This document shows, piece after piece, positions 1 through 64,000 of a DNA stretch of 64,000 nt (its first letter is position 1; each line of letters starts with the position of its first letter). The stretch is from Halobaculum sp. CBA1158 (lineage in GTDB: Archaea > Halobacteriota > Halobacteria > Halobacteriales > Haloferacaceae), in assembly GCF_021431925.1 (NCBI RefSeq), contig NZ_CP090371.1:2728001-2792000 (forward strand), in the 5' to 3' direction. Under the pieces are notes generated by a model. The model was not told where the DNA came from. It worked only from the letters and a program-made list of their open reading frames with translations, and ran no database searches. Position numbers and translations under genes: made by a program.

Positions 1-2092
1 TCGGGTCGACGGTGGCGCTCGTCGACTGCTCGCCTCCGGTCGTCCGGTCGTCCGCGTCGGTCGTCGTCGCGTCCGCGGTCACGGTTATCGTCACGCGCTC
101 GTCGCCGACGGCGACCGTGTGCTCGCCGGGCCCGTCGAACGAGACCGGGATCCGGACCGTTCGCGTCTCGCCGGGGGCGACCGAGACCGACTCGGTCCCG
201 ACGCGCTCGCCGTCCACCCGGACCGCGAGGTCGCCGACCGTGGGCACGGAGTTCCCGGCGACGACGGTCGCCTCGAGGGTCACGGATTCGCCGACGGCGA
301 CGGTCGATCGATCGACCGACAGCGACGACACCGCGGGCGGGTCCGGCTCCGACACCCGCACCTCGTAGGTCCGTCCGGGGACGCCCACCCGGTAGGTCCC
401 CGTCGCGTTCGGCGTCCACGACAGGCGGCGAGTCTCGGCGGCGTTCGCGCTCAGGGTGCCGGTCGCGTTCGCGACGGGGGCACCGTCGACCGTGAGCGTG
501 ACCCGGTAGTCGCCGGACTCGCCGCCGACGTTCTCCACCTCGACCGGGACGGACACCGTCTCGCCGACGGCGACCGTGGGCGTCGGGCCGACCGTCGCGT
601 TCCGGGAGGAGCCGTTCACCCGAAGCTCCGTCCCCGAGGAGATCCGTATCTGTGCGGCGAGGCGACCGAACGCCGCCTCGTGCTCCTCGGCCGACCACGC
701 CTCGGGCGTCGCCTCCGTGCGGGTGAACCGCCGCGCGTCGTCGGCGACGGCGTCGTCGGCCACGTCAGCGACGACGTCGAGGAGGCGGTCCTCGGAGATC
801 GGCTGGGCGTTCGGGTCCGACGCGTCGGACTCGGCGTTCAGTCGCCGCAGCACGGTTCCGAGCGTCGCGCCGCCGTCGCTGGCCAGCCGGATCCGACGGT
901 CGAGGTCGCCGGCGACGAGCGCGCCCTTGCGGTACTGCGCGTCGGCGGTCCACGTGTCGGGGTCGGCGAGCACGGCGTCGGCGTACGCGTCGCGCTCGCC
1001 GCGCGCGAGGGCGTCGGCGAACGTCCGGAAGTCGATCCGGTCCTGGCGGAGCGCGAGCGCCGCGGCGTAGTAGGTGGCCGACCCCTCGATCGTCCAGCGG
1101 GTCTCGGGCGTCGTGCGGTACGCCTGTCTGGTGTGGACGTACTCGTGGAGCCACGCGTTTCGAGCCGCGTCGAGGGGTTCGTCGGCTCGCACCCACGCGT
1201 CCGCGTCGCCGGTCTGGAGGCCGGCCACGCCCCAGTCGACCCCGGTCGGGGCGGCCACGAGGAACACCGACTCGTCGCGGTCGCCGACGCGCATGGAGTC
1301 GGACGCCGACGCGAGCGAGTCGAATACGGCCGCGGGCTCGACGCGCATCGAGTCGGACGCCGCCGCCGGGACGACCAGCCGGAACGTCTGCCCGTGGGCC
1401 GTGTGCTCGTGGACCTCGTGCTCGCCGAGGAACGCGATCCGCTCGCCGACCGCGCCGGGACCGTTGACGGTCGGGTCGCGGACCACGCGGGGCTGGGTGT
1501 CGCCGTAGTAGCGGAACGACACCGAGACCGTCGGCGTCGAGACGAGCGCCCACGGACCGGTATCGACGAATCGGTACCCACCGTCGTCGCCGACGGAGGC
1601 GGCGTCACCGGCGAGGTCCGCGGGCGAGACCGCGCCGGCCCCGCCGCCGCGGTCCTCCCGGGCGAGCCGCGACGACCGGACGGTCTGGTTGGCGGGGAGC
1701 CGGTAGCTGATCGTCGGCGACGCGGTGTCGCCGTCCCACTCGTAGGTCCCGTCGCCGGCGGCGGCGAAGCCGTCGGTCTCGACGCCGGTCGCGCGGGCGT
1801 CGACCGTCGGCGAGAGCTCGCTCACCCGGTCGGGCACGTCGAACCGAAGGGTGACGTCGACCTCGCCGGGGCGCTCGGGCGTGAGCGACAGCGTCGTCCG
1901 CACGTGGATGGTGTCCTCGTCCGCGGCGGTCACGGCGGTCCCGGCGGCCGCGTCGCCGGCGGCGACGTCGGCGGTCGCCGACGCCGGCGACGGCGTCGGC
2001 GCGGTCGAGTGAGCGACTGCGGACGCGGGCGCGGCAGAAACGAGCACGAGCACGAGCGCTAATCCGACGACCGCACGGGTCCCCCGAGGCAT
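1..2092 (-). CDS. Secreted gluzincin-like (peptidase MA fold) protein with CARDB-like domains, 3' end beyond window
   Basis: An ATG at 2092 opens a frame that stays open to the left edge, so the C-terminus is missing. The first 26 residues form a signal peptide (hydrophobic LALVLVLVSAAPASA). A zinc-protease motif HEYVH lies at residues 316-320 with a candidate third ligand Glu336 in WTIEGSATYY, the arrangement of the peptidase MA / M61-type gluzincin clan. Beyond about residue 420 there are repeats of the type 'vavGetvsvpveVeNvG', typical of CARDB/beta-sandwich domains. A TATA-like gcgtaaaacc (2114-2123) sits about 25 bases upstream. It probably acts outside the cell, perhaps membrane-anchored; the substrate is unknown. 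Catalytic competence is inferred from the motif alone. Confidence 0.75.
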   Translation of the reverse strand, partial: MPRGTRAVVGLALVLVLVSAAPASAVAHSTAPTPSPASATADVAAGDAAAGTAVTAADEDTIHVRTTLSLTPERPGEVDVTLRFDVPDRVSELSPTVDARATGVETDGFAAAGDGTYEWDGDTASPTISYRLPANQTVRSSRLAREDRGGGAGAVSPADLAGDAASVGDDGGYRFVDTGPWALVSTPTVSVSFRYYGDTQPRVVRDPTVNGPGAVGERIAFLGEHEVHEHTAHGQTFRLVVPAAASDSMRVEPAAVFDSLASASDSMRVGDRDESVFLVAAPTGVDWGVAGLQTGDADAWVRADEPLDAARNAWLHEYVHTRQAYRTTPETRWTIEGSATYYAAALALRQDRIDFRTFADALARGERDAYADAVLADPDTWTADAQYRKGALVAGDLDRRIRLASDGGATLGTVLRRLNAESDASDPNAQPISEDRLLDVVADVADDAVADDARRFTRTEATPEAWSAEEHEAAFGRLAAQIRISSGTELRVNGSSRNATVGPTPTVAVGETVSVPVEVENVGGESGDYRVTLTVDGAPVANATGTLSANAAETRRLSWTPNATGTYRVGVPGRTYEVRVSEPDPPAVSSLSVDRSTVAVGESVTLEATVVAGNSVPTVGDLAVRVDGERVGTESVSVAPGETRTVRIPVSFDGPGEHTVAVGDERVTITVTADATTTDADDRTTGGEQSTSATVDP

Positions 2093-2329
2093 CTGGTCGG
2101 GCTACACCCGGAGCGCGTAAAACCGTTGGCTCCGGCGTCAGCGACGGGCGAGACCCGACCGAGGGCGGGGTGACCGCCGCCGACGGGACGCGGGACGACG
2201 ACCGGGAACCGACTGGACGGGGACCGACGACGACGGGGGAACCGCCGGTCGACGCCGTGGCTGGCGAGCGGGAAAACGGGAGAACGGACGGCGGTCGTGC
2301 TCGACGGCGGTGTCAGGTCGGCCCGGAGG

Positions 2330-2635
<306 letters not shown>

Positions 2636-2646
2636 CTACAGGACCG

Positions 2647-2657
2647 CTATATTAAAT
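2647..2657 (-). promoter_or_regulatory. TATA box of the aIF1 gene
   Basis: Read on the minus strand this is atttaatatag, an AT-rich run in a G+C-rich background. It is centred about 29 bases before the ATG at 2623, the spacing expected for an archaeal promoter giving a leaderless or nearly leaderless message. Confidence 0.75.
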
Positions 2658-2725
2658 CCTGTCGGGTGTTCGAACGGGAAATGCACCACCGCGGGGCGGG
2701 GGCCGGCGATCCCGTCCGTTCGAGG

Positions 2726-5095
2726 TCACGACCCGGCACCGCCGCCGCCGAGGCGACGCAGCACCGGCGCGTGTCGCCGCACCAGGTCGTCGACGGCGTC
2801 GACGGCGTCCGCGGCGGCCTCCTCGTCGATCTCGCCGGCGTAGCGCGCCCGCTCGTAGGCGTCGGCGACCTCGCGGGCGGCGTCGCCGAAGCGGTCGCGC
2901 GCCAGCGCCGCCGCGAACTGCCGGGGCGTCTCGCCCGCCCGGCGGGGGCGGTGGACGACCGCCGCGAGGAACTCCAGCCGGCGGAACGCCCGCTCGGCGT
3001 CGGTCGCGGGGTCGACGCGCGACTGTCGGAGGAGCCAGACGCCCCGCCGGAGACGGCCGACCACGCCGAACCGGCGCGCGCCGGCGACGACTCCCACGAG
3101 CGCGGCGAGTCCGACGGCGGCGTCCTCGCCGGTCGGCGTCCAGCCGTCGCCGCCCTCGCCGTCCCCGTCGCCGGCGGCTCCGGCGGTCGCCTCGCCGGTC
3201 CCGCCGACGCCGGCTGTGATCCCGCCGCCGATAGTGGCGTTGCCGAACTGGTCCTCGCCGGGGTCGACCGCGGTGAACTCCCGAACGGGGTCGTCGCCGG
3301 GAGCGGCCGTTTCGTTGTCGGGCGTCTCCGTGGGCGGCTCGTAGGTGCCGTCCTCGGAGCCGGCGGCGTCGACGTTCTCGGCCCCCTCGTCGCGGGCCTC
3401 CTCGACGCGCGACTGCTCTGCGGACTCCCGGGGCGACGCCGGCGTCGGGTCGAACCGGACCCAGCCGTGGTCGGGGAAGTACACCTCGACCCACGCGTGC
3501 GAGTCCAGCCCGCGGACGACATACTCGTCCTCCGAGACCTGCTGCCCGCTGGTGTAGCCGGTGACGAACCGGGCGGGGACGCCCTGCGTGCGAAGCATCG
3601 CGACCATGGTCGTCGCGTAGTAGACGCAGTAGCCCGCGTCCATCTCGAACAGGAAGCTGTCTGCTGTGTTCCCCTGCGGGTTCGGCACGTCGAGCGAGTA
3701 CTCCTTCGTCCGTTCGAGGTAGCGCTCGATCGCGACGGCGGCGTCGTAGGGGTTCGACGCGTCCGCCTGGTCGAGCACCTCGGCGGTGCGCTCGCCCACG
3801 CGGTCCGGGGTGCTGTCGGGCAGTTGCGTGTACCGCGAGCGAACGTCGCTCGGGTAGTCGGTGCCCGCGCGGCGCAACTCGGCGGCGGAGGCCGTCGGGC
3901 GCTCGCTGACCACGGTGTAGGAGTCGTTCTCGAGGAGCGCCGTTCCCGGCCGGAGGCCGTCGTGGTCGGTCACCTGCGCGGTGTCACCGGCCCGGCCGCG
4001 CACCTCGACGGGCTTCCAGGCGGCCGGCAGCGCGTCGAGTTGGCTACGGGCGGTCACCCGCTGGACGAGCCGATCGGTCTCGCCGGGCGGACCGCCGAGC
4101 GATCCCTCGCCCTCGTAGGGTCGCGTGTCGCCGGTCCTGACCCAGCGTCCGCCGGTGTAGCGGTCGTAGGAGCCGACGCGCCAGTAGTCGGCGTCCTCGG
4201 ACTCGACGACGAACCGGACCTCCGGCGACAGCCGGATGCTCCCGAGCACGCCCACGGAGTCGGTGTTCGAGACGAGACTCGCCTCGACCGACGGCGAGTC
4301 GCCGCCCGGGACCACCGGGTTCGCCGCGCTCCCCGGGAGGACCGTGACGACGGAGGTGAGCACGACCATCGCGGCCACGATCACGGCGAGGGTGTCCCAG
4401 TTGGCGAGCACCCCCCGACGCCCGGCGGCCGCGAGCCCGGAGAACCCGACCGCGAGCGTCACGCCGACGGCGGCCGCGAGGCCGACCGCGGGCGACGCGT
4501 CGCCGGTCAGCAGGAAGAAGCCGGTCGTCGCGGCCGCGACGGTCGCCGCGGCGGCGTCGCGCCGGCGGACCAGCAGGTACGCCGTCAGGAACGTCGGCAC
4601 CGGCGCGAGAAACAGCGCCCACGCGCCGACGTTGAGCAGGCGCAGCACCGACAGCCCGGTGAGCAGCGCGAGCAGGTCGCCGGCGACCCGGCCGACCGTG
4701 AACAGCGCGCGCGTCGACGGCGGGATCGACAGGAAGTACCCCGCAAGCGCCAGCGCGAAGCCGACGGCGGCGAGCCCGACGGCGGTTCGCTCGCGGAGGA
4801 ACGCCCCGAGCCACGCGGCGACCCCCGCGACCGCGGCGACCTCCATGACCAGCAGCGTCGCCCCGCCGACCACGTCGACGATGTGGTAGAACACCGCGAG
4901 GAACGACGCCGCCGCGAGGGCGACGCCGAGCGCGGCCGGGCGGCGGAGCGCGGCGACGAGCGAGGAATCGGCGTCGTTCCCCGCGGCCGGGCCGTCGGTC
5001 GCCTCCCCGTCGGCGGCGGCGGAATCGGAGCGGTCGTCGGTCCCGGTCCGCCCCGACCCCATCCCGCCGAAGCGGTCGCCGACGGGGGTGCTCAC
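2726..5095 (-). CDS. Membrane transglutaminase-like protein (TgpA type, DUF4129 C-terminus)
   Basis: A 789-residue protein. An acidic N-terminus (about 45 residues) is followed by six or more hydrophobic helices (about 50-260), then an extracytoplasmic transglutaminase-like domain. The catalytic triad is visible: Cys490 in GYCVYYATTM, His533 in DSHAWVEVYF, and Asp549 in FDPTP. A further TM (AAVGLAALVGVVAGA) and a helical C-terminal DUF4129-like region (AFRRLEFLAAVVHRPRRAGETP) follow. The GTG start at 5095 overlaps the stop of the DUF58 gene (GTGA), so translation is coupled. MoxR/DUF58/TgpA triads are a widespread chaperone-envelope module; the partner proteins in archaea are not established. 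Confidence 0.9.
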   Translation of the reverse strand: MSTPVGDRFGGMGSGRTGTDDRSDSAAADGEATDGPAAGNDADSSLVAALRRPAALGVALAAASFLAVFYHIVDVVGGATLLVMEVAAVAGVAAWLGAFLRERTAVGLAAVGFALALAGYFLSIPPSTRALFTVGRVAGDLLALLTGLSVLRLLNVGAWALFLAPVPTFLTAYLLVRRRDAAAATVAAATTGFFLLTGDASPAVGLAAAVGVTLAVGFSGLAAAGRRGVLANWDTLAVIVAAMVVLTSVVTVLPGSAANPVVPGGDSPSVEASLVSNTDSVGVLGSIRLSPEVRFVVESEDADYWRVGSYDRYTGGRWVRTGDTRPYEGEGSLGGPPGETDRLVQRVTARSQLDALPAAWKPVEVRGRAGDTAQVTDHDGLRPGTALLENDSYTVVSERPTASAAELRRAGTDYPSDVRSRYTQLPDSTPDRVGERTAEVLDQADASNPYDAAVAIERYLERTKEYSLDVPNPQGNTADSFLFEMDAGYCVYYATTMVAMLRTQGVPARFVTGYTSGQQVSEDEYVVRGLDSHAWVEVYFPDHGWVRFDPTPASPRESAEQSRVEEARDEGAENVDAAGSEDGTYEPPTETPDNETAAPGDDPVREFTAVDPGEDQFGNATIGGGITAGVGGTGEATAGAAGDGDGEGGDGWTPTGEDAAVGLAALVGVVAGARRFGVVGRLRRGVWLLRQSRVDPATDAERAFRRLEFLAAVVHRPRRAGETPRQFAAALARDRFGDAAREVADAYERARYAGEIDEEAAADAVDAVDDLVRRHAPVLRRLGGGGAGS

Positions 5096-6222
5096 GCGAC
5101 CACCCCGTCGTCGCGGCGGCCGCCGCGGTCGCCCCGGTCGTCCGGACCGTACCCGTCCCTCGCTCGGCCGGTCACGCCGTCGCCGTGGGGGCCGCCTCGA
5201 GCGACCGCGTACGTCGCCGGGCGGCCGTCGCGGAACTCCTCGAAGTCGTGGTCGTCGCCGGCGACGGTGATGCGCACGCGGTCGGACTCGCCGTAGACGG
5301 TCACGTCGGCGTCCTCGTCGGCGATCCGGCCGGGACCGATCACGGCGAGTCGCTCGAGCAGGCGGACCTGACTGCCGCGCTCGCCGGTGACCGTGAGCGT
5401 CCCGTCGGGGAGTCGCACGTCGACGGGGACGCCGTCGGCGACGAGCGCGAGCGCGAGGCTGGCGGTCGCCTCGGCCATGCCGTCGGCCGCGCCGGGGTCG
5501 GCGGCCGCGCCCGCCGAGACGGAGACGGCCTCCGTCTCCGCCTCCGCGGTGAACTCCTTGACGATGAGGTCGTCGCGCTTGGCCGTCGACTTCCAGTGCA
5601 CGTCGCGGAGGGGGTCGCCCCGGTCGTACTCCCGGAGGCGGTCGAACTCGCGGCGCTCCTCGTGGACGCCCGTCTCGTGGAGCGCCCGGAGGTCGCGACG
5701 GGCCCACCCGGCGATCGCGTGGACCTCGGGGTACACCAGCAGTTCGTCGGTGCGGGTCGTCGAGAGGTCGACCTCGGCGAGGCCGAGCACGTCGCGGGCG
5801 GTCACCTCGGCCGGGCCGAGGCGGTGGCGGCCCCGCTCGGCGTAGCCGAGGTCGTACTCGACGGGCGTCGCGCCGACGACCGTCTCGAAGACCAGCCGGT
5901 CGGCGTCGAGTCCGTCGCCGACCCGCTCGCGGACGACGCCCGCGAACGGGCGGTCCATCCCGTCGCCCGCGGCGGTCGGCGGCGCGTCGGGGTCGCGGAA
6001 CGACAGCGAGACCGCGTGCGTCCGTCCGGCGTGGTCGTCGGGGGGAACGTCGCGGACGGCGACCGGCGGCGCGGCCCGCCTGAGCTGGAGGTACGCGGCC
6101 GAGAGCGCGACGATCGCCGGGACGACGACGGCGTTGAGCGATCGCGGACCGAACGCGAGCCCGGAGGCGACGGCGACGACCGCGCAGGCGACGACCGCCT
6201 TCCCGCGTCGGGTGAGTCGCAT
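5092..6222 (-). CDS. DUF58 domain protein
   Basis: A 376-residue protein. Two N-terminal hydrophobic helices (AVVACAVVAVASGLAFG; VVVPAIVALSAAYLQL) are followed by a beta-rich region and the DUF58 signature around residues 195-215 (REYDRGDPLRDVHWKSTAK, then LIVKEFTAE). The fold is related to the vWA domain. The ATG at 6222 lies two bases after the moxR stop and the end overlaps the transglutaminase start, so the three genes form a tight operon. In this module DUF58 is thought to be the substrate or adaptor of the MoxR ATPase; that role here is inference. Confidence 0.92.
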   Translation of the reverse strand: MRLTRRGKAVVACAVVAVASGLAFGPRSLNAVVVPAIVALSAAYLQLRRAAPPVAVRDVPPDDHAGRTHAVSLSFRDPDAPPTAAGDGMDRPFAGVVRERVGDGLDADRLVFETVVGATPVEYDLGYAERGRHRLGPAEVTARDVLGLAEVDLSTTRTDELLVYPEVHAIAGWARRDLRALHETGVHEERREFDRLREYDRGDPLRDVHWKSTAKRDDLIVKEFTAEAETEAVSVSAGAAADPGAADGMAEATASLALALVADGVPVDVRLPDGTLTVTGERGSQVRLLERLAVIGPGRIADEDADVTVYGESDRVRITVAGDDHDFEEFRDGRPATYAVARGGPHGDGVTGRARDGYGPDDRGDRGGRRDDGVVA

Positions 6223-6224
6223 GG

Positions 6225-7235
6225 CTACTCGACGGTCACCGTGGAGAGGGCGTCCTCGACCACGTCGAGGCCGGACTCGCCGCCGGTCCGGGGCCGGACG
6301 CGGTGGGCGAACACCGACCGGACCTCCGTCTGCACGTCGTCGGGGACGACGTAGTCGCGGCCGTCGATGACGGCCCGGGCCTGGGAGGCGCGCACCAGCG
6401 CGATGCTGCCGCGGGGGCTCGCGCCCAACTGGGCGTGCTCGCGAGTGTACGTCGCCAGGTCTGTGACGTACGACCGGACGGGCTCGGAGACCTCGACCTC
6501 GCCGACGGCGTCGCGGGCGCGGCGCAGTTGGTCGGTGGTCGCGACCGAGTCCAGCGACTCGATGGGGTGGCGGCCCGCTGTGCGGTCGAGCATCTCCGTC
6601 TCGTCGGCCGGATCGGGGTAGCCGAGGCGCAGTTTCTTCATGAACCGGTCGACCTCCGCCATCGGCAGCTCGTAGGTGCGGCCGGGCTCCACGTCGTTCT
6701 GGGTCGCGATGACCGTGAAGGGGTCGGGAAGCTCCCGGGTGACGCCGTCGACGGTCACCTGTTGCTCCTCCATCGCCTCGAGCAGCGCCGACTGCGTCTT
6801 CGGCGGTGCGCGGTTGATCTCGTCGCCGAGGACGATGTTGGCGAACACCGGGCCGGGCTGGAACTCGAACTCGCCGGACTTCTGGTTGTAGACGTTGATG
6901 CCGGTCACGTCGGAGGGGAGGAGGTCGGGCGTGAACTGGACGCGCTTGAACTCGCAGTCGACCGACCGCGCCAGCGACCGCGCGAGCATCGTCTTGCCGA
7001 CGCCCGGCACGTCCTCGAGCAGGAGGTGGCCGCGCGCGAGCACGGTGACGAGGACGTGCTCGACGGCGGTCTTGTTGCCGACGATGACGCGGCCGACGTT
7101 GTCGGCGACGCGGTCGACGAGTTCCGACGCCTCCGAGACCGGGAGCGGGGAGCGTTCGCGCGCCGCGGCGTCGCCGTCGCGCTCGACCTCGGCGTCGACG
7201 TCCGCGTCCGCTTCGGCGTCGCTCACGCGCGACAC
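6225..7235 (-). CDS. MoxR-family AAA+ ATPase
   Basis: A 336-residue protein, first gene of the MoxR-DUF58-transglutaminase operon. Walker A is VPGVGKT near residue 80 and Walker B is IVLGDEINRA near 140. A sensor-1 segment (TVIATQND) and the C-terminal lid helices (ASPRGSIALVRASQARAVI) are present. The first about 40 residues are acidic and variable. The start taken is GTG at 7235; a second GTG at 7226 is equally possible. MoxR proteins are ATP-driven chaperones that insert cofactors or assemble complexes, usually with vWA/DUF58 partners. Confidence 0.93.
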   Translation of the reverse strand: MSRVSDAEADADVDAEVERDGDAAARERSPLPVSEASELVDRVADNVGRVIVGNKTAVEHVLVTVLARGHLLLEDVPGVGKTMLARSLARSVDCEFKRVQFTPDLLPSDVTGINVYNQKSGEFEFQPGPVFANIVLGDEINRAPPKTQSALLEAMEEQQVTVDGVTRELPDPFTVIATQNDVEPGRTYELPMAEVDRFMKKLRLGYPDPADETEMLDRTAGRHPIESLDSVATTDQLRRARDAVGEVEVSEPVRSYVTDLATYTREHAQLGASPRGSIALVRASQARAVIDGRDYVVPDDVQTEVRSVFAHRVRPRTGGESGLDVVEDALSTVTVE

Positions 7236-7568
7236 ACCCCGAATGCGGGGGAGTACACCCGGTATCGGGCTGTCTGGGTGTCGTGCACAAGCCGGGTCAC
7301 GGCCCGGACGGACCTAACTCTGCCGCATGTGGACGCGCCGCACGCCGAGCCGGTCGGCCCGACGAGACCCGTCGGCTCGCGGATCCGCACGTCCGAAGGC
7401 TCCGGAGCGCTCGGGAGGGCTCCCCCGTGCTCACGGGCGGACCCGATGGTTTCGGGTGGAGCATCCGACTCCGCCGAGAGAAGCGCCCATCTCGACCGAG
7501 CGAAGCGACCGACTGAGAAAGGGTTAGGTGGGTTCGCGGGGGAGGGAAAGCCGGTTCGGGATCGAACG
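7236..7568. other. Intergenic gap between divergent operons (333 bp)
   Basis: The gap separates moxR (minus) from the methyltransferase-like gene (plus). Short open frames here are arginine-rich and lack the acidic composition of the neighbours, so I call no gene. It should hold both promoters. The gttagg-type A+T patch near 7524-7530 could serve the plus-strand gene. No RNA gene or clear repeat was recognised. Confidence 0.5.
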
Positions 7569-9815
7569 ATGTCAGGAGGGTCACGCGGTGCGTACGGGGA
7601 GGGGTTCGTGGAGCGCGCGGTCGAGGCGCTCGACCGGGCGACCGCCAGCGTCGACGACCGCGTCCGCGACGGCGACCGCGACGCCGGCAGCGACCGCGTC
7701 CGCAACGCTGACAGCGACCGCGACGCCGAAGCGGTCGCGCGGGCGCTGTCGGAGACGCTCGCGGCGGACGCGCTCGGCTACGGCGAGCACGCCCGCGAGC
7801 GCGACGGCCGGGTGGTCCGCCTGCGCGACGGCGACGGCGTCGTCGCCGCGGTGCTGGCGGCCGTCGGGCCCGACGGGGACGCGGCCGACGCCGTCGAGAC
7901 GGCGTTCGCCGCCGCGGAGGGGGAGCCGTCCGTCAGGTACGTCGTCGCCGCCGGCCTCGACCGCCTGCTCGCCTTCGAGCGCGTCGACGACGACGAGGAC
8001 GGACCCGCGGGCGACGACGCCGTGACCGTCGCCGGCGTGACCGCGAGCCGACACACGGACGTTCCCGTCGACTCGGTCGTCGCGGCCGGCCGGCGCGGCC
8101 CGCTCTCGCAGACGCTTCCGCCCGGTCGGCAGCTCGCGGTCGCGAAGCTCGCAGAGCTTCGGCGAGAGGCGCTTTCGGCGGGCGACCGCGCCGGCGACCT
8201 CGACGCGACGGGGTCGCACTCGATCGCCGACGACGGCGGGCTGGAGACGCTCGTCGGGACGCTCCGGGACTGCCTCGACGACCTGCTCGCGCCCGCCGTC
8301 GCCGAGGCGGGATCGGCGCTCTCGGGGGAGACCGTCGCGTTCGACGGGCGCGCCGCCGACCTCCGCGAGGCGGCGAGGGCGGCCTCGCGGGGCGACGGCG
8401 ACGAGACGGCCGCGGGACCGGCGCGACGGCGACTGCTCGCGCTCGAACGCGAGCACGCCGACGCCCGCGCGCTGCGTGCCGCCTACGGCACCTGGGTTCG
8501 CGGGGCGGGGCGAACCGGATACACGCCCTCGGAGAACCGCCGGGCGTTCGCCCGCGTCGCCGCCTTCCAACTGATCGAGGAGGCGTTGCTGGCGCGGTCG
8601 CTGGCGGGGGTCGGCGTGCTGGCCGAGACCGTCGACGGCGACGCCGTCGACCGGCTGGAGTCGTTCGCCGAGGCGGCCGGCCTCGACCGCGACGCCGGCG
8701 ACCTGTTCCGGCTGTCGCGCGAGCGTCGCCGCGAGGTCATCGACCGCCGCGCGCCCAACCTCGCCGGGTGGGCGCTGGCCGACGACGGGGTCGCCGAGGC
8801 GCTCTCGCGGACCGTCTGGTACCTCGATCACTTCTCGTTCGACGCCGCGCCCGTCCGCGTCGCCGAGGCGTACGACCGCCTGCTGTCGGTCGCGGACCTC
8901 CCCGGAGACTGGGCGAGGCCGGCGTCGGGAGGCACGCCCGGCTCCGCGGACGCCGACCCGCTCCCCGCGGCGGCGCTGGATGCGGCGGGGTACGACCCCG
9001 CGGTCGCCGGCGGCGACGACGCTCCGGATCTGCTGGACCCGGCCGTCGGCGACGGCCGGTACCTGCTGGCGGCCGCAGACCGGATCCGCGCGGGGCTCGA
9101 CGACGCGGAGCCGACAGAGCGGCTTCGAGCCGTCGCCGAGCGCCTGACGGGCGCGAGCGCGGATCCCCTCGCGTGTCGAGTGACCGAGACGCGGTTGGTG
9201 CTGTCCCTGCTGGACGACTGGCGCGATGTGCGCCGCCGGGACGGGGCGGTCGCGCTCGATCCGCCGCCGGTGTACTGCACCGACCCGCTGATCCGCGACG
9301 AGTTCGAGCCGGCGGCGCTGGCTCGGGAGGACTACGACTACGTGGTCGGATCGCCGCCGGCGACGCTGCGGCGCGACGTGGCCGCCGGACCGGTCGCGGA
9401 CGCGTACGCCGGCTACGAGACGGCCCACTACACCTACGACACGTCGGCGCTGTACGTCGAGCGCGCGGCCGACTGGCTCGGGGAGAACGGCACGCTCGCC
9501 GTCCGGATCGCCGGGCGCTTCCGCGACACCCGCTTCGGCGAGAAGCTCCGCGAGCGCCTGCCTCAGTGGTTCCGGCTGGAGGCGCTTCGGGAGGTGGCGG
9601 GCGAGGCGGCCGGCGGGACGCCCGTCCTGCTGGTCGCGCGGCGCTTCCGGCGCAACGAGTCGTTCGTCGACCCCGACGACTACGAGCCGCCGACGTACGG
9701 CTTCACGTACGCCGAGGGGCTCGACGCGCCGGGGATCGAACGGTCGTCCGCCCGGCTGACGGCCGGGGCGTGGGACTGGGACGCCGACGGCGACGACGAC
9801 GCGGTCGGGCTGTAG
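7569..9815 (+). CDS. Degenerate Eco57I/PglX-like adenine-methyltransferase homologue
   Basis: A 748-residue protein. The C-terminal half has the layout of an N6-adenine methyltransferase of the type IIG/Eco57I class. It has a motif I-like LLDPAVGDGRYLL, a motif IV position reading YVVGSPPATL where NPPY is expected, and a downstream YETAHYTYDTSALYVERA / GENGTLAVRIAGRF / FGEKLRERLP block like the Eco57I family. The N-terminal third resembles the nuclease-like region of such enzymes but shows no clear D-ExK site. No restriction subunit or specificity gene is nearby; mutS follows after 80 bases. Catalysis is doubtful because Asn of NPPY is absent. An alternative is a conserved non-catalytic DNA-binding protein. 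Confidence 0.65.
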   Translation: MSGGSRGAYGEGFVERAVEALDRATASVDDRVRDGDRDAGSDRVRNADSDRDAEAVARALSETLAADALGYGEHARERDGRVVRLRDGDGVVAAVLAAVGPDGDAADAVETAFAAAEGEPSVRYVVAAGLDRLLAFERVDDDEDGPAGDDAVTVAGVTASRHTDVPVDSVVAAGRRGPLSQTLPPGRQLAVAKLAELRREALSAGDRAGDLDATGSHSIADDGGLETLVGTLRDCLDDLLAPAVAEAGSALSGETVAFDGRAADLREAARAASRGDGDETAAGPARRRLLALEREHADARALRAAYGTWVRGAGRTGYTPSENRRAFARVAAFQLIEEALLARSLAGVGVLAETVDGDAVDRLESFAEAAGLDRDAGDLFRLSRERRREVIDRRAPNLAGWALADDGVAEALSRTVWYLDHFSFDAAPVRVAEAYDRLLSVADLPGDWARPASGGTPGSADADPLPAAALDAAGYDPAVAGGDDAPDLLDPAVGDGRYLLAAADRIRAGLDDAEPTERLRAVAERLTGASADPLACRVTETRLVLSLLDDWRDVRRRDGAVALDPPPVYCTDPLIRDEFEPAALAREDYDYVVGSPPATLRRDVAAGPVADAYAGYETAHYTYDTSALYVERAADWLGENGTLAVRIAGRFRDTRFGEKLRERLPQWFRLEALREVAGEAAGGTPVLLVARRFRRNESFVDPDDYEPPTYGFTYAEGLDAPGIERSSARLTAGAWDWDADGDDDAVGL

Positions 9816-9895
9816 GCGGTCGACGGACGCCCCGGTCGACCCCGCGTCGGTGCGAAACGCTTTCGCCGCTCGCCCGCCCCCCATCCGACCAAGCA

Positions 9896-12694
9896 ATGGT
9901 CACGGGAGCGCCGGCGACGATGCGCGAGCGCCGCGAGGAGCTCACGCCGATGCTCGCCCAGTACGTCGACGTGGCCGAGCGGTACGACGACTGCGTCGTC
10001 CTCTTCCGCGTCGGCGACTTCTACAAGGCCTTCTGCGAGGCCGCCGACGAGGTCGCGCGCGTCTGTGAGCTCACCCGGATCGAGCGCGAGGACTCCACGG
10101 GCACCTACACCGCCTGCGGCGTCCCCGTCGACAACGCCCCGAAGTACCTCCGACGGCTGCTCGATGCGGAGTACCGGGTCGCCGTCGCCGACCAGGTCGA
10201 GGACGCCGAGGAGGCGTCCGGGCTGGTCGACCGGGCGGTCACGCAGGTCCTGACGCCCGGTACCGTCGTCGAGGAGGAACTGCTGTCAGAGGGGTCGAAC
10301 ACCTACGTCGGCTGCGTCGCGACCGCCGTGGGCGACACGGGGGACGGCTCCGGAGGCGGGACCGACGGCGACGACGCGGCGTACGGCGTCGCGTACGTCG
10401 ACGTGTCCACCGGCGAGTGCGCCGTCACCGCCGGCGACGCCGCCGCGGTCGACGAGGAGCTCGCGCGGATCGCCCCGGCGGAGCTGCTCGTCGGCCCGGC
10501 CGTGCCATCGGAGGTCGTCGACGCCGCCGACTGCATGCGGACCGAGCGCGACCCCGAGGAGTTCGCCCCCGACGCCGCCGCCGACACGCTCGCCGCCTAC
10601 GCAGACCCCGAGCGCTTCGCCGCCGCCGAGCGCGTCGCCTGCGGCGCGCTGCTCGCGTACGCCGAGTACACCCAGGGCGACGACGGCCCGCTGGAGTACG
10701 TCCGTCGCGTCCGGCGGTACGACCCGCGGCGCTCGCTCCGGCTGGACGCGACCGCGCTGCGCGGGCTGGAGCTGTTCGAGAACCCCGTCGGCTCCGGCCG
10801 GACGCTGTTCGACACAATCGACGAGACGCGGTCCGCCCTCGGCCGTCGACGGCTGCGCGCGTGGCTCCGCCGGCCGCTGGTCGACGCCGACCGGATCCGG
10901 GAGCGACACGACGCCGTCGCGGCGTTCGCCGAGCGCACGCTCGTCCGCGAGGACGTGCGCGAGGCGCTCTCGGCCGCCTACGACCTCGAGCGACTCGTCG
11001 GCCGGGTCTCGCGGGGGCGGGCGACCGCCCGCGACCTCCGGTCGCTCCACGACACGCTGGCGGCCGTGCCCGAGGTCCGCGCGGCGCTCGAGGGGATCGA
11101 CGCCCTGGCGGACCTCCGAGGAGCGCTGGACCCCCTCGACGACGTGCGCGAGCGGATCGACGAGGCCGTCGTCCCGGACCCGCCCCAGGAGATCACCGAC
11201 GGCGGCGTGATCCGCGCGGGCTACGACGCCGACCTCGACGAGGTCCGATCGACCGCCCGCGAGGGGCGCGAGTGGATCGCCGAGCTGGAGGCGCGCGAGC
11301 GCGAGCGCACCGGCATCGAGAATCTGGAGGTGGGGTACACTCAGGTCCACGGCTACTACATCGAGGTGACGAACGGGCAACTCGAGAAGGTGCCCGACGA
11401 CTACACCCGGCGACAGACGCTGAAGAACAGCGAGCGCTTCTACACGCCGGAGCTGAAGCGCCGCGAGGACGAGATCCTCGGAGCCGACGAGCGCGCCGAC
11501 GCGCTGGAGTACGAGCTGTTCGCCGGGCTCAGGGACGAGGTCGCCGACGAGTCCGACCGGATCGGCGAACTCGCGGGGGCGATCGCCCGCGTCGACGCGC
11601 TGGCGGCCCTGGCGACCGTCGCCGTCGAACGCGACTACGTCCGCCCGGAGATGGTCGACCGCGACGGTGGCCGCGACCGCGACAGCGACGACCTCCACCT
11701 GAAGCGTTCCCGGCACCCGGTGGTCGAGGAGACCGAGTCGGAGTTCGTCCCCAACGACGCCGCCCTCCCGCGCGGGACGGTCGCGGTGATCACGGGGCCG
11801 AACATGAGCGGGAAGTCGACGTACATGCGACAGGTCGCGCTGTGCGTCGTGCTCGCGCAGGCCGGCTCGTTCGTCCCCGCCGACTCGGCCCGCCTGCCCG
11901 TCGTCGACCGGGTGTTCACCCGGGTCGGCGCGAGCGACGACATCGCCGGCGGCGAGTCGACGTTCATGCGCGAGATGCGCGAGCTGACCGACGTGCTCCA
12001 CGACGCGACCGGCGACTCGCTGGTCCTGCTCGACGAGGTCGGCCGGGGGACCGCGACCACGGACGGTCGCGCCATCGCCCGCGCGGCCGTCGAGTTCCTC
12101 CACGACGAGGTCGGCGCGACCACGCTCTTTGCGACCCACTACCACGAACTCACCGACCTCGCCGACGAGTACGACCGCGTCGTGAACCGCCACTTCGCGG
12201 CGACCGAACGCGAGGGGGACGTGACGTTCCTCCACCGGGTCCGTGAGGGGGCCGCCTCCTCGTCGTACGGCGTCGAGGTCGCCGACCTCGCGGGCGTCCC
12301 CGAGTCCGTCGTCGCTCGCGCGCACGACCTCGTCGCCGCCGAGCGCGACGGGGACCGCTCGGCCGACGACGCCGGCGGCAGGGACGGGGACGACGACGGC
12401 GACGACGACGGCGACACGACCGAAGCGATCCCCCAGCGAACCCTCGAGGAAGTCGCGGAAAACGGCCACAGCGAGCCGTCGGCGGCGGGTCGCGATCGAC
12501 GGGAGGCCAGCCCCGACCCGTCGCAGGCGACGCCCGGTCCGGAACCGGAGGAGGCGGTCGCGGCCGTCCTCGCCGAGTTACGCGACCTTTCGCTGGCGGA
12601 GACGACGCCGTTGGAGGCGTTGAACCGACTGCACGACCTCCAGCGACGGGCCGAGGCCGTCGAGGAGGGATCCCCGGGCGGTGAGGAGCCGTGA
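9896..12694 (+). CDS. mutS: DNA mismatch repair protein MutS
   Basis: A 932-residue protein with the full MutS architecture: mismatch-binding domain I, connector, lever/clamp (HGYYIEVTNGQLEKVP near 483) and the ABC-type ATPase. Walker A is GPNMSGKSTYMRQ near residue 633 and Walker B is VLLDEVGRGT. The signature region (GGESTFMREM) and the ATHYHEL helix are also present. It recognises mispairs and recruits MutL. The usual F-x-E of domain I reads F42-Y43-K44 (GDFYKAF), which departs from the family. An acidic low-complexity linker (DGDDDGDDDGD) precedes the C-terminal helical segment. The stop overlaps the mutL GTG (GTGA), so the genes are coupled. Haloarchaea often carry more than one mutS paralogue; I cannot say which this is. 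Confidence 0.95.
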   Translation: MVTGAPATMRERREELTPMLAQYVDVAERYDDCVVLFRVGDFYKAFCEAADEVARVCELTRIEREDSTGTYTACGVPVDNAPKYLRRLLDAEYRVAVADQVEDAEEASGLVDRAVTQVLTPGTVVEEELLSEGSNTYVGCVATAVGDTGDGSGGGTDGDDAAYGVAYVDVSTGECAVTAGDAAAVDEELARIAPAELLVGPAVPSEVVDAADCMRTERDPEEFAPDAAADTLAAYADPERFAAAERVACGALLAYAEYTQGDDGPLEYVRRVRRYDPRRSLRLDATALRGLELFENPVGSGRTLFDTIDETRSALGRRRLRAWLRRPLVDADRIRERHDAVAAFAERTLVREDVREALSAAYDLERLVGRVSRGRATARDLRSLHDTLAAVPEVRAALEGIDALADLRGALDPLDDVRERIDEAVVPDPPQEITDGGVIRAGYDADLDEVRSTAREGREWIAELEARERERTGIENLEVGYTQVHGYYIEVTNGQLEKVPDDYTRRQTLKNSERFYTPELKRREDEILGADERADALEYELFAGLRDEVADESDRIGELAGAIARVDALAALATVAVERDYVRPEMVDRDGGRDRDSDDLHLKRSRHPVVEETESEFVPNDAALPRGTVAVITGPNMSGKSTYMRQVALCVVLAQAGSFVPADSARLPVVDRVFTRVGASDDIAGGESTFMREMRELTDVLHDATGDSLVLLDEVGRGTATTDGRAIARAAVEFLHDEVGATTLFATHYHELTDLADEYDRVVNRHFAATEREGDVTFLHRVREGAASSSYGVEVADLAGVPESVVARAHDLVAAERDGDRSADDAGGRDGDDDGDDDGDTTEAIPQRTLEEVAENGHSEPSAAGRDRREASPDPSQATPGPEPEEAVAAVLAELRDLSLAETTPLEALNRLHDLQRRAEAVEEGSPGGEEP

Positions 12695-14520
12695 GCGAGG
12701 TCCGCGAGCTGTCGACGGCGACCGTCGAACGGATCGCCGCCGGCGAGGTGATCACCCGGCCCGCCCGCGTCGTCGCGGAGCTCGTCGAGAACGCCCTCGA
12801 CGCCGGTGCCGACCGCGTCGACGTGACCGTCGACGGCGACGGCACAGAGCGGATCCGGGTCGCCGACGACGGCCGCGGCATGGACCGGGCGGACGCCGTC
12901 CGCGCGGTCGATCCCCACACGACCAGCAAGATCCGCGGGGCCGACGACCTCGAGAGCGCTCGAACGCTCGGCTTCCGCGGGGAGGCGCTCGCGGCCATTG
13001 CCGACGCCGGTCGCCTGGAACTGGTGACGAACGACGGTGACGGGGGCGGAGACGGCGACGGCGACGACGGCGACGCCGACCCGGGGACCCGCGTCGTCGT
13101 CGACCGCGCGCCGGGCGGGACCGCGATGCACGACGACCGGGACGGCGGTCACACCGGCGACGACGATCACACCGGCGACGGCGACCGCGAGGCGGCCAAG
13201 ACCGTCGATGACGCCGGGCGCGCCCGGGGGACGACCGTCGTCGTCACGGACCTCTTCGCCGACCGGCCCGCCCGCCGGGAGTCGCTGGCGTCGCCGGCGC
13301 GGGAGTTCGGTCGGATCTCGGCGCTCACCACGGCGTACGCGCTGGCCCGTCCCGAGGTGTCGTTCTCGCTCACGCACGACGGCCGCGAGACGGTCTCGAC
13401 GACGGGGATGGGGACGCGGGACGCGCTCGTCGCGCTGTACGGGCGCGAGACGGCCGGCGAGTCGACGGCGCTCACCCACCGCGTCGGCGTCGACCTCGCG
13501 GGGCGCGCGGCGGATCTGACCGTCGAGGGTCGGCTCTGTTACCCCTCGACGACGCGCGCGAGCCGTGACCACGTCCACGTCGCCGTGAACGGTCGGCCCG
13601 TCCGCGACGACGGCCTCCGCCGAGCGGTCTCGCGGGGGTACGGGAGCCTCCTGCCGAGCGACCGCGAGCCTGTGGCCGCGGTCCGGATCGACCTCCCGGC
13701 GTGGGCGGTCGACGCGAACATCCACCCGGCGAAAGAGCGCGTCGCGATCCGCGGCGGCGACCGGGTCGCCGAGGCGGTCGAGTCGGGCGTTCGCGAGGCG
13801 CTGACGACCGCCGACCTCCGGCGCAGCGGCGAGGTGGCGATGGACCTCGAGTCGTCGCTCGCGCCCGTCGAGGGGGCCGACTCGGCGTTCGCGGACGCGA
13901 CCGTCCTCGGTGTGGCACGCGACCTGTACGTCGTCTGCGAGTCGCCCGAGGGCCTGCTCGTCGTCGACCAGCACGCGGCCCACGAGCGGATCAACTTCGA
14001 GCGACTCCGGGCGGCGCTGGCCGACGAGTCGGTGCCGTCGGCGGAGCTGAGCCCCGCGGCGACGGTGACGCTCGACCCGCCGACGGCCGCCGCCGTCGAG
14101 ACGCACCGCGAGGCGGTCGAGCGCCTCGGCTTCGCGGTCGAGCCGTTCGGCGGCACCACCTACCGGGTGCGGGCGGTGCCCGCGCCGCTGGGACGGGTCG
14201 CCGACGCCGAGGCGCTCCGGGAGGTCGCGGAGGCGCTTCGCGACGCCGGCGGCTCGGGATCAGCGAGCGGCGCGGGCGGCGCGAACGCTTCGGGCGGAAC
14301 GAACGGCACGGGCGGCGCGTCGGCCGTCCGCGAGGAGCTGCTGGCGGACCTCGCGTGTCACCCGTCGCTGAAGGCGGGCGACGACCTCGACCGCGAGACG
14401 GCCGCCGGACTGGTCGAGCGCCTCGGCGAGTGCGAGCGCCCGTACGCCTGTCCGCACGGGCGACCGACCGTCCTGTCGCTGGGGGAGTCGACCCTCGCGA
14501 CCGGGTTCGAGCGGGAGTGA
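12691..14520 (+). CDS. mutL: DNA mismatch repair protein MutL (endonuclease-type)
   Basis: A 609-residue protein. The N-terminal GHKL ATPase is clear (ERIAAGEVITRPARVVAEL, ENALDAGA, DDGRGM, HTTSKIRG, TLGFRGEAL). The C-terminal dimerisation/nuclease domain carries DQHA at 426-429, Glu432 and Glu437, matching DQHA(x)2E(x)4E of nicking MutL proteins, plus ACHPSLKAG and CPHGRPT. Two haloarchaeal insertions stand out: an Asp/Gly-rich loop inside the ATPase domain (around residues 115-170) and a Gly/Ser/Ala linker (around 525-550). It starts with GTG overlapping the mutS stop. It should nick the strand to be repaired, replacing MutH. Confidence 0.95.
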   Translation: MSEVRELSTATVERIAAGEVITRPARVVAELVENALDAGADRVDVTVDGDGTERIRVADDGRGMDRADAVRAVDPHTTSKIRGADDLESARTLGFRGEALAAIADAGRLELVTNDGDGGGDGDGDDGDADPGTRVVVDRAPGGTAMHDDRDGGHTGDDDHTGDGDREAAKTVDDAGRARGTTVVVTDLFADRPARRESLASPAREFGRISALTTAYALARPEVSFSLTHDGRETVSTTGMGTRDALVALYGRETAGESTALTHRVGVDLAGRAADLTVEGRLCYPSTTRASRDHVHVAVNGRPVRDDGLRRAVSRGYGSLLPSDREPVAAVRIDLPAWAVDANIHPAKERVAIRGGDRVAEAVESGVREALTTADLRRSGEVAMDLESSLAPVEGADSAFADATVLGVARDLYVVCESPEGLLVVDQHAAHERINFERLRAALADESVPSAELSPAATVTLDPPTAAAVETHREAVERLGFAVEPFGGTTYRVRAVPAPLGRVADAEALREVAEALRDAGGSGSASGAGGANASGGTNGTGGASAVREELLADLACHPSLKAGDDLDRETAAGLVERLGECERPYACPHGRPTVLSLGESTLATGFERE

Positions 14521-14554
14521 CCCGACGGTCGATCGTCGCCGGGGCGTCGGTGGC

Positions 14555-14848
14555 TCACCACGACTTGCAGTCGGCACAGACGTAATCGCCGTCGTCGCGC
14601 CAGCGCCGCGTCACCGTTGTCCCGCAAGCCGCGCAGGCGACTCCGTCGGGCGAGACGTCGAGCGTCGGAGAGACGGGATCGGCGTCGTCGACGACGGGAG
14701 CGTCCGAGTCGCCGTGGGCGTCCGAACCGTCGTCGCCGCGTCCAGCGTCGTCGCCGCGTCCAACGTCGTCGCCGTCGGCGGTCTCGGCCGCGAACTCGTC
14801 GAGCGAGCGGTCCTCGGGCACACCCCGAGGAAGCGGCGGCGCGGACAT
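14555..14848 (-). CDS. Acidic zinc-ribbon protein (DUF7573-like)
   Basis: A 97-residue protein. About 65 residues of acidic, low-complexity sequence containing repeated GRGDDA units are followed by a C-terminal zinc ribbon with CAAC and CADC pairs separated by about 17 residues (VACAACGTTVTRRW, DYVCADCKSW). The ATG at 14848 starts at MSAPPLPRGVPED; a longer frame exists upstream but its composition is not protein-like. I recall a haloarchaeal family (DUF7573) with this layout. No function is known; a nucleic-acid or protein adaptor role would be a guess. Confidence 0.75.
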   Translation of the reverse strand: MSAPPLPRGVPEDRSLDEFAAETADGDDVGRGDDAGRGDDGSDAHGDSDAPVVDDADPVSPTLDVSPDGVACAACGTTVTRRWRDDGDYVCADCKSW

Positions 14849-14948
14849 AACTCCGGCGAGGGCGGCCGCCGATCGGGCCGACCGGTCGGCCGTCGCCGTC
14901 CCGGCCGACACATCAACGCTCAAGTCCCCGCGGCGACGAGGTGTGCGT

Positions 14949-15194
14949 ATGGTTACCGTCACCGACTTCGTCGTCAGGCTGGTCACCAGCGTCCTCGACC
15001 TCGTCGTCATCTTCGTGACGGACGTGGCGCTTCGGGACCCGCTGTCGTTCGTCTCGTTCCTGTTCGGCGCGCTGTTCGTCGGCGGGGCGTCGCTCGTCCT
15101 CGGCTACCTCGCGCTCGGGGCGCTCGGCTACGAGTTCGGTATCGGCGACCCCGCAAGCGAGTCGCGCTACGACCGCGCGCAGCGCTCGCGCTGA
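14949..15194 (+). CDS. Small membrane protein
   Basis: An 81-residue protein with two predicted membrane helices: FVVRLVTSVLDLVVIFVTDV near the N-terminus and VSFLFGALFVGGASLVLGYL in the middle. A short charged tail ends DPASESRYDRAQRSR. The ATG at 14949 is chosen; a GTG six bases earlier (14943) is in frame and possible. It is divergent from the zinc-ribbon gene and convergent with serS. I do not recognise a family beyond 'conserved small haloarchaeal membrane protein'. Confidence 0.7.
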   Translation: MVTVTDFVVRLVTSVLDLVVIFVTDVALRDPLSFVSFLFGALFVGGASLVLGYLALGALGYEFGIGDPASESRYDRAQRSR

Positions 15195-15233
15195 CCGGAG
15201 CGCGACCGCCTCCCGACAGTTCGACTCCGTCGT

Positions 15234-16613
15234 TCAGTCCTTCTCGCCCGCGCCGACCGCGCTCTCGCCGAGCTTTTCGCTCCCCTCGATGACCTCGCGA
15301 CCGCCCATGTACGGCTGCAGGGGCGCTGGCACGTCGACCGTGCCGTCGTCGTTCTGGTAGTACTCCAGGATGGCGACGACGACGCGCGGGACGGCCACGC
15401 CCGAGCCGTTGAGGGTGTGGAGGTACTCGGCCGACTCGTGGCGTTCGGGGCGGAATCGCAGGCCTGCACGGCGGGCCTGGAAGTCGCGGAAGTTCGACAC
15501 CGACGAGACCTCGAGCCAGCGACCGCCCTGGTCGGGGCCGTCGTCCATGTCGTCGCCGGGGGCCCACACCTCGATGTCGTACTTCTTCGCCTGCGTGAAG
15601 CCGAGGTCCCCCGTGCACATCTCCAAGATGCGGTACGGGAGATCGAGGCGCTTCAGGACCTCCTCGGCCTCCTCGACGAGGCGGTCGAAGCGCTCGTCGC
15701 TGTTCTCGGGGCGCACGAAGTTCACCAGCTCCACCTTGTTGAACTGGTGGACGCGGACGATCCCGCGCGTCTCTGTGCCGTGTTCGCCCGCCTCGCGGCG
15801 GAAGTTCGGCGAGTACGCCTGGTGTTTGACCGGGAGGTCGTCGTCCAGCAGGATCTCGTCGCGGTACATGTTCGTCACGGGAACTTCGGCCGTCGGGAGG
15901 AGCCAGAGGTCGTCGTCGTCGATCTCGTCGGCGTTCTCGTCGCCGACGCGGTAGGCGTCCTCGACGAACTTCGGGAACTGACCGGTCCCCTCCATCGAGC
16001 GCGAGTTCACCGGGATCGGCGGGAACACGTCGGTGTACCCCTGCTCGCGGTGGACCTCCAGGAAGAACTGGATGAGCGCGTGCTCCAGCATCGCGCCCTC
16101 GCCCTTCGCGAAGTAGAAGCCCCCGCCCGACACCTTCGCGCCGCGGTCGAAGTCGAGGATGTCCAGATCCTCGCCGAGGTCGTAGTGCGGGGTCACCTCC
16201 GGCGGGAGACTCCGGAGGTCGTCGAACCCCTCGCGCCGCCGTTCGACGTTCTCCGACTCGTCCTCGCCGACGGGCACGTCGTCGTCGGGGATCTGCGGCA
16301 GGTGGAGCATCGCCTCGTGGAGCTCCTCCTCCAGTTCGTCGGCGCGCTCTTCGATCTCTTGGAGCTCCGACTTGAGGTCCTGGCTCCTGTCGATCGCCTC
16401 TTGAGCTTCCTCCTCCTTGCCCTCCTGTTTGAGCTGGCCGATCTTCGACGAGACCTCGTTGCGCTCGTGTCGGAGCGTGTCGCCGCGACCCTTCAGGTCG
16501 CGCCACTCCTCGTCGAGTTCGAGGATCCGGTCGAGGTCCACGTCGACCCCCTTGTTCTCGATGCCCTCGCGGACCGCCTCGGGGTGCTCGCGGAGGAACT
16601 GCCTCGAAATCAT
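15234..16613 (-). CDS. serS: Seryl-tRNA synthetase
   Basis: A 459-residue class II synthetase of normal length. The N-terminal tRNA-binding coiled coil covers about residues 30-105 (EEWRDLKGRGDTLRHERNEV, then SQDLKSELQEIEERADELEE). The catalytic domain has motif 2 (SPNFRREAGEHG, GIVRVHQFNKVE) and motif 3-like GLRFRPE, and ends with the LNGSGVAVPRVVVAILE segment. It charges tRNA-Ser with serine. It is the common bacterial/haloarchaeal type, not the methanogen type. The ATG at 16613 is preceded by a TATA-like cggtttagg about 27 bases upstream. Confidence 0.97.
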   Translation of the reverse strand: MISRQFLREHPEAVREGIENKGVDVDLDRILELDEEWRDLKGRGDTLRHERNEVSSKIGQLKQEGKEEEAQEAIDRSQDLKSELQEIEERADELEEELHEAMLHLPQIPDDDVPVGEDESENVERRREGFDDLRSLPPEVTPHYDLGEDLDILDFDRGAKVSGGGFYFAKGEGAMLEHALIQFFLEVHREQGYTDVFPPIPVNSRSMEGTGQFPKFVEDAYRVGDENADEIDDDDLWLLPTAEVPVTNMYRDEILLDDDLPVKHQAYSPNFRREAGEHGTETRGIVRVHQFNKVELVNFVRPENSDERFDRLVEEAEEVLKRLDLPYRILEMCTGDLGFTQAKKYDIEVWAPGDDMDDGPDQGGRWLEVSSVSNFRDFQARRAGLRFRPERHESAEYLHTLNGSGVAVPRVVVAILEYYQNDDGTVDVPAPLQPYMGGREVIEGSEKLGESAVGAGEKD

Positions 16614-16737
16614 TTGGTGGGGATTCCGGTGGTCGCGCCTAAACCGTGTCGGGTCTGTGTGATCGATTGGCTGTCGTGGTTTCCGGAAGCGACGACGACT
16701 GATCCACAGATCCAGTTGCGGTGAGGGTACAGTTTCC

Positions 16738-16850
16738 GAAAGCCCCCGGGCGTCTCGTGGGCTGCGACTCGCTGCGCTCCTTGGCCTTCGGCCTGCGGTG
16801 CTTGCTTCGTCTCGCCTCACGAGACGCCCGGCCCCTTTCAGTCCCACCCG
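16738..16850 (+). repeat. Dispersed hairpin element, copy 1 (113 bp)
   Basis: The element begins gaaagcccccgg and ends gcccctttcagtcccacccg (16831-16850). Between them lies a long inverted repeat: cgggcgtctcgtg at 16747-16759 pairs perfectly with cacgagacgcccg at 16818-16830. The same two ends flank a different hairpin at 42368-42494, and the right end recurs inverted at 17019-17038. It sits in the gap upstream of serS. It shows no coding capacity with acidic composition. Confidence 0.8.
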
Positions 16851-17018
16851 TGGTTCGAGCAGGCCGGACGTTGATGCCTCTCGAACGGTGCGCACGAACC
16901 GCGGCCGCGGTGGCGCGCGTCGGCGGGCCTCCGTGCCCGCCGACCGCGCGAGGGGCGAGGAGCACAGCGAGGCCGGAGGCCGAGCGAGCACCGCAGGCGG
17001 CTGGGGAGGGTGAGGTCG
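16851..17018. other. Non-coding stretch between two inverted element ends
   Basis: This stretch separates the right end of copy 1 from its inverted counterpart. It is rich in ggcgggcctccgtgcccgcc-type self-complementary runs and 'gcgaggagcacagcgagg'-type reading-frame-free repeats. I see no gene here; the open frames are arginine-rich shadows. Confidence 0.5.
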
Positions 17019-17047
17019 CGGGTGGGACTGAAAGGGGCCTTTCGGGA
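17019..17047 (-). repeat. Dispersed hairpin element, minimal inverted copy
   Basis: Positions 17019-17038 are the exact reverse complement of the 20-base right end at 16831-16850. They run directly into cctttcggg, the counterpart of the ccgaaag left end, so this copy consists of the two conserved ends joined without the variable hairpin. Together with copy 1 it makes an inverted pair about 170 bp apart. Confidence 0.7.
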
Positions 17048-17130
17048 ACCGTGTCTCCGCGGTGTCGTCCGACTCCGACGGCTGCTCGTACCCACCCCGG
17101 CGGACGAAACCGGCCGATCCGAACCGCGAC

Positions 17131-18264
17131 TTATCGACTGAATTCGATCGCCGCGCCCTGCCCGAAGCCGACGCACAGCGACGCCAGTCCGCGGTCCGCG
17201 TCGCGCTTGATCATCTCGTGGATGAGCGTCACCGGCAGCCGCGCGCCCGAGGCCCCCAGCGGGTGTCCAAGGGCGATCGCGCCGCCGTTGACGTTGTAGA
17301 TGTCCTCGTCGATCCCCAGTTCCCGACGGGCGTACTCACACTGGGAGGCGAACGCCTCGTTCACCTCCACGAGGTCGTAGTCGTCGATGTCGCGGCCCGC
17401 GCGCTCCAACAGCCCTCGCGTCGCGGGGACCGGGCCGATGCCCATCACCGTCGGGTCGACGCCCGCGACGTTGTTCGTGCCGACCTCCGCGAGCACGTCG
17501 AGTCCGTGCTCGTCGGCGAACTCCCTCGAGCACACGAGCGTCGCCGCCGCGCCGTCGGTGATCTGCGAGGAGTTCCCCGCCGTCACGGAGCCGTCGCCGG
17601 TGAACGCCGGCGAGAGCCCGCCGAGCGTCTCCATGTCCGTGTCCGGGCGGATGCCCTCGTCCTCGGTGACGACGCCGTCGTCGGTTTCGATCGGAACGAT
17701 CTCGTCGTCGAAGCGGCCCGACTCCGTCGCCTCGGCGGCGCGGTGGTGCGACCGGACGGCGAACTCGTCTTGGGCCTCGCGGGAGACCTCGTACTCCTCG
17801 GCGACCTTCTCGGCGGTCATCCCCATCTGAAGCTGGAAGACGTTATACATCTCCGACAGTTCGGGGTGGAGGTGCTGGTAGGAGTCGCCGTCCATCGGCA
17901 CCCGACTCATGCTCTCGACGCCGCCGGCGACGATGCACTCGCGGTTCCCGGCGGCGACCGCGTCGCCGGCGGAGATGATCGCCTGCATCGAGGAGGCGCA
18001 CCAGCGGTTGATGCTCGTCGCGGGCGTCCCCTCGCCCAGTTCCGACAGCAGCGCGATGACGCGGGCGACGTTGTTGTCCTGCTCGCCGCGCTGCTGGGCG
18101 ACCCCCCACATGAGGTCGTCCACGTCGTCGGCGTCCAGGTCGTGCTCCGCGAAGATGTGGTCGATGAGCGCCACGGAGAGGTCCTCGCTTCGCGTGTCCG
18201 CGAAGACGCCGTCCTGCCTGCCGAACGGGGTGCGATACGCGGCCGCGATGACGGGTGTTGCCAT
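17131..18264 (-). CDS. Acetyl-CoA C-acyltransferase (thiolase)
   Basis: A 377-residue thiolase. The acyl-binding Cys89 lies in [10 protein letters not shown], His334 in [13 protein letters not shown], and the base Cys364 in [11 protein letters not shown], so all catalytic residues are present. Normal family length is about 390. It should condense or cleave acyl-CoA/acetyl-CoA (beta-oxidation, or acetoacetyl-CoA formation for isoprenoids). No hydroxyacyl-CoA dehydrogenase is next to it, so the pathway is not fixed by context. The ATG at 18264 has a TATA-like ggatttatc about 25 bases upstream. Confidence 0.93.
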
Positions 18265-18297
18265 GGCCGATACTGCGCGGTCGATCCTGATAAATCC

Positions 18298-18400
18298 GGG
18301 AGAACCCCGGATCCGTTTCGCCGCGTTGCAGCGCCGACCGTCGCCTGCGCGGGCGTCGCACCGACCGTCGTTTCCTCTGCGGGCGTCACACCGACCGTCA
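18298..18400. repeat. Three degenerate direct repeats in a divergent promoter region
   Basis: The motif accgaccgtc(g/a) followed by a cgggcgtc stretch recurs three times (starting near 18331, 18358 and 18388) between the thiolase and the AAA ATPase genes. The spacing is about 27-30 bp. The function is unknown; it could be a chance duplication in a 250-bp divergent gap. Confidence 0.4.
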
Positions 18401-18484
18401 CCGGATCGTCAGCCGTCGCATTCCGGCACTCTCGGAAGCCGGCGCGTGCGATCGCCTCACACGCCGGTTTCCGGCGCTTCGACG

Positions 18485-18492
18485 CGCTTAAC
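18485..18492 (+). promoter_or_regulatory. TATA box of the AAA ATPase gene
   Basis: The sequence cgcttaac is centred about 29 bases before the ATG at 18518 and has the usual haloarchaeal TATA form. It implies transcription starting within a few bases of the start codon. Confidence 0.6.
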
Positions 18493-18517
18493 AGCCTCCG
18501 GCGGCAAGTCCTGGGGG

Positions 18518-19894
18518 ATGAGTGACCCGGCAGAGGACGTGGTCGAACTTCTCGTGACCGTCCACCGCTACAACGAGGACCGCGACCTCGACGCCGACGA
18601 CCTACCGCCGCGGTACCGCCAGGTCTTCTGGAGCGAATCGCCCGAGGAGGAGGACGGACCGGGCGGCGTGGAGCGCCCGCTTCACGTGACCGAGTCGACT
18701 GCGAAGACCGCCACCGGCGTCGAGCGCCCGTGGGAGGCGATCTCCGATCTCCTGTTCACCCAGCGGAAGGACTTCTCCGGGGAGGTGTCGCTGTCGCAGC
18801 CCGAGATGGCCGTCGAGTGGCTGCTGGACCGCGTCGACGACGACGACCTCCTGAGCAACCCCGTGCTCGCGGCGATCGCCGACGACCCGGACGTCGAGCA
18901 CGACGCCGAGTTCTCCGTCGACCACGCCGAGGCCCGCGACGAGAACCGCCCCGTGCGCGCCGACCGGGTGTGGATCGACGCGCTGCTGGGCGAGTACTTC
19001 GACGAGGAGGAGGACGCCGAGATGCTCGATCTCGTCACGGTGAAGGCACCCGAGGAGATCGAGATGACGCTGAAGGACCTCGTGCTCACGACCGACCAGG
19101 AGGGCGAGATCCGCAAGCTGATGAAGGCGATCGAGCACCGCCAGTACCTCGCCGACATCGGCCTGCGCGAGATCGGCAAGCTCCTGTTCGTGGGGCCGCC
19201 CGGCACCGGCAAGACGACCGCCGCCCGCGCGCTCGCCCACGAACTCGGCCTCCCGTTCGTCGAGGTGAAGCTCTCGATGGTGACCAGCCAGTACCTCGGC
19301 GAGACCGCCAAGAACGTCGAGAAGACGTTCGAGGTCGCGAAGCGGCTCGCGCCGTGCATCCTCTTCATCGACGAGTTCGACTCCGTCGCCAAGACCCGCA
19401 AGTCCGACGAGCACGCCGCACTCAAGCGCGCGGTCAACACCCTGCTCAAGAGCATCGACGAGGTGTCGCTGGTCCGCGACGAGGTGCTTCTCATCTCGGC
19501 GACGAACCACCCCGACCAGCTCGACGCCGCCGCCTGGCGGCGCTTCGACGAGATCGTCAACTTCCCCAAGCCCGACCGGCAGATGCGCTCGGACATCCTC
19601 CGGGTCATCACCCGCGAGATGGAGATCGCCAAGTTCGACCCCGACGAGGTCGCCGACCGCACCGAGGGGCTCACCGGGAGCGACCTCCGGCTCGTGCTCC
19701 GGGAGGCCGTCTTGGAGGCGCTCACCGACGACCGCATGGAGATCACCCAGGAGGACATCATGGACGCCGTCCAGGACTTCGAGGAGCGCGATAACCTCAA
19801 GAATATGAACATGATCGACGGCGAGGGCGCGGAGGTCGTCGGCGACGGCGGGGACGGTCACGACCACGACCACGATCACAGTCACGACGACTGA
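18518..19894 (+). CDS. AAA ATPase (CDC48/proteasome-ATPase-like, single AAA domain)
   Basis: A 458-residue protein. An acidic N-terminal half without recognised domain (about 1-200) is followed by one AAA module. Walker A is GPPGTGKTTAARAL, a pore-loop-like segment reads SMVTSQYLGETAKNV, Walker B is ILFIDEFDSVAK, and an SRH-like ATNHPDQLDAAAWRRFD and the lid helices follow. The tail is His/Asp-rich (HDHDHDHSHDD) and could bind metal. A TATA element cgcttaac (18485-18492) supports a leaderless ATG at 18518. It probably unfolds or remodels proteins; the partner is unknown. A single gene, with no operon partner. Confidence 0.88.
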   Translation: MSDPAEDVVELLVTVHRYNEDRDLDADDLPPRYRQVFWSESPEEEDGPGGVERPLHVTESTAKTATGVERPWEAISDLLFTQRKDFSGEVSLSQPEMAVEWLLDRVDDDDLLSNPVLAAIADDPDVEHDAEFSVDHAEARDENRPVRADRVWIDALLGEYFDEEEDAEMLDLVTVKAPEEIEMTLKDLVLTTDQEGEIRKLMKAIEHRQYLADIGLREIGKLLFVGPPGTGKTTAARALAHELGLPFVEVKLSMVTSQYLGETAKNVEKTFEVAKRLAPCILFIDEFDSVAKTRKSDEHAALKRAVNTLLKSIDEVSLVRDEVLLISATNHPDQLDAAAWRRFDEIVNFPKPDRQMRSDILRVITREMEIAKFDPDEVADRTEGLTGSDLRLVLREAVLEALTDDRMEITQEDIMDAVQDFEERDNLKNMNMIDGEGAEVVGDGGDGHDHDHDHSHDD

Positions 19895-20203
19895 GGCCGA
19901 ACGACACGCTATTTCACTACTCTACTCGAGATCCGTTTCGGATAGCGCGGACTGACGATAGCCGGTTTATGTCCCAGCGGGCTTCTCAATATGAGGTATA
20001 CGTATGATGCCGTCGGAATATGAGGCATAAGCCAGAATACGAATGTGGACGAGGAAAACGGAACGAGGATCCGTGTTTCAGTTCCGTCCGGTGCCGCGGC
20101 CCGTACGCCTCCTCGGCGACGGAAGAGATCCTGTTGTTCCTCATACTGTCGGACGTAACTTCGTGAAAATATTCGCCACCCCCGGTGTGGCGAAATTCTT
20201 GAA
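19895..20203. other. Lower-G+C intergenic region with repeated tatgagg motifs
   Basis: The sequence is visibly richer in A+T than the flanks. The 13-mer aatatgaggYata occurs twice in the same orientation (19988-20000 and 20017-20029), and its core reappears inverted as cctcata at 20139-20145. No convincing protein is encoded; open frames on both strands are Arg/Ser-rich. It is the upstream region of a decayed HTH gene and looks like regulatory DNA left from a small island. Confidence 0.5.
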
Positions 20204-20223
20204 ATGCTTACCTCCGACAGTAT
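20143..20223. promoter_or_regulatory. Nested palindromes overlapping the start of the HTH remnant
   Basis: The outer arms atactgtcgga (20143-20153) and tccgacagtat (20213-20223) are perfect inverse complements. Inside them ttcgccac (20172-20179) pairs with gtggcgaa (20187-20194) across seven bases. A TATA-like gaaaatatt (20165-20173) abuts the inner palindrome, and the remnant's ATG is at 20204. This geometry suits an operator at the transcription start, as in an autoregulated HTH gene; that is inference. Confidence 0.55.
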
Positions 20224-20455
20224 CAGCCGCCACCGATTCGAACGGTTCTCACGGCGGGAACTCGCCGAACGCATCGACGTTTCGGAGGCGACGGTCCGAC
20301 GAACGGTTCGGATACTCGCCGCAGCCGATCTCGTCGGTATTCGGTCCGAGGCCGGTGCCAAACACGTCGAGATCAACCGGGATCGTCCTCTCGGGGGTCA
20401 CCATCCGGGGAAGCGAGGAGTTCCGAACGCTCCGAAACGCATTGGCCCACGGTGA
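20204..20455 (+). pseudogene. Remnant of an HTH-type regulator
   Basis: The 83-residue frame begins with about 60 residues that look like a true winged helix (FERFSRRELAERIDVSEATV, then RTVRILAAADLVGIRSEAG and HVEINRDR). It then runs into basic, unrelated sequence. In haloarchaea HTH segments ending in INRDR often continue into a nucleotidyltransferase domain, which is missing. After the break another frame reads EEFRTLRNALAHGEFDE, resembling the R-x4-H region of HEPN proteins. I read this as a truncated or frameshifted MNT/HEPN-type module next to the intact toxin-antitoxin pair. It could alternatively be a genuine short HTH protein. Confidence 0.45.
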
Positions 20456-20515
20456 GTTCGATGAGGATCCGTCGGACGTTGTCGACGGTTCCCTCTCGCG
20501 AGTGGCTCCCTCAGA

Positions 20516-20523
20516 CTTATTAC
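20516..20523 (+). promoter_or_regulatory. TATA box of the toxin-antitoxin operon
   Basis: The sequence cttattac is centred 27 bases before the ATG at 20546, within an AT-rich stretch (20515-20545). This fits a leaderless bicistronic message. Confidence 0.6.
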
Positions 20524-20545
20524 AGATCGTTACATTCTATTACAC

Positions 20546-20866
20546 ATGCCAATTAGCATCGACCACTTCGACGAGGGGCCCGCGGATATTCTCGACCTCC
20601 AGGAGGGGACGCAACCGTATCGTATCATCCAATTCCTCGCCGAGAACAGCGAACAGGCGTTCACGCAGACGGAAATTCACGAAGCGACAGACATCAAGCG
20701 CGGGAGCGTTGGAGCTGCGCTGTCGCGCTTGGAGGACCGCGGCCTCGTCCGCCACCGCGGGCGGTACTGGGCCATCGCAGCGGATGACCGCCTCGCATCG
20801 TACGCGGCGCAGGTGAACGCCAGCTCTGCCTCGACGACGGACGACTACTACGGGGATGAGGAATGA
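20546..20866 (+). CDS. Winged-HTH antitoxin-like protein
   Basis: A 106-residue protein with a MarR/ArsR-like winged helix: YRIIQFLAENSEQAFTQTEI, then RGSVGAALSRLEDRGLVRHR and a wing RGRYWAI. The C-terminus is acidic and probably disordered (SSASTTDDYYGDEE), as expected of an antitoxin toxin-binding tail. Its stop overlaps the ATG of the MazF-like gene (ATGA). It most likely represses its own promoter and neutralises the downstream toxin. The region has lower G+C than the genes around it, which suggests acquisition by transfer. Confidence 0.8.
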   Translation: MPISIDHFDEGPADILDLQEGTQPYRIIQFLAENSEQAFTQTEIHEATDIKRGSVGAALSRLEDRGLVRHRGRYWAIAADDRLASYAAQVNASSASTTDDYYGDEE

Positions 20867-21198
20867 GCGAGGGCTACGAGCGAGGTGCGGTCGTGAAAGG
20901 CCCCGATCTCCTCGTGGGCCACGAGTACCGCCCGTACGTCTGTTTGAACGATGACTCACACCCGTTCCACGACGAGGAAGCGCTCTACGCGGCAAGCACG
21001 ACGACGCGACGCGCAGTCGCCATCCCACTCACCGACGACGACTTCGTTTCGGGCGGCCTGCCCCGAGAGAGCTACGTGAACCCGTGGACAGTCGTCACGG
21101 TTCGACACGCCGACATGGATCACGTAGAGGGGCGTCTCATCGAGGCGACGACCGAGAAGATCACCCGAGAGGTCGCCGGCTACATCGGCGTTCGGTAG
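20863..21198 (+). CDS. MazF/PemK-like toxin (predicted ribonuclease)
   Basis: A 111-residue protein with the PemK/MazF fold pattern: RGAVVKGPDLL and RPYVCLND at the N-terminus, a central ASTTTRRAVAIPL strand, SYVNPWTVVTVRHADM and a C-terminal helix. MazF-type toxins cleave RNA and arrest growth. The conserved Arg of the N-terminal RG/RP segments is visible; the exact catalytic pair cannot be assigned by eye. The start overlaps the antitoxin stop by four bases. Haloarchaeal HTH/MazF pairs of this layout are known, so the assignment is fairly firm, but activity is untested. Confidence 0.8.
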   Translation: MSEGYERGAVVKGPDLLVGHEYRPYVCLNDDSHPFHDEEALYAASTTTRRAVAIPLTDDDFVSGGLPRESYVNPWTVVTVRHADMDHVEGRLIEATTEKITREVAGYIGVR

Positions 21199-21422
21199 CC
21201 CTGCATTCGGGTGGCGATTAGAGTTCCGCGACGAGATTCTGACCGGAGCACTGCTTCGGGTGAAGGTGCCTATCCGACTCCCCGTTCGCATCGAAGTCTC
21301 GCTGCGCTCGACCTCGCTCCCGCTCACGGGTCGCTGCGCTCCCCGTTCGCGTTTCGTGGCCTCGCTTCGCTCGGCCACGCTCCCGACACGGCTTAGTCGC
21401 CCCCTCCCACACCATCGGGTAG

Positions 21423-22247
21423 ATGCGCGTCACCCTCCTCGGCACGGGCGACACCACGGGAACTCCGACCGTCGGCTGCGACTGCGACACCTGTGAGGCC
21501 GCCCGCGAGCGCGGGATCGAGCGCTCCCGATTCTCCGTCCACGTCGAGAACGACCGCACCGGCGAGAGCCTCCTGATCGACTTCTCGCCGGACTTTCGCC
21601 AGCAGTTTCTCACCCACGACGTTCCGCTGCCGGACGCCGGGGTCGTCTCGCACGTCCACTTCGACCACCTCGACGGCCTCGGCAACGTCTACCGCCTGGT
21701 CGACGACCTCCCCGTGTACGCCGCGAGCGAGGTCGACCCCGTCACCGGCGAGTCGGTCGCCGACACGGTCCGCTCGAAGTACGACTACCTCGACCGCGTC
21801 ACCGTCGAGGACGCCTCCCCGTTCGATCCGGTCCGCATGTGCGGCCTCGATGTGACGCTCGTCCCGGTCGATCACCCGCCGCTCGTCTGTTACGGGCTCT
21901 CGGTCGAGGACCCCGAGACGGGCGCGAAGCTATCGCTGTCGGGCGACACGAGCTACGACGTGTCCGGCGACTCGCGGGCGGCGCTCGCGGACCCGGACCT
22001 CCTGCTGGCCGACGGCATCGTCCCCGCGCGCTTCTGTGAGTACCACCCGATGGGCGGCACGGACGAGGGGCCCGACGGCACGCCGTACACCTTCGGCACG
22101 AAGCACATGACTCGGGAGGGCGCGCTCGCGTTCGCCGACGACCTGAACGCGGAGACGACGCGGCTGGTCCACCTCGCGCACTACTACCCGCCCGAGGAGG
22201 CGTTCGCCGAGCCGCTGGCCGTCGACGGCGAGACGTACGATCTGTAG
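21423..22247 (+). CDS. Metallo-beta-lactamase-fold hydrolase (PhnP/phosphodiesterase-like)
   Basis: A 274-residue protein. The metal-binding motif H77-V-H79-F-D81-H82 is intact, with later ligands in SLSGDTSYD and HLAHYYP. An N-terminal GTPTVGCDCDTC segment matches the zinc knot of the PhnP-like branch (cyclic ribose phosphodiesterases and relatives). It begins at ATG 21423, with ggcttagtc about 29 bases upstream. No phosphonate genes are nearby, so the true substrate is open; RNase Z-like tRNA processing is less likely given the PhnP-type Cys cluster. Confidence 0.85.
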   Translation: MRVTLLGTGDTTGTPTVGCDCDTCEAARERGIERSRFSVHVENDRTGESLLIDFSPDFRQQFLTHDVPLPDAGVVSHVHFDHLDGLGNVYRLVDDLPVYAASEVDPVTGESVADTVRSKYDYLDRVTVEDASPFDPVRMCGLDVTLVPVDHPPLVCYGLSVEDPETGAKLSLSGDTSYDVSGDSRAALADPDLLLADGIVPARFCEYHPMGGTDEGPDGTPYTFGTKHMTREGALAFADDLNAETTRLVHLAHYYPPEEAFAEPLAVDGETYDL

Positions 22248-22318
22248 ACGGCCCCCGCGCTTCTCGGCCGTCCGTCCCGGCGAAGGTATTTGCCGCTCGG
22301 ACCCGTAACCGGTCTAAC

Positions 22319-23926
22319 TTGAACGTCCGTTCGACCCCGGCGGCGACGGTGGCCGTCGCCGCCCTCCTCGCGGCCTCGGTGCTCGTCCCGTTCGTCGGCG
22401 TCGCCGGCGCGGTCCCCGACGCCCGCGTCGCGGTGACCGACGCGACCGTCTCGCCCGCCACGCCGACCGCCGGCGCGCCGATCACCGTCGAGGCGACCGT
22501 GCGACTCTCGGCAGGCAGCGACTCCCCGGCCGACCTCGACCGTCTCGCCGTCGTCGACGCCGACGGTGAGACGGTGGGCGAGGCGACCGGACTCGGATCC
22601 CTGTCGCCCGGCGAGACGCTGACGGTGCCCGTGAGCGTCACCCTCGACGAGGTCGGCGAGCACGACCTGACCGTCGTCGCCGAGTTCTCCGACGACGACG
22701 ACGAGACGGCGACGGCGCGGAGGCCGCTCTCGCTGGTCGTCGAGCGGGGCGGGCCGCTGGTCGAACTCGACGCGTCCGAGGCCGTCGCCGGCGCGGACTC
22801 GACCGTCGGCGTCACCGTCTCGAACCCGACGACTGCAGCGTTGCGCGACCTGGTCGTGACCGTCGAGAGCCCGAGCGACGGCGAGCGGACCCGCCGGACC
22901 GTCGCGACGCTCGCGGCCGGGGCGAGCCAGCAGCTCAACTTCTCCGTGCGGCCCGACGAGGCCGGCGAGCGACCGTTCCGCGTCGCCGTCGAGTACACGA
23001 CCGCCGCGGGGACGCGCGCGGAGACGGCCCACGAGCGCGCCGTCGTCGTCGACGCCCGGTCGACCGACGTGGGCGTCCGGGTCGACCCCGCCGGCGACGG
23101 CGGCGACGGCGCGGGCGGCGGCGTCGGCGCGGCCGGGCTCGCTGGCGTCATCGGCGGGGGCGGCGGAGGCGGTGCGCTCCAGCCGTCCGGCGGCGGCGAC
23201 GGCGGGTCCGAGGACGGCACGGCCGTCGACGTGACGGTGACGAACTTCGGCAACGCCGCCGTCGAGCGCGTCGTGCTCGTGCCCCGCGGCGACAACGGTA
23301 CCGTCGTCGAGTCGATCGGCCGCGTCGCCGTCGCCGACGCGCTCGCGCCGGGAGAGGCCGCGACGGCCACGGTCGACCTCTCGGACGTCGAGACCGCCGG
23401 AACGATCCGGTTCGTCGCCGAGTTCGTCGCCGCCGGAGAGCGGGGCGAGGCGGCCGTCGGCTACGACGTGCGTCCCGAGCGCGGGGCCGTCGACCTGACC
23501 GGTATGAACGTCAGCGTCGGGGAGGGCGGTCGAGTCACCCTGGAGGGCAACCTCGGTAACGTCGGCGACGGCGAGGTCTCGGGCGTCGTCGTCGGCGTCG
23601 CAGACGGGGAGTTCGCCCGGGCCGCCTACCCGCAGCGCGACTACTTCGTCGGCTCGGTCGGCGCGAGCGAGTTCGCCCCCTTCCGGGTGACCGCACGGGT
23701 TGACGTCGCGAACGCGTCGACCGTGCCGGTCGCCGTGTCGTACACGACCGGCGACGACCGGATCCGCGAGGTGATCGAGGTACCGCTGCCGACGGGCGCG
23801 GGCGACGCGAGCGACGCCGGATCGACGGCCGCGATCGGCGGCTTCGGGGCCGTCGGCGGCGGACTCCTCGTCGTCGGCGTCGCCGTGCCCGCGGCCGTCG
23901 CCGTGCTCGCGCGCCGGTACCGATGA
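22319..23926 (+). CDS. Secreted CARDB/beta-sandwich protein of an ABC export operon
   Basis: A 535-residue protein. It has a signal peptide (VAVAALLAASVLVPFVGVAGA), three or more CARDB-like beta-sandwich repeats and a glycine-rich spacer near residues 260-305 (VIGGGGGGGAL). A C-terminal membrane helix (LLVVGVAVPAAVAVLARRYR) would anchor it on the outer face. The best start is TTG at 22319: it gives a full signal peptide, whereas the next in-frame GTG would remove its basic end. The stop overlaps the ATPase ATG. In haloarchaea such COG1361-like proteins accompany MacB-type permeases, probably as the extracytoplasmic partner. Confidence 0.8.
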   Translation: MNVRSTPAATVAVAALLAASVLVPFVGVAGAVPDARVAVTDATVSPATPTAGAPITVEATVRLSAGSDSPADLDRLAVVDADGETVGEATGLGSLSPGETLTVPVSVTLDEVGEHDLTVVAEFSDDDDETATARRPLSLVVERGGPLVELDASEAVAGADSTVGVTVSNPTTAALRDLVVTVESPSDGERTRRTVATLAAGASQQLNFSVRPDEAGERPFRVAVEYTTAAGTRAETAHERAVVVDARSTDVGVRVDPAGDGGDGAGGGVGAAGLAGVIGGGGGGGALQPSGGGDGGSEDGTAVDVTVTNFGNAAVERVVLVPRGDNGTVVESIGRVAVADALAPGEAATATVDLSDVETAGTIRFVAEFVAAGERGEAAVGYDVRPERGAVDLTGMNVSVGEGGRVTLEGNLGNVGDGEVSGVVVGVADGEFARAAYPQRDYFVGSVGASEFAPFRVTARVDVANASTVPVAVSYTTGDDRIREVIEVPLPTGAGDASDAGSTAAIGGFGAVGGGLLVVGVAVPAAVAVLARRYR

Positions 23927-24840
23927 GCCGCGGCGACTCGGGGGCCGCCCCCGAATCGATCGACGGTGAGCAGGCCGCTGGCGGACCGATCGCCGACGAC
24001 GTCGATGCGGACCGCGACGGCGACGGCGACAGCGACGCGGACCGCGACGCCGCCCGCGACCGCGACGCGGACCGCGACGCCGCCCGCGACCGCGACGCCG
24101 ATTCACACCGCGACGCCGGCCCCGACACCGATGCCGACGGCAACCGCGACCGCGACTGCGACGGCGACCGCGACGCCGCGCCGCCGCTGCGGCTCGTCGA
24201 CGTGGTCAAGCGCTACGAGGGCGGCGGCGGCACGGTCACGGCGCTGTCGGACGTCGAGTTCGCGGTCGCGGCCGGCGAGGTCGTCGCCGTCGTGGGCCCC
24301 TCCGGCTCGGGGAAGTCGACGATGCTCAACCTGCTCGGACTGCTCGACGACCCGACAGAGGGGCGGGTCGAGCTTCACGGCTCGCCGGTGGCCGGACGGA
24401 CGGCCCGCGAGCGCACGGACGTGCGCCGGGAGACGATCGGCTTCGTCTTCCAGGACTTCCATCTCGTCCCCACGCTCTCGGCCCTGGAGAACGTCCGCCT
24501 GCCGACAGCATTCCTGCCCGAGGACCGCACGGACCGCGCCCGCGACCTGCTCGGCAGGGTCGGCCTCGGGGACCGGCTGGACCACACGCCCGACGAGCTG
24601 TCGGGCGGACAGAAACAGCGCGTCGCCATCGCGCGCTCGCTGATCAACGAGCCGGACGTGCTGCTCGCGGACGAGCCGACGGGGAACCTCGACCGCGACA
24701 CCGGCGTCTCGGTGCTCGAGGAGGTCCGCGAGATCGCCGCCGGCGGCGTCGGCGTCGTCGCCGTCACCCACGACGACCTGGTGACCGACTACGCCGACCG
24801 CACCGTCAGGCTCGTCGACGGGGTGCTCCGGGATGCGTGA
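23923..24840 (+). CDS. ABC transporter ATP-binding protein (MacB/LolD type)
   Basis: A 305-residue protein. The ATPase domain starts near residue 90 with Walker A GPSGSGKSTML, Q-loop FQDFHLVPTL, signature LSGGQKQRVAIARSL and Walker B VLLADEPTGNLD, all typical of the LolD/MacB class. The first about 85 residues are unusual: alternating Asp/Arg/Ala runs such as DADRDAARDRDAD repeated twice, encoded by a 30-bp tandem repeat (about 24038-24097). It is coupled to the upstream gene (ATGA overlap) and overlaps the permease by 8 bases. It energises the export complex. Confidence 0.93.
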   Translation: MSRGDSGAAPESIDGEQAAGGPIADDVDADRDGDGDSDADRDAARDRDADRDAARDRDADSHRDAGPDTDADGNRDRDCDGDRDAAPPLRLVDVVKRYEGGGGTVTALSDVEFAVAAGEVVAVVGPSGSGKSTMLNLLGLLDDPTEGRVELHGSPVAGRTARERTDVRRETIGFVFQDFHLVPTLSALENVRLPTAFLPEDRTDRARDLLGRVGLGDRLDHTPDELSGGQKQRVAIARSLINEPDVLLADEPTGNLDRDTGVSVLEEVREIAAGGVGVVAVTHDDLVTDYADRTVRLVDGVLRDA

Positions 24841-26116
24841 CCGCCTCCGAGCCGGCCTCCGTCGGCTCGTCGGCGCGCTCCGTCGGGGCGGTGCACGGAT
24901 CGGGGGCGTCGCCGGCGCGGGGGCGACCCGCGCACTCGAGGCCGTCCCCGAGCCGGTCGCCGACCGTGCGCGTCGCGCCGCCGCGCGGGTCGGTCGGCGG
25001 TTCCCGGCGGCGTCGCTGGCGGTTCGCAACCTCTCGCGACAGCGCCTCCGCGCGGGGCTGGCGGCGCTGGGGATCGTCATCGGCGTGTTCGCGGTGGTGT
25101 CGCTGGGGATGCTCGGAACCGCGCTCCAGACGGCCGCGACCGACGAACTCGGGGGGCTCGGAAATCAGGTGATCGTGAGTCCCGCCCCCGAGACCGACGC
25201 CGAGACGCTGAACGCCCGCGACCTGCAGGCGATCGAACGCGCCGCCGCGGGCCGCGGAGCGGTCGTCCCGCTGAAGTCCGCTGGCGCGACCGTCAGCGCC
25301 GGGAGCGGACGGACCGTCGCGCAACTGTACGGGACGACGAATCCCGGGGCGTTGTTCGGCGACGCGCCGGGCGTCCCCGCGTACCACCGCCAGGGGGCGA
25401 TCGTGGGGGCGGACGTCGCCGGCGCGCTCGACCTCCGGGTGGGCTCAACCCTGACGGTCGAGTCGAACAGCTACCGGGTGGTCGCGGTGTTGCCCGAACA
25501 GGCGTCCGTCTCCCCGCTGCAGGCGGACTCAGCGGTCGTGTTGCCGCCCGGCGAGTTCGCCGCCGACGGCTACTCGCAGGTGGTCGTGCGCGCCGACTCC
25601 GGCGGCGACGCCGAGGCGGTCGCCGGCGAGGTGCGCGACCGGCTGAACGCCCGCGAGCGCCGCGTGTCGGTGTTCTCGCTGACGAGCATCCTCTCGCAGA
25701 TCCGGGAGTTCTTCGCGCTGCTCAACGGCTTCCTGCTGGCGGTCGCGGGCGTGTCGCTGGTCGTCGCCGGCGTCTCCATCTTCAACGTCATGCTGATGAC
25801 AGTCTCCGAGCGCCGGGGCGAGATCGGCGTGCTCCGGGCGGTGGGGATCCACCGCGATCAGGTGTTGCGGACGCTGCTGGTGGAGGCGACCCTCCTCGGT
25901 GTCGTCGGCGGCGCGGTCGGGGTGGCGCTCGGGACCGTCGGCGTGGTCCTCGTCGCGCTCAACACCGACCTCCCGCTGGATGCTGTGCTCGTCCCGACGA
26001 ACGCCCTCGTCGCCGTCGGCGCGTTCGCCTTCGGCGCGACCGTCGCGCTCGTCGGCGGGCTCTACCCGGCCTACCGCGCCGCCTGGGAGCCGCCCGTGGA
26101 GTCGCTTCGCGGGTAG
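24833..26116 (+). CDS. ABC transporter permease (MacB/FtsX type)
   Basis: A 427-residue protein. A basic amphipathic N-terminus (about 60 residues, Arg-rich) precedes TM1 (LAALGIVIGVFAVVSLGML), a large extracytoplasmic MacB-PCD-like domain (about 90-280) and three C-terminal helices (FLLAVAGVSLVVAGVSIFNV; LGVVGGAVGVALGTVGVVLV; LVAVGAFAFGATVALVGGLY). The cytoplasmic EIGVLRAVG coupling motif is present. It is the third gene of the export operon. Related systems move lipoproteins, peptides or small molecules outward by a mechanotransmission mechanism; the cargo here is unknown. Confidence 0.92.
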   Translation: MRDRLRAGLRRLVGALRRGGARIGGVAGAGATRALEAVPEPVADRARRAAARVGRRFPAASLAVRNLSRQRLRAGLAALGIVIGVFAVVSLGMLGTALQTAATDELGGLGNQVIVSPAPETDAETLNARDLQAIERAAAGRGAVVPLKSAGATVSAGSGRTVAQLYGTTNPGALFGDAPGVPAYHRQGAIVGADVAGALDLRVGSTLTVESNSYRVVAVLPEQASVSPLQADSAVVLPPGEFAADGYSQVVVRADSGGDAEAVAGEVRDRLNARERRVSVFSLTSILSQIREFFALLNGFLLAVAGVSLVVAGVSIFNVMLMTVSERRGEIGVLRAVGIHRDQVLRTLLVEATLLGVVGGAVGVALGTVGVVLVALNTDLPLDAVLVPTNALVAVGAFAFGATVALVGGLYPAYRAAWEPPVESLRG

Positions 26117-26244
26117 GGTCAAGCGCCGGTCGCGTCGCGACGGGCGGGAGGGCCGAGTGGATCGGCGGGACGGCCGAATGGACCGACGAACGCGGGCGCG
26201 GGGAGACCCGAAGACACTTGCGGCCGTGTTCGTATCCCCGTCAC

Positions 26245-27648
26245 ATGTCGAACGACTGGTCCCGGCGGCGGGCGCTCGCGGTCGCGGGGGGAGCGCTGCT
26301 CGCCGGCTGCAGCGGCGCGCCCTCCACGGACGGCACCGCCGACGGGGACGATCCCGGCGACGACGGGCCCGGCGACGGTGACCCCGACGGCACGCCGACG
26401 CCAGAGCCGACGCCGGTTCCCGAGCCCGAAACGGAGTTCACGCCCGAGGAGTGGACCGCGCCGACCGACGCCCCCGCGACCGAGGTCGAGCGGACCGTAC
26501 TCGTGGAGAACCTGGAGGTGCCGTGGGACCTGTCGGTCGCGAGCAACGGCGACGTGTTCGTCACCGAGCGGGTCGGCCGCGTCAGCCGCTTCGCCGGCGG
26601 CGACGTGGACGCCGTGTTCACGCCCGCCGACGCCATCGACGCCGGCTCCGTGCCGGCCGACCAGGACGAACAGCAGTGGTGGGTCGACGGCGGCGAGGGC
26701 GGCACCCTCGGCGTCGCGGTCCACCCCGACTACCCCGACGTGGAGGTGCTGTACGTCTACTACACCGCGAACGCCGAGGACGGCGGCGGAGGCGATCGGG
26801 TGAACCGCGTCTCGCGGTTCGACCTCTCGGCCGACGACCCCGCGGCGACCGAGGAGGTCGTCGTCGGGTCGATCCCGGCGAACCAGTACCACAACGGCGG
26901 ACGGATCGCGTTCGGCCCCCGCGGGTACCTCTGGATCACGACCGGCGACGCCGGCGAGAAGCCGATGGCCGCCGATCCCGGCGCGCTCCCCGGGTCGGTG
27001 CTGCGGGTCACCGTGAACGGGGAGGGCGCGCCCGACAACCCCGAGGTCGACGGCGGCGACCCCCGGGTGTTCAGCTACGGCCACCGCAACCCGCAGGGGA
27101 TCGTCTGGCTGCCCGACGGAACGCCGATCGCCAACGAGCACGGCCCCTCCGGGCGAGACGAGGTGAACCGACTCGTCGCCGGCGGCGACTACGGCTGGCC
27201 GGAGGTCCGCACCGCCGATGAGTACCGGGGGCTCGAGACGGACAGCGCCGTGCGCCGCCCGCTGGTCAACACGCAGAAGTCGACGTGGGCACCCACCGGG
27301 TCGCTGTTCTACACGGGCGATGGCCTCCCCTCGTGGTCGAACCGGATGGTGATCGGCGGCCTGCGAAGCCAGCAGGTGATCGTCGCGACGCTGTCGCCGC
27401 CGGACGCGGAGCGTCCGCCCCTGGGCGATCGGGGGCGGCGCTTCGACGCCGGCTGGCTCGACGACGCCTACACCGTCACCGCCCACCCGCGCTTGACCGA
27501 CGTGCTCGGCCGGGTCCGCCACGTCGAGCAGGGGGTCGACGGCGAGCTGTACGCGATCACGTCGAACCGGGACGGTCGGTCGGCCAGCGACGACGGCTTC
27601 CCGCGCTCGAACGACGACGTCCTCGTCCGGCTGGAGGGGGCACGATGA
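26245..27648 (+). CDS. Tat lipoprotein, PQQ-type sugar dehydrogenase-like beta-propeller
   Basis: A 467-residue protein. The N-terminus SRRRALAVAGGALLAGCSG combines a twin-arginine signal with a lipobox, so a folded lipoprotein exported by Tat. An Asp/Pro/Thr-rich spacer follows, then the GSDH/sorbosone dehydrogenase beta-propeller: VPWDLSVASNGDVFVTERVG, HNGGRIAFGPRGYLWITTGD, and YGHRNPQGIVWLPDG with NEHGPSGRDEVN. The family oxidises aldose sugars with PQQ. Whether this organism makes PQQ is not visible here. It overlaps the next gene by ATGA, suggesting a joint extracellular function. Confidence 0.88.
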   Translation: MSNDWSRRRALAVAGGALLAGCSGAPSTDGTADGDDPGDDGPGDGDPDGTPTPEPTPVPEPETEFTPEEWTAPTDAPATEVERTVLVENLEVPWDLSVASNGDVFVTERVGRVSRFAGGDVDAVFTPADAIDAGSVPADQDEQQWWVDGGEGGTLGVAVHPDYPDVEVLYVYYTANAEDGGGGDRVNRVSRFDLSADDPAATEEVVVGSIPANQYHNGGRIAFGPRGYLWITTGDAGEKPMAADPGALPGSVLRVTVNGEGAPDNPEVDGGDPRVFSYGHRNPQGIVWLPDGTPIANEHGPSGRDEVNRLVAGGDYGWPEVRTADEYRGLETDSAVRRPLVNTQKSTWAPTGSLFYTGDGLPSWSNRMVIGGLRSQQVIVATLSPPDAERPPLGDRGRRFDAGWLDDAYTVTAHPRLTDVLGRVRHVEQGVDGELYAITSNRDGRSASDDGFPRSNDDVLVRLEGAR

Positions 27649-29111
27649 GTCGGCTCCCGGAGGCGCTCGCCCCCTCGACGACGCCGCTCGCGCTCGCGGC
27701 GGTGCTGGCGCTGGTGGTGGCGGGCGTTGCGCCCGCGGTGGCGACGACCGGCGCGAACGCCGGCGGCGCGACCGGGCCGTTCGCGCAGTCGGACGGGCTC
27801 AATCCCTGCGTCGGAACCGTCGAGGAGGAGCCCGACGCCTCGACGCTCGTGAGCATCCAGGGCGCGCGCGGCGGGGGGAAGACCGTCGCGATGCTGGTCG
27901 GGGTCGGCCCCGACGGCTCGATCCACGGCGTCCACAACGACACCGCCGACGGGCGCTGGTGGTCCTACGACGTGGACCCGCTGCCGAACGGCGAACTGCT
28001 GATGGCGACGACCGAGCCCGGCATCTCCGTGATCGAGCGGATCGACCCGGCGACCGGTGAGACCACCGAGACGATCCGCCTGGAAAACGTCGAGGACGCC
28101 CACGACGTGGACTACCTCGGCGACGGCGAGTTCGTCACCGTCGACAAGGGCGACGAGCGCAACCGGGTCGTGGTGTTCGACGACTCGGGCGAGATCGTCT
28201 GGCAGTGGCGCTTCGACGAGCACACCGACCGCTTCCCGCGCGACGGCGGCGGCCCTTACGGCGACGACTGGACCCACGTGAACGACGTTGACCCGATCGG
28301 CAACGACACCTTCCTCGTGTCGGTGCGGAACTTCGATCAGGTGATCGCCGTCGACCGCGACACGAAGGAGGTGAAGTGGACGCTCGGCGAGGACGACGAG
28401 TACGACGTGCTGAACGAGCAGCACAACCCCGACTACATCGAGGGCGAGAACGGCACCGCCACCGTGCTCGTCGCCGACTCCGAGAACGACCGCGTCGCCG
28501 AGTACGCCCGCACCGACGACGGCGGCTGGGAGCGCACCTGGACGCTCTCGGGCGGCGGCCTCCACGAGCCGCGCGACGCCGACCGACTCCCCAACGGCAA
28601 CACGCTCGTCACCGACCGCCGGGGCCACCGCGTCGTCGAGGTGACGCCGCGCGGCGAGGTCGTCTGGGAGTTCTACACGCCGTGGCAGCCGTACGACGCC
28701 GAGCGCGTCGGCACCGACCCCGGCTCCGAGGGGCCGACGATGCGGCAGGTGGGCGCGACCGGCGACCAGTCGATGACCGGCAGCGCCGGCTACGACACCG
28801 CTCGCATCGAGGAGTGTTACGCCCACCTCACCGGCGTCGACCGCACGCGACTCGTCCCCGACGACGAGCTGTGGGGCTCCGGCGGCGACCTGGGCGACGC
28901 CGACACGACGACCGCCGGCGACGGCGACGGCGACGCGAACGGCGGCGGCAACGACGCGAACGGCGCAGGCGACGGCACCGCGGACCGCGAGTGGACGACC
29001 GTCCCCGACGACGCGTCGATCGTCGACACGCCCGGCTTCGGCGTCCCCGTCGCGCTCGCGGCGCTTGTCGCGTCGCTGGCGGCCGCGCTGACGGCGCGAC
29101 GGCGCGGGTAG
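27645..29111 (+). CDS. Secreted arylsulfotransferase-like beta-propeller with PGF-CTERM
   Basis: A 488-residue protein. A signal peptide (LALAAVLALVVAGVAPAVA) precedes a propeller of repeated blades (DVDPLPNGELLMATTEPG, VNDVDPIGNDTFLVS, DRLPNGNTLVTDRRGHRV), the pattern of the arylsulfotransferase (ASST) family. A Gly/Asn/Asp-rich spacer leads to DTPGFGVPVALAALVASL plus a basic tail. This is a PGF-CTERM sorting signal, known to be processed by archaeosortase A and lipid-linked. Catalysis of sulfate transfer is not assured; many haloarchaeal members may be surface sensors. Confidence 0.85.
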   Translation: MSRLPEALAPSTTPLALAAVLALVVAGVAPAVATTGANAGGATGPFAQSDGLNPCVGTVEEEPDASTLVSIQGARGGGKTVAMLVGVGPDGSIHGVHNDTADGRWWSYDVDPLPNGELLMATTEPGISVIERIDPATGETTETIRLENVEDAHDVDYLGDGEFVTVDKGDERNRVVVFDDSGEIVWQWRFDEHTDRFPRDGGGPYGDDWTHVNDVDPIGNDTFLVSVRNFDQVIAVDRDTKEVKWTLGEDDEYDVLNEQHNPDYIEGENGTATVLVADSENDRVAEYARTDDGGWERTWTLSGGGLHEPRDADRLPNGNTLVTDRRGHRVVEVTPRGEVVWEFYTPWQPYDAERVGTDPGSEGPTMRQVGATGDQSMTGSAGYDTARIEECYAHLTGVDRTRLVPDDELWGSGGDLGDADTTTAGDGDGDANGGGNDANGAGDGTADREWTTVPDDASIVDTPGFGVPVALAALVASLAAALTARRRG

Positions 29112-29195
29112 CCGATCCCGGGAGTGCGGTGCAGTCCGATCCCGGCCGGTTCGATCCGCGATGACCTGTCCGCCGATCGACGACGCGGCGGGAGG

Positions 29196-30017
29196 CTACT
29201 CGCCCCGTGTCGCGTCCCCGCTGAAGCCGTGTCCGGTCGACATGAGTCGGCGGACGATCGCGACCAGGCCGTTGTCGAACCCGCGGCCGAAGACGCCGAG
29301 TTCGTGATCGCGGCCGTCCGGGCCGGCGGTGAACGAGCTCACGAGGATCGCCTCGCGGTCGGTCAGCACCAAGCGACTGATCTCGGTCGTGTCGTCGGTT
29401 CCCTCGGCCCCGCTGAGCCAGTCGAGCCCCGAGACGAACACCTCGATCCCGGGGAGCGACTCGCGGATGCTCGCCGCCAGTTCCGGGGAGGCGGCACCGA
29501 CGAGCAGGTCGACGCCGCGGTCGTGGGCGGCCTCGAGGCGCTCCAGGAGCTCCGGCGTGACGACGCTCTCGTGGCCGATCACGATGACGACCTCCCGATC
29601 GGCCCCGTCGACGAGCTGTCGCGTCCGGCTCGTGATGCCCTGCCCGCCCGACAGCGCCCACACCTCGTGGGTGACCTCGGTCCCCTCGTCGTCGGGCGGT
29701 TCGAGCTCGTCCAGCGCGTCGCGAAGCGACTCGGTCCGCTGTTCGTACTCCGCCTGGAGGGTCGTGATCGCCTCGTCGATCGGAACGGCCCGGAACACCT
29801 GGGGGTTCGAGTGTTGCGTCTCGACGAGCCCTTTCGCCTCCAGCACGCGGACCGCGTCGTAGACGCGCGTTCGAGGCACCTCAGAGGTGTCGCTGATCTC
29901 CTTGGCCGTCGCCTCCCGTCGTCGCGCGAGCGCGACGAACGACCGCGCCTCGTACTCCTTGAGTCCGAGTTCCTGAAGCAGTTCGACCGCCTGTTGACGA
30001 TGTGTACTGTCGTTCAT
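29196..30017 (-). CDS. TrmB-family transcriptional regulator
   Basis: A 273-residue protein. The N-terminal winged helix (LLQELGLKEYEARSFVALAR, then ATAKEISDTSEVPRTRVYDA) is the TrmB signature. A coiled-coil helix (EYEQRTESLRDALDELE) and a PLD-like/TrmB middle domain (REVVIVIGHESV, GVDLLVGAASPE) follow. The ATG at 30017 is preferred over a TTG nine bases upstream. TrmB proteins usually sense sugars and control metabolic genes. The neighbouring sugar dehydrogenase-like gene is a natural but unproven target. A TATA-like ctatatcc lies near 30057-30065. Confidence 0.88.
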   Translation of the reverse strand: MNDSTHRQQAVELLQELGLKEYEARSFVALARRREATAKEISDTSEVPRTRVYDAVRVLEAKGLVETQHSNPQVFRAVPIDEAITTLQAEYEQRTESLRDALDELEPPDDEGTEVTHEVWALSGGQGITSRTRQLVDGADREVVIVIGHESVVTPELLERLEAAHDRGVDLLVGAASPELAASIRESLPGIEVFVSGLDWLSGAEGTDDTTEISRLVLTDREAILVSSFTAGPDGRDHELGVFGRGFDNGLVAIVRRLMSTGHGFSGDATRGE

Positions 30018-30026
30018 AGGTCCCAA

Positions 30027-30523
30027 CCTCGTACGACACGCTCAGTTCTCGCTCCGGGGATATAGTAGGCCCGCGACGGGATCACCCCCGCAGATCGCGG
30101 ATCGCCACTCGACGCCCAGCTGTCACTCGTCGAGTGACATACAGATCGACTCGTTCACGCGGGATCGTGGCATCGCTGTCGGTGTATCAGACGTTCACCC
30201 AATTAATCACAGTAAAACTAAATGCGCCGAACCACTCGTCCTCGGTGGTGCGGGGCCGCAGTTTTGGTCCCAACCTCGCTGCTGTCCCGCACCGATACCT
30301 CCTCCCGCGGACGGGAGTCGGTCCGCCCGCCGTCGTCGCCCCCTCCGAGGCGGGTTCCGTCGCCCGTCCGGTTCCGCTTGACACCCGACTGGACGCCGAA
30401 GCGACTCTGTCACTCGAATCGTCACAACAGCGCTATCCCTCCGGGCCCGGTACGATAGGACAGTAATGCCCCGCACCACCGATATCCGCGGTTCCGAGTC
30501 GCGACACGGTCCCGGAGACAGCG
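30027..30523. other. Gene-free region with dyads and a repeated 13-mer
   Basis: About 500 bp between trmB (minus) and a HalOD1 gene (plus). gtcactcg/cgagtgac form a perfect dyad at 30122-30138 with one central base. The 13-mer ggtcccaacctcg occurs at 30019-30031, right at the trmB start, and again at 30266-30278. A strongly AT-rich patch (caattaatcacagtaaaact, 30200-30219) could be a promoter. Open frames here are basic and not halophile-like, so none is called. Confidence 0.5.
30122..30138. promoter_or_regulatory. Perfect 17-bp dyad, candidate operator
   Basis: gtcactcg, t, cgagtgac. It lies about 105 bases upstream of trmB and is too far from the HalOD1 gene to be its core promoter. A binding site for TrmB or another dimeric regulator is possible; the sequence does not match the TACT-N-GAGTA form I know for haloarchaeal TrmB. 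Confidence 0.4.
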
Positions 30524-30772
30524 ATGAGTGAGACCGCGTGGGCGGGAAGCGAGGACCCGTGCGTCGCGATCGTCGAAGCGGTGTCGGACGCCACGGGCCG
30601 CTCGACGACGGAGCTCCCCCCGCTGCACCGATCAGTTGACATCGACGCCCTCGGTCCGTTCGTGGCCGAAACGGGCTCGTCGTGCCTCCGAGTCGAGTTC
30701 GACTACGCCGGCGTCCGCGTCAGCGTCGATCGGAACGGCGTCCTCGCGACCGCGCTAGATCGGTCCCGCTAA
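30524..30772 (+). CDS. HalOD1 output-domain protein
   Basis: An 82-residue stand-alone HalOD1 domain: VAIVEAVSDATGRSTTELPP, then LHRSVDIDALGPFVA, VEFDYAGVRVSVDRNGVL. The domain is found fused to haloarchaeal response regulators and in many free small copies, and is thought to be a signalling output module. No receiver or kinase is adjacent. The ATG at 30524 gives the typical length. Confidence 0.85.
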   Translation: MSETAWAGSEDPCVAIVEAVSDATGRSTTELPPLHRSVDIDALGPFVAETGSSCLRVEFDYAGVRVSVDRNGVLATALDRSR

Positions 30773-30808
30773 CGGGTCCGTCGCGTCGATTCCCCGAAAC
30801 CGGCCGGG

Positions 30809-31153
30809 CTACCTGTCCTCGGCCAGCGGCGTCTCGGACGCGCGTTCCAGGTGGCTCGAGAGGGCCTGAAGCAGCGAGGCGACCGGCTCGAACTCCGGGC
30901 CGCGTCTGACCGTCCGCTCGTCGGCATCGTAGTCGATCACTCCCGCGTCGTGTAGTTTCGGGAGGTGAGAGTGAAGCAGTCGGATCCGGACGGCGTCGGC
31001 TGTGGTCGACTCGGTGACGAGCGCCGCCGTCAGCGACTCCACCGAGACCGGCTCGTCGGCGTCAGCCAGTCGACGGAGCACCCCGCGTCGCTGGTGATCT
31101 GAGAGAAGCCGGAGTACCGCATCGGCCGCGATCGAATGGGTGTGCTGATTCAT
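30809..31153 (-). CDS. Winged-HTH protein (DUF7344-like)
   Basis: A 114-residue protein with the haloarchaeal small wHTH layout: LRLLSDHQRRGVLRRLAD, SVESLTAALV, RIRLLHSHLPKLHDAGVIDY and DERTVRRGPEF as the wing. I place it in the DUF7344 type from memory. It is likely a DNA-binding regulator or a signalling partner of HalOD1 proteins; it is convergent with the HalOD1 gene. AT-rich sequence at 31201-31232 supplies promoter elements for this gene. Confidence 0.8.
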   Translation of the reverse strand: MNQHTHSIAADAVLRLLSDHQRRGVLRRLADADEPVSVESLTAALVTESTTADAVRIRLLHSHLPKLHDAGVIDYDADERTVRRGPEFEPVASLLQALSSHLERASETPLAEDR

Positions 31154-31341
31154 TAGGTTCTCAACTATGTTCGATCGGCAGATCGGCCGTCGTGAACGCG
31201 TACATATTGATTTACGAGAATAATAAAAACAGCGGCTGTCACTCCGATCCTCACGGTCGCGGTCGGTGACGGGTCGATCGACCGGTCACCGGTCCGGGCG
31301 GCCCGAAACGACGAACTATCGTCGCGTCGAACGATGCGGGC

Positions 31342-32184
31342 ATGCCCCTCCGAGCGGTCGTTCGAAAGGACTTCACCGACGCGATTCGGTCGTTCTCGCT
31401 GCAGTTCACGACGCTTTTGTTCGTCGCGTTCGCGGCCGGACTGGCGGCGATTCAGTGGATCCCGGAGACCCAGTACGGCGGCCCGGCCGTCGACCCGAGC
31501 ACGCTGGCGCTGTTGAACAGCATGCGTCAGCCGACGGTGTTCATGATCCCGCTGATCGGGCTGGTCCTCGCGTACGACGCGCTCGCCGGCGAGCGGACCA
31601 GCGGGACCCTCAGGCTGCTTATCGGACTGCCGAACTCGCGGCTGGAGGCCGTCGCCGGGAAGTTCCTCGGACGGACGGCGGTGATCGCCGTCGCGATCGC
31701 GGTCGGCTACGCCGTCGCCGGGGGGATCGCGCTGGCGACGTACGAGTCGTTCGACGCCCGCGTGTTCGGGCTGTACACCCTCCTCACGATCGGCTACGGC
31801 GCGGTGTACGTCGGGATCGCGACCGGGTTCTCGGCGGCGATGGCGTCGCGCCGCGACGCGTTCGCCGGCGCGGGCGGCCTGTACGCGCTGTTCATCCTCG
31901 GGTGGGACGTGCTGCTGTTGGTGCTCCAGCTCGCGATCTACGGCGAGGAGATCCCGGAGGCGGGGCTCCCCGACTGGTTCAAGTTCCTCGGGATGGTCAA
32001 CCCCTCGACGGCGTTCATGCACGCCGTGCGGAGCGTCGTTCCCGAGTACGAGACGCTCACGTTCTACCCCGAGGGGAGCGCCGCGTACCTCCAGGACTGG
32101 GTCGGGTTCGTGATCCTCGCCGGCTGGTGTGTGCTCCCGCTCGCGTTCGGCTACCTGCGGTTCGAGCGCGCCGATATTCACTGA
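31342..32184 (+). CDS. ABC-2 type transporter permease
   Basis: A 280-residue protein with six hydrophobic segments, including FSLQFTTLLFVAFAAGLAAI, VFMIPLIGLVLAYDALAGER, AVIAVAIAVGYAVAGGIAL, LLTIGYGAVYVGIATGFSAA and a C-terminal VGFVILAGWCVLPLAFGYL. The DALAGERTSGTLRLLIGLP loop between TM2 and TM3 is the ABC-2 coupling signature. Usually an ATPase gene precedes such a permease; none is adjacent here, so it must share an ATPase encoded elsewhere or have been separated by rearrangement. Confidence 0.88.
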   Translation: MPLRAVVRKDFTDAIRSFSLQFTTLLFVAFAAGLAAIQWIPETQYGGPAVDPSTLALLNSMRQPTVFMIPLIGLVLAYDALAGERTSGTLRLLIGLPNSRLEAVAGKFLGRTAVIAVAIAVGYAVAGGIALATYESFDARVFGLYTLLTIGYGAVYVGIATGFSAAMASRRDAFAGAGGLYALFILGWDVLLLVLQLAIYGEEIPEAGLPDWFKFLGMVNPSTAFMHAVRSVVPEYETLTFYPEGSAAYLQDWVGFVILAGWCVLPLAFGYLRFERADIH

Positions 32185-32202
32185 TCGGGCGAGCGCGCCG
32201 AC

Positions 32203-33222
32203 CTACCCGAACCGGTCCAGTCCGGCCTGCCGTCGCGCCACGCCCGGGGGGTCGCGCACCCACGGCGTCCGCTCGTCGCGCAGGGCCGCGGGGTCGACGG
32301 CGTCGCCTGCGTCGCCTGCGTCGACGGCGTCGCCAGTTGCGTCAGCCTCCCCGACATCGTCGCCCGCATCTCCGGGAGTCCAGCCCGGACACGACTCCCC
32401 GCAGTCGCTCGCGGGGTCGACGACGCGGTCGAAGTGGGCGCACCGGGGGCGGCCGTCGGCGGTCGCCTCGCAGTTCCCACACCCCGGGAAGTCGTAGGTG
32501 CGCCAGCCCTTGCCGTAGGCGCGCTCGGCGATCCGCCGCCGCTTGCGCGCCTTCTCGGCGGCGCTCACGAGCGCCACGTCCGCGCGGCCGGGGTGCTCGG
32601 CGAGCAGTTCCACGCCGGGGTCGTCGACCGCGAGCGGGTCGGCCTCCCGGATCACCTCTCGCTCGCCCGTCTCGGGGCGGAACCGCCAGACACCGACGGC
32701 GTCGGGGAGGCGGTTCAGGTGCGCGCCGGTGACGTGGCTCTCGGTCGCGAGGACGACTCGGTCGAACAGCGCGAGGCTGGCGTCGACGCGGAGCTGTCGC
32801 CGGAGGTCGCCCGGGCGGCCGAGGTCGGGCTTGTTCTCGATCGCGATCAGGTCGCCGAACCAGTCGTCCGGGTAGCGAGTCGTCTTCCGGACGCACCGCT
32901 TCCCGCCGCGGCGCTCCTCGGCGAGGAAGCCGCGGTCGACGGCGGCGTCGGCGACGGCGCGGGCGCGGTCCGGGCGGGCGTCGATCGCATCGAGGACGGG
33001 GACGGCCGCGGCGACGCCCGCGTCGCTCTCGATCGCCGGCCCGGGGATCGCGCGGTCGGTGATCCGGGCGCGGTCGTCGAATCCGGGTCCGGGAACCAGC
33101 CCCACCACGTCGACGACGCGGCTCCCCGGCGCGGCGACGGCCCCGCCGAGTTGGCGCGCGAGCACCCAGTCGGTCGCCCGTTCGAGGTGGGAACACAGCG
33201 CCAACTCGAACGCGAACTCCAT
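32203..33222 (-). CDS. DUF5787 protein with a possible PD-(D/E)xK nuclease core
   Basis: A 339-residue protein of a haloarchaeal family I know as DUF5787. Residues 119-131 read WFGDLIAIENKPD, giving Asp124, Glu129 and Lys131, the D...ExK spacing of PD-(D/E)xK nucleases. Cysteines cluster at 248, 251, 261, 274 and 278 (PGCGNC, RCAHF, DCGESC) with another at residue 10, reminiscent of the split Fe-S cluster of Cas4/AddB-type exonucleases. The C-terminus has an acidic repeat-like tail (DAGDAGDAVD). Nuclease activity and the cluster are inference; the gene is isolated. Confidence 0.75.
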   Translation of the reverse strand: MEFAFELALCSHLERATDWVLARQLGGAVAAPGSRVVDVVGLVPGPGFDDRARITDRAIPGPAIESDAGVAAAVPVLDAIDARPDRARAVADAAVDRGFLAEERRGGKRCVRKTTRYPDDWFGDLIAIENKPDLGRPGDLRRQLRVDASLALFDRVVLATESHVTGAHLNRLPDAVGVWRFRPETGEREVIREADPLAVDDPGVELLAEHPGRADVALVSAAEKARKRRRIAERAYGKGWRTYDFPGCGNCEATADGRPRCAHFDRVVDPASDCGESCPGWTPGDAGDDVGEADATGDAVDAGDAGDAVDPAALRDERTPWVRDPPGVARRQAGLDRFG

Positions 33223-33361
33223 ACCGGAACGGGGGACCGGACGGGCAAAAACGCTCGCACGCGCGGGTCGACGACGACGCGGACCGCACGAGGAATCGAC
33301 CGGTATCGGGGGTGATACCCGCGGCGACGGCCTTTTGTCCCGCAGACGCCGTCCGCCGAGT

Positions 33362-34129
33362 ATGGATAGACGACAATTCCTCGCCGGCGCGGTCGCCGCC
33401 GGCGTCGCCGGACTGGCGGGCTGCGGCGCGGCGTCCGGAACCGTCCGGCCCCCGTCGCTCCCGGAGGACCGGCTTGACGAGGGGGGATGGGAACGGACGC
33501 GCGCCGACACCGAAGAAGTGCTCTCGCGGAGCGTCGCGGGGACGGACGTGACCGCGACCGCGGTGACGCGCGTGTACGACGACGCGGCGCTGCGCGCCGA
33601 CGTGCGCGAGAAGACGCTCGGGGCGCTCGACGCGCCGCTGTCGAACGTCTTCGCCAGCCGGGTCGCCTTCTCGCCGAACCTCGCGGACGTCCCGCTGGAG
33701 TCGGCCCGCGAGGAGCTGGCGGCCCGAGCCGGCGAGGTGGCCCGCGAGCAGTTCGAGTCGCAGCTCTCGTCGGCCGGGCTCACCGACGTCTCGGCGAGCG
33801 ACGGCGGAACGCTCACCGTCGAGACGGGCGAGGACGCGACGCTCACCGAGTACAGCGCCGCCTTCGAGTTCGACGCGTTCTCGGCGGAGGTACGCGACGA
33901 GACGGTCACCGTCGAGGGCGGCTCCGTCGCCGTCGATGGGCTGCTCGCCTCGTGGGTCCACGACGGCGGGCTCCTGATCGCCGGCGGGGCGTATCCCGCG
34001 GAGAACGTCGCACGGACCGCGGAGGAGGAGCTCTCGGAAGCGATCACCGTCTCCATCGACGTGGACCTGGGGCTCACGCCCGACGCGTACCGCGAGGAGG
34101 TCCGCGGGATCGTGACGCGCGTCGAGTGA
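33362..34129 (+). CDS. Tat lipoprotein of unknown function (DUF6517-like)
   Basis: A 255-residue protein. MDRRQFLAGAVAAGVAGLAGC is a twin-arginine signal ending in a lipobox, so it should be a lipid-anchored surface protein. The mature part has repeated alpha/beta features (FASRVAFSPNLADVP, RAGEVAREQFESQLSSAGL, TEYSAAFEFDAFSAEV). I associate it with the haloarchaeal DUF6517 family. No catalytic motif is evident. The thrC gene follows on the same strand but with its own promoter. Confidence 0.78.
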   Translation: MDRRQFLAGAVAAGVAGLAGCGAASGTVRPPSLPEDRLDEGGWERTRADTEEVLSRSVAGTDVTATAVTRVYDDAALRADVREKTLGALDAPLSNVFASRVAFSPNLADVPLESAREELAARAGEVAREQFESQLSSAGLTDVSASDGGTLTVETGEDATLTEYSAAFEFDAFSAEVRDETVTVEGGSVAVDGLLASWVHDGGLLIAGGAYPAENVARTAEEELSEAITVSIDVDLGLTPDAYREEVRGIVTRVE

Positions 34130-34197
34130 GGACAGTTCTCTTGGCGCGGACCGCCGGATGCACAAGCGGTTAGTCCCGGCCGACCGACCCGGCGCGT

Positions 34198-35427
34198 GTG
34201 CGAACGACCGACGCCTTCGTCGCCCTGCGGTGTATCGACTGCGACGCCAGACACGACCCGAGCGAGGTCACCCACCGCTGCCCGGACTGCGGCGGGATGA
34301 CCGATCCCGAGTACGACCTCGACGCGGTCGACCTCGCCCGTGAGGACCTCGAGTCGCGCCCGTTCGACTCGCTGTGGCGCTACGAGGAGCTGCTTCCGTT
34401 CCCCCGCGAGGCGGCCGTCTCGCTGGGCGAGGGCGCGACGCCGCTGGTCGAGTGTCCGACGCTGGCCGAGCGCATGGGCGTCGACGCCGTGTACATCAAA
34501 GACGAGGGCCGCAATCCGACGGGGACGTTCAAGGACCGCGGCCAGACCGGGGCGGTGACGGCCGCCGTCGAACACGGCGCGAGCGGGATCGCCCTCAACA
34601 GCGCCGGCAACGCGGGACAGGCGGCGAGCGCCTACGCCGCCCGCGCGGGCCTCGACTCCCACGTGTTCCTCCCCGACCGCGCCGGCTTCACCCAGAAGGC
34701 GATGACCGAGGTCCACGGCGGCGACCTCCGGATCGCCGAGGGGGAGATCACCGACGCCGGCGACGAGTACGCTGCCGCGATGGCGGAGGGCGCGGAGGGC
34801 GACGAGGCCGGCTGGTACTCCACGAAGACGTTCGTGACGCCGTACCGCCACGACGTGAAGAAGACGATGGCCTACGAGACGATCGAGCAGTTGGACTGGG
34901 CGGTGCCCGACGCGATCGTCTACCCGACCGGCGGCGGCGTCGGCCTGATCGGGATGCACAAGGCGGCGACGGAGCTTCGGGACCTCGGCTTCACAGAGAG
35001 CGACGACCTCCCGGGGATGTACGCCGCCCAGGCCGACGGCTGTGCGCCGGTCGTCCACGCGTGGGAGGAGGGTGCCGACGAGCACGAGGCCTGGACCGAC
35101 ATCACCACCGCCTGCAACGGGATCGCGGTGCCCGATCCCGGCGCGTCGCCGTGGATCCTCGAGGCGCTCCGGGAGTCCGGCGGCGGCGCGGTCGCCACCG
35201 GCGACGAGGCGATCCTCGACGCGGCGATCGAGGTCGCGCGGGCGGAGGGCGTCGAGGTCGGCGCGACGTGCGCCTCAGCGGTGTCCGGGGCGTTCGAGTT
35301 GGCCGAGCGGGGGGAACTCGGCGCTGACGACACCGTGGTCCTGCTCAATACCGGCGCGGGCAACAAGGATGTCGACACGCTGCGGAGCCACCTCGGCGCA
35401 CGCGAGGAAGCGGCCAGCGAACGATAG
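34198..35427 (+). CDS. thrC: Threonine synthase
   Basis: A 409-residue PLP enzyme of fold type II. An N-terminal zinc-ribbon-like region (CIDC, CPDC) is followed by the PLP lysine in GTFKDRGQTGA, the phosphate-binding TGGGVGLIGM and a C-terminal LLNTGAGNKD. It converts O-phosphohomoserine to threonine. Length and motifs match archaeal threonine synthases. The GTG at 34198 is supported by cggttagtc about 30 bases upstream. Cysteate synthase is a related possibility, but the zinc ribbon and motifs favour ThrC. Confidence 0.92.
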   Translation: MRTTDAFVALRCIDCDARHDPSEVTHRCPDCGGMTDPEYDLDAVDLAREDLESRPFDSLWRYEELLPFPREAAVSLGEGATPLVECPTLAERMGVDAVYIKDEGRNPTGTFKDRGQTGAVTAAVEHGASGIALNSAGNAGQAASAYAARAGLDSHVFLPDRAGFTQKAMTEVHGGDLRIAEGEITDAGDEYAAAMAEGAEGDEAGWYSTKTFVTPYRHDVKKTMAYETIEQLDWAVPDAIVYPTGGGVGLIGMHKAATELRDLGFTESDDLPGMYAAQADGCAPVVHAWEEGADEHEAWTDITTACNGIAVPDPGASPWILEALRESGGGAVATGDEAILDAAIEVARAEGVEVGATCASAVSGAFELAERGELGADDTVVLLNTGAGNKDVDTLRSHLGAREEAASER

Positions 35428-35534
35428 ACGGGAGTCACGGGCGGCCGGAATCGTCGCCGACGGGGGCGGCGAGGGGTACGAGAGCGTCACCGGAGCGAGG
35501 ACCGAGGGATCGACGGACTGCGGGTCGATCCGGG

Positions 35535-37640
35535 TCACTCCGTCGGCGAGTCGACGCCGGTGATCTCGAACCGCGCGCCGCCGCCCTCGGCGTCGGTTAC
35601 GCGGACGCTCCAGCCGTGTGCCTCGGCGATCTCCTCGACGATGCTGAGCCCGAATCCCGTTCCGTTCTCGGCGGTGGAGACGCCGGCGTCGAACACCTCC
35701 TCGCGACGCTCCGGATCGATTCCGGGGCCGTCGTCGGCGACGTAGACGCCGCCGTCACAGTCGCCGACCGTGATCGTCGGGGCCGGCCCGCCGTGGTCGA
35801 CGGCGTTGCGGAGGAGGTTCTCGACGAGCTGTCTGAGTCGGCTCTCGTCCGCCGACACCGTCAGATCGGTGTCCACCTGAAGCGACGCCTCGCGGGTGTC
35901 GACGGTGCCCCAGCAGGCCTCGACGAACGCCGCGACGTCGACCGGCTCGCGCTCGGCGACCTCGTCGCCCTCCCGTGCGAGCACGAGCAGGTCGTCGATC
36001 AGCTCGTCCATCCGGTCGAGCGCGGACTCGACGTCCTCGAGGTGCGGGCTGTCCGCCTCCGCTCTCGCGAGACGCAGTCGCCCGGTCGCGACGTTGAGCG
36101 GGTTTCGCAGGTCGTGTGAGACGATGCTCGCGAACTCGTCGAGCCGTTCGATCTTCCGCTCCAGTCGCTCCTCGCGTCGCTTCTGGTCGGTGATGTCGCT
36201 GATCGTGCCGACGTGGTAGTCGTCGCCGTCGACGCGGACCCGCGTGGTCGTCGTCCTGACGGGGACGTCCTCCCCGGTGTCCATCCGGCGGTTGACCGTC
36301 TCGTGGACGCGCGTCTCGCCCACGTCGTAGGAGTCCCAGTACTCGTCGAAGCGGTCGGCGTCGATCTCGGGGTTCACGTCCCAGATGTGGGCTCCCTCGA
36401 GGTCCGATCGGGTCCCTCCGAGCAGGCGCGGGTAGTAGTCGTTGACGAAGACGACCTCCCCGTGCTCGTCGTACGCGCCGACGCCGGCCTCGATCTGTTC
36501 GACCCCGCGCTCCAGTATCGCCCGTTCGTACTCGCGCTCGCGGACGTTGCTGAGGTCGCGGCTGATCACGAAGAAGCGCGACTCGCCGGCGATGTCCACC
36601 TGCGAGAGGGTGACCTCGGCGGGGACGGCCCGGCCGTCGCTGTGTCGGTACGTCCCCTCCAGGCGTCGCGTCTCGCCGGGGTTCATTTCGTCCCACATCG
36701 CCTGGACCGTCTCGGGGTCGATCCGATCGTCGAGCTCCCAGACGCGCCTGCCGATCAGCTCGTCCTCGTCGTAGCCGAGGGTCTCACAGAACCGTCGGTT
36801 CACGTCGAGGATCCGCCCCTCGTCGTCGTGGACGTCGATCATGGCCGGGGAGTTCTCGAACAGCGCGTCGAGCTCTGCGGCCTTGCGCCGCCGTTCGCGC
36901 TCGCGGTCGCGACGCTGGCTCACGTCGCGGATGACGCAGACGTGACCGCCGCCCGACAGGGGCGCAAGCGAGAGGAGCTTCGGATACGTGCTCCCGTCGA
37001 CGCGCTCGCCGATCGAGTCGCCGACCCACGTCGTGTCCCCCTCGAGCGTCGGGAACACCTCCTCGCGGAGACGCTCGGCCTCCTCGTCGGGGACCGTCTC
37101 GGTCCAGTGGCGACCGATCAGCTCCGCCGGCTCCACCCCGTAGTTGGCGGCGTACGACTCGTTCACCTCCACGAACCTACCGTCCCCGTCGATGATCGAG
37201 ATGCCCTCGTTTGCGGTCTCGACGGCGCGCGCCCACAGGTCGGCGCGTCGCTCGGCGCGCGCACGCTCGACGGCGTTGCGGACGCGGTTCGCGAGGATCT
37301 CGTAGCCGTCCTGGCCCCCCTTCTTCTGGAGGTAGTCCGTGACCCCCGCCGAGATCGCCTCGCTCGCTATCTCTTCGGACCCCTTCCCGGTGAACAGCAC
37401 GAACGGGAGGTCCGGGTCGCGCTCGCGAACCGTCTCCAGCAGTTCGATCCCGTCGGTTCCGGGCATGTCGTAGTCGCTGACGACGCAATCGATCCCGTCG
37501 TCGAGTCGCTCCAGCGCCTCCTCCGCGTTTTTGGCGGTCTCGACCGAGAATCGGTCGTCGGTCCGTTCGAGGAACGCGGCGGTGAGATCGGCGAAATCCG
37601 GGTCGTCGTCGACGTGCAACACCCGGATCGGATCAGCCAT
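35535..37640 (-). CDS. Receiver-PAS-PAS-PAS hybrid sensor histidine kinase
   Basis: A 701-residue soluble protein. The order is a REC domain (1-125; phosphoacceptor Asp56 in VVSDYDMPG), PAS1 (about 140-250), PAS2 (about 265-385), PAS3 (about 390-500), HisKA with His509 in SIVSHDLRNPLN, and HATPase_c (N box LLRNAVDHGG, G1 VADDGPGID, G2 GTGFGLSIV). There are no membrane helices, so it senses an intracellular or redox signal. It belongs to the large haloarchaeal class of N-terminal-receiver kinases. The ATG at 37640 is preferred over GTG six bases upstream. The cognate regulator is not nearby. Confidence 0.93.
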   Translation of the reverse strand: MADPIRVLHVDDDPDFADLTAAFLERTDDRFSVETAKNAEEALERLDDGIDCVVSDYDMPGTDGIELLETVRERDPDLPFVLFTGKGSEEIASEAISAGVTDYLQKKGGQDGYEILANRVRNAVERARAERRADLWARAVETANEGISIIDGDGRFVEVNESYAANYGVEPAELIGRHWTETVPDEEAERLREEVFPTLEGDTTWVGDSIGERVDGSTYPKLLSLAPLSGGGHVCVIRDVSQRRDRERERRRKAAELDALFENSPAMIDVHDDEGRILDVNRRFCETLGYDEDELIGRRVWELDDRIDPETVQAMWDEMNPGETRRLEGTYRHSDGRAVPAEVTLSQVDIAGESRFFVISRDLSNVREREYERAILERGVEQIEAGVGAYDEHGEVVFVNDYYPRLLGGTRSDLEGAHIWDVNPEIDADRFDEYWDSYDVGETRVHETVNRRMDTGEDVPVRTTTTRVRVDGDDYHVGTISDITDQKRREERLERKIERLDEFASIVSHDLRNPLNVATGRLRLARAEADSPHLEDVESALDRMDELIDDLLVLAREGDEVAEREPVDVAAFVEACWGTVDTREASLQVDTDLTVSADESRLRQLVENLLRNAVDHGGPAPTITVGDCDGGVYVADDGPGIDPERREEVFDAGVSTAENGTGFGLSIVEEIAEAHGWSVRVTDAEGGGARFEITGVDSPTE

Positions 37641-37980
37641 AACCACTTCAGGGGACGGTGGATGAAAAGAATATACCCTGGTTACGTCACGAACGCGGTC
37701 GATTCAACGGGTCGACGGCGATCCATTCACTCGGCGGCGACCGGAACGGAACCGCGACGGACACGGATCGGCACCAGCGTCGGAGCCGTCGCTGGCGGGC
37801 GGAGATCGGGCGGCTCGGGTGAATCCCTCGTCACACGGGGCTCGGTGGGGGTAACCCTCGTCACGGCCGCCCGGCCGGTCGTAGCCAACGGATGCGTATC
37901 ACTCCTTCCCATCGGCGGCGTCGCCGTCGCGGTCGCTGTCGCGGTCGCCGCCGTCGGTCGCGCTCTCCCCGGTCGTGACG
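37641..37980. other. Gene-free region upstream of the 20-bp array
   Basis: It holds the kinase promoter region (gaatatacc near 37670-37678) and a run of gtcgcggtcgc-type sequence at 37918-37970 that leads into the tandem array. I find no credible gene; the long minus-strand frames over the array only translate the repeat (Arg/Cys/Gly-rich) and are not halophile-like. Confidence 0.5.
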
Positions 37981-38100
37981 GCGACCGCGACACAGCATCC
38001 GCGACCGCGACACAGCATCCGCGACCGCGACACAGCATCCGCGACCACGACACAGCATCCGCGACCGCGACACAGCATCCGCGACCGCGACACAGCATCC
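37981..38100 (+). repeat. Six tandem copies of a 20-bp unit
   Basis: The unit gcgaccgcgacacagcatcc occurs six times without gaps; the fourth copy has gcgaccacga at its start, the others are identical. A further gcgaccgca begins a seventh, broken copy. Twenty bases is not a multiple of three and equals about two helical turns, so protein binding on one face of the DNA is conceivable. The array ends 91 bp before the cofE ATG. It may equally be a simple replication-slippage expansion. Confidence 0.9.
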
Positions 38101-38191
38101 GCGACCGCAACGCTACCGCCACCACGACCGCGACACCGGAGACGTGTACCACCACCGGCGCGCTTTTGCGGGCGTCGGCCGCAGGAACGGT

Positions 38192-38947
38192 ATGGAGCTA
38201 TTCGCCGTCCCCGACCTCCCGGAGGTCCGGGAGGGGGACGACCTCGCCGAGTTGATCCGCGACCGGGTCGACCTCCGACCCGACGACGTGGTGTGCGTCG
38301 CGTCAACGGTCGTCTCGAAGGCCGAGGGACGCGCGTTCGACCTCGACGACTTCCCGGCCGGACCGCGGGCCCGGGAGGTCGCGACGCGTCTCTCTGAGGT
38401 CTCCGGCGACGAGAAGGACCCCCGGTTCGCGCAGGCCGTCCTGGAGGAGTCGACCGAGGTGATCATGGACGCGCCGTTCCTGCTCACCGAGTCGCGCTTC
38501 GGCCACGTCGGCGTCAACGCCGGCATCGACCGCTCGAACGTCCCCGGAAGCGACCTCCTCCTCCTGCCGGAGCGCCCCTCCGCCTCGGCCGAGCGGATCC
38601 GGGACGGTCTCCCGGCCGACCGCGTGCTCGTCACCGACACCTGCGGGCGGCCGTTCCGCCACGGACAGCGCGGCGTCGCGATCGGGTGGGCCGGCATGTC
38701 GCCGGCGCGTGACTGGCGCGGAGAGTCGGATCGGGACGGCCGAGAACTGGGCGTCACCGTGGAGAACGTCGCCGACGAACTCGCCGCCGCGGCGAACCTC
38801 GTCGCCGGCGAGGGCGACGACGGCACCCCGGTCGTCGTCGTCCGGGAGTTCAGGTGGGGCGACCACGCCGAGAGCGACGCGCACTTCCGGGACGTGGACG
38901 GCGACCTGATCCGCCAGGCGGTTCGGGGGTGGGAGTTCGATGGATAG
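38192..38947 (+). CDS. cofE: Coenzyme F420-0:L-glutamate ligase
   Basis: A 251-residue protein of the CofE/FbiB-N fold: VRPGDD-like VREGDDLAELI, VVCVASTVVSKAEGR, GHVGVNAGIDRSNV and LVTDTCGRPFRHGQRGVAIG. It adds glutamates to F420-0 with GTP. It overlaps the F420-dependent reductase gene by 8 bases, so cofactor maturation and use are co-expressed. A TATA-like gcgcttttgcg (38159-38169) precedes the ATG. Length is normal for archaeal CofE. Confidence 0.95.
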   Translation: MELFAVPDLPEVREGDDLAELIRDRVDLRPDDVVCVASTVVSKAEGRAFDLDDFPAGPRAREVATRLSEVSGDEKDPRFAQAVLEESTEVIMDAPFLLTESRFGHVGVNAGIDRSNVPGSDLLLLPERPSASAERIRDGLPADRVLVTDTCGRPFRHGQRGVAIGWAGMSPARDWRGESDRDGRELGVTVENVADELAAAANLVAGEGDDGTPVVVVREFRWGDHAESDAHFRDVDGDLIRQAVRGWEFDG

Positions 38948-39971
38948 TCCGACGCTCGGGATCGAACTCGCGCCCGAGCACCCCGTCGACCGCATGGTCG
39001 ACCTCGGCGTGCGGGCCGAGGACGCCGGCTTCGACGCGCTGTTCGTCTCGCACCACTACAACAACCGCGACGCCTTCTCCGTGCTCTCGCGGCTGGCGGC
39101 CGCGACCGACGACGCCCGCCTCGGCCCGGGCGTCGTCAATCCGCTGGAGTTCCACCCCGCCACGCTCGCCTCGAAGGTGGCGACGCTCGACGAGGCCAGC
39201 GGCGGCCGGGCCGTCTTCGGGATCGGACCGGGCGACCCCTCGACGCTTCGGAACCTCGGTCTCGGGGACGACCGCGGTCTGCGGCCGGTGCTGGAGGCGT
39301 TCAAGACCGCGCAGAAGCTATGGGCGGGCGAGCGCGTCGACGGCGGGTCGACGTTCGAGGCCGACGACGCCGGCCTGAACTACGAGCCGCCGCAGGGAGC
39401 CGACATTCCCGTCTACGTCGGCGGCGAGGGCCCGCACATGTGCCGGATGGCCGGCAAACACGCCGACGGCCTGCTGTTCAACGGCTCGCACCCGGACGAC
39501 CTGGCGTGGGCGCGCGAGCAGGTCGAGCGGGGGAAGTCCGACCGCCCCGACTCCCGCGGCGACTTCGATCTGGCGGCGTACGCCGCCGTCAGCGTCGCGG
39601 AGGACGACGAGGCGGCGCGGGAGGCCGCCCGACCGCCGGTGGCGTTCATCGCCGCCGGCGCGGCCCCGCCGGTGGTGAAGCGCCACGGGATCGACCCCGA
39701 GACGGCGGAGGCGATCGGCGAGCACATCTCCGCCGGGGAGTTCTCGGAGGCCTTCGACGCGGTGACGCCGGCGATGATCGACGCCTTCTGCGTGGCCGGC
39801 GACGCCGGCGCGGTCGCCGACCGGATGGCCGCGGTGCTGGAGCACGCGGACTCGCTGGTCGTCGGCTCCCCGCTGGGCCCCGATCTGGAGACGGCGATCG
39901 ACCTGGCGGCCGAGGCGGCGGCCGACGCCGGTCTCGTCGCCGGCGACCGCGCGAGCGACGACGCGCCGTAA
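38940..39971 (+). CDS. mer: F420-dependent methylene-tetrahydro(methano)pterin reductase (Mer-like)
   Basis: A 343-residue protein of the bacterial luciferase-like/Mer family: SHHYNNRDAFSVLSRLA, NPLEFHPATLASKVATLDE, GRAVFGIGPGDPSTL and VYVGGEGPHMCRMAGKHADG. In methanogens Mer reduces methylene-H4MPT with F420H2; haloarchaeal homologues are thought to act on a folate/pterin one-carbon carrier. Coupling with cofE strengthens F420 use. The exact substrate in this organism is inference. Confidence 0.9.
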   Translation: MDSPTLGIELAPEHPVDRMVDLGVRAEDAGFDALFVSHHYNNRDAFSVLSRLAAATDDARLGPGVVNPLEFHPATLASKVATLDEASGGRAVFGIGPGDPSTLRNLGLGDDRGLRPVLEAFKTAQKLWAGERVDGGSTFEADDAGLNYEPPQGADIPVYVGGEGPHMCRMAGKHADGLLFNGSHPDDLAWAREQVERGKSDRPDSRGDFDLAAYAAVSVAEDDEAAREAARPPVAFIAAGAAPPVVKRHGIDPETAEAIGEHISAGEFSEAFDAVTPAMIDAFCVAGDAGAVADRMAAVLEHADSLVVGSPLGPDLETAIDLAAEAAADAGLVAGDRASDDAP

Positions 39972-40027
39972 CGAGAAGTCGGGGATCGGGAGCCGTCGCG
40001 GTCGCCCGCGCGGGCCTCGAACGCGGA

Positions 40028-40438
40028 TCAGTTCGTGTAGGTTCGGAGGTCGGCGATCACGAGGTCGCGTCCGTCGGCCTCCGTTCGCGCCGCGGCGTCG
40101 GACCCCTCGACTGCGGACCCCTCGTCCCCGGATCCCTCACCGGCGTCGACGATCCGGAACACGTCGACGAAGCCGAACAGCTCCGCGCCGTCGCCGCCGA
40201 CGAGTCGGCCGCGGACGAGGACCTCGCCGCCGGCGTCGGCGTGCACCGCGTCGACCCGGTGGTCGGTGTCGGCTCGGGGGCGCTCGTCGCGCATGAACCG
40301 GACGAACCGCTCGCGGCCCGACAGCGTTCGATCCGGGCGGTCGTGGACGAAGTCGGGAGCGAGCAGGCCCGCGAGCGCGTCGTACTCGCCGGCGTCGATG
40401 GCCTCGTAGTAGGCACGCGCGGTCGCCTCGGGCGTCAC
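40028..40438 (-). CDS. SnoaL/NTF2-like protein
   Basis: A 136-residue protein with the NTF2-like fold: ARAYYEAIDAGEYDALAGLL, RERFVRFMRDERP, and strands GEVLVRGRLVG and FGFVDVFRIVD. An acidic insertion interrupts the last strands (GEGSGDEGSAVEGS). SnoaL-like proteins range from ketosteroid isomerase-type enzymes to ligand binders; nothing here fixes the substrate. The start is GTG at 40438. Confidence 0.85.
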   Translation of the reverse strand: MTPEATARAYYEAIDAGEYDALAGLLAPDFVHDRPDRTLSGRERFVRFMRDERPRADTDHRVDAVHADAGGEVLVRGRLVGGDGAELFGFVDVFRIVDAGEGSGDEGSAVEGSDAAARTEADGRDLVIADLRTYTN

Positions 40439-40575
40439 GCTATCGACAGGGCGGCCCGCGGGCTTGAATGGTCGGGTCGCGGGCGAGACGCGTTCGGGTG
40501 GCGGCGCGAGCCGCGTCGCAGCCGGCGGCGGCGGCCGGTCGGGGCGCTTATTCGCCCGGGCGGCGTTGCTCGGGC

Positions 40576-41076
40576 GTGGATCTGCACGTCCGGTACGAGG
40601 GCGACGACGACCCCGACAAGTGCACGGCCCGGAAGCTCGCGCGCTTCGACCTGGCTGAGCTCCACCGTTCGGACTCGGCGACGCCGTACGGAACCGTGCT
40701 CAACCCCCACGCCGAGCGGGCGCTCTCGCCCGCCGACCGCGAGGCGGCGGACGGCGGGACGCTCGTCGCGCTCGACTGCTCGTGGGAGTCGGCGGGCGAG
40801 GCGATGTTCTCGCTGCCGGGTGAACACCGCGCGCTCCCGTACCTCGTCGCCGCCAACCCGGTGAACTTCGGACGACCGATGCAGTTGACCACGGTGGAAG
40901 CGTTCGCCGCCGGGCTGCACATCCTCGGCGAGCCCGATCACGCCGAGCGGGTGCTCTCGAAGTTCACCTGGGGTGAGACGTTCCTCGAACTCAACGAGGA
41001 ACCGCTCCGGCGGTACGCCGCGTGCGACGACTCCGGGGAGGTCGTCGCGATCCAGCAGGAGTACCTTGACCGCTGA
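40576..41076 (+). CDS. tsr3: rRNA aminocarboxypropyltransferase Tsr3 (DUF367)
   Basis: A 166-residue protein of the Tsr3 family: [64 protein letters not shown] and [14 protein letters not shown]. It transfers the 3-amino-3-carboxypropyl group of SAM to a helix-31 nucleotide of small-subunit rRNA; this is established for Tsr3 in eukaryotes and Haloferax. The GTG at 40576 is supported by gcttattcg about 25 bases upstream and by homology beginning at MDLHVRYEG. Confidence 0.93.
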
Positions 41077-41091
41077 CGACCGCCCGACCGG

Positions 41092-42243
41092 TCAGGCGTC
41101 GCGCCCGCCCTCCCGGCGACGCTCGTCGTCCCCGCCGTGCTCGTCCGTGCCACCTGCACCGTCCGCGTGCTCCTCGTCGACGCCCCGGTCGACTCCGTCC
41201 TCGGTTTCGCTCCCCTCGTCGCGCTCGAACGCCGCCGCGCCGTCGACGAGGCGGTCGTCGTCGCCGGCGGACCCCCCGGCATCGTCGCCCGCGGCGTCGG
41301 ACACCGGGGCATCGGAGGCCGGCGCGTCGGAGGCCGACCCCTCCCCGAGCCCGTCGTCGCCCTGCACAGCGTACTCCGGGAGGTCCGCGGCGTCGACGTC
41401 GCCCGCGAGCACCTCGTCGGGGTCGATTTCGGCGAGCCCGTCCGGGTCCGACGCCGTCCGGGAGTCGGTATCGGCGTCCGCGTCCACCTCCGCCCCCGGT
41501 TCGGACTCGGCCTCGCTCTCGGCGTCGGCGTCGGCCTCCCGCGCGGCGGCCAGTTGGTCGGTCGTCGGGACGAACAGGCGGTCGGTTTCGGGGTCGTACG
41601 GGCCGTCGGGAACCTCCCCGCGCGCCTCCGCGCGGAGGCCGTCGGCCGCCTCCGGTGCGGGGTCGGGAGCGTTTCCGGCGTTCGTGCGGACGCGCTCGGC
41701 GCTGACGCCCCGGATCCGGGCCCACTCCTCGGCGTCGACGCCGGCGAGGGTGACCGCCCACGCGTCCAGCGCCGCCGCCGGCGACGACCCCGACTCCAGC
41801 AGGCCGACGAGCGACCGGAGCGCGCGCGTCTCGGCCTCGCGCCACCAGTCCGGCTTGCCGACGTAGACGGGGTAGAAGAACGGCGTGTCGCTGGCGTCGG
41901 CCAGGTCGCGCGGGAACGAGACGGTGCGGTCGTGCACCTCCTGAAAGACGGTCATGTTCACGGCGGCGACGGCCGCCAGCAGGTCGTCGTCCATCTCGTA
42001 GCCGGCGGCCTCCAACTCGGCTCGGAGGTCGGCGAAGGCGAACGCGAACCACGCCGAGTCGGCGTCGTCGATCAGCAGGTGATTCGGGCTGTCCGCGTCG
42101 CGGGCGCGGCGGTACTGCTCGACGATGCGATCCTGGACGGCGTCGTGGAGGACGCGCAGTCCGATCCGCACGTCGTCGACGGCGAAGTCGGTGCGCTCGG
42201 CGACCTCCTCGATGTACGCGTCGGGAACCGCCGGGCGGTGCAT
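41092..42243 (-). CDS. Unknown haloarchaeal protein with long acidic tail
   Basis: A 383-residue protein. The first about 215 residues are helical and ordered (DAYIEEVAERTDFAVDDV, RALRSLVGLLESGSSPAAAL, LAGVDAEEWARIRGVSAERV). The last about 160 are strongly acidic with Asp/Ala/Gly/Ser repeats (DADAESEAESEPGAEVDADA, SDAPASDAPVSDA). The segment ARIRGVSAERVRTNAG looks like an HTH-like helix pair. No family or motif is recognised. A TATA-like cggttttagc lies about 30 bases upstream of the ATG at 42243. It is likely cytosolic. Confidence 0.75.
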   Translation of the reverse strand: MHRPAVPDAYIEEVAERTDFAVDDVRIGLRVLHDAVQDRIVEQYRRARDADSPNHLLIDDADSAWFAFAFADLRAELEAAGYEMDDDLLAAVAAVNMTVFQEVHDRTVSFPRDLADASDTPFFYPVYVGKPDWWREAETRALRSLVGLLESGSSPAAALDAWAVTLAGVDAEEWARIRGVSAERVRTNAGNAPDPAPEAADGLRAEARGEVPDGPYDPETDRLFVPTTDQLAAAREADADAESEAESEPGAEVDADADTDSRTASDPDGLAEIDPDEVLAGDVDAADLPEYAVQGDDGLGEGSASDAPASDAPVSDAAGDDAGGSAGDDDRLVDGAAAFERDEGSETEDGVDRGVDEEHADGAGGTDEHGGDDERRREGGRDA

Positions 42244-42367
42244 GGGAGGTGGGTGTTCGGTGGGGGCTAAAACGGTTCGTGTTCTCGCGATCGGACTCGT
42301 GTCGGAGCGTCGCGGACGGCGACGCCGTGGTGAACAGCACCGCCGAGGCGACGGAGTTGACTACCGC

Positions 42368-42494
42368 GAAAGCCCCCGGCGCGTTCGGGTCGGTGCAGCC
42401 GGCGCGCTCCTCGTCGCTCGGCGACGCCTCGCTCCTGCGGTGCTCACCGGTCCGCGCCGTCCCCGAACGCGCCGGCCCCTTTCAGTCCCACCCG
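42368..42494 (+). repeat. Dispersed hairpin element, copy at 42.4 kb (127 bp)
   Basis: It has the same ends as the element at 16738: gaaagcccccgg at the left and gcccctttcagtcccacccg (42475-42494) at the right, identical to 16831-16850. The interior differs: here ccggcgcgttcggg (42376-42389) pairs perfectly with cccgaacgcgccgg (42462-42475). Conserved ends with unrelated but self-complementary centres argue for a defined element rather than chance. Confidence 0.82.
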
Positions 42495-42602
42495 ACGGTC
42501 GGACGAGCGTCGTCGCGATGGCGGTTTCTCGGACTCGTCGCGTCACGGACACCCGCTCGTGTCGCCGTGGGGTGTCGGCGATCGCGGGTCGCCGGGAGTC
42601 CG

Positions 42603-43610
42603 TTAGAGGCGGTCAGCGATGTCCTCGGCGAAGTACGTGAGGATCAGGTCCGCGCCGGCGCGCTTCATCGAGAGGAGCGACTCGCGGGCCGTCTCCTCCA
42701 AGTCGAGCCACCCGCGGTCGGCGGCGGCGTGGAGCATCGCGTACTCGCCGGAGACGTTGTAGGCGGCGACGGGGAGGTCGAACTCCCCGCGCACGTCGCG
42801 GACGATATCGAGGTACGGCAGCCCGGGCTTCACCATCAGCACGTCCGCGCCCTCCTCGGCGTCGAGGCGGGCCTCCCGGAGCGCCTCGCGGCGGTTCGCG
42901 GGGTCCATCTGGTAGTGCCGGCGGTCGCCGAAGGCGGGCGCGCCGTCGGCCGCGTCCCGGAACGGGCCGTAGAAGGCGGACTCGTACTTCACCGCGTAGC
43001 TCATGATCGGCACCGACTCGAAGCCGGCGTCGTCGAGGCCCGCGCGGATGGCTCCGACCATCCCGTCGGTCATCGAGGAGGGCGCGACCATGTCCGCGCC
43101 CGCCTCGGCGTGGGAGACGGCCGTCTTCCGGAGCAGGTCCAGCGTCTCGTCGTTCTTCACCGTGAGGTCGGGGTCCTCGGCGGCGTGCTCCTCGAGGACG
43201 CCGCAGTGGCCGTGGTCGGTGTACTCGCAGAGACACACGTCGGTGACGACGTAGGCCTCCGTCTCGCTCGCGACGTCGCGGACGGCGCGCTGGACGACGC
43301 CCTCGGCGGCGTAGGCCCGCGAGCCGACCGCGTCCTTCGACTCGGGGATGCCGAACACCATCACCGCCTCGACGCCCGTCGCGAGCACCTCTTCGACGCG
43401 GTCGACCGCGTCCGCGACGGGGACGCGCTCGTGGCCGGGCATCGACTCGATGGCGACCCGCTCGTCGGTCGTCGCGTCGACGAACACCGGCGCGATGAGG
43501 TCCGACGCCGAGAGGTCGGTTTCGGAGACGAGCGGCCGGACGCCGTCGCTCCGGAGGCGACGGGGCCGGCGCGTGCGCGGCGAGTCGCGCGGGCGATCGG
43601 TGGGGGTCAT
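42603..43610 (-). CDS. hemB: Delta-aminolevulinic acid dehydratase (porphobilinogen synthase)
   Basis: A 335-residue protein. The Schiff-base lysine region VLMVKPGLPYLDIV, the second active-site lysine MSYAVKYESAFYGPF, and the zinc site DVCLCEYTDHGHCG are all present. It condenses two aminolevulinate molecules to porphobilinogen in heme/cobalamin synthesis. The three-Cys site indicates the zinc-dependent class. The ATG at 43610 is preceded by gggtttacc about 24 bases upstream. No other hem gene is adjacent. Confidence 0.97.
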   Translation of the reverse strand: MTPTDRPRDSPRTRRPRRLRSDGVRPLVSETDLSASDLIAPVFVDATTDERVAIESMPGHERVPVADAVDRVEEVLATGVEAVMVFGIPESKDAVGSRAYAAEGVVQRAVRDVASETEAYVVTDVCLCEYTDHGHCGVLEEHAAEDPDLTVKNDETLDLLRKTAVSHAEAGADMVAPSSMTDGMVGAIRAGLDDAGFESVPIMSYAVKYESAFYGPFRDAADGAPAFGDRRHYQMDPANRREALREARLDAEEGADVLMVKPGLPYLDIVRDVRGEFDLPVAAYNVSGEYAMLHAAADRGWLDLEETARESLLSMKRAGADLILTYFAEDIADRL

Positions 43611-43756
43611 CGTCGGGGGTCGGCCCGCGCGGGAGGTAAACCCCGCGTTCGCGGCCGACCGGTGGAGGGGGCGTCGTGACGGGTCGACCGGCGGGGAAGG
43701 CGTCGGCGACGGGCCGGCCGGGCGGGACGCGTGTTCGCCCGCCGGCGAATCACGCA

Positions 43757-43766
43757 AACCATATAT
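43757..43766 (+). promoter_or_regulatory. TATA box of the DedA-family gene
   Basis: aaccatatat is centred 28 bases before the GTG at 43790, deciding in favour of that leaderless start over the internal ATG at 43820. Confidence 0.65.
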
Positions 43767-43789
43767 CGGGAGACGGGTAACCGGGGAGC

Positions 43790-44317
43790 GTGACGCTTTC
43801 GCCCCTCCAGGTCGACGCGATGCCCCCGTGGCTGGAGTCGCTGTTGGCCTCGGAGTACGCCTTCCTCGTGCTGTTCGGCGTGTTCGTGCTGGAGGGAGCG
43901 ATGCTGATGTACTTCATGCCGAGCGAACTCATCGTCCCCGGGTCGCTCATTCTCTTCGGTCACTCCCCCGACACCGTCGTCGCCGTGATCGGCGTCGCGG
44001 TGCTCGGGGCGACCGTCGGCCAGACCGCGCTGTTCGTCGTCGCCCAGCGCGGCGGCCGGGAGTGGCTCCTCCGGAAGCGCTGGTTCCGCGTGAGCGAGGA
44101 CACCCTCGACCGCTTCGACGGCTGGTTCGACCGCTGGGGCCCCGTCGTGGTGCCCGTCTCGAACGCCCTGCTGTTCACCCGGGGGATGCTCACCGTTCCC
44201 GCGGGGCTGGCCGAGATGGAGCCGCGTCGGTTCCTCGTGCTGTCGGCGGTCGGGACCCTGATCTTCGAGTCGTGGCTGGCGGCGCTGTACGTGTTCGGCG
44301 TCGACCTGCTGTGGTAA
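43790..44317 (+). CDS. DedA-family membrane protein
   Basis: A 175-residue protein of the DedA/SNARE-associated (VTT) family: MYFMPSELIVPGSLILFGHS, then VIGVAVLGATVGQTALFVVA, FDRWGPVVVPVSNALLFTRG and MLTVPAGLAEMEPRRF. Four membrane segments are evident. DedA proteins are linked to polyprenyl-phosphate or phospholipid flipping. The conserved Glu of the re-entrant loop (PSEL) and the Arg of FTRG are present. The start is GTG 43790 because of the TATA box; ATG 43820 is the alternative. Confidence 0.88.
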   Translation: MTLSPLQVDAMPPWLESLLASEYAFLVLFGVFVLEGAMLMYFMPSELIVPGSLILFGHSPDTVVAVIGVAVLGATVGQTALFVVAQRGGREWLLRKRWFRVSEDTLDRFDGWFDRWGPVVVPVSNALLFTRGMLTVPAGLAEMEPRRFLVLSAVGTLIFESWLAALYVFGVDLLW

Positions 44318-44369
44318 CGCGGGCCACGGAACGGAAACGGTTTTTCCCCGACCGGACGCCCCTCGGGGT

Positions 44370-44906
44370 ATGCCCGGTCCCGTCTTCCTCGCCGACGAGC
44401 GCGTCGCCCTCCGAACCGTCGAGAGCGAGGACGAGCCGTTCCTCCACGAGCACCGCAACCGCGCGTCCCTGCGCGACCCGCTCGGGGAGTTCGAGCCGTT
44501 GACCGCCGAGGACGTGGCGGAGTACCGCGAGGAGGTCGTCCGCGGCGACGACGGACTCACGCTGGCGATCTGCGTCGACGGCGACCCGGTCGGCCTGTGT
44601 TTCCTGTTCGACGAGGACGCCCGCCGCGGCGTCGCGGAGGTGGGCTACTGGCTCGCCCCCGACGCCAAGGGCAACGGCTACGCGACGGCGGCGGCGGGCC
44701 TGCTGTGCGATCACGCGTTCGACGAGCGCGGCCATCACCGCCTCACCGCCCGGGTGTACGAGGGCAACGACGCGTCGACGGCCGTGCTCGAGCGCCTCGG
44801 CTTCGCCGAGGAGGGCCGGCTCCGCGAGAACGCGGTCCGCGACGGGGAGCGACGCGACACGCTCCGCTACGGGCTGCTCGCGCGCGAGTGGGACCGAGAG
44901 TCGTGA
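44370..44906 (+). CDS. GNAT family N-acetyltransferase (RimJ/RimL-like)
   Basis: A 178-residue protein. Motif A is VGYWLAPDAKGNGYATAAAG and motif B is RLTARVYEGNDASTAVLERL, followed by GFAEEGRLRENAVRDGERRD, typical of the RimJ/RimL branch that acetylates N-termini or small amines. It is of normal length with ATG at 44370; ggaaacggtttttcc about 25-35 bases upstream acts as promoter. The substrate is unknown. Confidence 0.92.
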   Translation: MPGPVFLADERVALRTVESEDEPFLHEHRNRASLRDPLGEFEPLTAEDVAEYREEVVRGDDGLTLAICVDGDPVGLCFLFDEDARRGVAEVGYWLAPDAKGNGYATAAAGLLCDHAFDERGHHRLTARVYEGNDASTAVLERLGFAEEGRLRENAVRDGERRDTLRYGLLAREWDRES

Positions 44907-44966
44907 GGGCGGGGACGCGATCGAACGGTGGGGGCGTGAGGGCGGGGACGTGGGCGGTCGGAGCGA

Positions 44967-45140
44967 TCAGGACTCGCGATCGGTCTGCGTCACGTCGACC
45001 TGCTCGCGGATGGCCTCGAGTCCCTCGCTCTCGGCGAGCTCCTCGACGCGGTCGCGGAAGTGCGACTCGCACAGGCCGACCCTGACGCCCCCCCGTTCGG
45101 CGGCGTACGCCGCCTCGCGCTCACAGTAGTGGCACTGCAT
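44967..45140 (-). CDS. Small zinc-binding protein (DUF6757-like)
   Basis: A 57-residue protein. MQCHYCEREAAYAAERGG and a later GLCESHF give a Cys/Cys...Cys/His zinc site; the rest is a helix (RDRVEELAESEGLEAIREQV). I recall this as haloarchaeal DUF6757. The ATG at 45140 is the natural start because the Cys motif follows at once. It lies downstream of the PHP gene on the same strand, with 26 bases between. Confidence 0.82.
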   Translation of the reverse strand: MQCHYCEREAAYAAERGGVRVGLCESHFRDRVEELAESEGLEAIREQVDVTQTDRES

Positions 45141-45166
45141 GTCCGATACTGGGCGCTCGTTCCTAC

Positions 45167-45970
45167 TTAACTCCGTGCCTCCGGCAACCGCTCGACGACG
45201 GCCGCCCAGCGCTCGGCGTCGAGTCCCGCAACCCCCAGCTCCTCGCCGTGTGCGTCGGTGCCGCCCGTCAGGAGGAGGTCGTGCTCGGCCGCCAGCGACT
45301 CGACCCGGCCGGGGTCGTCGGTGACGGACTCGGCGTACGGGTAGAAGCGCTCGACCGCATCGAGGTCGTGTTCGACGCAGAGATCGAGCGCCGCCGCGGG
45401 GTCGTGGTAGCGGAACGGGTGCGCGAGGCCGACGACCGCACAGGCACCCCGGAGGAGGTCGACGCCGCGGTCGATCGGGGTCACGTCGCGCGGAACGTAG
45501 CAGGGACCGTCGTTGCCGATGAGGTGCGCGAACGCGCCCTCGTAGTCGTAGTCGGCGTCGCTGGCGTCGATCGCGCGAGCGACGTGCGGGCGACCCAGGC
45601 CCTCGCGCGCCTCGATACCCAGGTCGACGCCGAGGCGGGACTCGACGCGCTCGATGATCCGCCGACCGCGGTCGATCCGGTCCGCCTGCAGGCGTTCGCA
45701 CTCGGCGCGGAGCGCGTCGTCGTCGCCGACGCCGTAGCCGAGGAGGTCGACCCGGTCGCCACCGGCGAGTTCGACGCGAAGCTCGATGCCGCGGACGACC
45801 GTCAGCCCGTCGCGGTCGACGACGGGCGCGTTCAGTTCGGGATGGATCCGGTCGTGGTCGGTGACGGCGGCCGCCTCGAGGCCGGCGTCGCGGGCGGTGG
45901 CGACCAGCGACTCCAGGGTGAACGTCCCGTCGGAGACCGTCGTGTGCGCGTGGAGGTCCGCGACTACCAT
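45167..45970 (-). CDS. PHP-domain phosphoesterase
   Basis: A 267-residue protein with PHP metal-binding motifs: DLHAHTTVSDG (motif 1), AVTDHDRI (motif 2), RGIELRV, GLAHPFRYH, and GGTDAHGEELG (motif 4). Members hydrolyse nucleotide or sugar phosphates (TrpH/RNase AM-like). The ATG at 45970 puts motif 1 at the N-terminus; a longer frame exists but is not homologous. The substrate is not determined. Confidence 0.9.
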   Translation of the reverse strand: MVVADLHAHTTVSDGTFTLESLVATARDAGLEAAAVTDHDRIHPELNAPVVDRDGLTVVRGIELRVELAGGDRVDLLGYGVGDDDALRAECERLQADRIDRGRRIIERVESRLGVDLGIEAREGLGRPHVARAIDASDADYDYEGAFAHLIGNDGPCYVPRDVTPIDRGVDLLRGACAVVGLAHPFRYHDPAAALDLCVEHDLDAVERFYPYAESVTDDPGRVESLAAEHDLLLTGGTDAHGEELGVAGLDAERWAAVVERLPEARS

Positions 45971-46001
45971 GCTTCGAGTCGGACGGTCGCGACCCAAGGC
46001 G

Positions 46002-46107
46002 GTTCCGGTCGGCGGCGACCTGGGTGGGAGAGTTCCGGTCGGCAGCGACGTGGGCGGGAGAGCTACGGTCGGCGGCGACGGGGGTGAGAGAGTTCCAGTC
46101 GAGGACG
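46002..46107 (+). repeat. Degenerate 30-bp tandem repeat, about 3.5 copies
   Basis: Units start at 46002, 46032, 46062 and 46092 with gttccggtcggcggcgac, followed by tgggtgggaga or variants; the fourth stops after about 16 bases. Identity between neighbours is roughly 85-90%. The period is a multiple of three, but no start codon or acidic reading frame supports a protein. Confidence 0.75.
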
Positions 46108-46215
46108 ATCCGCGGCGGCGACCCGGATCGCGTCCGTCGCGGACAGACGTGGCTGCCCGAGGGAGCCGTGGCCGCCCAAAGGACGCCGATCGACGGACGC
46201 GATCGAATTGAAGGA

Positions 46216-46226
46216 CATTATAATAC
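46216..46226 (+). promoter_or_regulatory. AT-rich promoter upstream of the leader peptide and DUF5789 gene
   Basis: cattataatac is the strongest TATA-like sequence in this gap. A start about 26 bases on (near 46247) would give a short leader before the ATG at 46259. A weaker gttacatac at 46269-46277 could instead serve a leaderless message from 46300. Confidence 0.5.
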
Positions 46227-46258
46227 GTTAAAGACTACCGTTCCCACGAAGGTCGTAC

Positions 46259-46300
46259 ATGGACAATCGTTACATACCCGGACCGCGTCAGCGTAGTTGA
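46259..46300 (+). CDS. Possible 13-residue leader peptide
   Basis: An ATG at 46259 opens MDNRYIPGPRQRS and ends in TGA at 46298-46300. The A of that stop codon is the A of the ATG of the DUF5789 gene (TGATG overlap). The arrangement would couple translation of the two frames. Evidence is the overlap and the promoter position only; it may be fortuitous. Confidence 0.3.
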   Translation: MDNRYIPGPRQRS

Positions 46301-46584
46301 TGCGCCTGAACGGCACGGAAGACGACATCTCGACCCACGAGTACCCCGCGACGAGCGGCGAACTCATCGACGCGTACGGCGACACCCGTATCGAACTACA
46401 GGACGGGAGCGAGACGCTCGGTGCGGTACTCGGTCGCCTGGGGTCGGAGACCTTCCACTCCGCCGACGACGTGTGGATGACCCTCCGCGGCGGCGTCGGC
46501 CACGAGGCCGTCGGGCGGCGCTTCTACAGCGACCGCGACGCCCCCGCAGTCGGGGAGGACGGACCGGACCCCGTCTCGTTCTGA
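46300..46584 (+). CDS. DUF5789 family protein
   Basis: A 94-residue acidic protein: MRLNGTEDDISTHEYPATSG, ELIDAYGDTRIELQDGSETL and a C-terminal GRRFYSDRDAPAVGEDGPD. This is the pattern of a small haloarchaeal family (DUF5789) of unknown function. The ATG at 46300 gives the family start; a TTG three bases before is in frame. No membrane or metal motif is visible. Confidence 0.85.
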   Translation: MRLNGTEDDISTHEYPATSGELIDAYGDTRIELQDGSETLGAVLGRLGSETFHSADDVWMTLRGGVGHEAVGRRFYSDRDAPAVGEDGPDPVSF

Positions 46585-46687
46585 GACGGCCGCGGCGGCG
46601 ACCCGCCACGCTGCCGCACCACGGTACTGATCGGTCTCGGGGTCAGTCGTAGCTCAGTCATCGACCCCGACACCTTCGTTCGGACGC

Positions 46688-46830
46688 GACACCCACTCCA
46701 GCGCCGCGTCCAACTCCAGCGCCGTTACACCCACTCCAGCGCCGCGTCCGACTCCAGCGCCGTTACACCCACTCCAGCGCCGCGTCCAACTCCAGCGCCG
46801 TTACACCCACTCCAGCGCCGCGTCCAACTC
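46688..46830 (-). repeat. 38-bp tandem repeat made from the 3' end of the DUF5784 gene
   Basis: acccactccagcgcc recurs at 46691, 46729, 46767 and 46805, a constant 38-bp step. The copy at 46805 is the genuine end of the DUF5784 coding sequence (C-terminus LELDAALEWV and stop at 46801). The other three lie downstream of the stop and are nearly identical (one base differs in the copy at 46729). Each copy carries the gene's last ten codons plus stop and six bases. Confidence 0.85.
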
Positions 46831-47841
46831 CAGGGGCACGCTTCCCTTCCGGTACGCCTCCGTGCGGCCGTCGGGGCGCGACCGGAACACGACCGCCGGA
46901 CGGTGGCCCACCTCGGGGCGCTCGCCGCGGACGGCGAACCAGTCGTCGTCGGGGAACGACGAGCAGTCGACGAACAGCGTGATCCCGCCGCCGTGGGCCT
47001 CCAACTGCCCGCTGGTCTTCGTCTCGACGGTGTCGCGCACGGCCGCAGACGGCGTCCCCGCCGAGCGCCTGTTGGGCGCGACCGGCCGGGTCACCTCCAC
47101 GAGCGTCGAGGTCCCGTCGTCGCGGGTCGCGCGGAAGTCGATCACGTGGTCGGTCGTCACCTCGATCTCCGGTTCGATGTCGTAGCCCGCGTTCACGAGC
47201 AGGCGCGCGGCGTCGAACTCGCCCATCGTCGCCGTCATTCGGGTGAGGTCCATGTACTCGCTGGTGCCGAGCTTGCTCGCCATCTCCTCGCGCTCGTCGT
47301 CCATGACGCCCGTCGCGAGGAACTGCTCGTAGAAGCCCAGCGCCTCGAAGCGGTCGGCGTCGGGGAACCCCGCGGCGTGCTCGCGGAAGAACTCCCGGGT
47401 CGTCCCCGCGCCGTCCTTCGAGCATAAGACCGGCAGGAAGTACCACGAGAGGTGCGGGAAGTCCTCCAGCCACGGGTCGTCCTCGTACAGCACCGCCAGC
47501 AATTCCTTTTCGGCCCATCGCGTGACGCCGAACGGCACGTCAGCGAGCGCGTACTTCTCGGTGCGCCACAGCGTCGAGGGCGTCTCGGTGTTGCCGAGCC
47601 AGTAGCCGCCGGGACCGCCGCCGACGCCGTCGGGGCCCTCCCCGTCGTCGGTCCAACAGAACAGCGCGAGGCTGCCGTCGTCCATGTCGAATCGTCGCGC
47701 CTCGTAGCCGGACGGCGGGGCGTACCACGGGTCGCCGGCGGTCGCCCCGATGTTCGAGTCCAGCGGACCGAGGAGGTCGCTTCGGACGCGACCCGTCGAC
47801 CACGAGCCGGGGGCGTATCTGAAACGGAGCGGGCGTGCCAC
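46801..47841 (-). CDS. DUF5784 family protein
   Basis: A 346-residue haloarchaeal protein I recognise as DUF5784: ARPLRFRYAPGSWSTGRVRS, LDSNIGATAGDPWYAPP, GYWLGNTETPSTLWRTEKY, then TLVEVTRPVAPNRRSAGTP and GGITLFVDCSSFPDDDWFAV. The segment HVIDFRATRDDGTSTLVEVT has a D...ExT arrangement, vaguely like a nuclease fold but lacking the usual Lys. The GTG at 47841 starts at the conserved ARPLRF; the frame is open to a GTG at 47889. Function unknown. Confidence 0.85.
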   Translation of the reverse strand: MARPLRFRYAPGSWSTGRVRSDLLGPLDSNIGATAGDPWYAPPSGYEARRFDMDDGSLALFCWTDDGEGPDGVGGGPGGYWLGNTETPSTLWRTEKYALADVPFGVTRWAEKELLAVLYEDDPWLEDFPHLSWYFLPVLCSKDGAGTTREFFREHAAGFPDADRFEALGFYEQFLATGVMDDEREEMASKLGTSEYMDLTRMTATMGEFDAARLLVNAGYDIEPEIEVTTDHVIDFRATRDDGTSTLVEVTRPVAPNRRSAGTPSAAVRDTVETKTSGQLEAHGGGITLFVDCSSFPDDDWFAVRGERPEVGHRPAVVFRSRPDGRTEAYRKGSVPLELDAALEWV

Positions 47842-47930
47842 GTCGGCTATCGACGGGCGCTCGGTTTGAACCCTCCGCTCGGGCGTCACGTCCCCGCCCG
47901 ACAGCCTCGCACGGACCGGTCCGCGGCGAC

Positions 47931-47990
47931 CTGCAGCGACCTGTTGCTGCCCGCAGCGACCTACGGCGGCCCGCAGCGACCTACGGCGGC
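47931..47990 (+). repeat. 20-bp tandem repeat, two exact copies and one degenerate
   Basis: ccgcagcgacctacggcggc occurs at 47951-47970 and 47971-47990 without a gap. The 20 bases before them (ctgcagcgacctgttgctgc) are a diverged copy. It lies in the divergent gap between the DUF5784 and DUF5786 genes. The period equals that of the array before cofE, but the sequence differs. Confidence 0.7.
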
Positions 47991-48072
47991 CGAGGAATGC
48001 CTGCGACCACCCACTGATCGATCCGACGGTCGCGGACGACGACGGACTGGCGGCTATACCACGAACGACCGA

Positions 48073-48082
48073 TACATATATT
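48073..48082 (+). promoter_or_regulatory. TATA box of the DUF5786 gene
   Basis: atacatatat ends 30 bases before the ATG at 48112, a normal archaeal promoter position. The following tgcagatgatttgtt is also AT-rich. Confidence 0.6.
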
Positions 48083-48111
48083 GCAGATGATTTGTTACGT
48101 GATGTCGTACC

Positions 48112-48282
48112 ATGTCAATGGGTGCCTATGACGAGGACGAGCACGAGCGTCGCGAGGAGAAGGCCCGTCTCGACGGCGACTTCGGTGAGGAACGCAGCGA
48201 GTACCGCGGGAGGGTCACTTACGAGTCGGGCGACTCCACGGAGGCACTCCTCGACCAGTTCCAGACGATCAAAGACGACTGA
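48112..48282 (+). CDS. DUF5786 family protein
   Basis: A 56-residue acidic protein, MSMGAYDEDEHERREEKARL then FGEERSEYRGRVTYESGDST and ALLDQFQTIKDD. This is the pattern of a very widespread haloarchaeal small protein (DUF5786) known only as hypothetical. It is too short for most ORF cut-offs but has a clear TATA box and the right composition. It is a single gene. No metal or nucleic-acid motif is visible. Confidence 0.88.
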   Translation: MSMGAYDEDEHERREEKARLDGDFGEERSEYRGRVTYESGDSTEALLDQFQTIKDD

Positions 48283-48407
48283 GCCGACGACGCCGGCGAC
48301 CGGGGGTTCTCGAGTGCGCCTGTGACCGTTCAGCGACGCCACCGCCCGAAGCGTACGTGTCCGGGTCGACGGACCACGGGTCCCGAACCGCGGATCGCCC
48401 GCCGGCG

Positions 48408-49277
48408 TCACTCCCAGTCGTCGGTGGGGGGCGCGCCGCGATCCGTCTCGACGGCGTCCGGGTCGGGGGCGTCCGCGACGGGACTGCCGCGGTCGGCCGC
48501 CGCGTCCCGCCACTCCCGGTCGGCGGCGGCGACCCAGGAGTCGGCCGCGAGCGTCCGCTCGCGCTCGCGAGCCATCCGGTCGTCGTCGACCGTGCCGGTC
48601 CCCGGCGCGGACGCGGCCGCGCAGGCGACGAACGCGGCGCGGTCCTCGACGGTCGCCTCGCCGGCGACGAGCCGAGCGACGGCTCCCTCCACGGCGTCGG
48701 GATCGGGGTACAGGAACACCGTCGAGCCGATCGCGCCCCGGTCCAGCGGGGGCGGCGGAAGGTCGGCGGGTACGGCGTCGTCGACGAGGTGATCCCCGGC
48801 CTCGCCGTGGACGCGCTCGACCCGTTCGCACTCCGTCTCGGCGTCGAGTTCGAGGTTGTGGCCGGGGTAGGTGTGACACCGGCGCGGGTAGCGGTCGGTC
48901 TCGTGGATCCGGCACTTCAGCGTGGTCGGATCGAGGAAGGCGCAGGCGTCCAGCCAGACGCGTTCTCCGTCGAAGGGCGCGACCGGCTTCGGCGTCTTGC
49001 GGAGGCCGACGAGGAACGCCGGTCGACCGCCGACGGCGGCGACCTCGTGGCCGTCGACCGTCACCGTGTGGTCTCCCTCGGCGGCGAACAGTCGGGGAAC
49101 GAGCGCGTCGCCGAGACCGTCGGCGACGAACTCGCGGATCTCGTCGCGAGAGAGCGCGACGAGGTTGTACGCGTCGTCGAGCGCGCGGTAGCGTCCCTCG
49201 CGCTCGCGGTCGTCGGGCGCACCCAGCGGCCGCCAGTCGATGCAGCAGCCGGCGCAGCCCTCGCAGTTCACCTCCAT
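48408..49277 (-). CDS. YkgJ-type cysteine-cluster protein
   Basis: A 289-residue protein. The YkgJ/FliB-like cluster is MEVNCEGCAGCCIDWRPLG at the N-terminus with later LDACAFLDPTTLKCRIHE and RYPRRCHTYPGHN. These eight or so cysteines probably bind zinc or an Fe-S cluster. The C-terminal third is acidic and variable. The ATG at 49277 places the Cys cluster immediately after the start. Function in archaea is unknown. Confidence 0.85.
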   Translation of the reverse strand: MEVNCEGCAGCCIDWRPLGAPDDREREGRYRALDDAYNLVALSRDEIREFVADGLGDALVPRLFAAEGDHTVTVDGHEVAAVGGRPAFLVGLRKTPKPVAPFDGERVWLDACAFLDPTTLKCRIHETDRYPRRCHTYPGHNLELDAETECERVERVHGEAGDHLVDDAVPADLPPPPLDRGAIGSTVFLYPDPDAVEGAVARLVAGEATVEDRAAFVACAAASAPGTGTVDDDRMARERERTLAADSWVAAADREWRDAAADRGSPVADAPDPDAVETDRGAPPTDDWE

Positions 49278-49375
49278 GGTCGACGTGACGCCGTCGCGTC
49301 GCAAGAAGCTGTCTGCGGATCGCTGTGTCGGTGCGCGACCGCGGGGTTATTGTCCGCGCCGACCCCAGCAGGGGC

Positions 49376-49594
49376 ATGAGCACGCAGCGGTGCGACGGCT
49401 GCGGCGACCGCGTCCGCCTCGGCGGCGGCATCGGCGACATGTGGTCGTTCGAGACGGGTAGCACCGACGGCCTCACCCTCGAACTCGCCGACGGCTCCGA
49501 GCACTTCCTGTGTTACGACTGCATCGAGGCGCTCCCCGACGACGAGGAGGTGCGTCGCGAGCACGTCGAGGCGCTGCCGGCGGCGGACGACTGA
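49376..49594 (+). CDS. Small CxxC zinc-binding protein
   Basis: A 72-residue protein with CDGCGDRV at the N-terminus and LCYDCIEALPDD later, so a four-Cys zinc site around a small beta sheet (SFETGSTDGLTLELADGSEH). A ggggttattg element (49342-49351) about 28 bases upstream supports the ATG. It is divergent from the YkgJ gene. Conserved in haloarchaea as far as I recall; role unknown. Confidence 0.8.
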   Translation: MSTQRCDGCGDRVRLGGGIGDMWSFETGSTDGLTLELADGSEHFLCYDCIEALPDDEEVRREHVEALPAADD

Positions 49595-49744
49595 GTCGTC
49601 CGTCGAGTGGAGTCGCCGACGGGGCCCGCCGATCGAGCTCTCGACGACTCCGATCTCGACGACTACTCACCCCTCCCCCGGGATCGACCGCGGTACCGCC
49701 ATCCGACACCCTTACGCCCGCCGCCGCGGTTCCTCCGACAGACC

Positions 49745-51673
49745 GTGGACCCCTCCCGGATCCCCTCGGCGTTCCCCGCGCCCTCCTTTCGCGGGACCCA
49801 GGAGTCGGCGCTGTCGGCCATCGCCGACGCGTTCGCCGACGGCAACCGTGTCGTGCTCGTTCGCGCACCCACGGGGAGCGGGAAGTCGCTGTTGGCGCGG
49901 GCGATCGCCGGGGCGGCCCGCACCGTCGAGGAGGCCAGTCCGTCGCAGGCGACGGGGGCGTACTACACCACCCCGCAGGTGTCGCAACTCGACGACGTTG
50001 CCGCGGACGACCTCCTCGAGGACCTGAACGTGATCCGCGGGAAGTCCAACTACACCTGTATCCTCCCAGGCGAGGAGGACACCCCGGTGAACCGCGCGCC
50101 CTGCGCCCGCCAGCGGGGGTACGACTGCTCGGTCAAGCACCGCTGTCCGTACTACTCCGACCGCGCGATCGCCTCCAATCGCCCCATCGCGGCGATGACG
50201 CTGGCGTACTTCATGCAGACGGCCGGCTCGGACGTGTTCCGGAAACGGGACGTGGTCGTCGTCGACGAGGCGCATGGCCTCGCGGAGTGGGCCGAGATGT
50301 ACGCGACGATCGAACTGTCGCCCGAGACCGTGCCCGTCTGGGACGAAGTCGGGGTGCCGGACGTGCACGATCACGAGGTCGGTCCCGTCGAGCGCACCGC
50401 CCGGTTCGGCGACGCCCTCGTCGGCGTCTGCGAGCGCGCCAAGGACGACCTCCTCGCGAAGGGCGACCTCACGCCGGAGGAGGCGGCCAGACGCGACCGC
50501 CTGCAGGAACTGATCTCGGAGGTGAAGTGGTTCCTGGAAGACTACCGCGACGCGGAGTCGGCGACGACGTGGGTCGTCGACCAGCCCGACGGCGAGGGCG
50601 GCGCGCTGACGATCAAGCCGCTCGACCCCGAGCGCTACCTGAAGCACACGGTGTGGGACCGCGGAAACCGCTTCGCGCTGCTGTCGGCCACGATCCTCAG
50701 CAAGGAGTCGTTCTGCCGCGGCGTCGGCCTCGACCCCTCGGAGGTCGCGCTCGTCGACGTGGAACACACGTTCCCCGTCGAGAACCGGCCGCTGTACGAC
50801 GTGACGCAGGGGAAAATGACGTACGAGCACCGCGATGAGACGCTCCCGAAGGTCGCGCGGCTGTGCCTGCGGCTGCTGGCGCGCCACCCCGACGAGAAGG
50901 GACTGATCCACGCCCACAGCTACGCCATCGCCCGACAACTGACCGAGCGCCTCGGCCAGTTCGGCGTCGGCGCGCGCGTCCGAAGCCACGACAGCGACGA
51001 CCGCGACGCCCAGTTGGAGGCGTGGAAGGCCAGCGACGACCCCGAGGTGTTCGTCTCTGTGAAGATGGAGGAGGCGCTGGACCTGAACGGCGACCTCTGT
51101 CGCTGGCAGGTGCTGTGTAAGGCCCCGTATCTCAACACGAGCGACTCCCGCGTCGCCGCCCGCCTGGAGGACGGTCAGTGGGCGTGGTACCACCGCGCCG
51201 CCCTCAGGACTGTGATCCAGGCGTGCGGCCGGGTCGTCCGCGCGCCCGATGACCACGGCGCGACCTACCTCGCGGACTCGAGCCTGCTGGACCTGTTCGA
51301 GCGCGCCCGGGCCGACACGCCGTCGTGGTTCCGCGACCAGATCGACCGCATGAGCGAGCCGGACCTCCCGGAGTTCGACCCCGAGGCGGCGATGGCGGGG
51401 ATGGACGCCGATCCCGGCCCGAGTTCCGGGGCGGGACACGGCGTCGGCGGCGGACGGTCGAGCGGTGGTGGCGGGAGCGGCGGTGGCGAGAGCGACGGGG
51501 GCGGGAGCGGCGGTGGCCGTGGCTTCTCGGGCGGTACCGGACGCCCCTCCTCGGGATCCGCGTCGTCCTCGTCGGGGTCGTCGCGGGGATCCTCCTCCGG
51601 CGACGACGGCGACGACGAGGACGGGGACGACCCGATGGCGGACCACCCGCTCTCGGACGTGTGGGGAGAGTAG
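49745..51673 (+). CDS. XPD/DinG-like superfamily 2 helicase with Fe-S cysteines
   Basis: A 642-residue protein. Walker A is RAPTGSGKSLLARA and the DEAH box is VVVDEAHGLAEW; LLSATILSKESF is motif III and QACGRVVRA motif VI. Cys105, 120, 128 and 134 match the four-Cys Fe-S domain of XPD/FancJ/DinG helicases. The C-terminal about 90 residues are Gly/Ser-rich (GGGRSSGGGGSGGGESDGGG) and then acidic, likely disordered. The GTG at 49745 is chosen because homology starts at MDPSRIPSAFPAPSFRG and cccttacgcc lies about 35 bases before it; the frame extends to GTG 49607. Role: DNA repair or recombination, 5'-3' unwinding. Confidence 0.9.
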   Translation: MDPSRIPSAFPAPSFRGTQESALSAIADAFADGNRVVLVRAPTGSGKSLLARAIAGAARTVEEASPSQATGAYYTTPQVSQLDDVAADDLLEDLNVIRGKSNYTCILPGEEDTPVNRAPCARQRGYDCSVKHRCPYYSDRAIASNRPIAAMTLAYFMQTAGSDVFRKRDVVVVDEAHGLAEWAEMYATIELSPETVPVWDEVGVPDVHDHEVGPVERTARFGDALVGVCERAKDDLLAKGDLTPEEAARRDRLQELISEVKWFLEDYRDAESATTWVVDQPDGEGGALTIKPLDPERYLKHTVWDRGNRFALLSATILSKESFCRGVGLDPSEVALVDVEHTFPVENRPLYDVTQGKMTYEHRDETLPKVARLCLRLLARHPDEKGLIHAHSYAIARQLTERLGQFGVGARVRSHDSDDRDAQLEAWKASDDPEVFVSVKMEEALDLNGDLCRWQVLCKAPYLNTSDSRVAARLEDGQWAWYHRAALRTVIQACGRVVRAPDDHGATYLADSSLLDLFERARADTPSWFRDQIDRMSEPDLPEFDPEAAMAGMDADPGPSSGAGHGVGGGRSSGGGGSGGGESDGGGSGGGRGFSGGTGRPSSGSASSSSGSSRGSSSGDDGDDEDGDDPMADHPLSDVWGE

Positions 51674-51774
51674 CCCCTTCGAGATCCACGGCGATCCGAG
51701 TACGCCCTTATATGACAGCACCGGAACGGCGTGAGTCGCCACGCGTATCATGACATATTATCTCACGAAGGATT

Positions 51775-51987
51775 ATGTATTCCCTTGTAGTATCCGGAGC
51801 TATGACGATCCACGGTGTCGACACCGCCCTGACGCTGTTTAACTCCGGAACGCTCACGCGGACGCAGGCCGCCCGGAAGGCCGGCGTCGACCTCGACCGC
51901 TTCGACGAGCTGTGCCGCCGCCGCGGCGTCGGATCCGCGGGGCCGTCGCTCGACCCGAGCGGGCCTTCTGGGGTCAACGCTGACTGA
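51775..51987 (+). CDS. Small HTH-like protein
   Basis: A 70-residue protein, or 61 if the ATG at 51802 is used. The core GVDTALTLFNSGTLTRTQAA and RKAGVDLDRFDELCRRRGVG resembles a helix-turn-helix of the small haloarchaeal DUF7317 type. catattatc (51751-51759) fits a leaderless start at 51775; ttatgtat (51772-51779) would fit 51802. Probably a DNA-binding protein; function unknown. Confidence 0.65.
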   Translation: MYSLVVSGAMTIHGVDTALTLFNSGTLTRTQAARKAGVDLDRFDELCRRRGVGSAGPSLDPSGPSGVNAD

Positions 51988-52074
51988 GCGGTTGACCCCC
52001 ACGTTCCCCGGCTCTCGTCCCCAGTCGCTCCAGCCGGCAGAACACTCAACCGGTAGCCGCGCGCGTCTCGGTCC

Positions 52075-52620
52075 GTGAGCTACACCGTCGAGACGGCGAC
52101 AGTCTCGTACTGTCCCGCCTGCGGCGCGTCGCTCGGCGCTCGCGAGACCCACGAAGGCGAGCGGCCGTACTGCCCCGACTGCGACCTGACGCTGTACCGG
52201 AATCCGATCCCGATGGCCCGAGCGACCGTGGTCGACGGCGACCGCGCGATGCTGGTCGAGATGGGCGAGGGCCGCGACGAGGGGGCGTGGGCGCTGGCGG
52301 GCGGTCACTGCCTCGGCGACGAGCCGCCGCGGACGACGGCGGCCCGGGAGCTCCGGGAGGAGACCGGCCTGTCCGTCGACCCGGCGGATATGACGCTCGT
52401 CGGCGACGGGTTCCTCCGGTTCGAGGACGGGGTGTCGATGGTCTCGTTCAACTACGCCGCCGCGGCCGCCGACGCGACGGGGACCGTCGAGGCGGCCGAC
52501 GACGCCGCTGACGCGCGGTTCTGGACGCGAACCGAGATCGAGGGGTCGCCGCCGCTGCTGCGGGCGTCCGGGAGGACGCAGGTGCTCGACGCGATCGATC
52601 GACTCGGCAGGGACCGGTAG
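52075..52620 (+). CDS. Nudix hydrolase with N-terminal zinc ribbon
   Basis: A 181-residue protein. CPACG and CPDC (residues about 13-34) form a zinc ribbon as in NudC-like enzymes. The Nudix box GGHCLGDEPPRTTAARELRE then ETGLS (about 76-100) is complete. It hydrolyses nucleoside diphosphates linked to another group; NADH or ADP-ribose are plausible but not shown. The start is GTG at 52075. Confidence 0.92.
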   Translation: MSYTVETATVSYCPACGASLGARETHEGERPYCPDCDLTLYRNPIPMARATVVDGDRAMLVEMGEGRDEGAWALAGGHCLGDEPPRTTAARELREETGLSVDPADMTLVGDGFLRFEDGVSMVSFNYAAAAADATGTVEAADDAADARFWTRTEIEGSPPLLRASGRTQVLDAIDRLGRDR

Positions 52621-52626
52621 CCGCCG

Positions 52627-53787
52627 CTACTCCCCGTCGGCTGTGTCGTCCTCGGCCTCCCCGTCGTCCGCGTCCGCCGGCGGCACCACGTACAGCCCCG
52701 CGTCGGTCTTCACCACGTCGACGCGCTCGGCGTCCTCGTCGACGCCCGACAGGCGCGCCACCGTCACCGCCTCGTACGTCTCGGGGTCGAGCACCTGCAC
52801 AGCGTTGTCGTCCTCGACGGCGACGACCGTCGTCTGGACGGCGTCGTCGACGTGTCCGACCGTCTCGGCGTCGGGCGTCTCTCCCTCCTCGAAGGCGGCC
52901 TCGTAGGGCTCGCCCGTCGCGAGGCGGATCCCCTTGAGGTTGCCGCGGACGGAGCGCACCAGCACCGGCCCCTCGCCGTCGTCGGGGTCGATCACGTCGC
53001 CCGGGCGGAACTTCGGCAGGCGGACCGCGAAGGTGACGCGGTACACCTCGTTGCCGTCGCCGTCCTCGGTGACGAGCGTCGGAGCCTCCGAGTAGCTCCC
53101 GCCTAACTCCTCGGTGATCTGGGTGGCGACGGCCTTCCCGAGCTTGTTCGTCGAGAGCTTCACGTCCGTGCCCTCGGGCTGGTCGACGACCTCGGTGACG
53201 AACGACTCGCGGTCGCCGTCGGCCTCGCGCTCGGCGACGAGCGACTCGGCGATCTCGACGGCTCGCGACTGCTCTCGGGGGTCCGGGACGCGGTCGCGCC
53301 CGCGGATCTGCACCTCCGCGGCGTAGCTTCCGCCGGAGATGCGCCCGCAGCGGTCGCAGGTGCCGCGGCTGATCTTCACCGGAACGACGACCGTCTCCTC
53401 GACGCGGACGCCGCGGACGACGCCGGAGAACGTGCAATGCATCCGGATCGTGTTCTGGTCGACCTGTTCGGGCTCGACGCCCCACCCGATGTCTTCCGCC
53501 TTCAGGTGGACCGCGAGCGCCTCGGACACCTCGTCGACGGCCACGTCGGTGTAGTCGCGCGCGCCCACGTCGACCCAGCGGTTGCCGCGGTGGACAGCGC
53601 CGCAGTGCGGGCAGACGGTCACCTCGACGCGCTCGGGCGCGTCGACCAGTTCGAAGTCCTCCAGATAGCAGGCGTCACACAGCACGCGGTCGCGCTCGCG
53701 CGGCTCGCCCGGCAGCGGCTCCTCGCGCTCGGGGACCGAATCGCCGCAGCGGGGGCAGAACTCCCGCCGATCGCGCGTCTCACTCAT
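52627..53787 (-). CDS. NMD3-related ribosome biogenesis protein
   Basis: A 386-residue protein. Four CxxC pairs in the N-terminal half (CPRCGDSV, CDACYLED, CPHCGAVH, CDRCGRIS) match the zinc domains of Nmd3. The OB/SH3-like C-terminal portion follows (FRPGDVIDPDD; GPVLVRSVRGNLKGI). In eukaryotes Nmd3 exports the 60S subunit; archaeal forms lack the export tail and are presumed to act in large-subunit maturation. The ATG at 53787 is the family start. An acidic tail ends the protein. Confidence 0.93.
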   Translation of the reverse strand: MSETRDRREFCPRCGDSVPEREEPLPGEPRERDRVLCDACYLEDFELVDAPERVEVTVCPHCGAVHRGNRWVDVGARDYTDVAVDEVSEALAVHLKAEDIGWGVEPEQVDQNTIRMHCTFSGVVRGVRVEETVVVPVKISRGTCDRCGRISGGSYAAEVQIRGRDRVPDPREQSRAVEIAESLVAEREADGDRESFVTEVVDQPEGTDVKLSTNKLGKAVATQITEELGGSYSEAPTLVTEDGDGNEVYRVTFAVRLPKFRPGDVIDPDDGEGPVLVRSVRGNLKGIRLATGEPYEAAFEEGETPDAETVGHVDDAVQTTVVAVEDDNAVQVLDPETYEAVTVARLSGVDEDAERVDVVKTDAGLYVVPPADADDGEAEDDTADGE

Positions 53788-53840
53788 TCGTGGCTGCGTA
53801 CACGGTAGACGCGGTTAAACGGCGCGACCGACTCGCCGGA

Positions 53841-53913
53841 CCGCCGAACCGCGGACGCGACAGCGCCAGCCCACCGGACCGCTGAACCGCCGAACCGCGG
53901 ACGCGACAGCGCC
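53841..53913 (-). repeat. 27-bp direct repeat (two copies)
   Basis: ccgccgaaccgcggacgc then gacagcgcc is present at 53841-53867 and again at 53887-53913, 46 bases apart. Both copies lie in the 150-bp gap between the NMD3 and SPFH genes and include ccgaaccgcgg. No coding role; probably a local duplication. Confidence 0.7.
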
Positions 53914-53935
53914 GGCTCGCCGGGTTCGGGCCGTG

Positions 53936-55087
53936 TCACTCGGCCTCGTACGTCGACTCCCACTCCGGGGCCGCCTCCGCCTCGGCAGGGGCGTCCGGCT
54001 CGAGCATCTCGTCGACAGCGTCGAGTCCGAGCAGTTCCCGCTCGTCCTCGTCGAACGACAGCGACTCGAGTCCCTCGGAGTCTTGCACGTCCGACCCCGA
54101 GAGCTGACTCCCGTACCGCCCCAGTAGGCTCGTCAGCTCCTGCGGGATCACGAACGTCGTGGACTCGCCCTGGCCGATCGACGCCAGCGTCTCCATTCCC
54201 TTGTCGACGATGGCGCGCTCGCCCATCGACTCGGCGGCACGGGCGCGCAGCACCGTCGAGATGGCGTCGCCCTGCGCCTCCAGCACGCTCGCGACCTTCT
54301 CGCCCTGGGCGGAGAGGACGTTCGCCGTTCGGTCGCCCTCGGCGGTCTCGACGGCGGCGCGGCGCTCGCCGTGCGCCTCCAGTATCATCGCGCGGCGGCG
54401 ACGCTCGGCGGAGGTCTGCTCTTCCATCGCGTCGAGGACTCCCCGGGTCGGGAGCACCTCCTGTACCTCGACCATCTCCACCTCGACGCCCCAGTCGTCG
54501 GTCGGACCCTGGAGCCCCTCGCGGATCCGGCGGTTGATCTCCTCGCGCCGGCGCAGCGTCTCGTCCAGGTCCATGTCGCCGATGACCGCACGGAGCGAGG
54601 TCTGCGCGAGCAGCGCGGTCGCCCGTCGGTACTCCTCGACGTTGAGGAACGACCGCTCGGCGTCGACGACGCGGACGTACACGACCGCGTCGGCGGTGAC
54701 CGGCGAGTTGTCGCGGGTGATCGCCTCCTGGGTCGGCACGTCGATCGTCTGGACGCGCGTGTCGAACCGGTAGGTCCGCGAGACGAACGGCGGGATCAGG
54801 TGCAAGCCGGGGTCGAGGAGCCCGCGGTAGGAGCCCAGCACCGTGAGCGCGCGCGTTTCGTACGCCTGCACGATCTCGACCGCCGAGGCGAGCGTGACCG
54901 CCGCGAGCACGAGCAGCGTCCCCGCGAGCGCGTACATCGTCGGGAGGAGGAGCCACGCGAGGAGGGCGAGCGCGACCGCGATACCGACCTGGACGCGGCC
55001 GTCGTCGGGGAGCAGGTCCGAGAGACCGGCCTCACCGGCGCTCAGACGACCCAGCGTCCGAAAGAACCGGCTGCCGGCGTCGTTCAT
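53936..55087 (-). CDS. SPFH/Band 7 (stomatin-like) membrane protein
   Basis: A 383-residue protein. Two adjacent N-terminal hydrophobic segments (VGIAVALALLAWLLLPTMYA; LLVLAAVTLASAVEIV) anchor the SPFH domain: GLLDPGLHLIPPFVSRTYRF, TIDVPTQEAITRDNSPVTAD, and RREEINRRIREGL. A coiled-coil Ala/Glu-rich stalk (ERRAAVETAEGDRTANVLSA) and a FVIPQELTSLLGRYG tail follow, as in prokaryotic stomatins (SPFH2/HflK-like). Such proteins form oligomeric rings and partner with NfeD/STOPP proteases; none is adjacent here. Confidence 0.93.
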   Translation of the reverse strand: MNDAGSRFFRTLGRLSAGEAGLSDLLPDDGRVQVGIAVALALLAWLLLPTMYALAGTLLVLAAVTLASAVEIVQAYETRALTVLGSYRGLLDPGLHLIPPFVSRTYRFDTRVQTIDVPTQEAITRDNSPVTADAVVYVRVVDAERSFLNVEEYRRATALLAQTSLRAVIGDMDLDETLRRREEINRRIREGLQGPTDDWGVEVEMVEVQEVLPTRGVLDAMEEQTSAERRRRAMILEAHGERRAAVETAEGDRTANVLSAQGEKVASVLEAQGDAISTVLRARAAESMGERAIVDKGMETLASIGQGESTTFVIPQELTSLLGRYGSQLSGSDVQDSEGLESLSFDEDERELLGLDAVDEMLEPDAPAEAEAAPEWESTYEAE

Positions 55088-55150
55088 ACCGTTGAATAGA
55101 ACGACGCGCTACTTAGGGTTTCGCGGGATCGGGAGTCGCGCGACCGGATC

Positions 55151-56275
55151 TCAGCGGTCCGTGTCGTCGTCCGCGCCGTTCCCGTCGTCGCCGTCCCCGT
55201 TGCTGTCCGCGTCCCCGTCGTCTGAACTCCCGTCGTCGCCGCCGGTTTCGCTGTTGCCGGCGTCGCTGTCGCCGTCGTTCCCAGCGTCGTCGGGCGGGCC
55301 GGCCCCGTCGTCCGCGCCGTCCGAGTCGGAGCCGTCGTCGGTGCCGTCGGTGCCGTCGGTGCCGTCGCTGTCGGGTCCGGTCTCACTCCCGTCGTCGCCG
55401 CCGGCTCCTCCGTTCCCGCGGTCGGTCCCGGTTCCGGCACCCGGAGCCGCCGTGTTCCGGTCGTCCCCGGTCTCGTTCCCGTCGCGGCCGTCGCCCGCGT
55501 CGTCCGCGTTGTCGTCGCCGCCACCGCTGTTACCGGGCGGACCAGCGTCGTCCGGCGGTCCGCGGTCGTCGTTCTCGTCGTCCGCGTTCTCGTTCCCCTC
55601 GGTTTCGTTCTCCTCGCCGTCAGTACCGTCGTCGGGCGGGCCAGCGTCCTCCGGCGGGCCAGCGTCCTCCGGCGGACCGGCGTCCTCAGGCGGGCCGGCG
55701 TCCTCCGGCGGACCGCGGTTCCCGAGTCCGTCGCCGGTCCCCTCGCCGCCGATCTCGCGGGCGGCCTCGGCGGCCTCGCCGCCGGACACCTCAGAGGCGT
55801 TTCGCCTGAGTTCGGCGATCGACGAGGCGTTCACGCCGCGCTCGCGGAGCGTCTCCTCGGGGATCTCGGCGGCGGCGGCGGCGGTGGCGTTGAGCCGCCG
55901 TTCGAGCGACCGGGTCTGCGCGGCGAGACTCGCGAGTCGCGACCGGTACTCGCCGCGGGTGATCTCCCCGGACTGATACCGCTCTTCGAGCGCCTCGCGC
56001 CGGTCGCGCAGCTCGGACAGCCGACGCTGGATCTCTTTGGTCTCCTCGGCGACGACCGCCGCCCGCGACTCGTTCGAAGTCGCGTTCTCGAAGCGCCGGT
56101 CGAGCGCCCTGTTCTCTACCTCCCCCTCGACTTCCGCGCCTTGCACCCCCACCACGCCGGCGAACGTCGCCCCCGGCTGTGCGGTGTCCCCCGATTCCTG
56201 GGCGAACGCTGCCGTCGCGGGGATCCCCGCGACGACTAACATCGCCGCCGCCAGGAGCACGGTCGTCCGACTCAT
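55151..56275 (-). CDS. Secreted coiled-coil protein with GPPEDA repeats (DUF7096-like)
   Basis: A 374-residue protein. A signal peptide (VLLAAAMLVVAGIPATAAFA) precedes a conserved N-terminal part (PGATFAGVVGVQGAEVEGEV) and a helical coiled coil (about 65-135, EIQRRLSELRDRREALEERY). The C-terminal half is extreme low complexity: four to five GPPEDA repeats at about 185-215 and then Asp/Gly/Asn-rich sequence. The N-terminal part matches a haloarchaeal family I recall as DUF7096. The ATG at 56275 is preferred over GTG 56296. It follows the membrane-HTH gene on the same strand, 112 bases apart. Confidence 0.8.
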   Translation of the reverse strand: MSRTTVLLAAAMLVVAGIPATAAFAQESGDTAQPGATFAGVVGVQGAEVEGEVENRALDRRFENATSNESRAAVVAEETKEIQRRLSELRDRREALEERYQSGEITRGEYRSRLASLAAQTRSLERRLNATAAAAAEIPEETLRERGVNASSIAELRRNASEVSGGEAAEAAREIGGEGTGDGLGNRGPPEDAGPPEDAGPPEDAGPPEDAGPPDDGTDGEENETEGNENADDENDDRGPPDDAGPPGNSGGGDDNADDAGDGRDGNETGDDRNTAAPGAGTGTDRGNGGAGGDDGSETGPDSDGTDGTDGTDDGSDSDGADDGAGPPDDAGNDGDSDAGNSETGGDDGSSDDGDADSNGDGDDGNGADDDTDR

Positions 56276-56387
56276 ATCTCCGTCGTGGGGACCCACCCAC
56301 TAATACCGTCCACTCGCTTCCCTCGGATTCACCCCGGTTAAGCTCCGTTAACCCGTCGCCGACGGGCGATCCCGGCCGCGACCGTCC

Positions 56388-57707
56388 TCACTCGTCGTCC
56401 CCGTCGCCCGGCCTGTCGGGCTCGCCGGGGTGGGGCTCGTCGTCCGCCTCCGGGAGCCGGAGGACGTTCTCGCGGCCGAGCCGGAAGCTCTCCAGGTCCC
56501 CGTCGTCGCGCAGGTCGCCGACGACCTGGCTGGTGCGGGCGGCGCTCCAGCCGAGTTCCTCGGTCACGTCGGCCTGCTTCATCCGGCCGCCGTTGCCGGC
56601 GACGAGACGCGTCACCCGCTCGTGGGGGCTGAGGAGTTCCTCGGGCGGCGTGGCGTCGTCGCCGCCGCCGGCGGCCTCCGAGTCGTCGCCGGCGGAGCCG
56701 CTGGGATCGCCGGCGGCGGTTGGGGCGTCGGACCGCTCGCTGGCGGAATCGTCGCCGTCGTCGCCGCCCTCGCCATCGTCGTGGTCGCGTCGATCCGTCT
56801 CGGACGCGGTCGAGCGGGCCGTCTCCGGGGCGCTCGCCGCCCCGGAGTCCGAGCCGAGGGAGCCGTCGCCGGCGACGGCCTCCGAGTCGCCGCCGACGGG
56901 GAACGCCCCGCGGCGACGGAGGACGACCGCGCCGGCGACGCCGAGCAGGACGACCGCCGCCGCCGCGAGGTACGCCGGACGCACCGGCAGCGCCGAGGCG
57001 GGCGCGACGGTCACGCGCGGCTGGCCAGGACCGAAGTTACGCTCGCCGCGCCACGTCACGGCGGTGTCGGAGCGCTCGTCCGCCTCCGGATCGACCGACC
57101 GCGCGTCGAGGTCGTCGGGCCACGCGATCGTGAGCACCGTGCCGGCGTCGAGGTACAGCCCCGCGAGGGCGTCGCCGGCGACGACGCGGTCGCCCTGCGT
57201 GGCGGCGAACCCTTCCCAGGTGAACGAGTACGTGACCACGCCGTAGTCGCTGCTCGTGGGGAACGGGTCGCGGCCGGTGGCCACGGAGACGTTGCGCGCG
57301 GCCATCTCGCGACCGGTCGCGTTCTCGGCGGCGGCGACGGTGGCGTTCATCCGCGAGGCGAACTGAGCGGTGTACGCCGACCTGTTCGCGCGGATGTCCT
57401 CGCGCAGGCTCTCGAAGGCGGCGGTGGTGTTGTCGTCGGTCAGCTCGATCCGGTAGGCGATCTCCCAGCGGGCGTCGCCGTCCGGTTCGAGCGTCGCCCG
57501 GAGGACGACGCGGTTGGCCTCGACGTCGCCGGTCTGGGCCGCCCCGAGCCCGATGTCCGCGGCGGTCGCGTCCGACCCGAGAGTGCCGTAGCTCGTCGGC
57601 AGCGGGGCCGAGGAGGCGCTCGCGCTCCCCGCGGCTCCGACCGCCGGGGCGACGGCGGCCAGCGCGAGCACGAGCGCGAGCGCGGCCGCGGCGGCGGGGC
57701 GTCGCAT
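56388..57707 (-). CDS. Membrane-anchored winged-HTH protein (extracellular sensor domain, cytoplasmic HTH)
   Basis: A 439-residue protein. A signal peptide (AAALALVLALAAVAPAVGAA) leads to an extracytoplasmic beta-rich domain (about 45-265; WEIAYRIELTDDNTTAAFES). A TM helix (AYLAAAAVVLLGVAGAVVLR) and an acidic linker follow, then a cytoplasmic wHTH at the C-terminus (LLSPHERVTRLVAGNGGRMK, then QADVTEELGWSAARTSQVVG). This fits the DUF7345/DUF7343 type. It is probably a one-component transmembrane regulator. The neighbouring secreted coiled-coil protein may be its partner or target. The bidirectional gap to the next plus-strand gene is 60 bases. Confidence 0.85.
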   Translation of the reverse strand: MRRPAAAAALALVLALAAVAPAVGAAGSASASSAPLPTSYGTLGSDATAADIGLGAAQTGDVEANRVVLRATLEPDGDARWEIAYRIELTDDNTTAAFESLREDIRANRSAYTAQFASRMNATVAAAENATGREMAARNVSVATGRDPFPTSSDYGVVTYSFTWEGFAATQGDRVVAGDALAGLYLDAGTVLTIAWPDDLDARSVDPEADERSDTAVTWRGERNFGPGQPRVTVAPASALPVRPAYLAAAAVVLLGVAGAVVLRRRGAFPVGGDSEAVAGDGSLGSDSGAASAPETARSTASETDRRDHDDGEGGDDGDDSASERSDAPTAAGDPSGSAGDDSEAAGGGDDATPPEELLSPHERVTRLVAGNGGRMKQADVTEELGWSAARTSQVVGDLRDDGDLESFRLGRENVLRLPEADDEPHPGEPDRPGDGDDE

Positions 57708-57767
57708 ACCCGTCTCTCCCGCGGGCCGCCCAAAACGGTTTTCGTCGCCGGCGAACCGATCCCGGGC

Positions 57768-57947
57768 ATGGCACTCGACGTCGACGACCTGCTGAAACTG
57801 GTCCTGGTGTTGGTCGCGGTCTGGCTGGTGCTCGAAATCCTGGAGGGGATCGTCGGCATCGCGCTCGGCGTGGTCGGTTCGCTGGGCGGGATCTTGGGCG
57901 TCGCCGTGATCGTCCTCATCGTCCTCTGGCTGACCGACCGGATCTGA
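57768..57947 (+). CDS. Small two-helix membrane protein (DUF7554-like)
   Basis: A 59-residue protein: a short acidic N-terminus (MALDVDDLLK) and two hydrophobic stretches (LVLVLVAVWLVLEILEGIVG; LGGILGVAVIVLIVLWLTD). I associate it with DUF7554. It is followed three bases later by the 2H phosphoesterase gene, so likely co-transcribed. Role unknown. Confidence 0.78.
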   Translation: MALDVDDLLKLVLVLVAVWLVLEILEGIVGIALGVVGSLGGILGVAVIVLIVLWLTDRI

Positions 57948-57950
57948 GAC

Positions 57951-58559
57951 GTGTACAGCGTCAACGTCCCCGTCCCCTGGCCCGTGCAGCGACTCGCCGC
58001 CTCGCTGGAGCCCGATCTCGCGCCGTTCGAGACGGTCCGCGACCGACACACCCTCGTCGTGAAGCGCCTCGACGGCCGCGACCTGAACGACCTCCACCGG
58101 ATCCGCGAGCGCCTCCGCCCCGCCCTCGCCGACGTGGCCCCGTTCGACCTCCGGGTGACCGGGGTCGACGCCTTCGAGCGCCCCCCGATGGGCGCGGCAC
58201 CGGTGGTGTACCTCGCGGTGGAGGCGCTCCCCGTCGATGGCGGGGGAGACCGAGGCGACGACCGCGGCGGCGAGGCGGACCGCCGCGGCGACGCCGACCC
58301 CGTCTCCGGACGCGACTCCCTCCGAGCCGTCCACGACCGACTCGTCAGGGAGTTCGGCTCCGTCGCCGGCCTGGAGGGCGCGGACTACGTCCCGCACGTG
58401 ACGCTGGCGCGGGGGTGGGACGGCCACGGAGACCCCGGCGCGGCCGTCGACCGACTCCGCGATCGGGAGGTCGAGTCAGTCCGCTGGACGGTCGACGAAC
58501 TCGGCGTCTGGACGCGGGAGTACGAGGAGATCGCGGCGCGGGTTCCGCTTCGAGGCTGA
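57951..58559 (+). CDS. 2'-5' RNA ligase-like 2H phosphoesterase
   Basis: A 202-residue protein. The second HxT motif is clear (YVPHVTLARGW). The first lies at DRHTLVVKRL, where the residues read HTL rather than the usual HxT/S. An Asp/Arg/Gly-rich insertion (about 100-125) separates the lobes. 2H proteins hydrolyse or ligate 2',5' or cyclic phosphate RNA ends. GTG start at 57951, three bases after the small membrane gene. Confidence 0.82.
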   Translation: MYSVNVPVPWPVQRLAASLEPDLAPFETVRDRHTLVVKRLDGRDLNDLHRIRERLRPALADVAPFDLRVTGVDAFERPPMGAAPVVYLAVEALPVDGGGDRGDDRGGEADRRGDADPVSGRDSLRAVHDRLVREFGSVAGLEGADYVPHVTLARGWDGHGDPGAAVDRLRDREVESVRWTVDELGVWTREYEEIAARVPLRG

Positions 58560-58619
58560 CCCCCCGCCACCGGGGGTCTCCCGGGATCTCCCGCCGTGTC
58601 GCGTGCGCGTTGCGCGCCG

Positions 58620-59972
58620 TCAGCACGACGACAGCCGCATCGGGACCGGGTGGTCGGGATGCATCGTCAGCGACCCGCGGAGGTCGAGGTCCGGGCCCTC
58701 GTAGGAGAAGTCGAACTCGCGGCCGACCGTCGCGAGGATGAGTTTCGCCTCCAGCAGCGAGAACTGCTTGCCGATGCAATGGCGCGGGCCCGCGCCGAAC
58801 GGGAAGTACGCGAACCGGGGGCGGTCGCGGGCGCGCTCGGGAGCCCAGCGGTCCGGGTCGAACGCCTCGGGGTCGTCGTACCAGCGCTCCGAGCGGTGGA
58901 CGACCCACTGGGGGAGCATCACCAGCGATCCCTCGGGGATCCGGTAGCCGGCGACGCGGGTGTCGACGCGCGTCTCGCGGAACAGGGTGTACACCGGGGG
59001 GTACAGCCGCATCGACTCCGAGAGCACGCGGTCGGTGAACTCCAGATCGCGCACGTCTCCTGCCGTCGGCGTGCCGTCGAGCGCGTCGACCTCCCGCTGG
59101 AACCGCGCCTTCGCTTCGGGGTGTTGCGACAGGAGATAGAAGGCGTAGGTGAGCGCGAGCGCGGTGGTGTCGTGGCCCGCGAGCAGCATCGTCATCAGCT
59201 CGTCGCGCAGGTCCGCTTCGGTCTGCTCGCCCGCGTTCTGCGCGCGCAGGAGGATCGACAGCAGGTCCATCGGCATCGGCGAGTCGACGGCGTCGCCGGC
59301 GGGGTCGGGGGCGGTCTCCTCGGTGCCGCGGCGGCGCGCGACGAGGTCGTCGATCACGCCCTCGAGCGTCGCGACGGCGTCGTGGAACTCGCGGTTCTCG
59401 CGGGTGGGTGCCCAACTGGGGATCACAGCCCGCATCGCGTTCGGCTCGAAGCGCTGGCCGAGCGGCTCGAGGTTCTCCTGGACCGTCTTCACCGTCTCCT
59501 CGTCGATGTCGGTGCCGAACATCGCGGTGACGATGATCCGGACGGTGAGCCGGGCGAGTTCGACCTGCACGTCGACGCGGTCGCCGTCCTCCCACTCAGA
59601 GAGCGCCTCCTCCGTGTGGCCGACGATGGCGTCGTCGAGGCCGGCGATCCGGCTGGCGTGGAAGGCCGGGTTCGCGAGTTCGCGCTGGTGTCGCCAGCGG
59701 TCGCCCTCGCTCATGAGCAGGCCGTCGCCGAGCAGGTCGTCGATCGCGTCGTCGAGCGTTGGCTTGCCGTAGGCGGCGTGCTCGGAGACGAGCGCGCGCT
59801 CGACGTCCCGGGGGTTGGTGAACATGTACGTCTCGCGGGGGCCCAGATCGAGGCGGATCACGTCGCCGTAGGCGTCGGCGACGGCTGTCATGAACGAGAA
59901 GGGGTCTCGCGAGTAGCGCCGGCCGTTCCCGAGCAGGGGCTCGCCGCGGGGACCCGGCGGTCTCGTACTCAT
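58620..59972 (-). CDS. Cytochrome P450
   Basis: A 450-residue P450. The heme ligand Cys399 lies in YFPFGAGPRHCIGKQF. The I-helix oxygen-binding motif is AGHDTTALAL, the ExxR is ESMRLYPP, and the PERF-like segment is FDPDRWAPER. An acidic N-terminus without a membrane anchor implies a soluble enzyme. The substrate is unknown; redox partners are not adjacent. ATG 59972 is chosen over GTG 59978, with gggtatttcc (59998-60007) upstream as TATA. Confidence 0.95.
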   Translation of the reverse strand: MSTRPPGPRGEPLLGNGRRYSRDPFSFMTAVADAYGDVIRLDLGPRETYMFTNPRDVERALVSEHAAYGKPTLDDAIDDLLGDGLLMSEGDRWRHQRELANPAFHASRIAGLDDAIVGHTEEALSEWEDGDRVDVQVELARLTVRIIVTAMFGTDIDEETVKTVQENLEPLGQRFEPNAMRAVIPSWAPTRENREFHDAVATLEGVIDDLVARRRGTEETAPDPAGDAVDSPMPMDLLSILLRAQNAGEQTEADLRDELMTMLLAGHDTTALALTYAFYLLSQHPEAKARFQREVDALDGTPTAGDVRDLEFTDRVLSESMRLYPPVYTLFRETRVDTRVAGYRIPEGSLVMLPQWVVHRSERWYDDPEAFDPDRWAPERARDRPRFAYFPFGAGPRHCIGKQFSLLEAKLILATVGREFDFSYEGPDLDLRGSLTMHPDHPVPMRLSSC

Positions 59973-60035
59973 AGACACGTACAGGGCTGCGAGCCGGAAA
60001 TACCCTCGGGCGCGCTAGCACGCGATCGGTGTGAA

Positions 60036-60077
60036 CCGAGAGAACGATTAAAAAAGGTATCCGAGAGAACGACTAAA
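60036..60077. repeat. 17-bp direct repeat at the 3' end of a small operon
   Basis: ccgagagaacgattaaa (60036-60052) and ccgagagaacgactaaa (60061-60077) differ at one base and are 25 bases apart. The second copy covers the stop of the 43-residue gene. Confidence 0.7.
60047..60056 (-). terminator. T-rich terminator of the membrane protein/small protein operon
   Basis: Read on the minus strand the sequence is cttttttaat, a run of six T about 20 bases beyond the stop at 60073. Archaeal intrinsic termination uses such T-tracts without a stable hairpin. Confidence 0.55.
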
Positions 60078-60204
60078 TGTGTTTCTGGACGAACCGGGTA
60101 AGCGACGGACCCCACTCCGAGACACGGTTGGACTTCACGTCCGCGTCCTCCGTCGAACCCTCCGTGTCGGGCTTCTGGTTCCTGTGGTCGTTAGAGTGGC
60201 TCAT
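60073..60204 (-). CDS. Small hydrophilic protein downstream of the 4-TM protein
   Basis: A 43-residue protein, MSHSNDHRNQKPDTEGSTED then ADVKSNRVSEWGPSLTRFVQ and KHI. It starts 41 bases after the stop of the membrane-protein gene on the same strand and ends just before a T-tract, so a two-gene transcript is likely. The polar, partly acidic N-terminus and amphipathic C-terminus look like a real protein. No family is recognised. Confidence 0.55.
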   Translation of the reverse strand: MSHSNDHRNQKPDTEGSTEDADVKSNRVSEWGPSLTRFVQKHI

Positions 60205-60245
60205 CTCGCTAGGTGTTCTCCCGGCTACCACATTCAATGTTTCGC

Positions 60246-60932
60246 TCAGCCGGACCCGTTCACCGGACTCGCGAGCGAACGGACGATATCGTAGACGACG
60301 TACGTGGCGACTGCGGCCACGATCACGACGAGGGCATAGATCGAAACATGCGGATCGGGAAACACGAGCGGAAACGCGCCGCCGAGAACGAGATAAGAGA
60401 GGCTGAACAGCGTCGTCATCTGTGCGTTGAATATGCGTGTGTGGTCGCGCTGGATTTCCGTTTCGTTGTTCGCTACCCACCCGGGAACCTTCTCGTTGAT
60501 CGATCGCTTTGCTTCCCGCACGGATTCGTCCTCGCTGATCTCGTCGAGGAGGTAGTCGGCGCTCGGACCCTGAGCGATATCCGTTCGGTGGTAGGCCAGG
60601 ATAGTGGTGAGCACCGCCCCACCTAGTGCGATGACGCTCGCCGTGGTGAACACGTTGAGGAAGTTCGCGTCGAGCGTGACCGAGGGCTCCGTTCTGAACC
60701 TCGCGAACAGAAGGATGAATCCCGAATACACTGAGAATATCACTCCGAGGAACCGGATCAGACTGGACGCTTTCTCGTTGAGAGCCTCGGTTTCCGAGCT
60801 GCGACGACGGAGGATCTCCTTGTTTTCACGGTACCGGAACTCTGTTACTGTTTCACTCTGGCGGGTCCGGCGTGGACGCGGGGAACGACCGGTATGAGCG
60901 GATGACGGCCCCGACGGCCGATCGTCCGACAT
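60246..60932 (-). CDS. 4-TM membrane protein of unknown function
   Basis: A 228-residue protein in visibly lower-G+C DNA. A basic/polar N-terminus (1-45) is followed by TM1 (59-77), TM2 (92-115), a charged cytoplasmic loop (116-168, SADYLLDEISEDESVREAKR), TM3 (171-190) and TM4 (196-216). The paired helices and charged loop resemble 2-TM pore-type effectors (SLATT-like) only in outline. A TATA run (tttattattta on minus, 60951-60963) precedes the ATG at 60932. Composition and location suggest horizontal transfer. Confidence 0.7.
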   Translation of the reverse strand: MSDDRPSGPSSAHTGRSPRPRRTRQSETVTEFRYRENKEILRRRSSETEALNEKASSLIRFLGVIFSVYSGFILLFARFRTEPSVTLDANFLNVFTTASVIALGGAVLTTILAYHRTDIAQGPSADYLLDEISEDESVREAKRSINEKVPGWVANNETEIQRDHTRIFNAQMTTLFSLSYLVLGGAFPLVFPDPHVSIYALVVIVAAVATYVVYDIVRSLASPVNGSG

Positions 60933-60950
60933 GTTTGATCCGATGAGAGA

Positions 60951-60963
60951 GCGATAAATAATA
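60951..60963 (-). promoter_or_regulatory. TATA box of the 4-TM protein gene
   Basis: On the minus strand ttttattatttat, about 25 bases before the ATG at 60932, in an otherwise G+C-rich surrounding. A very strong consensus-like promoter. Confidence 0.65.
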
Positions 60964-60998
60964 AAACGGTAGGGTATCGGGTGGCGGTCGAGGACCGA

Positions 60999-62993
60999 TC
61001 AGTCGTCGGCGGCCGCCAGCGACTCGTCGGTCTCGCCGTCGCCCGCCTGGCGCGCCCAGAGGTCGGCGTAGTCGCCGTCGGCGGCGACGAGGTCGTCGTG
61101 GGTTCCCTGCTCGGCGATCCGGCCGTCTTCCATGACGACGACGCGGTCGGCGTCGCGGATGGTCGACAGCCGGTGGGCGATGACGAACGCCGTCCGGTCG
61201 GCGATGAGGCGGTCGAGGCTCCGTTGGATCAGCTCCTCGGTCTCGGTGTCCACGTCGGAGGTCGCCTCGTCGAGGACGATTATCTCCGGGTCGTTCAGGA
61301 GGGCGCGAGCGATGGCGATGCGCTGGCGCTGCCCGCCCGAGAGCTTCACGCCGCGCTCGCCGATCTGGGTGTCGTAGCCGTCCGGGAGGTCCGTGATGAA
61401 CTGGTGCGCCTCCGCGGCTTTCGCCGCCCGGACGATGCGATCGCTCGGATCGCCGTCGGCGGCCGCGTCGCCGGCGGCGTCCGCGTCCACGCCACCGCCC
61501 GCGCCAGCGACGGCGGCGTCGGCCTCGGCGGCCGCGTCGCCGCCGCGGTCCAGCGCCGAGAGGTCGCCGTAGCCGATATTCTCGGCGGCCGTGCCCGAGA
61601 ACATGTACGGGTTCTGCTCGACGATGCCGACGTGCTCGCGCAGCGCCGCGAGGTCGTACTCGCGCACGTCGACGCCGTCCACCTCGACGGCCCCCTCGTC
61701 CACGTCGTAGAAGCGGGGGATCAGCTTCAGCAGGGTGGATTTCCCCGCGCCCGTCGTCCCGGCGAGGCCGACCGTCTCACCCGGATCGACGTCGAGGTCG
61801 ATTCCGGAGATGACCTCCTCGTCGTCGGTGTAGCCGAACCGCACCTCGTCGAAGGTGACCCGTCCCTCGACCGACTCGGGGACGTACGCGTCCTCGGGGG
61901 AGGTCACCTCGGGGTCGTACCCGAGCAGGCCGAACACGCGCTCGGCGCTGGATTTGGCGAGTTGGTACTTGTTCGCCGTCTTGCCGACGCGGCGCATCGG
62001 CGAGTAGAGCCGACGCAAGAGGAGGAAGAACACCGCGACGGTTCCGGCCTGGAGCGCGCCGGCCTCGCCGGCGATGATGTCGCTGCCGGCGACCCAGAGG
62101 ATGGCGACGAAGACGACGCCCGTGAGCAGCCGGAGCCCCGAGAAGAACGCCCGGCGGGCGCGGATCGCGCCCACCTTCTCGTCGTGGTAGCGCTCGCTCT
62201 GGGCGGCGACGCGGTCGAACTCGAAGTCGTGGCGGTTGAACGCCTTGATGACGCGCGCGCCGCCGATGTTGTTCTCGAGCCGGGAGTTGAGCCGCGAGAC
62301 CGTCTCGCGGATGCCGCGGTACTTCGGCTCGATCCACGTGAGGAACCGCCCCGACGCCAGGCCGATGATCGGCACCGGCGCGAGCGCGATGAGCGCCAGT
62401 TTCGGCGAGTAGTAGAACATGATCGCGGCGATGCCGCTGACGGTCACGACCACGCGGATCGCCTGCCGGATCTCCGTGTTGAGGAACTGCTCCAGCCGGT
62501 TCACGTCCTGGTTCAGGACGGACATCATCGCGCCCGTCTGGTGGTCCGCGAAGAAGCCCAGCGAGAGGTGCTGCATGTGGTCGTACGTGTCGTTTCGCAG
62601 GTCGCGCTGGACCTTCTGGGCGGTCGACTGGAACAGGTACCGCGAGGCGAACCGCGTCACCGACCGCACGAGGTACGCGAGCGCGGCGATGACCACCAGT
62701 CGTTCCAGAAACGCCAGCCGGGCGGCCTCGCCCGCGATCGACCCGCCCGGCAGTATCCCCACGTCCGCGAGCAGTCCCGGGTCCCCGCCCGTCCGGATCA
62801 CTCGGTCGATGGCCGCGCCGACGAGCAGCGACGGTAGCAGCCGGGCGAGTCGCGTGACGATGGCGGCCGCCAGCCCGACCGACAGCCGAGGCCAGTACGG
62901 CACGCAGTACCGTAACAGCCCCGTCATCGGGTTGCCGTCGACGGACTCGCGGATCTCCGCGAAGTCGCCGTGTTCCTCCTCCGCGTCGCTCAT
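60999..62993 (-). CDS. ABC exporter (fused membrane and ATPase domains)
   Basis: A 664-residue half-transporter. TM domain about 25-340 with six helices; the exporter loop DTYDHMQHLSLGFFADHQTG is typical. In the ATPase Walker A is GTTGAGKSTLLKLIPRFYDV, the signature KLSGGQRQRIAIARALL, Walker B IIVLDEATSDVD and the switch His AHRLST. Between EQNPYMFSGT and the signature lies an Ala/Gly/Asp-rich insertion (about residues 475-518, DAAAEADAAVAGAGGGVDAD). The ATG at 62993 is chosen; a longer frame from 63029 lacks homology. It is a single gene, so probably a homodimer. Cargo unknown (lipid or drug). Confidence 0.92.
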   Translation of the reverse strand: MSDAEEEHGDFAEIRESVDGNPMTGLLRYCVPYWPRLSVGLAAAIVTRLARLLPSLLVGAAIDRVIRTGGDPGLLADVGILPGGSIAGEAARLAFLERLVVIAALAYLVRSVTRFASRYLFQSTAQKVQRDLRNDTYDHMQHLSLGFFADHQTGAMMSVLNQDVNRLEQFLNTEIRQAIRVVVTVSGIAAIMFYYSPKLALIALAPVPIIGLASGRFLTWIEPKYRGIRETVSRLNSRLENNIGGARVIKAFNRHDFEFDRVAAQSERYHDEKVGAIRARRAFFSGLRLLTGVVFVAILWVAGSDIIAGEAGALQAGTVAVFFLLLRRLYSPMRRVGKTANKYQLAKSSAERVFGLLGYDPEVTSPEDAYVPESVEGRVTFDEVRFGYTDDEEVISGIDLDVDPGETVGLAGTTGAGKSTLLKLIPRFYDVDEGAVEVDGVDVREYDLAALREHVGIVEQNPYMFSGTAAENIGYGDLSALDRGGDAAAEADAAVAGAGGGVDADAAGDAAADGDPSDRIVRAAKAAEAHQFITDLPDGYDTQIGERGVKLSGGQRQRIAIARALLNDPEIIVLDEATSDVDTETEELIQRSLDRLIADRTAFVIAHRLSTIRDADRVVVMEDGRIAEQGTHDDLVAADGDYADLWARQAGDGETDESLAAADD

Positions 62994-63078
62994 TACGATT
63001 CGAAACACGCCGACGGTACAAAGGCCCACGGAACGCGGAACGCCCCCGTGGCGTCCGCTGCGTGGGGACCCGGCGTGA

Positions 63079-63402
63079 TTACGCCCCGTCCAGCAGCCGC
63101 GTCTGATCGATCGGGACCGCGGTCACGCCCCCGGCGTTCCCGTTCGAGTAGGCGTACAGCACGACGCCGGCCTCGACGTCGACGGCGCGCTTGAGCGTCC
63201 CGCTGAAGTCGTCGTCGCGAAAGCGCGCGCCCACGAGCTTCGAGAGCGGGTCCTCGTCGCCGCCGGCGTCATCGCCGTCGCCGCTGACCGCGTCGTCGCG
63301 ATCGGCGGTGCCGGCGATCGGCTCGAACTGGGGACCGTCGCCGTCGTCGCCGTCGTCGTCAGCGTCGTCGCTCATGTCCGTGTCTCGGTCGAACAGACCC
63401 AT
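63079..63402 (-). CDS. Small acidic protein of unknown function
   Basis: A 107-residue protein. MGLFDRDTDMSDDADDDGDD starts an acidic, probably disordered half, then an ordered part: DPLSKLVGARFRDDDFSGTL, RAVDVEAGVVLYAYSNGNAG, VTAVPIDQTRLLDGA. No motif is recognised. The ATG at 63402 is used; an internal ATG at 63375 is possible. It lies 85 bases upstream of the ABC exporter on the same strand, but co-transcription is not evident. Confidence 0.72.
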   Translation of the reverse strand: MGLFDRDTDMSDDADDDGDDGDGPQFEPIAGTADRDDAVSGDGDDAGGDEDPLSKLVGARFRDDDFSGTLKRAVDVEAGVVLYAYSNGNAGGVTAVPIDQTRLLDGA

Positions 63403-63526
63403 GGCGGATCGACTCCGCGTCGTGTGAAAAGTGTGACGCGAGGTCGCCGTGTTGGGTCGGGTCGTGTCGCGTCGGGTCGCGTCGGGTCGGAGACCGGTGA
63501 CCGTTCCGTTCGCCGTCGGAGCCAGC

Positions 63527-64000
63527 CTACCGATTCAGCGTGTGGATCGCCTGCCCCATCGCGTTCTCGGCGGCCTCCATCGTCGCCTCCGCGAGCGTCG
63601 GGTGGGTGTGGATCGTCGCGGCCACGTCCTCCAGCGTCGCGCCCATCTCGACGGCGAGCGCGAGTTCGGCGATCAGTTCGGAGGCGTCGGGGCCGACGAT
63701 CTGCCCGCCGAGCACGAAGCCCGTCTCCTCGTCGGCGACGATCCGAACGAACCCCTCGGTGTGAGTCGTCGTGAGCGCCCGGCCGGAGGCGTTGAACGGC
63801 ATCTCGCCGACGGCGGGCTCGAAGCCCTCGGCGGCGGCCTCGTCCTCGGTCAGCCCCACCGTGGCGATCTCCGGTTCGGTGAAGACGGCCGCGGGCACGG
63901 CCTGGTAGTCCAGCGCCGCGGGCTCGCCGGCGGCCGCCTCGGCGGCGACGATCCCCTCTTTGCTTGCCTTGTGCGCGAGCATCGGCTCGCCGGCCACGTC
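63527..64000 (-). CDS. lpdA: Dihydrolipoyl dehydrogenase, C-terminal part (5' end beyond window)
   Basis: The last about 158 residues of a flavoprotein disulfide reductase. The FAD-domain end (GEPMLAHKASKEGIVAAEAA) leads into the dimerisation domain (VFTEPEIATVGLTEDEAAAE, FVRIVADEETGFVLGG) and the active-site HTHPTLAEATMEAAENA, whose His-x4-Glu pair is that of E3. It reoxidises lipoamide in 2-oxoacid dehydrogenase or glycine cleavage complexes. The N-terminus with the redox disulfide lies outside. Confidence 0.92.
   Translation of the reverse strand, partial: DVAGEPMLAHKASKEGIVAAEAAAGEPAALDYQAVPAAVFTEPEIATVGLTEDEAAAEGFEPAVGEMPFNASGRALTTTHTEGFVRIVADEETGFVLGGQIVGPDASELIAELALAVEMGATLEDVAATIHTHPTLAEATMEAAENAMGQAIHTLNR

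Follow-up and report, generated by a model that had tools for sequence, protein, structure and literature searches.

The window analysed here, a stretch of 64,000 nucleotides from Halobaculum sp. CBA1158, carries a dispersed hairpin element, and the question is what kind of element it is: an earlier note proposed a structured RNA, a transcription boundary or a mobilised MITE-like sequence. The note counted three copies, two of them full and one minimal and inverted, and all three are present (Table 1); their right end, gcccctttcagtcccacccg, is identical at 20 of 20 bases in all of them. The perfect stem of copy 1, given there as 13 bp, is actually 14 bp, as is that of the other full copy. At each full copy it is the minus strand, the G-rich one, that folds, and in both cases the start codon of the gene downstream (serS for copy 1, the gene for a 383-residue protein for copy 3) lies 124 bp from the 3′ end of the copy. 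Searching the window with GGGTGGGACTGAAAGGGGC (19 bases, up to three mismatches) gives three matches, compared with none in 100 shuffles. The left end alone (12–13 bases, up to two mismatches) gives six matches in the window against 5.05 expected, which is not significant.

Table 1. Coordinates, within the window, of the parts of the element, the module beside it and the genes downstream.
Feature	Position	Strand	Remarks
Full copy 1	16738-16850	-	5′ end motif, terminal stem, GGG/GGG loop, P1, head
Copy 1, 5′ end motif CGGGTGGGACTGAAAGGGGC	16831-16850	-	P0 GAAAG at 16835-16839, GGG at 16832-16834
Copy 1, P1 5′ arm CCGGGCGTCTCGTG	16818-16831	-	14 bp, perfect with 16746-16759
Copy 1, P1 3′ arm	16746-16759	-	
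Copy 1, head	16760-16817	-	conserved internal loops (GAAGCAAGCACCGCAG ... AAGGAGCGCAGCGAG) around apical hairpin GGCCGAAGGCC
Copy 1, 3′ end	16738-16745	-	GGG and CTTTC; CTTTC pairs with GAAAG at 16835-16839; basis includes covariation
Second conserved module (GCGGTGGCGCGC-hairpin-GCGCGAGGGGCGAG ... GGCTGGGGAGG)	16907-17009	+	between the two inverted copies
Minimal copy without hairpin (GGGTGGGACTGAAAGGGGCCTTTCGG)	17019-17047	+	inverted doublet with copy 1
Full copy 3	42368-42494	-	P1 arms at 42462-42475 and 42376-42389 (14 bp); head at 42390-42461
Seryl-tRNA synthetase gene (serS)	15234-16613	-	downstream of copy 1; SerS domains found
Gene for 383-aa protein	41092-42243	-	downstream of copy 3; no Pfam match

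The hairpin family is much larger than the three copies in the window and is spread through the Halobacteria. According to pattern searches, on which all of our genome copy counts are based, the source genome has 13 copies of GGGTGGGACTGAAAGGGGC (up to three mismatches) compared with one for the reversed pattern. A 17-base motif, with at most one mismatch, is found in 33 of 60 relatives, with a maximum of 90 copies per genome and no control matches. In a collection of 84,980 species at least 120 stretches match; among the matches listed, all are haloarchaeal except one, which is labelled Prevotella and has no hairpin. Rich matches among 197 genomes of the phylum are confined to the order of the window, with at most single matches elsewhere, consistent with chance. 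In a distant search of plasmids the core was matched in 36 records and the flanks were not; the organisms shown are haloarchaea. The ends, sought in the source genome and in other haloarchaea, are thus widespread in the class, contrary to the outcome that would have refuted the note, namely ends no commoner than their composition predicts. A virus-borne element was also considered and rejected, as there was no exact match among 2.9 million viral contigs.

The core is an interrupted hairpin of ∼110 nt (mostly 105–130 bp) with no transposase. Along the G-rich strand the order is GGGTGGGACT, the helix P0 (GAAAG/CTTTC), a GGG/GGG internal loop, the helix P1 (at least 9 bp) and the head; the helix names P0, P1 and P2 are our own. 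The head runs from a GAA/GA loop through P2, which contains a mismatch, a GACGCAA/GCAGCGA loop and a short helix (GCACC/GGAGC) to a variable apical hairpin. The interiors had been described as unrelated: this is true of the outer stem, P1, but not of the head inside it (CAAGCACCGCAG ... GAGGAGCGCAGCGAG), which recurs in an alignment of 65 copies sampled throughout the Halobacteria. Of the 27 pairs that RNAalifold predicts from 65 copies, 22 have changes on both sides. A rarer second class of head, with the same ends and P1, occurs in L014 (L014:1500), L095, L097 and L113. Set on the same ends and P1 in these loci and in L134, the unrelated head reads GGTCG ... CTATTC or CTATCC ... GATAT ... 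AGCGACC; the chassis is shared, and the head on it can be exchanged. The Rfam covariance models gave no credible match to positions 16400–17400 of the window (best E value 0.63, far below the cut-off).

P1 is complementary in 208 of 276 copies, compared with 23 expected when each 5′ arm is given a randomly drawn 3′ arm (maximum 32); interiors outside the window are therefore self-complementary, as the earlier note had supposed. The stem is also free in sequence: all four Watson–Crick pairs are found at each of positions 2–10, the first pair, C-G, being the exception. Single copies with GGAAG/CTTCC and CAAAG/CTTTG ends led us to predict the matching 3′ end in genomes fixed for one variant. CTTTG was found in 13 of 13 scorable copies from genomes fixed for CAAAG and CTTCC in five of five from genomes fixed for GGAAG, so that the predicted compensatory changes in P0 were borne out in all 18 scorable fresh copies, with the proviso that the ends used for finding copies overlap those being scored. 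When copies were searched for by the head, 69 of 77 had the 5′ end within three mismatches, which is a partial control as most loci had been fetched by the end motif. The suggestion of selection on ends plus structure is upheld by the covariation in P0, P1 and the head together with ends conserved well above the flanks. Chance or composition as the origin of the repeat is ruled out by the window shuffles, the reversed-pattern count and the complementarity of P1.

In several genera other than that of the window, copies are flanked, ∼40 bp beyond the core, by TGTTCAGATAAG (5′ side) and CTTATCTGAACA (3′ side). Such IS6-type termini sit at fixed positions beside the core, with 42 matches in inverted orientation compared with four others (∼0.6 expected per class and side). 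Autonomous haloarchaeal IS6 elements have the termini GGCGGTGTTCAGATAAG / GGTAGTGTTCAGATAAG and 8 bp duplications (for example CCGGCAGC at L250 and ATCTCACC at L253); those sharing these termini with our element are found at L246–L253 (except L247), L256 and L262. Units with both termini are mostly ∼200–215 bp long, and duplications of at least six of eight positions occur in five of 16 well matched cases (shuffled mean 0.56, maximum 4 in 2000). Perfect 8/8 target duplications are found at L147 and, separately, at L290, the terminus of which is of a second IS6 type, GGTCGTGTTTAGTTAAG; the duplication is missing or decayed in roughly half of the units bounded by two termini. The termini and the 8 bp duplications thus identify the unit as an IS6-type MITE in those genera.

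IS6 mobilisation is well supported there and unproven in the genus of the window: no IS6-type terminus lies beside any copy in its genomes G000, G004, G006, G007 and G009, and the window genome itself, G000, has no IS6 match. A genome without IS6 can nevertheless be rich in copies, as in G025 (84 copies, no IS6 match). Since the termini were not found there, only homology of the core links the window copies to the family, and mobility in this genus is argued from near-identical hairpins at unrelated loci and from the replacement of interiors. The proposal of a MITE-like element is thus borne out for the family, through the termini and duplications of the other genera, and lacks this signature in the window genus.

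The interiors in the window genus are replaced, inverted or deleted at fixed sites between close species, with the ends kept. Most copies in G009 and G007, two close species, are at orthologous places. At 24 orthologous loci of two close species the ends are 98–100% identical, compared with 88% and 79% for the flanks, and about half of the interiors are replaced or truncated. The interior has been swapped with both ends and both flanks retained in L180/L200, L186/L209 and L002/L221, and in G007 two loci with unrelated flanks, L195 and L202, have nearly the same hairpin. Copy losses are deletions, often between short direct repeats. The comparison of G007 with G009 gave no convincing clean empty site; orthologous sites free of a copy are deletion scars or rearranged (L170/L225 and L197/L238 resemble scars; L173/L226, L178/L229 and L202/L239 are rearranged or unclear). 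We read this as interior replacement at established sites by recombination or transposition.

Several other repeats accompany the element. The module between the two inverted copies of the window, GCGCGAGGGATGAGC ... GCGAATCGGTTGGGGAGG (16907–17009), has 57 copies in the fetched loci, from the genus of the window and others; 43 of them have the 5′ motif of the element within 200 nt downstream (median 25 nt) and 14 do not. A second palindromic repeat of ∼60 bp, with the boundaries TTCGA...TCGAAC, consists of a pair of hairpins connected through TGATGACGA or TCATCACGA. It is nested inside the head of the element in 13 of 18 pattern matches, some of which are counted on both strands (inside heads at L033, L039, L073, L085, L150 and L186; elsewhere at L020 and L169). 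Inverted doublets make up 45 of 251 units; in those at L057, L061, L070, L071 and L073 the starts of the 17-base motif are only ∼40–48 bp apart, and the centre is partly palindromic and resembles AGCCGGTTGGCCAACCGGCT. The 3′ flank of L286 has tandem repeats that include the 3′ end of the element (GGGGCTTTGGAGGTGTTCTCCGCGGCAGCAGCC...).

The mismatches in P1 distinguish the two strands. Isolated mismatches, read on the G-rich strand over 163 distinct pairs, are G·T in 37 cases and A·C in seven (p = 5 × 10⁻⁶), and G·G in 11 and C·C in one. Head and ends point in the same direction in 187 copies, and the head is reversed in only two (L212:6486 and L242:10015; L002, the same locus as L242, has the usual orientation). 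Symmetric mismatches would be expected if the fold were selected on either strand alike or maintained by DNA repair, and the asymmetry together with the fixed orientation points to selection on the single-stranded form of one strand. The pattern thus argues for a G-rich strand that would be selected for its fold, as RNA or single-stranded DNA alike; a strand-biased mutation process could contribute to the asymmetry. GGGTGGG and the facing GGG/GGG tracts would possibly form a G-quadruplex, a candidate suggested solely by the conservation of the tracts. The strand pattern bears directly on a purely selfish palindromic MITE, in which gene conversion and correction of the palindrome as DNA would maintain the pairing, selection on a single-strand fold playing no part. 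Such an element would account for the wholesale replacement of interiors, the two inverted heads and the deletion of hairpins at short direct repeats. Correction should be strand-neutral, however, yet the mismatches are not, and the head covaries, retains its internal loops and is almost invariably in one orientation. We consider this explanation unlikely.

The placement of the copies is also asymmetric. A same-strand start codon lies within 450 bp downstream of the 3′ end in 148 of 198 copies, 95 of these at 80–139 bp, and a divergent start lies on the other side in 111 of 198, more evenly spread; among the exclusive cases there are 70 with the same-strand start and 33 with the divergent one. 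These counts use a simple codon-usage gene caller with approximate start codons, and the extra 5′-side sequence of the element makes the two sides not strictly comparable. The same placement, the strand-specific mismatches and the ends conserved far above the flanks at orthologous loci would all be expected of a host-functional, cis-acting RNA or DNA that protects leaderless genes against read-through, or undergoes processing as part of the transcript, with mobility being secondary. Close species differ by copy loss, however, a search allowing one mismatch finds no copy in 18 of 47 near-complete relatives, and 42 copies are flanked by divergent genes, so that transcription from a same-strand gene upstream is not available to them. 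A mainly host-functional element is thus, in our judgement, improbable, and the position just upstream of same-strand promoters suggests tolerance of insertion, plus possibly an effect in cis. Of the other proposals in the earlier note, a transcription boundary stays a candidate, the copies tending to lie a short way upstream of gene starts, and so does a structured RNA, for which the selected fold of one strand is the supporting result.

Taking these results together, the element is probably a non-coding, MITE-type mobile family of the Halobacteria with a hairpin core selected on one strand. IS6 transposases would have moved the units in trans in the genera with IS6 termini; copies in the window genus may be older residents, or may move by another route, and would exchange interiors by recombination between copies. 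The hairpin may be kept because a protein reads the ends, the GGG/GGG loop and the head, and the form read by this putative protein could be RNA, in transcripts that reach the element, or single-stranded DNA, in replication or transposition. A different weighting of the same observations, which we find rather unlikely, makes the hairpin itself the functional unit: a one-strand module of RNA or single-stranded DNA, possibly with a G-quadruplex, that a dedicated protein would recognise. More than one kind of mobile element would have spread it (IS6-type MITEs in some genera, other means elsewhere), and its action on the neighbouring gene would keep it upstream of promoters.

Integron attC sites have conserved ends, a paired stem free in sequence and a strand-specific fold. 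Our element shares all three features, and the loci at which interiors are replaced while ends and flanks are kept could be seen as the work of a recombinase that acts on the folded strand and swaps cassettes site-specifically at the conserved ends, in formal analogy to attC. The same picture is expected from ordinary recombination between copies, though, and the element, unlike attC, is dispersed singly; neither a recombinase or integrase gene nor a cassette array has so far been identified with it, and we think exchange of this kind very unlikely. An element like REP/REPIN or PATE, moved as single-stranded DNA hairpins by an IS200/IS605 (Y1, RAYT-like) transposase, would fit the single-strand hairpin, the extragenic location and the singlets and inverted doublets, but is extremely improbable given the IS6 termini and 8 bp duplications, which IS200/IS605 elements lack, and was rejected because the number of Y1_Tnp (PF01797) matches in a genome bears no relation to its number of copies (G025 has 84 copies and no Y1_Tnp, G059 has 36 and none, and G014 has no copies and ten Y1_Tnp).

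The likely reading as a MITE-type family can be set against described systems. A review of the IS6 family gives 8 bp target repeats and archaeal clades Ai–Aiv, and lists a pair of MITEs, 227 and 336 bp long (PMC7986276). The element resembles IS6-family MITEs in having termini identical to those of local IS6 elements, 8 bp duplications, a length of ∼200 bp, no reading frame and an interior unrelated to the transposon, and differs in that its covarying single-strand hairpin core reaches far beyond the lineages with detectable IS6 termini. REP, REPIN and BIME sequences with their RAYTs are likewise extragenic hairpins, in singlets and inverted doublets and dozens per genome (PMC3116915, PMC2817692), whereas the hairpin of our element is much longer, its stem is free in sequence and there is no association with a Y1 transposase. 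A search of the literature by sequence returned nothing relevant, and the only close parallel in the literature on haloarchaeal palindromic repeats is a paper on Haloquadratum (PMC3119063). It describes MITEs, SMRs and PATEs, high-copy haloarchaeal repeats with no transposase, in which core deletions leave fused ends and a different or inverted repeat may occupy one position ('SwitchRepeats'), both of which resemble the replacement and inversion of interiors in our element. By these descriptions the element differs from two of these kinds (PMC3119063): SMRs have no target duplication and termini unrelated to transposons, whereas our element has IS6 termini and 8 bp duplications, and PATEs have no terminal repeats and are derived from IS605 elements. 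Within the literature searched, the family is apparently undescribed, the nearest Haloquadratum families having been compared by description.

Small mobile repeats are usually recognised by their sequence, whereas the members of this family have in common short ends and a shape; with a main stem of free sequence, the family would escape ordinary repeat annotation, and Rfam has no model for it. The element ties IS6 transposition to a conserved single-strand structure and offers a natural experiment on the turnover of palindromes at fixed sites. Judged by its position in the genomes, it may also be a candidate cis element, open to testing, upstream of many haloarchaeal promoters.
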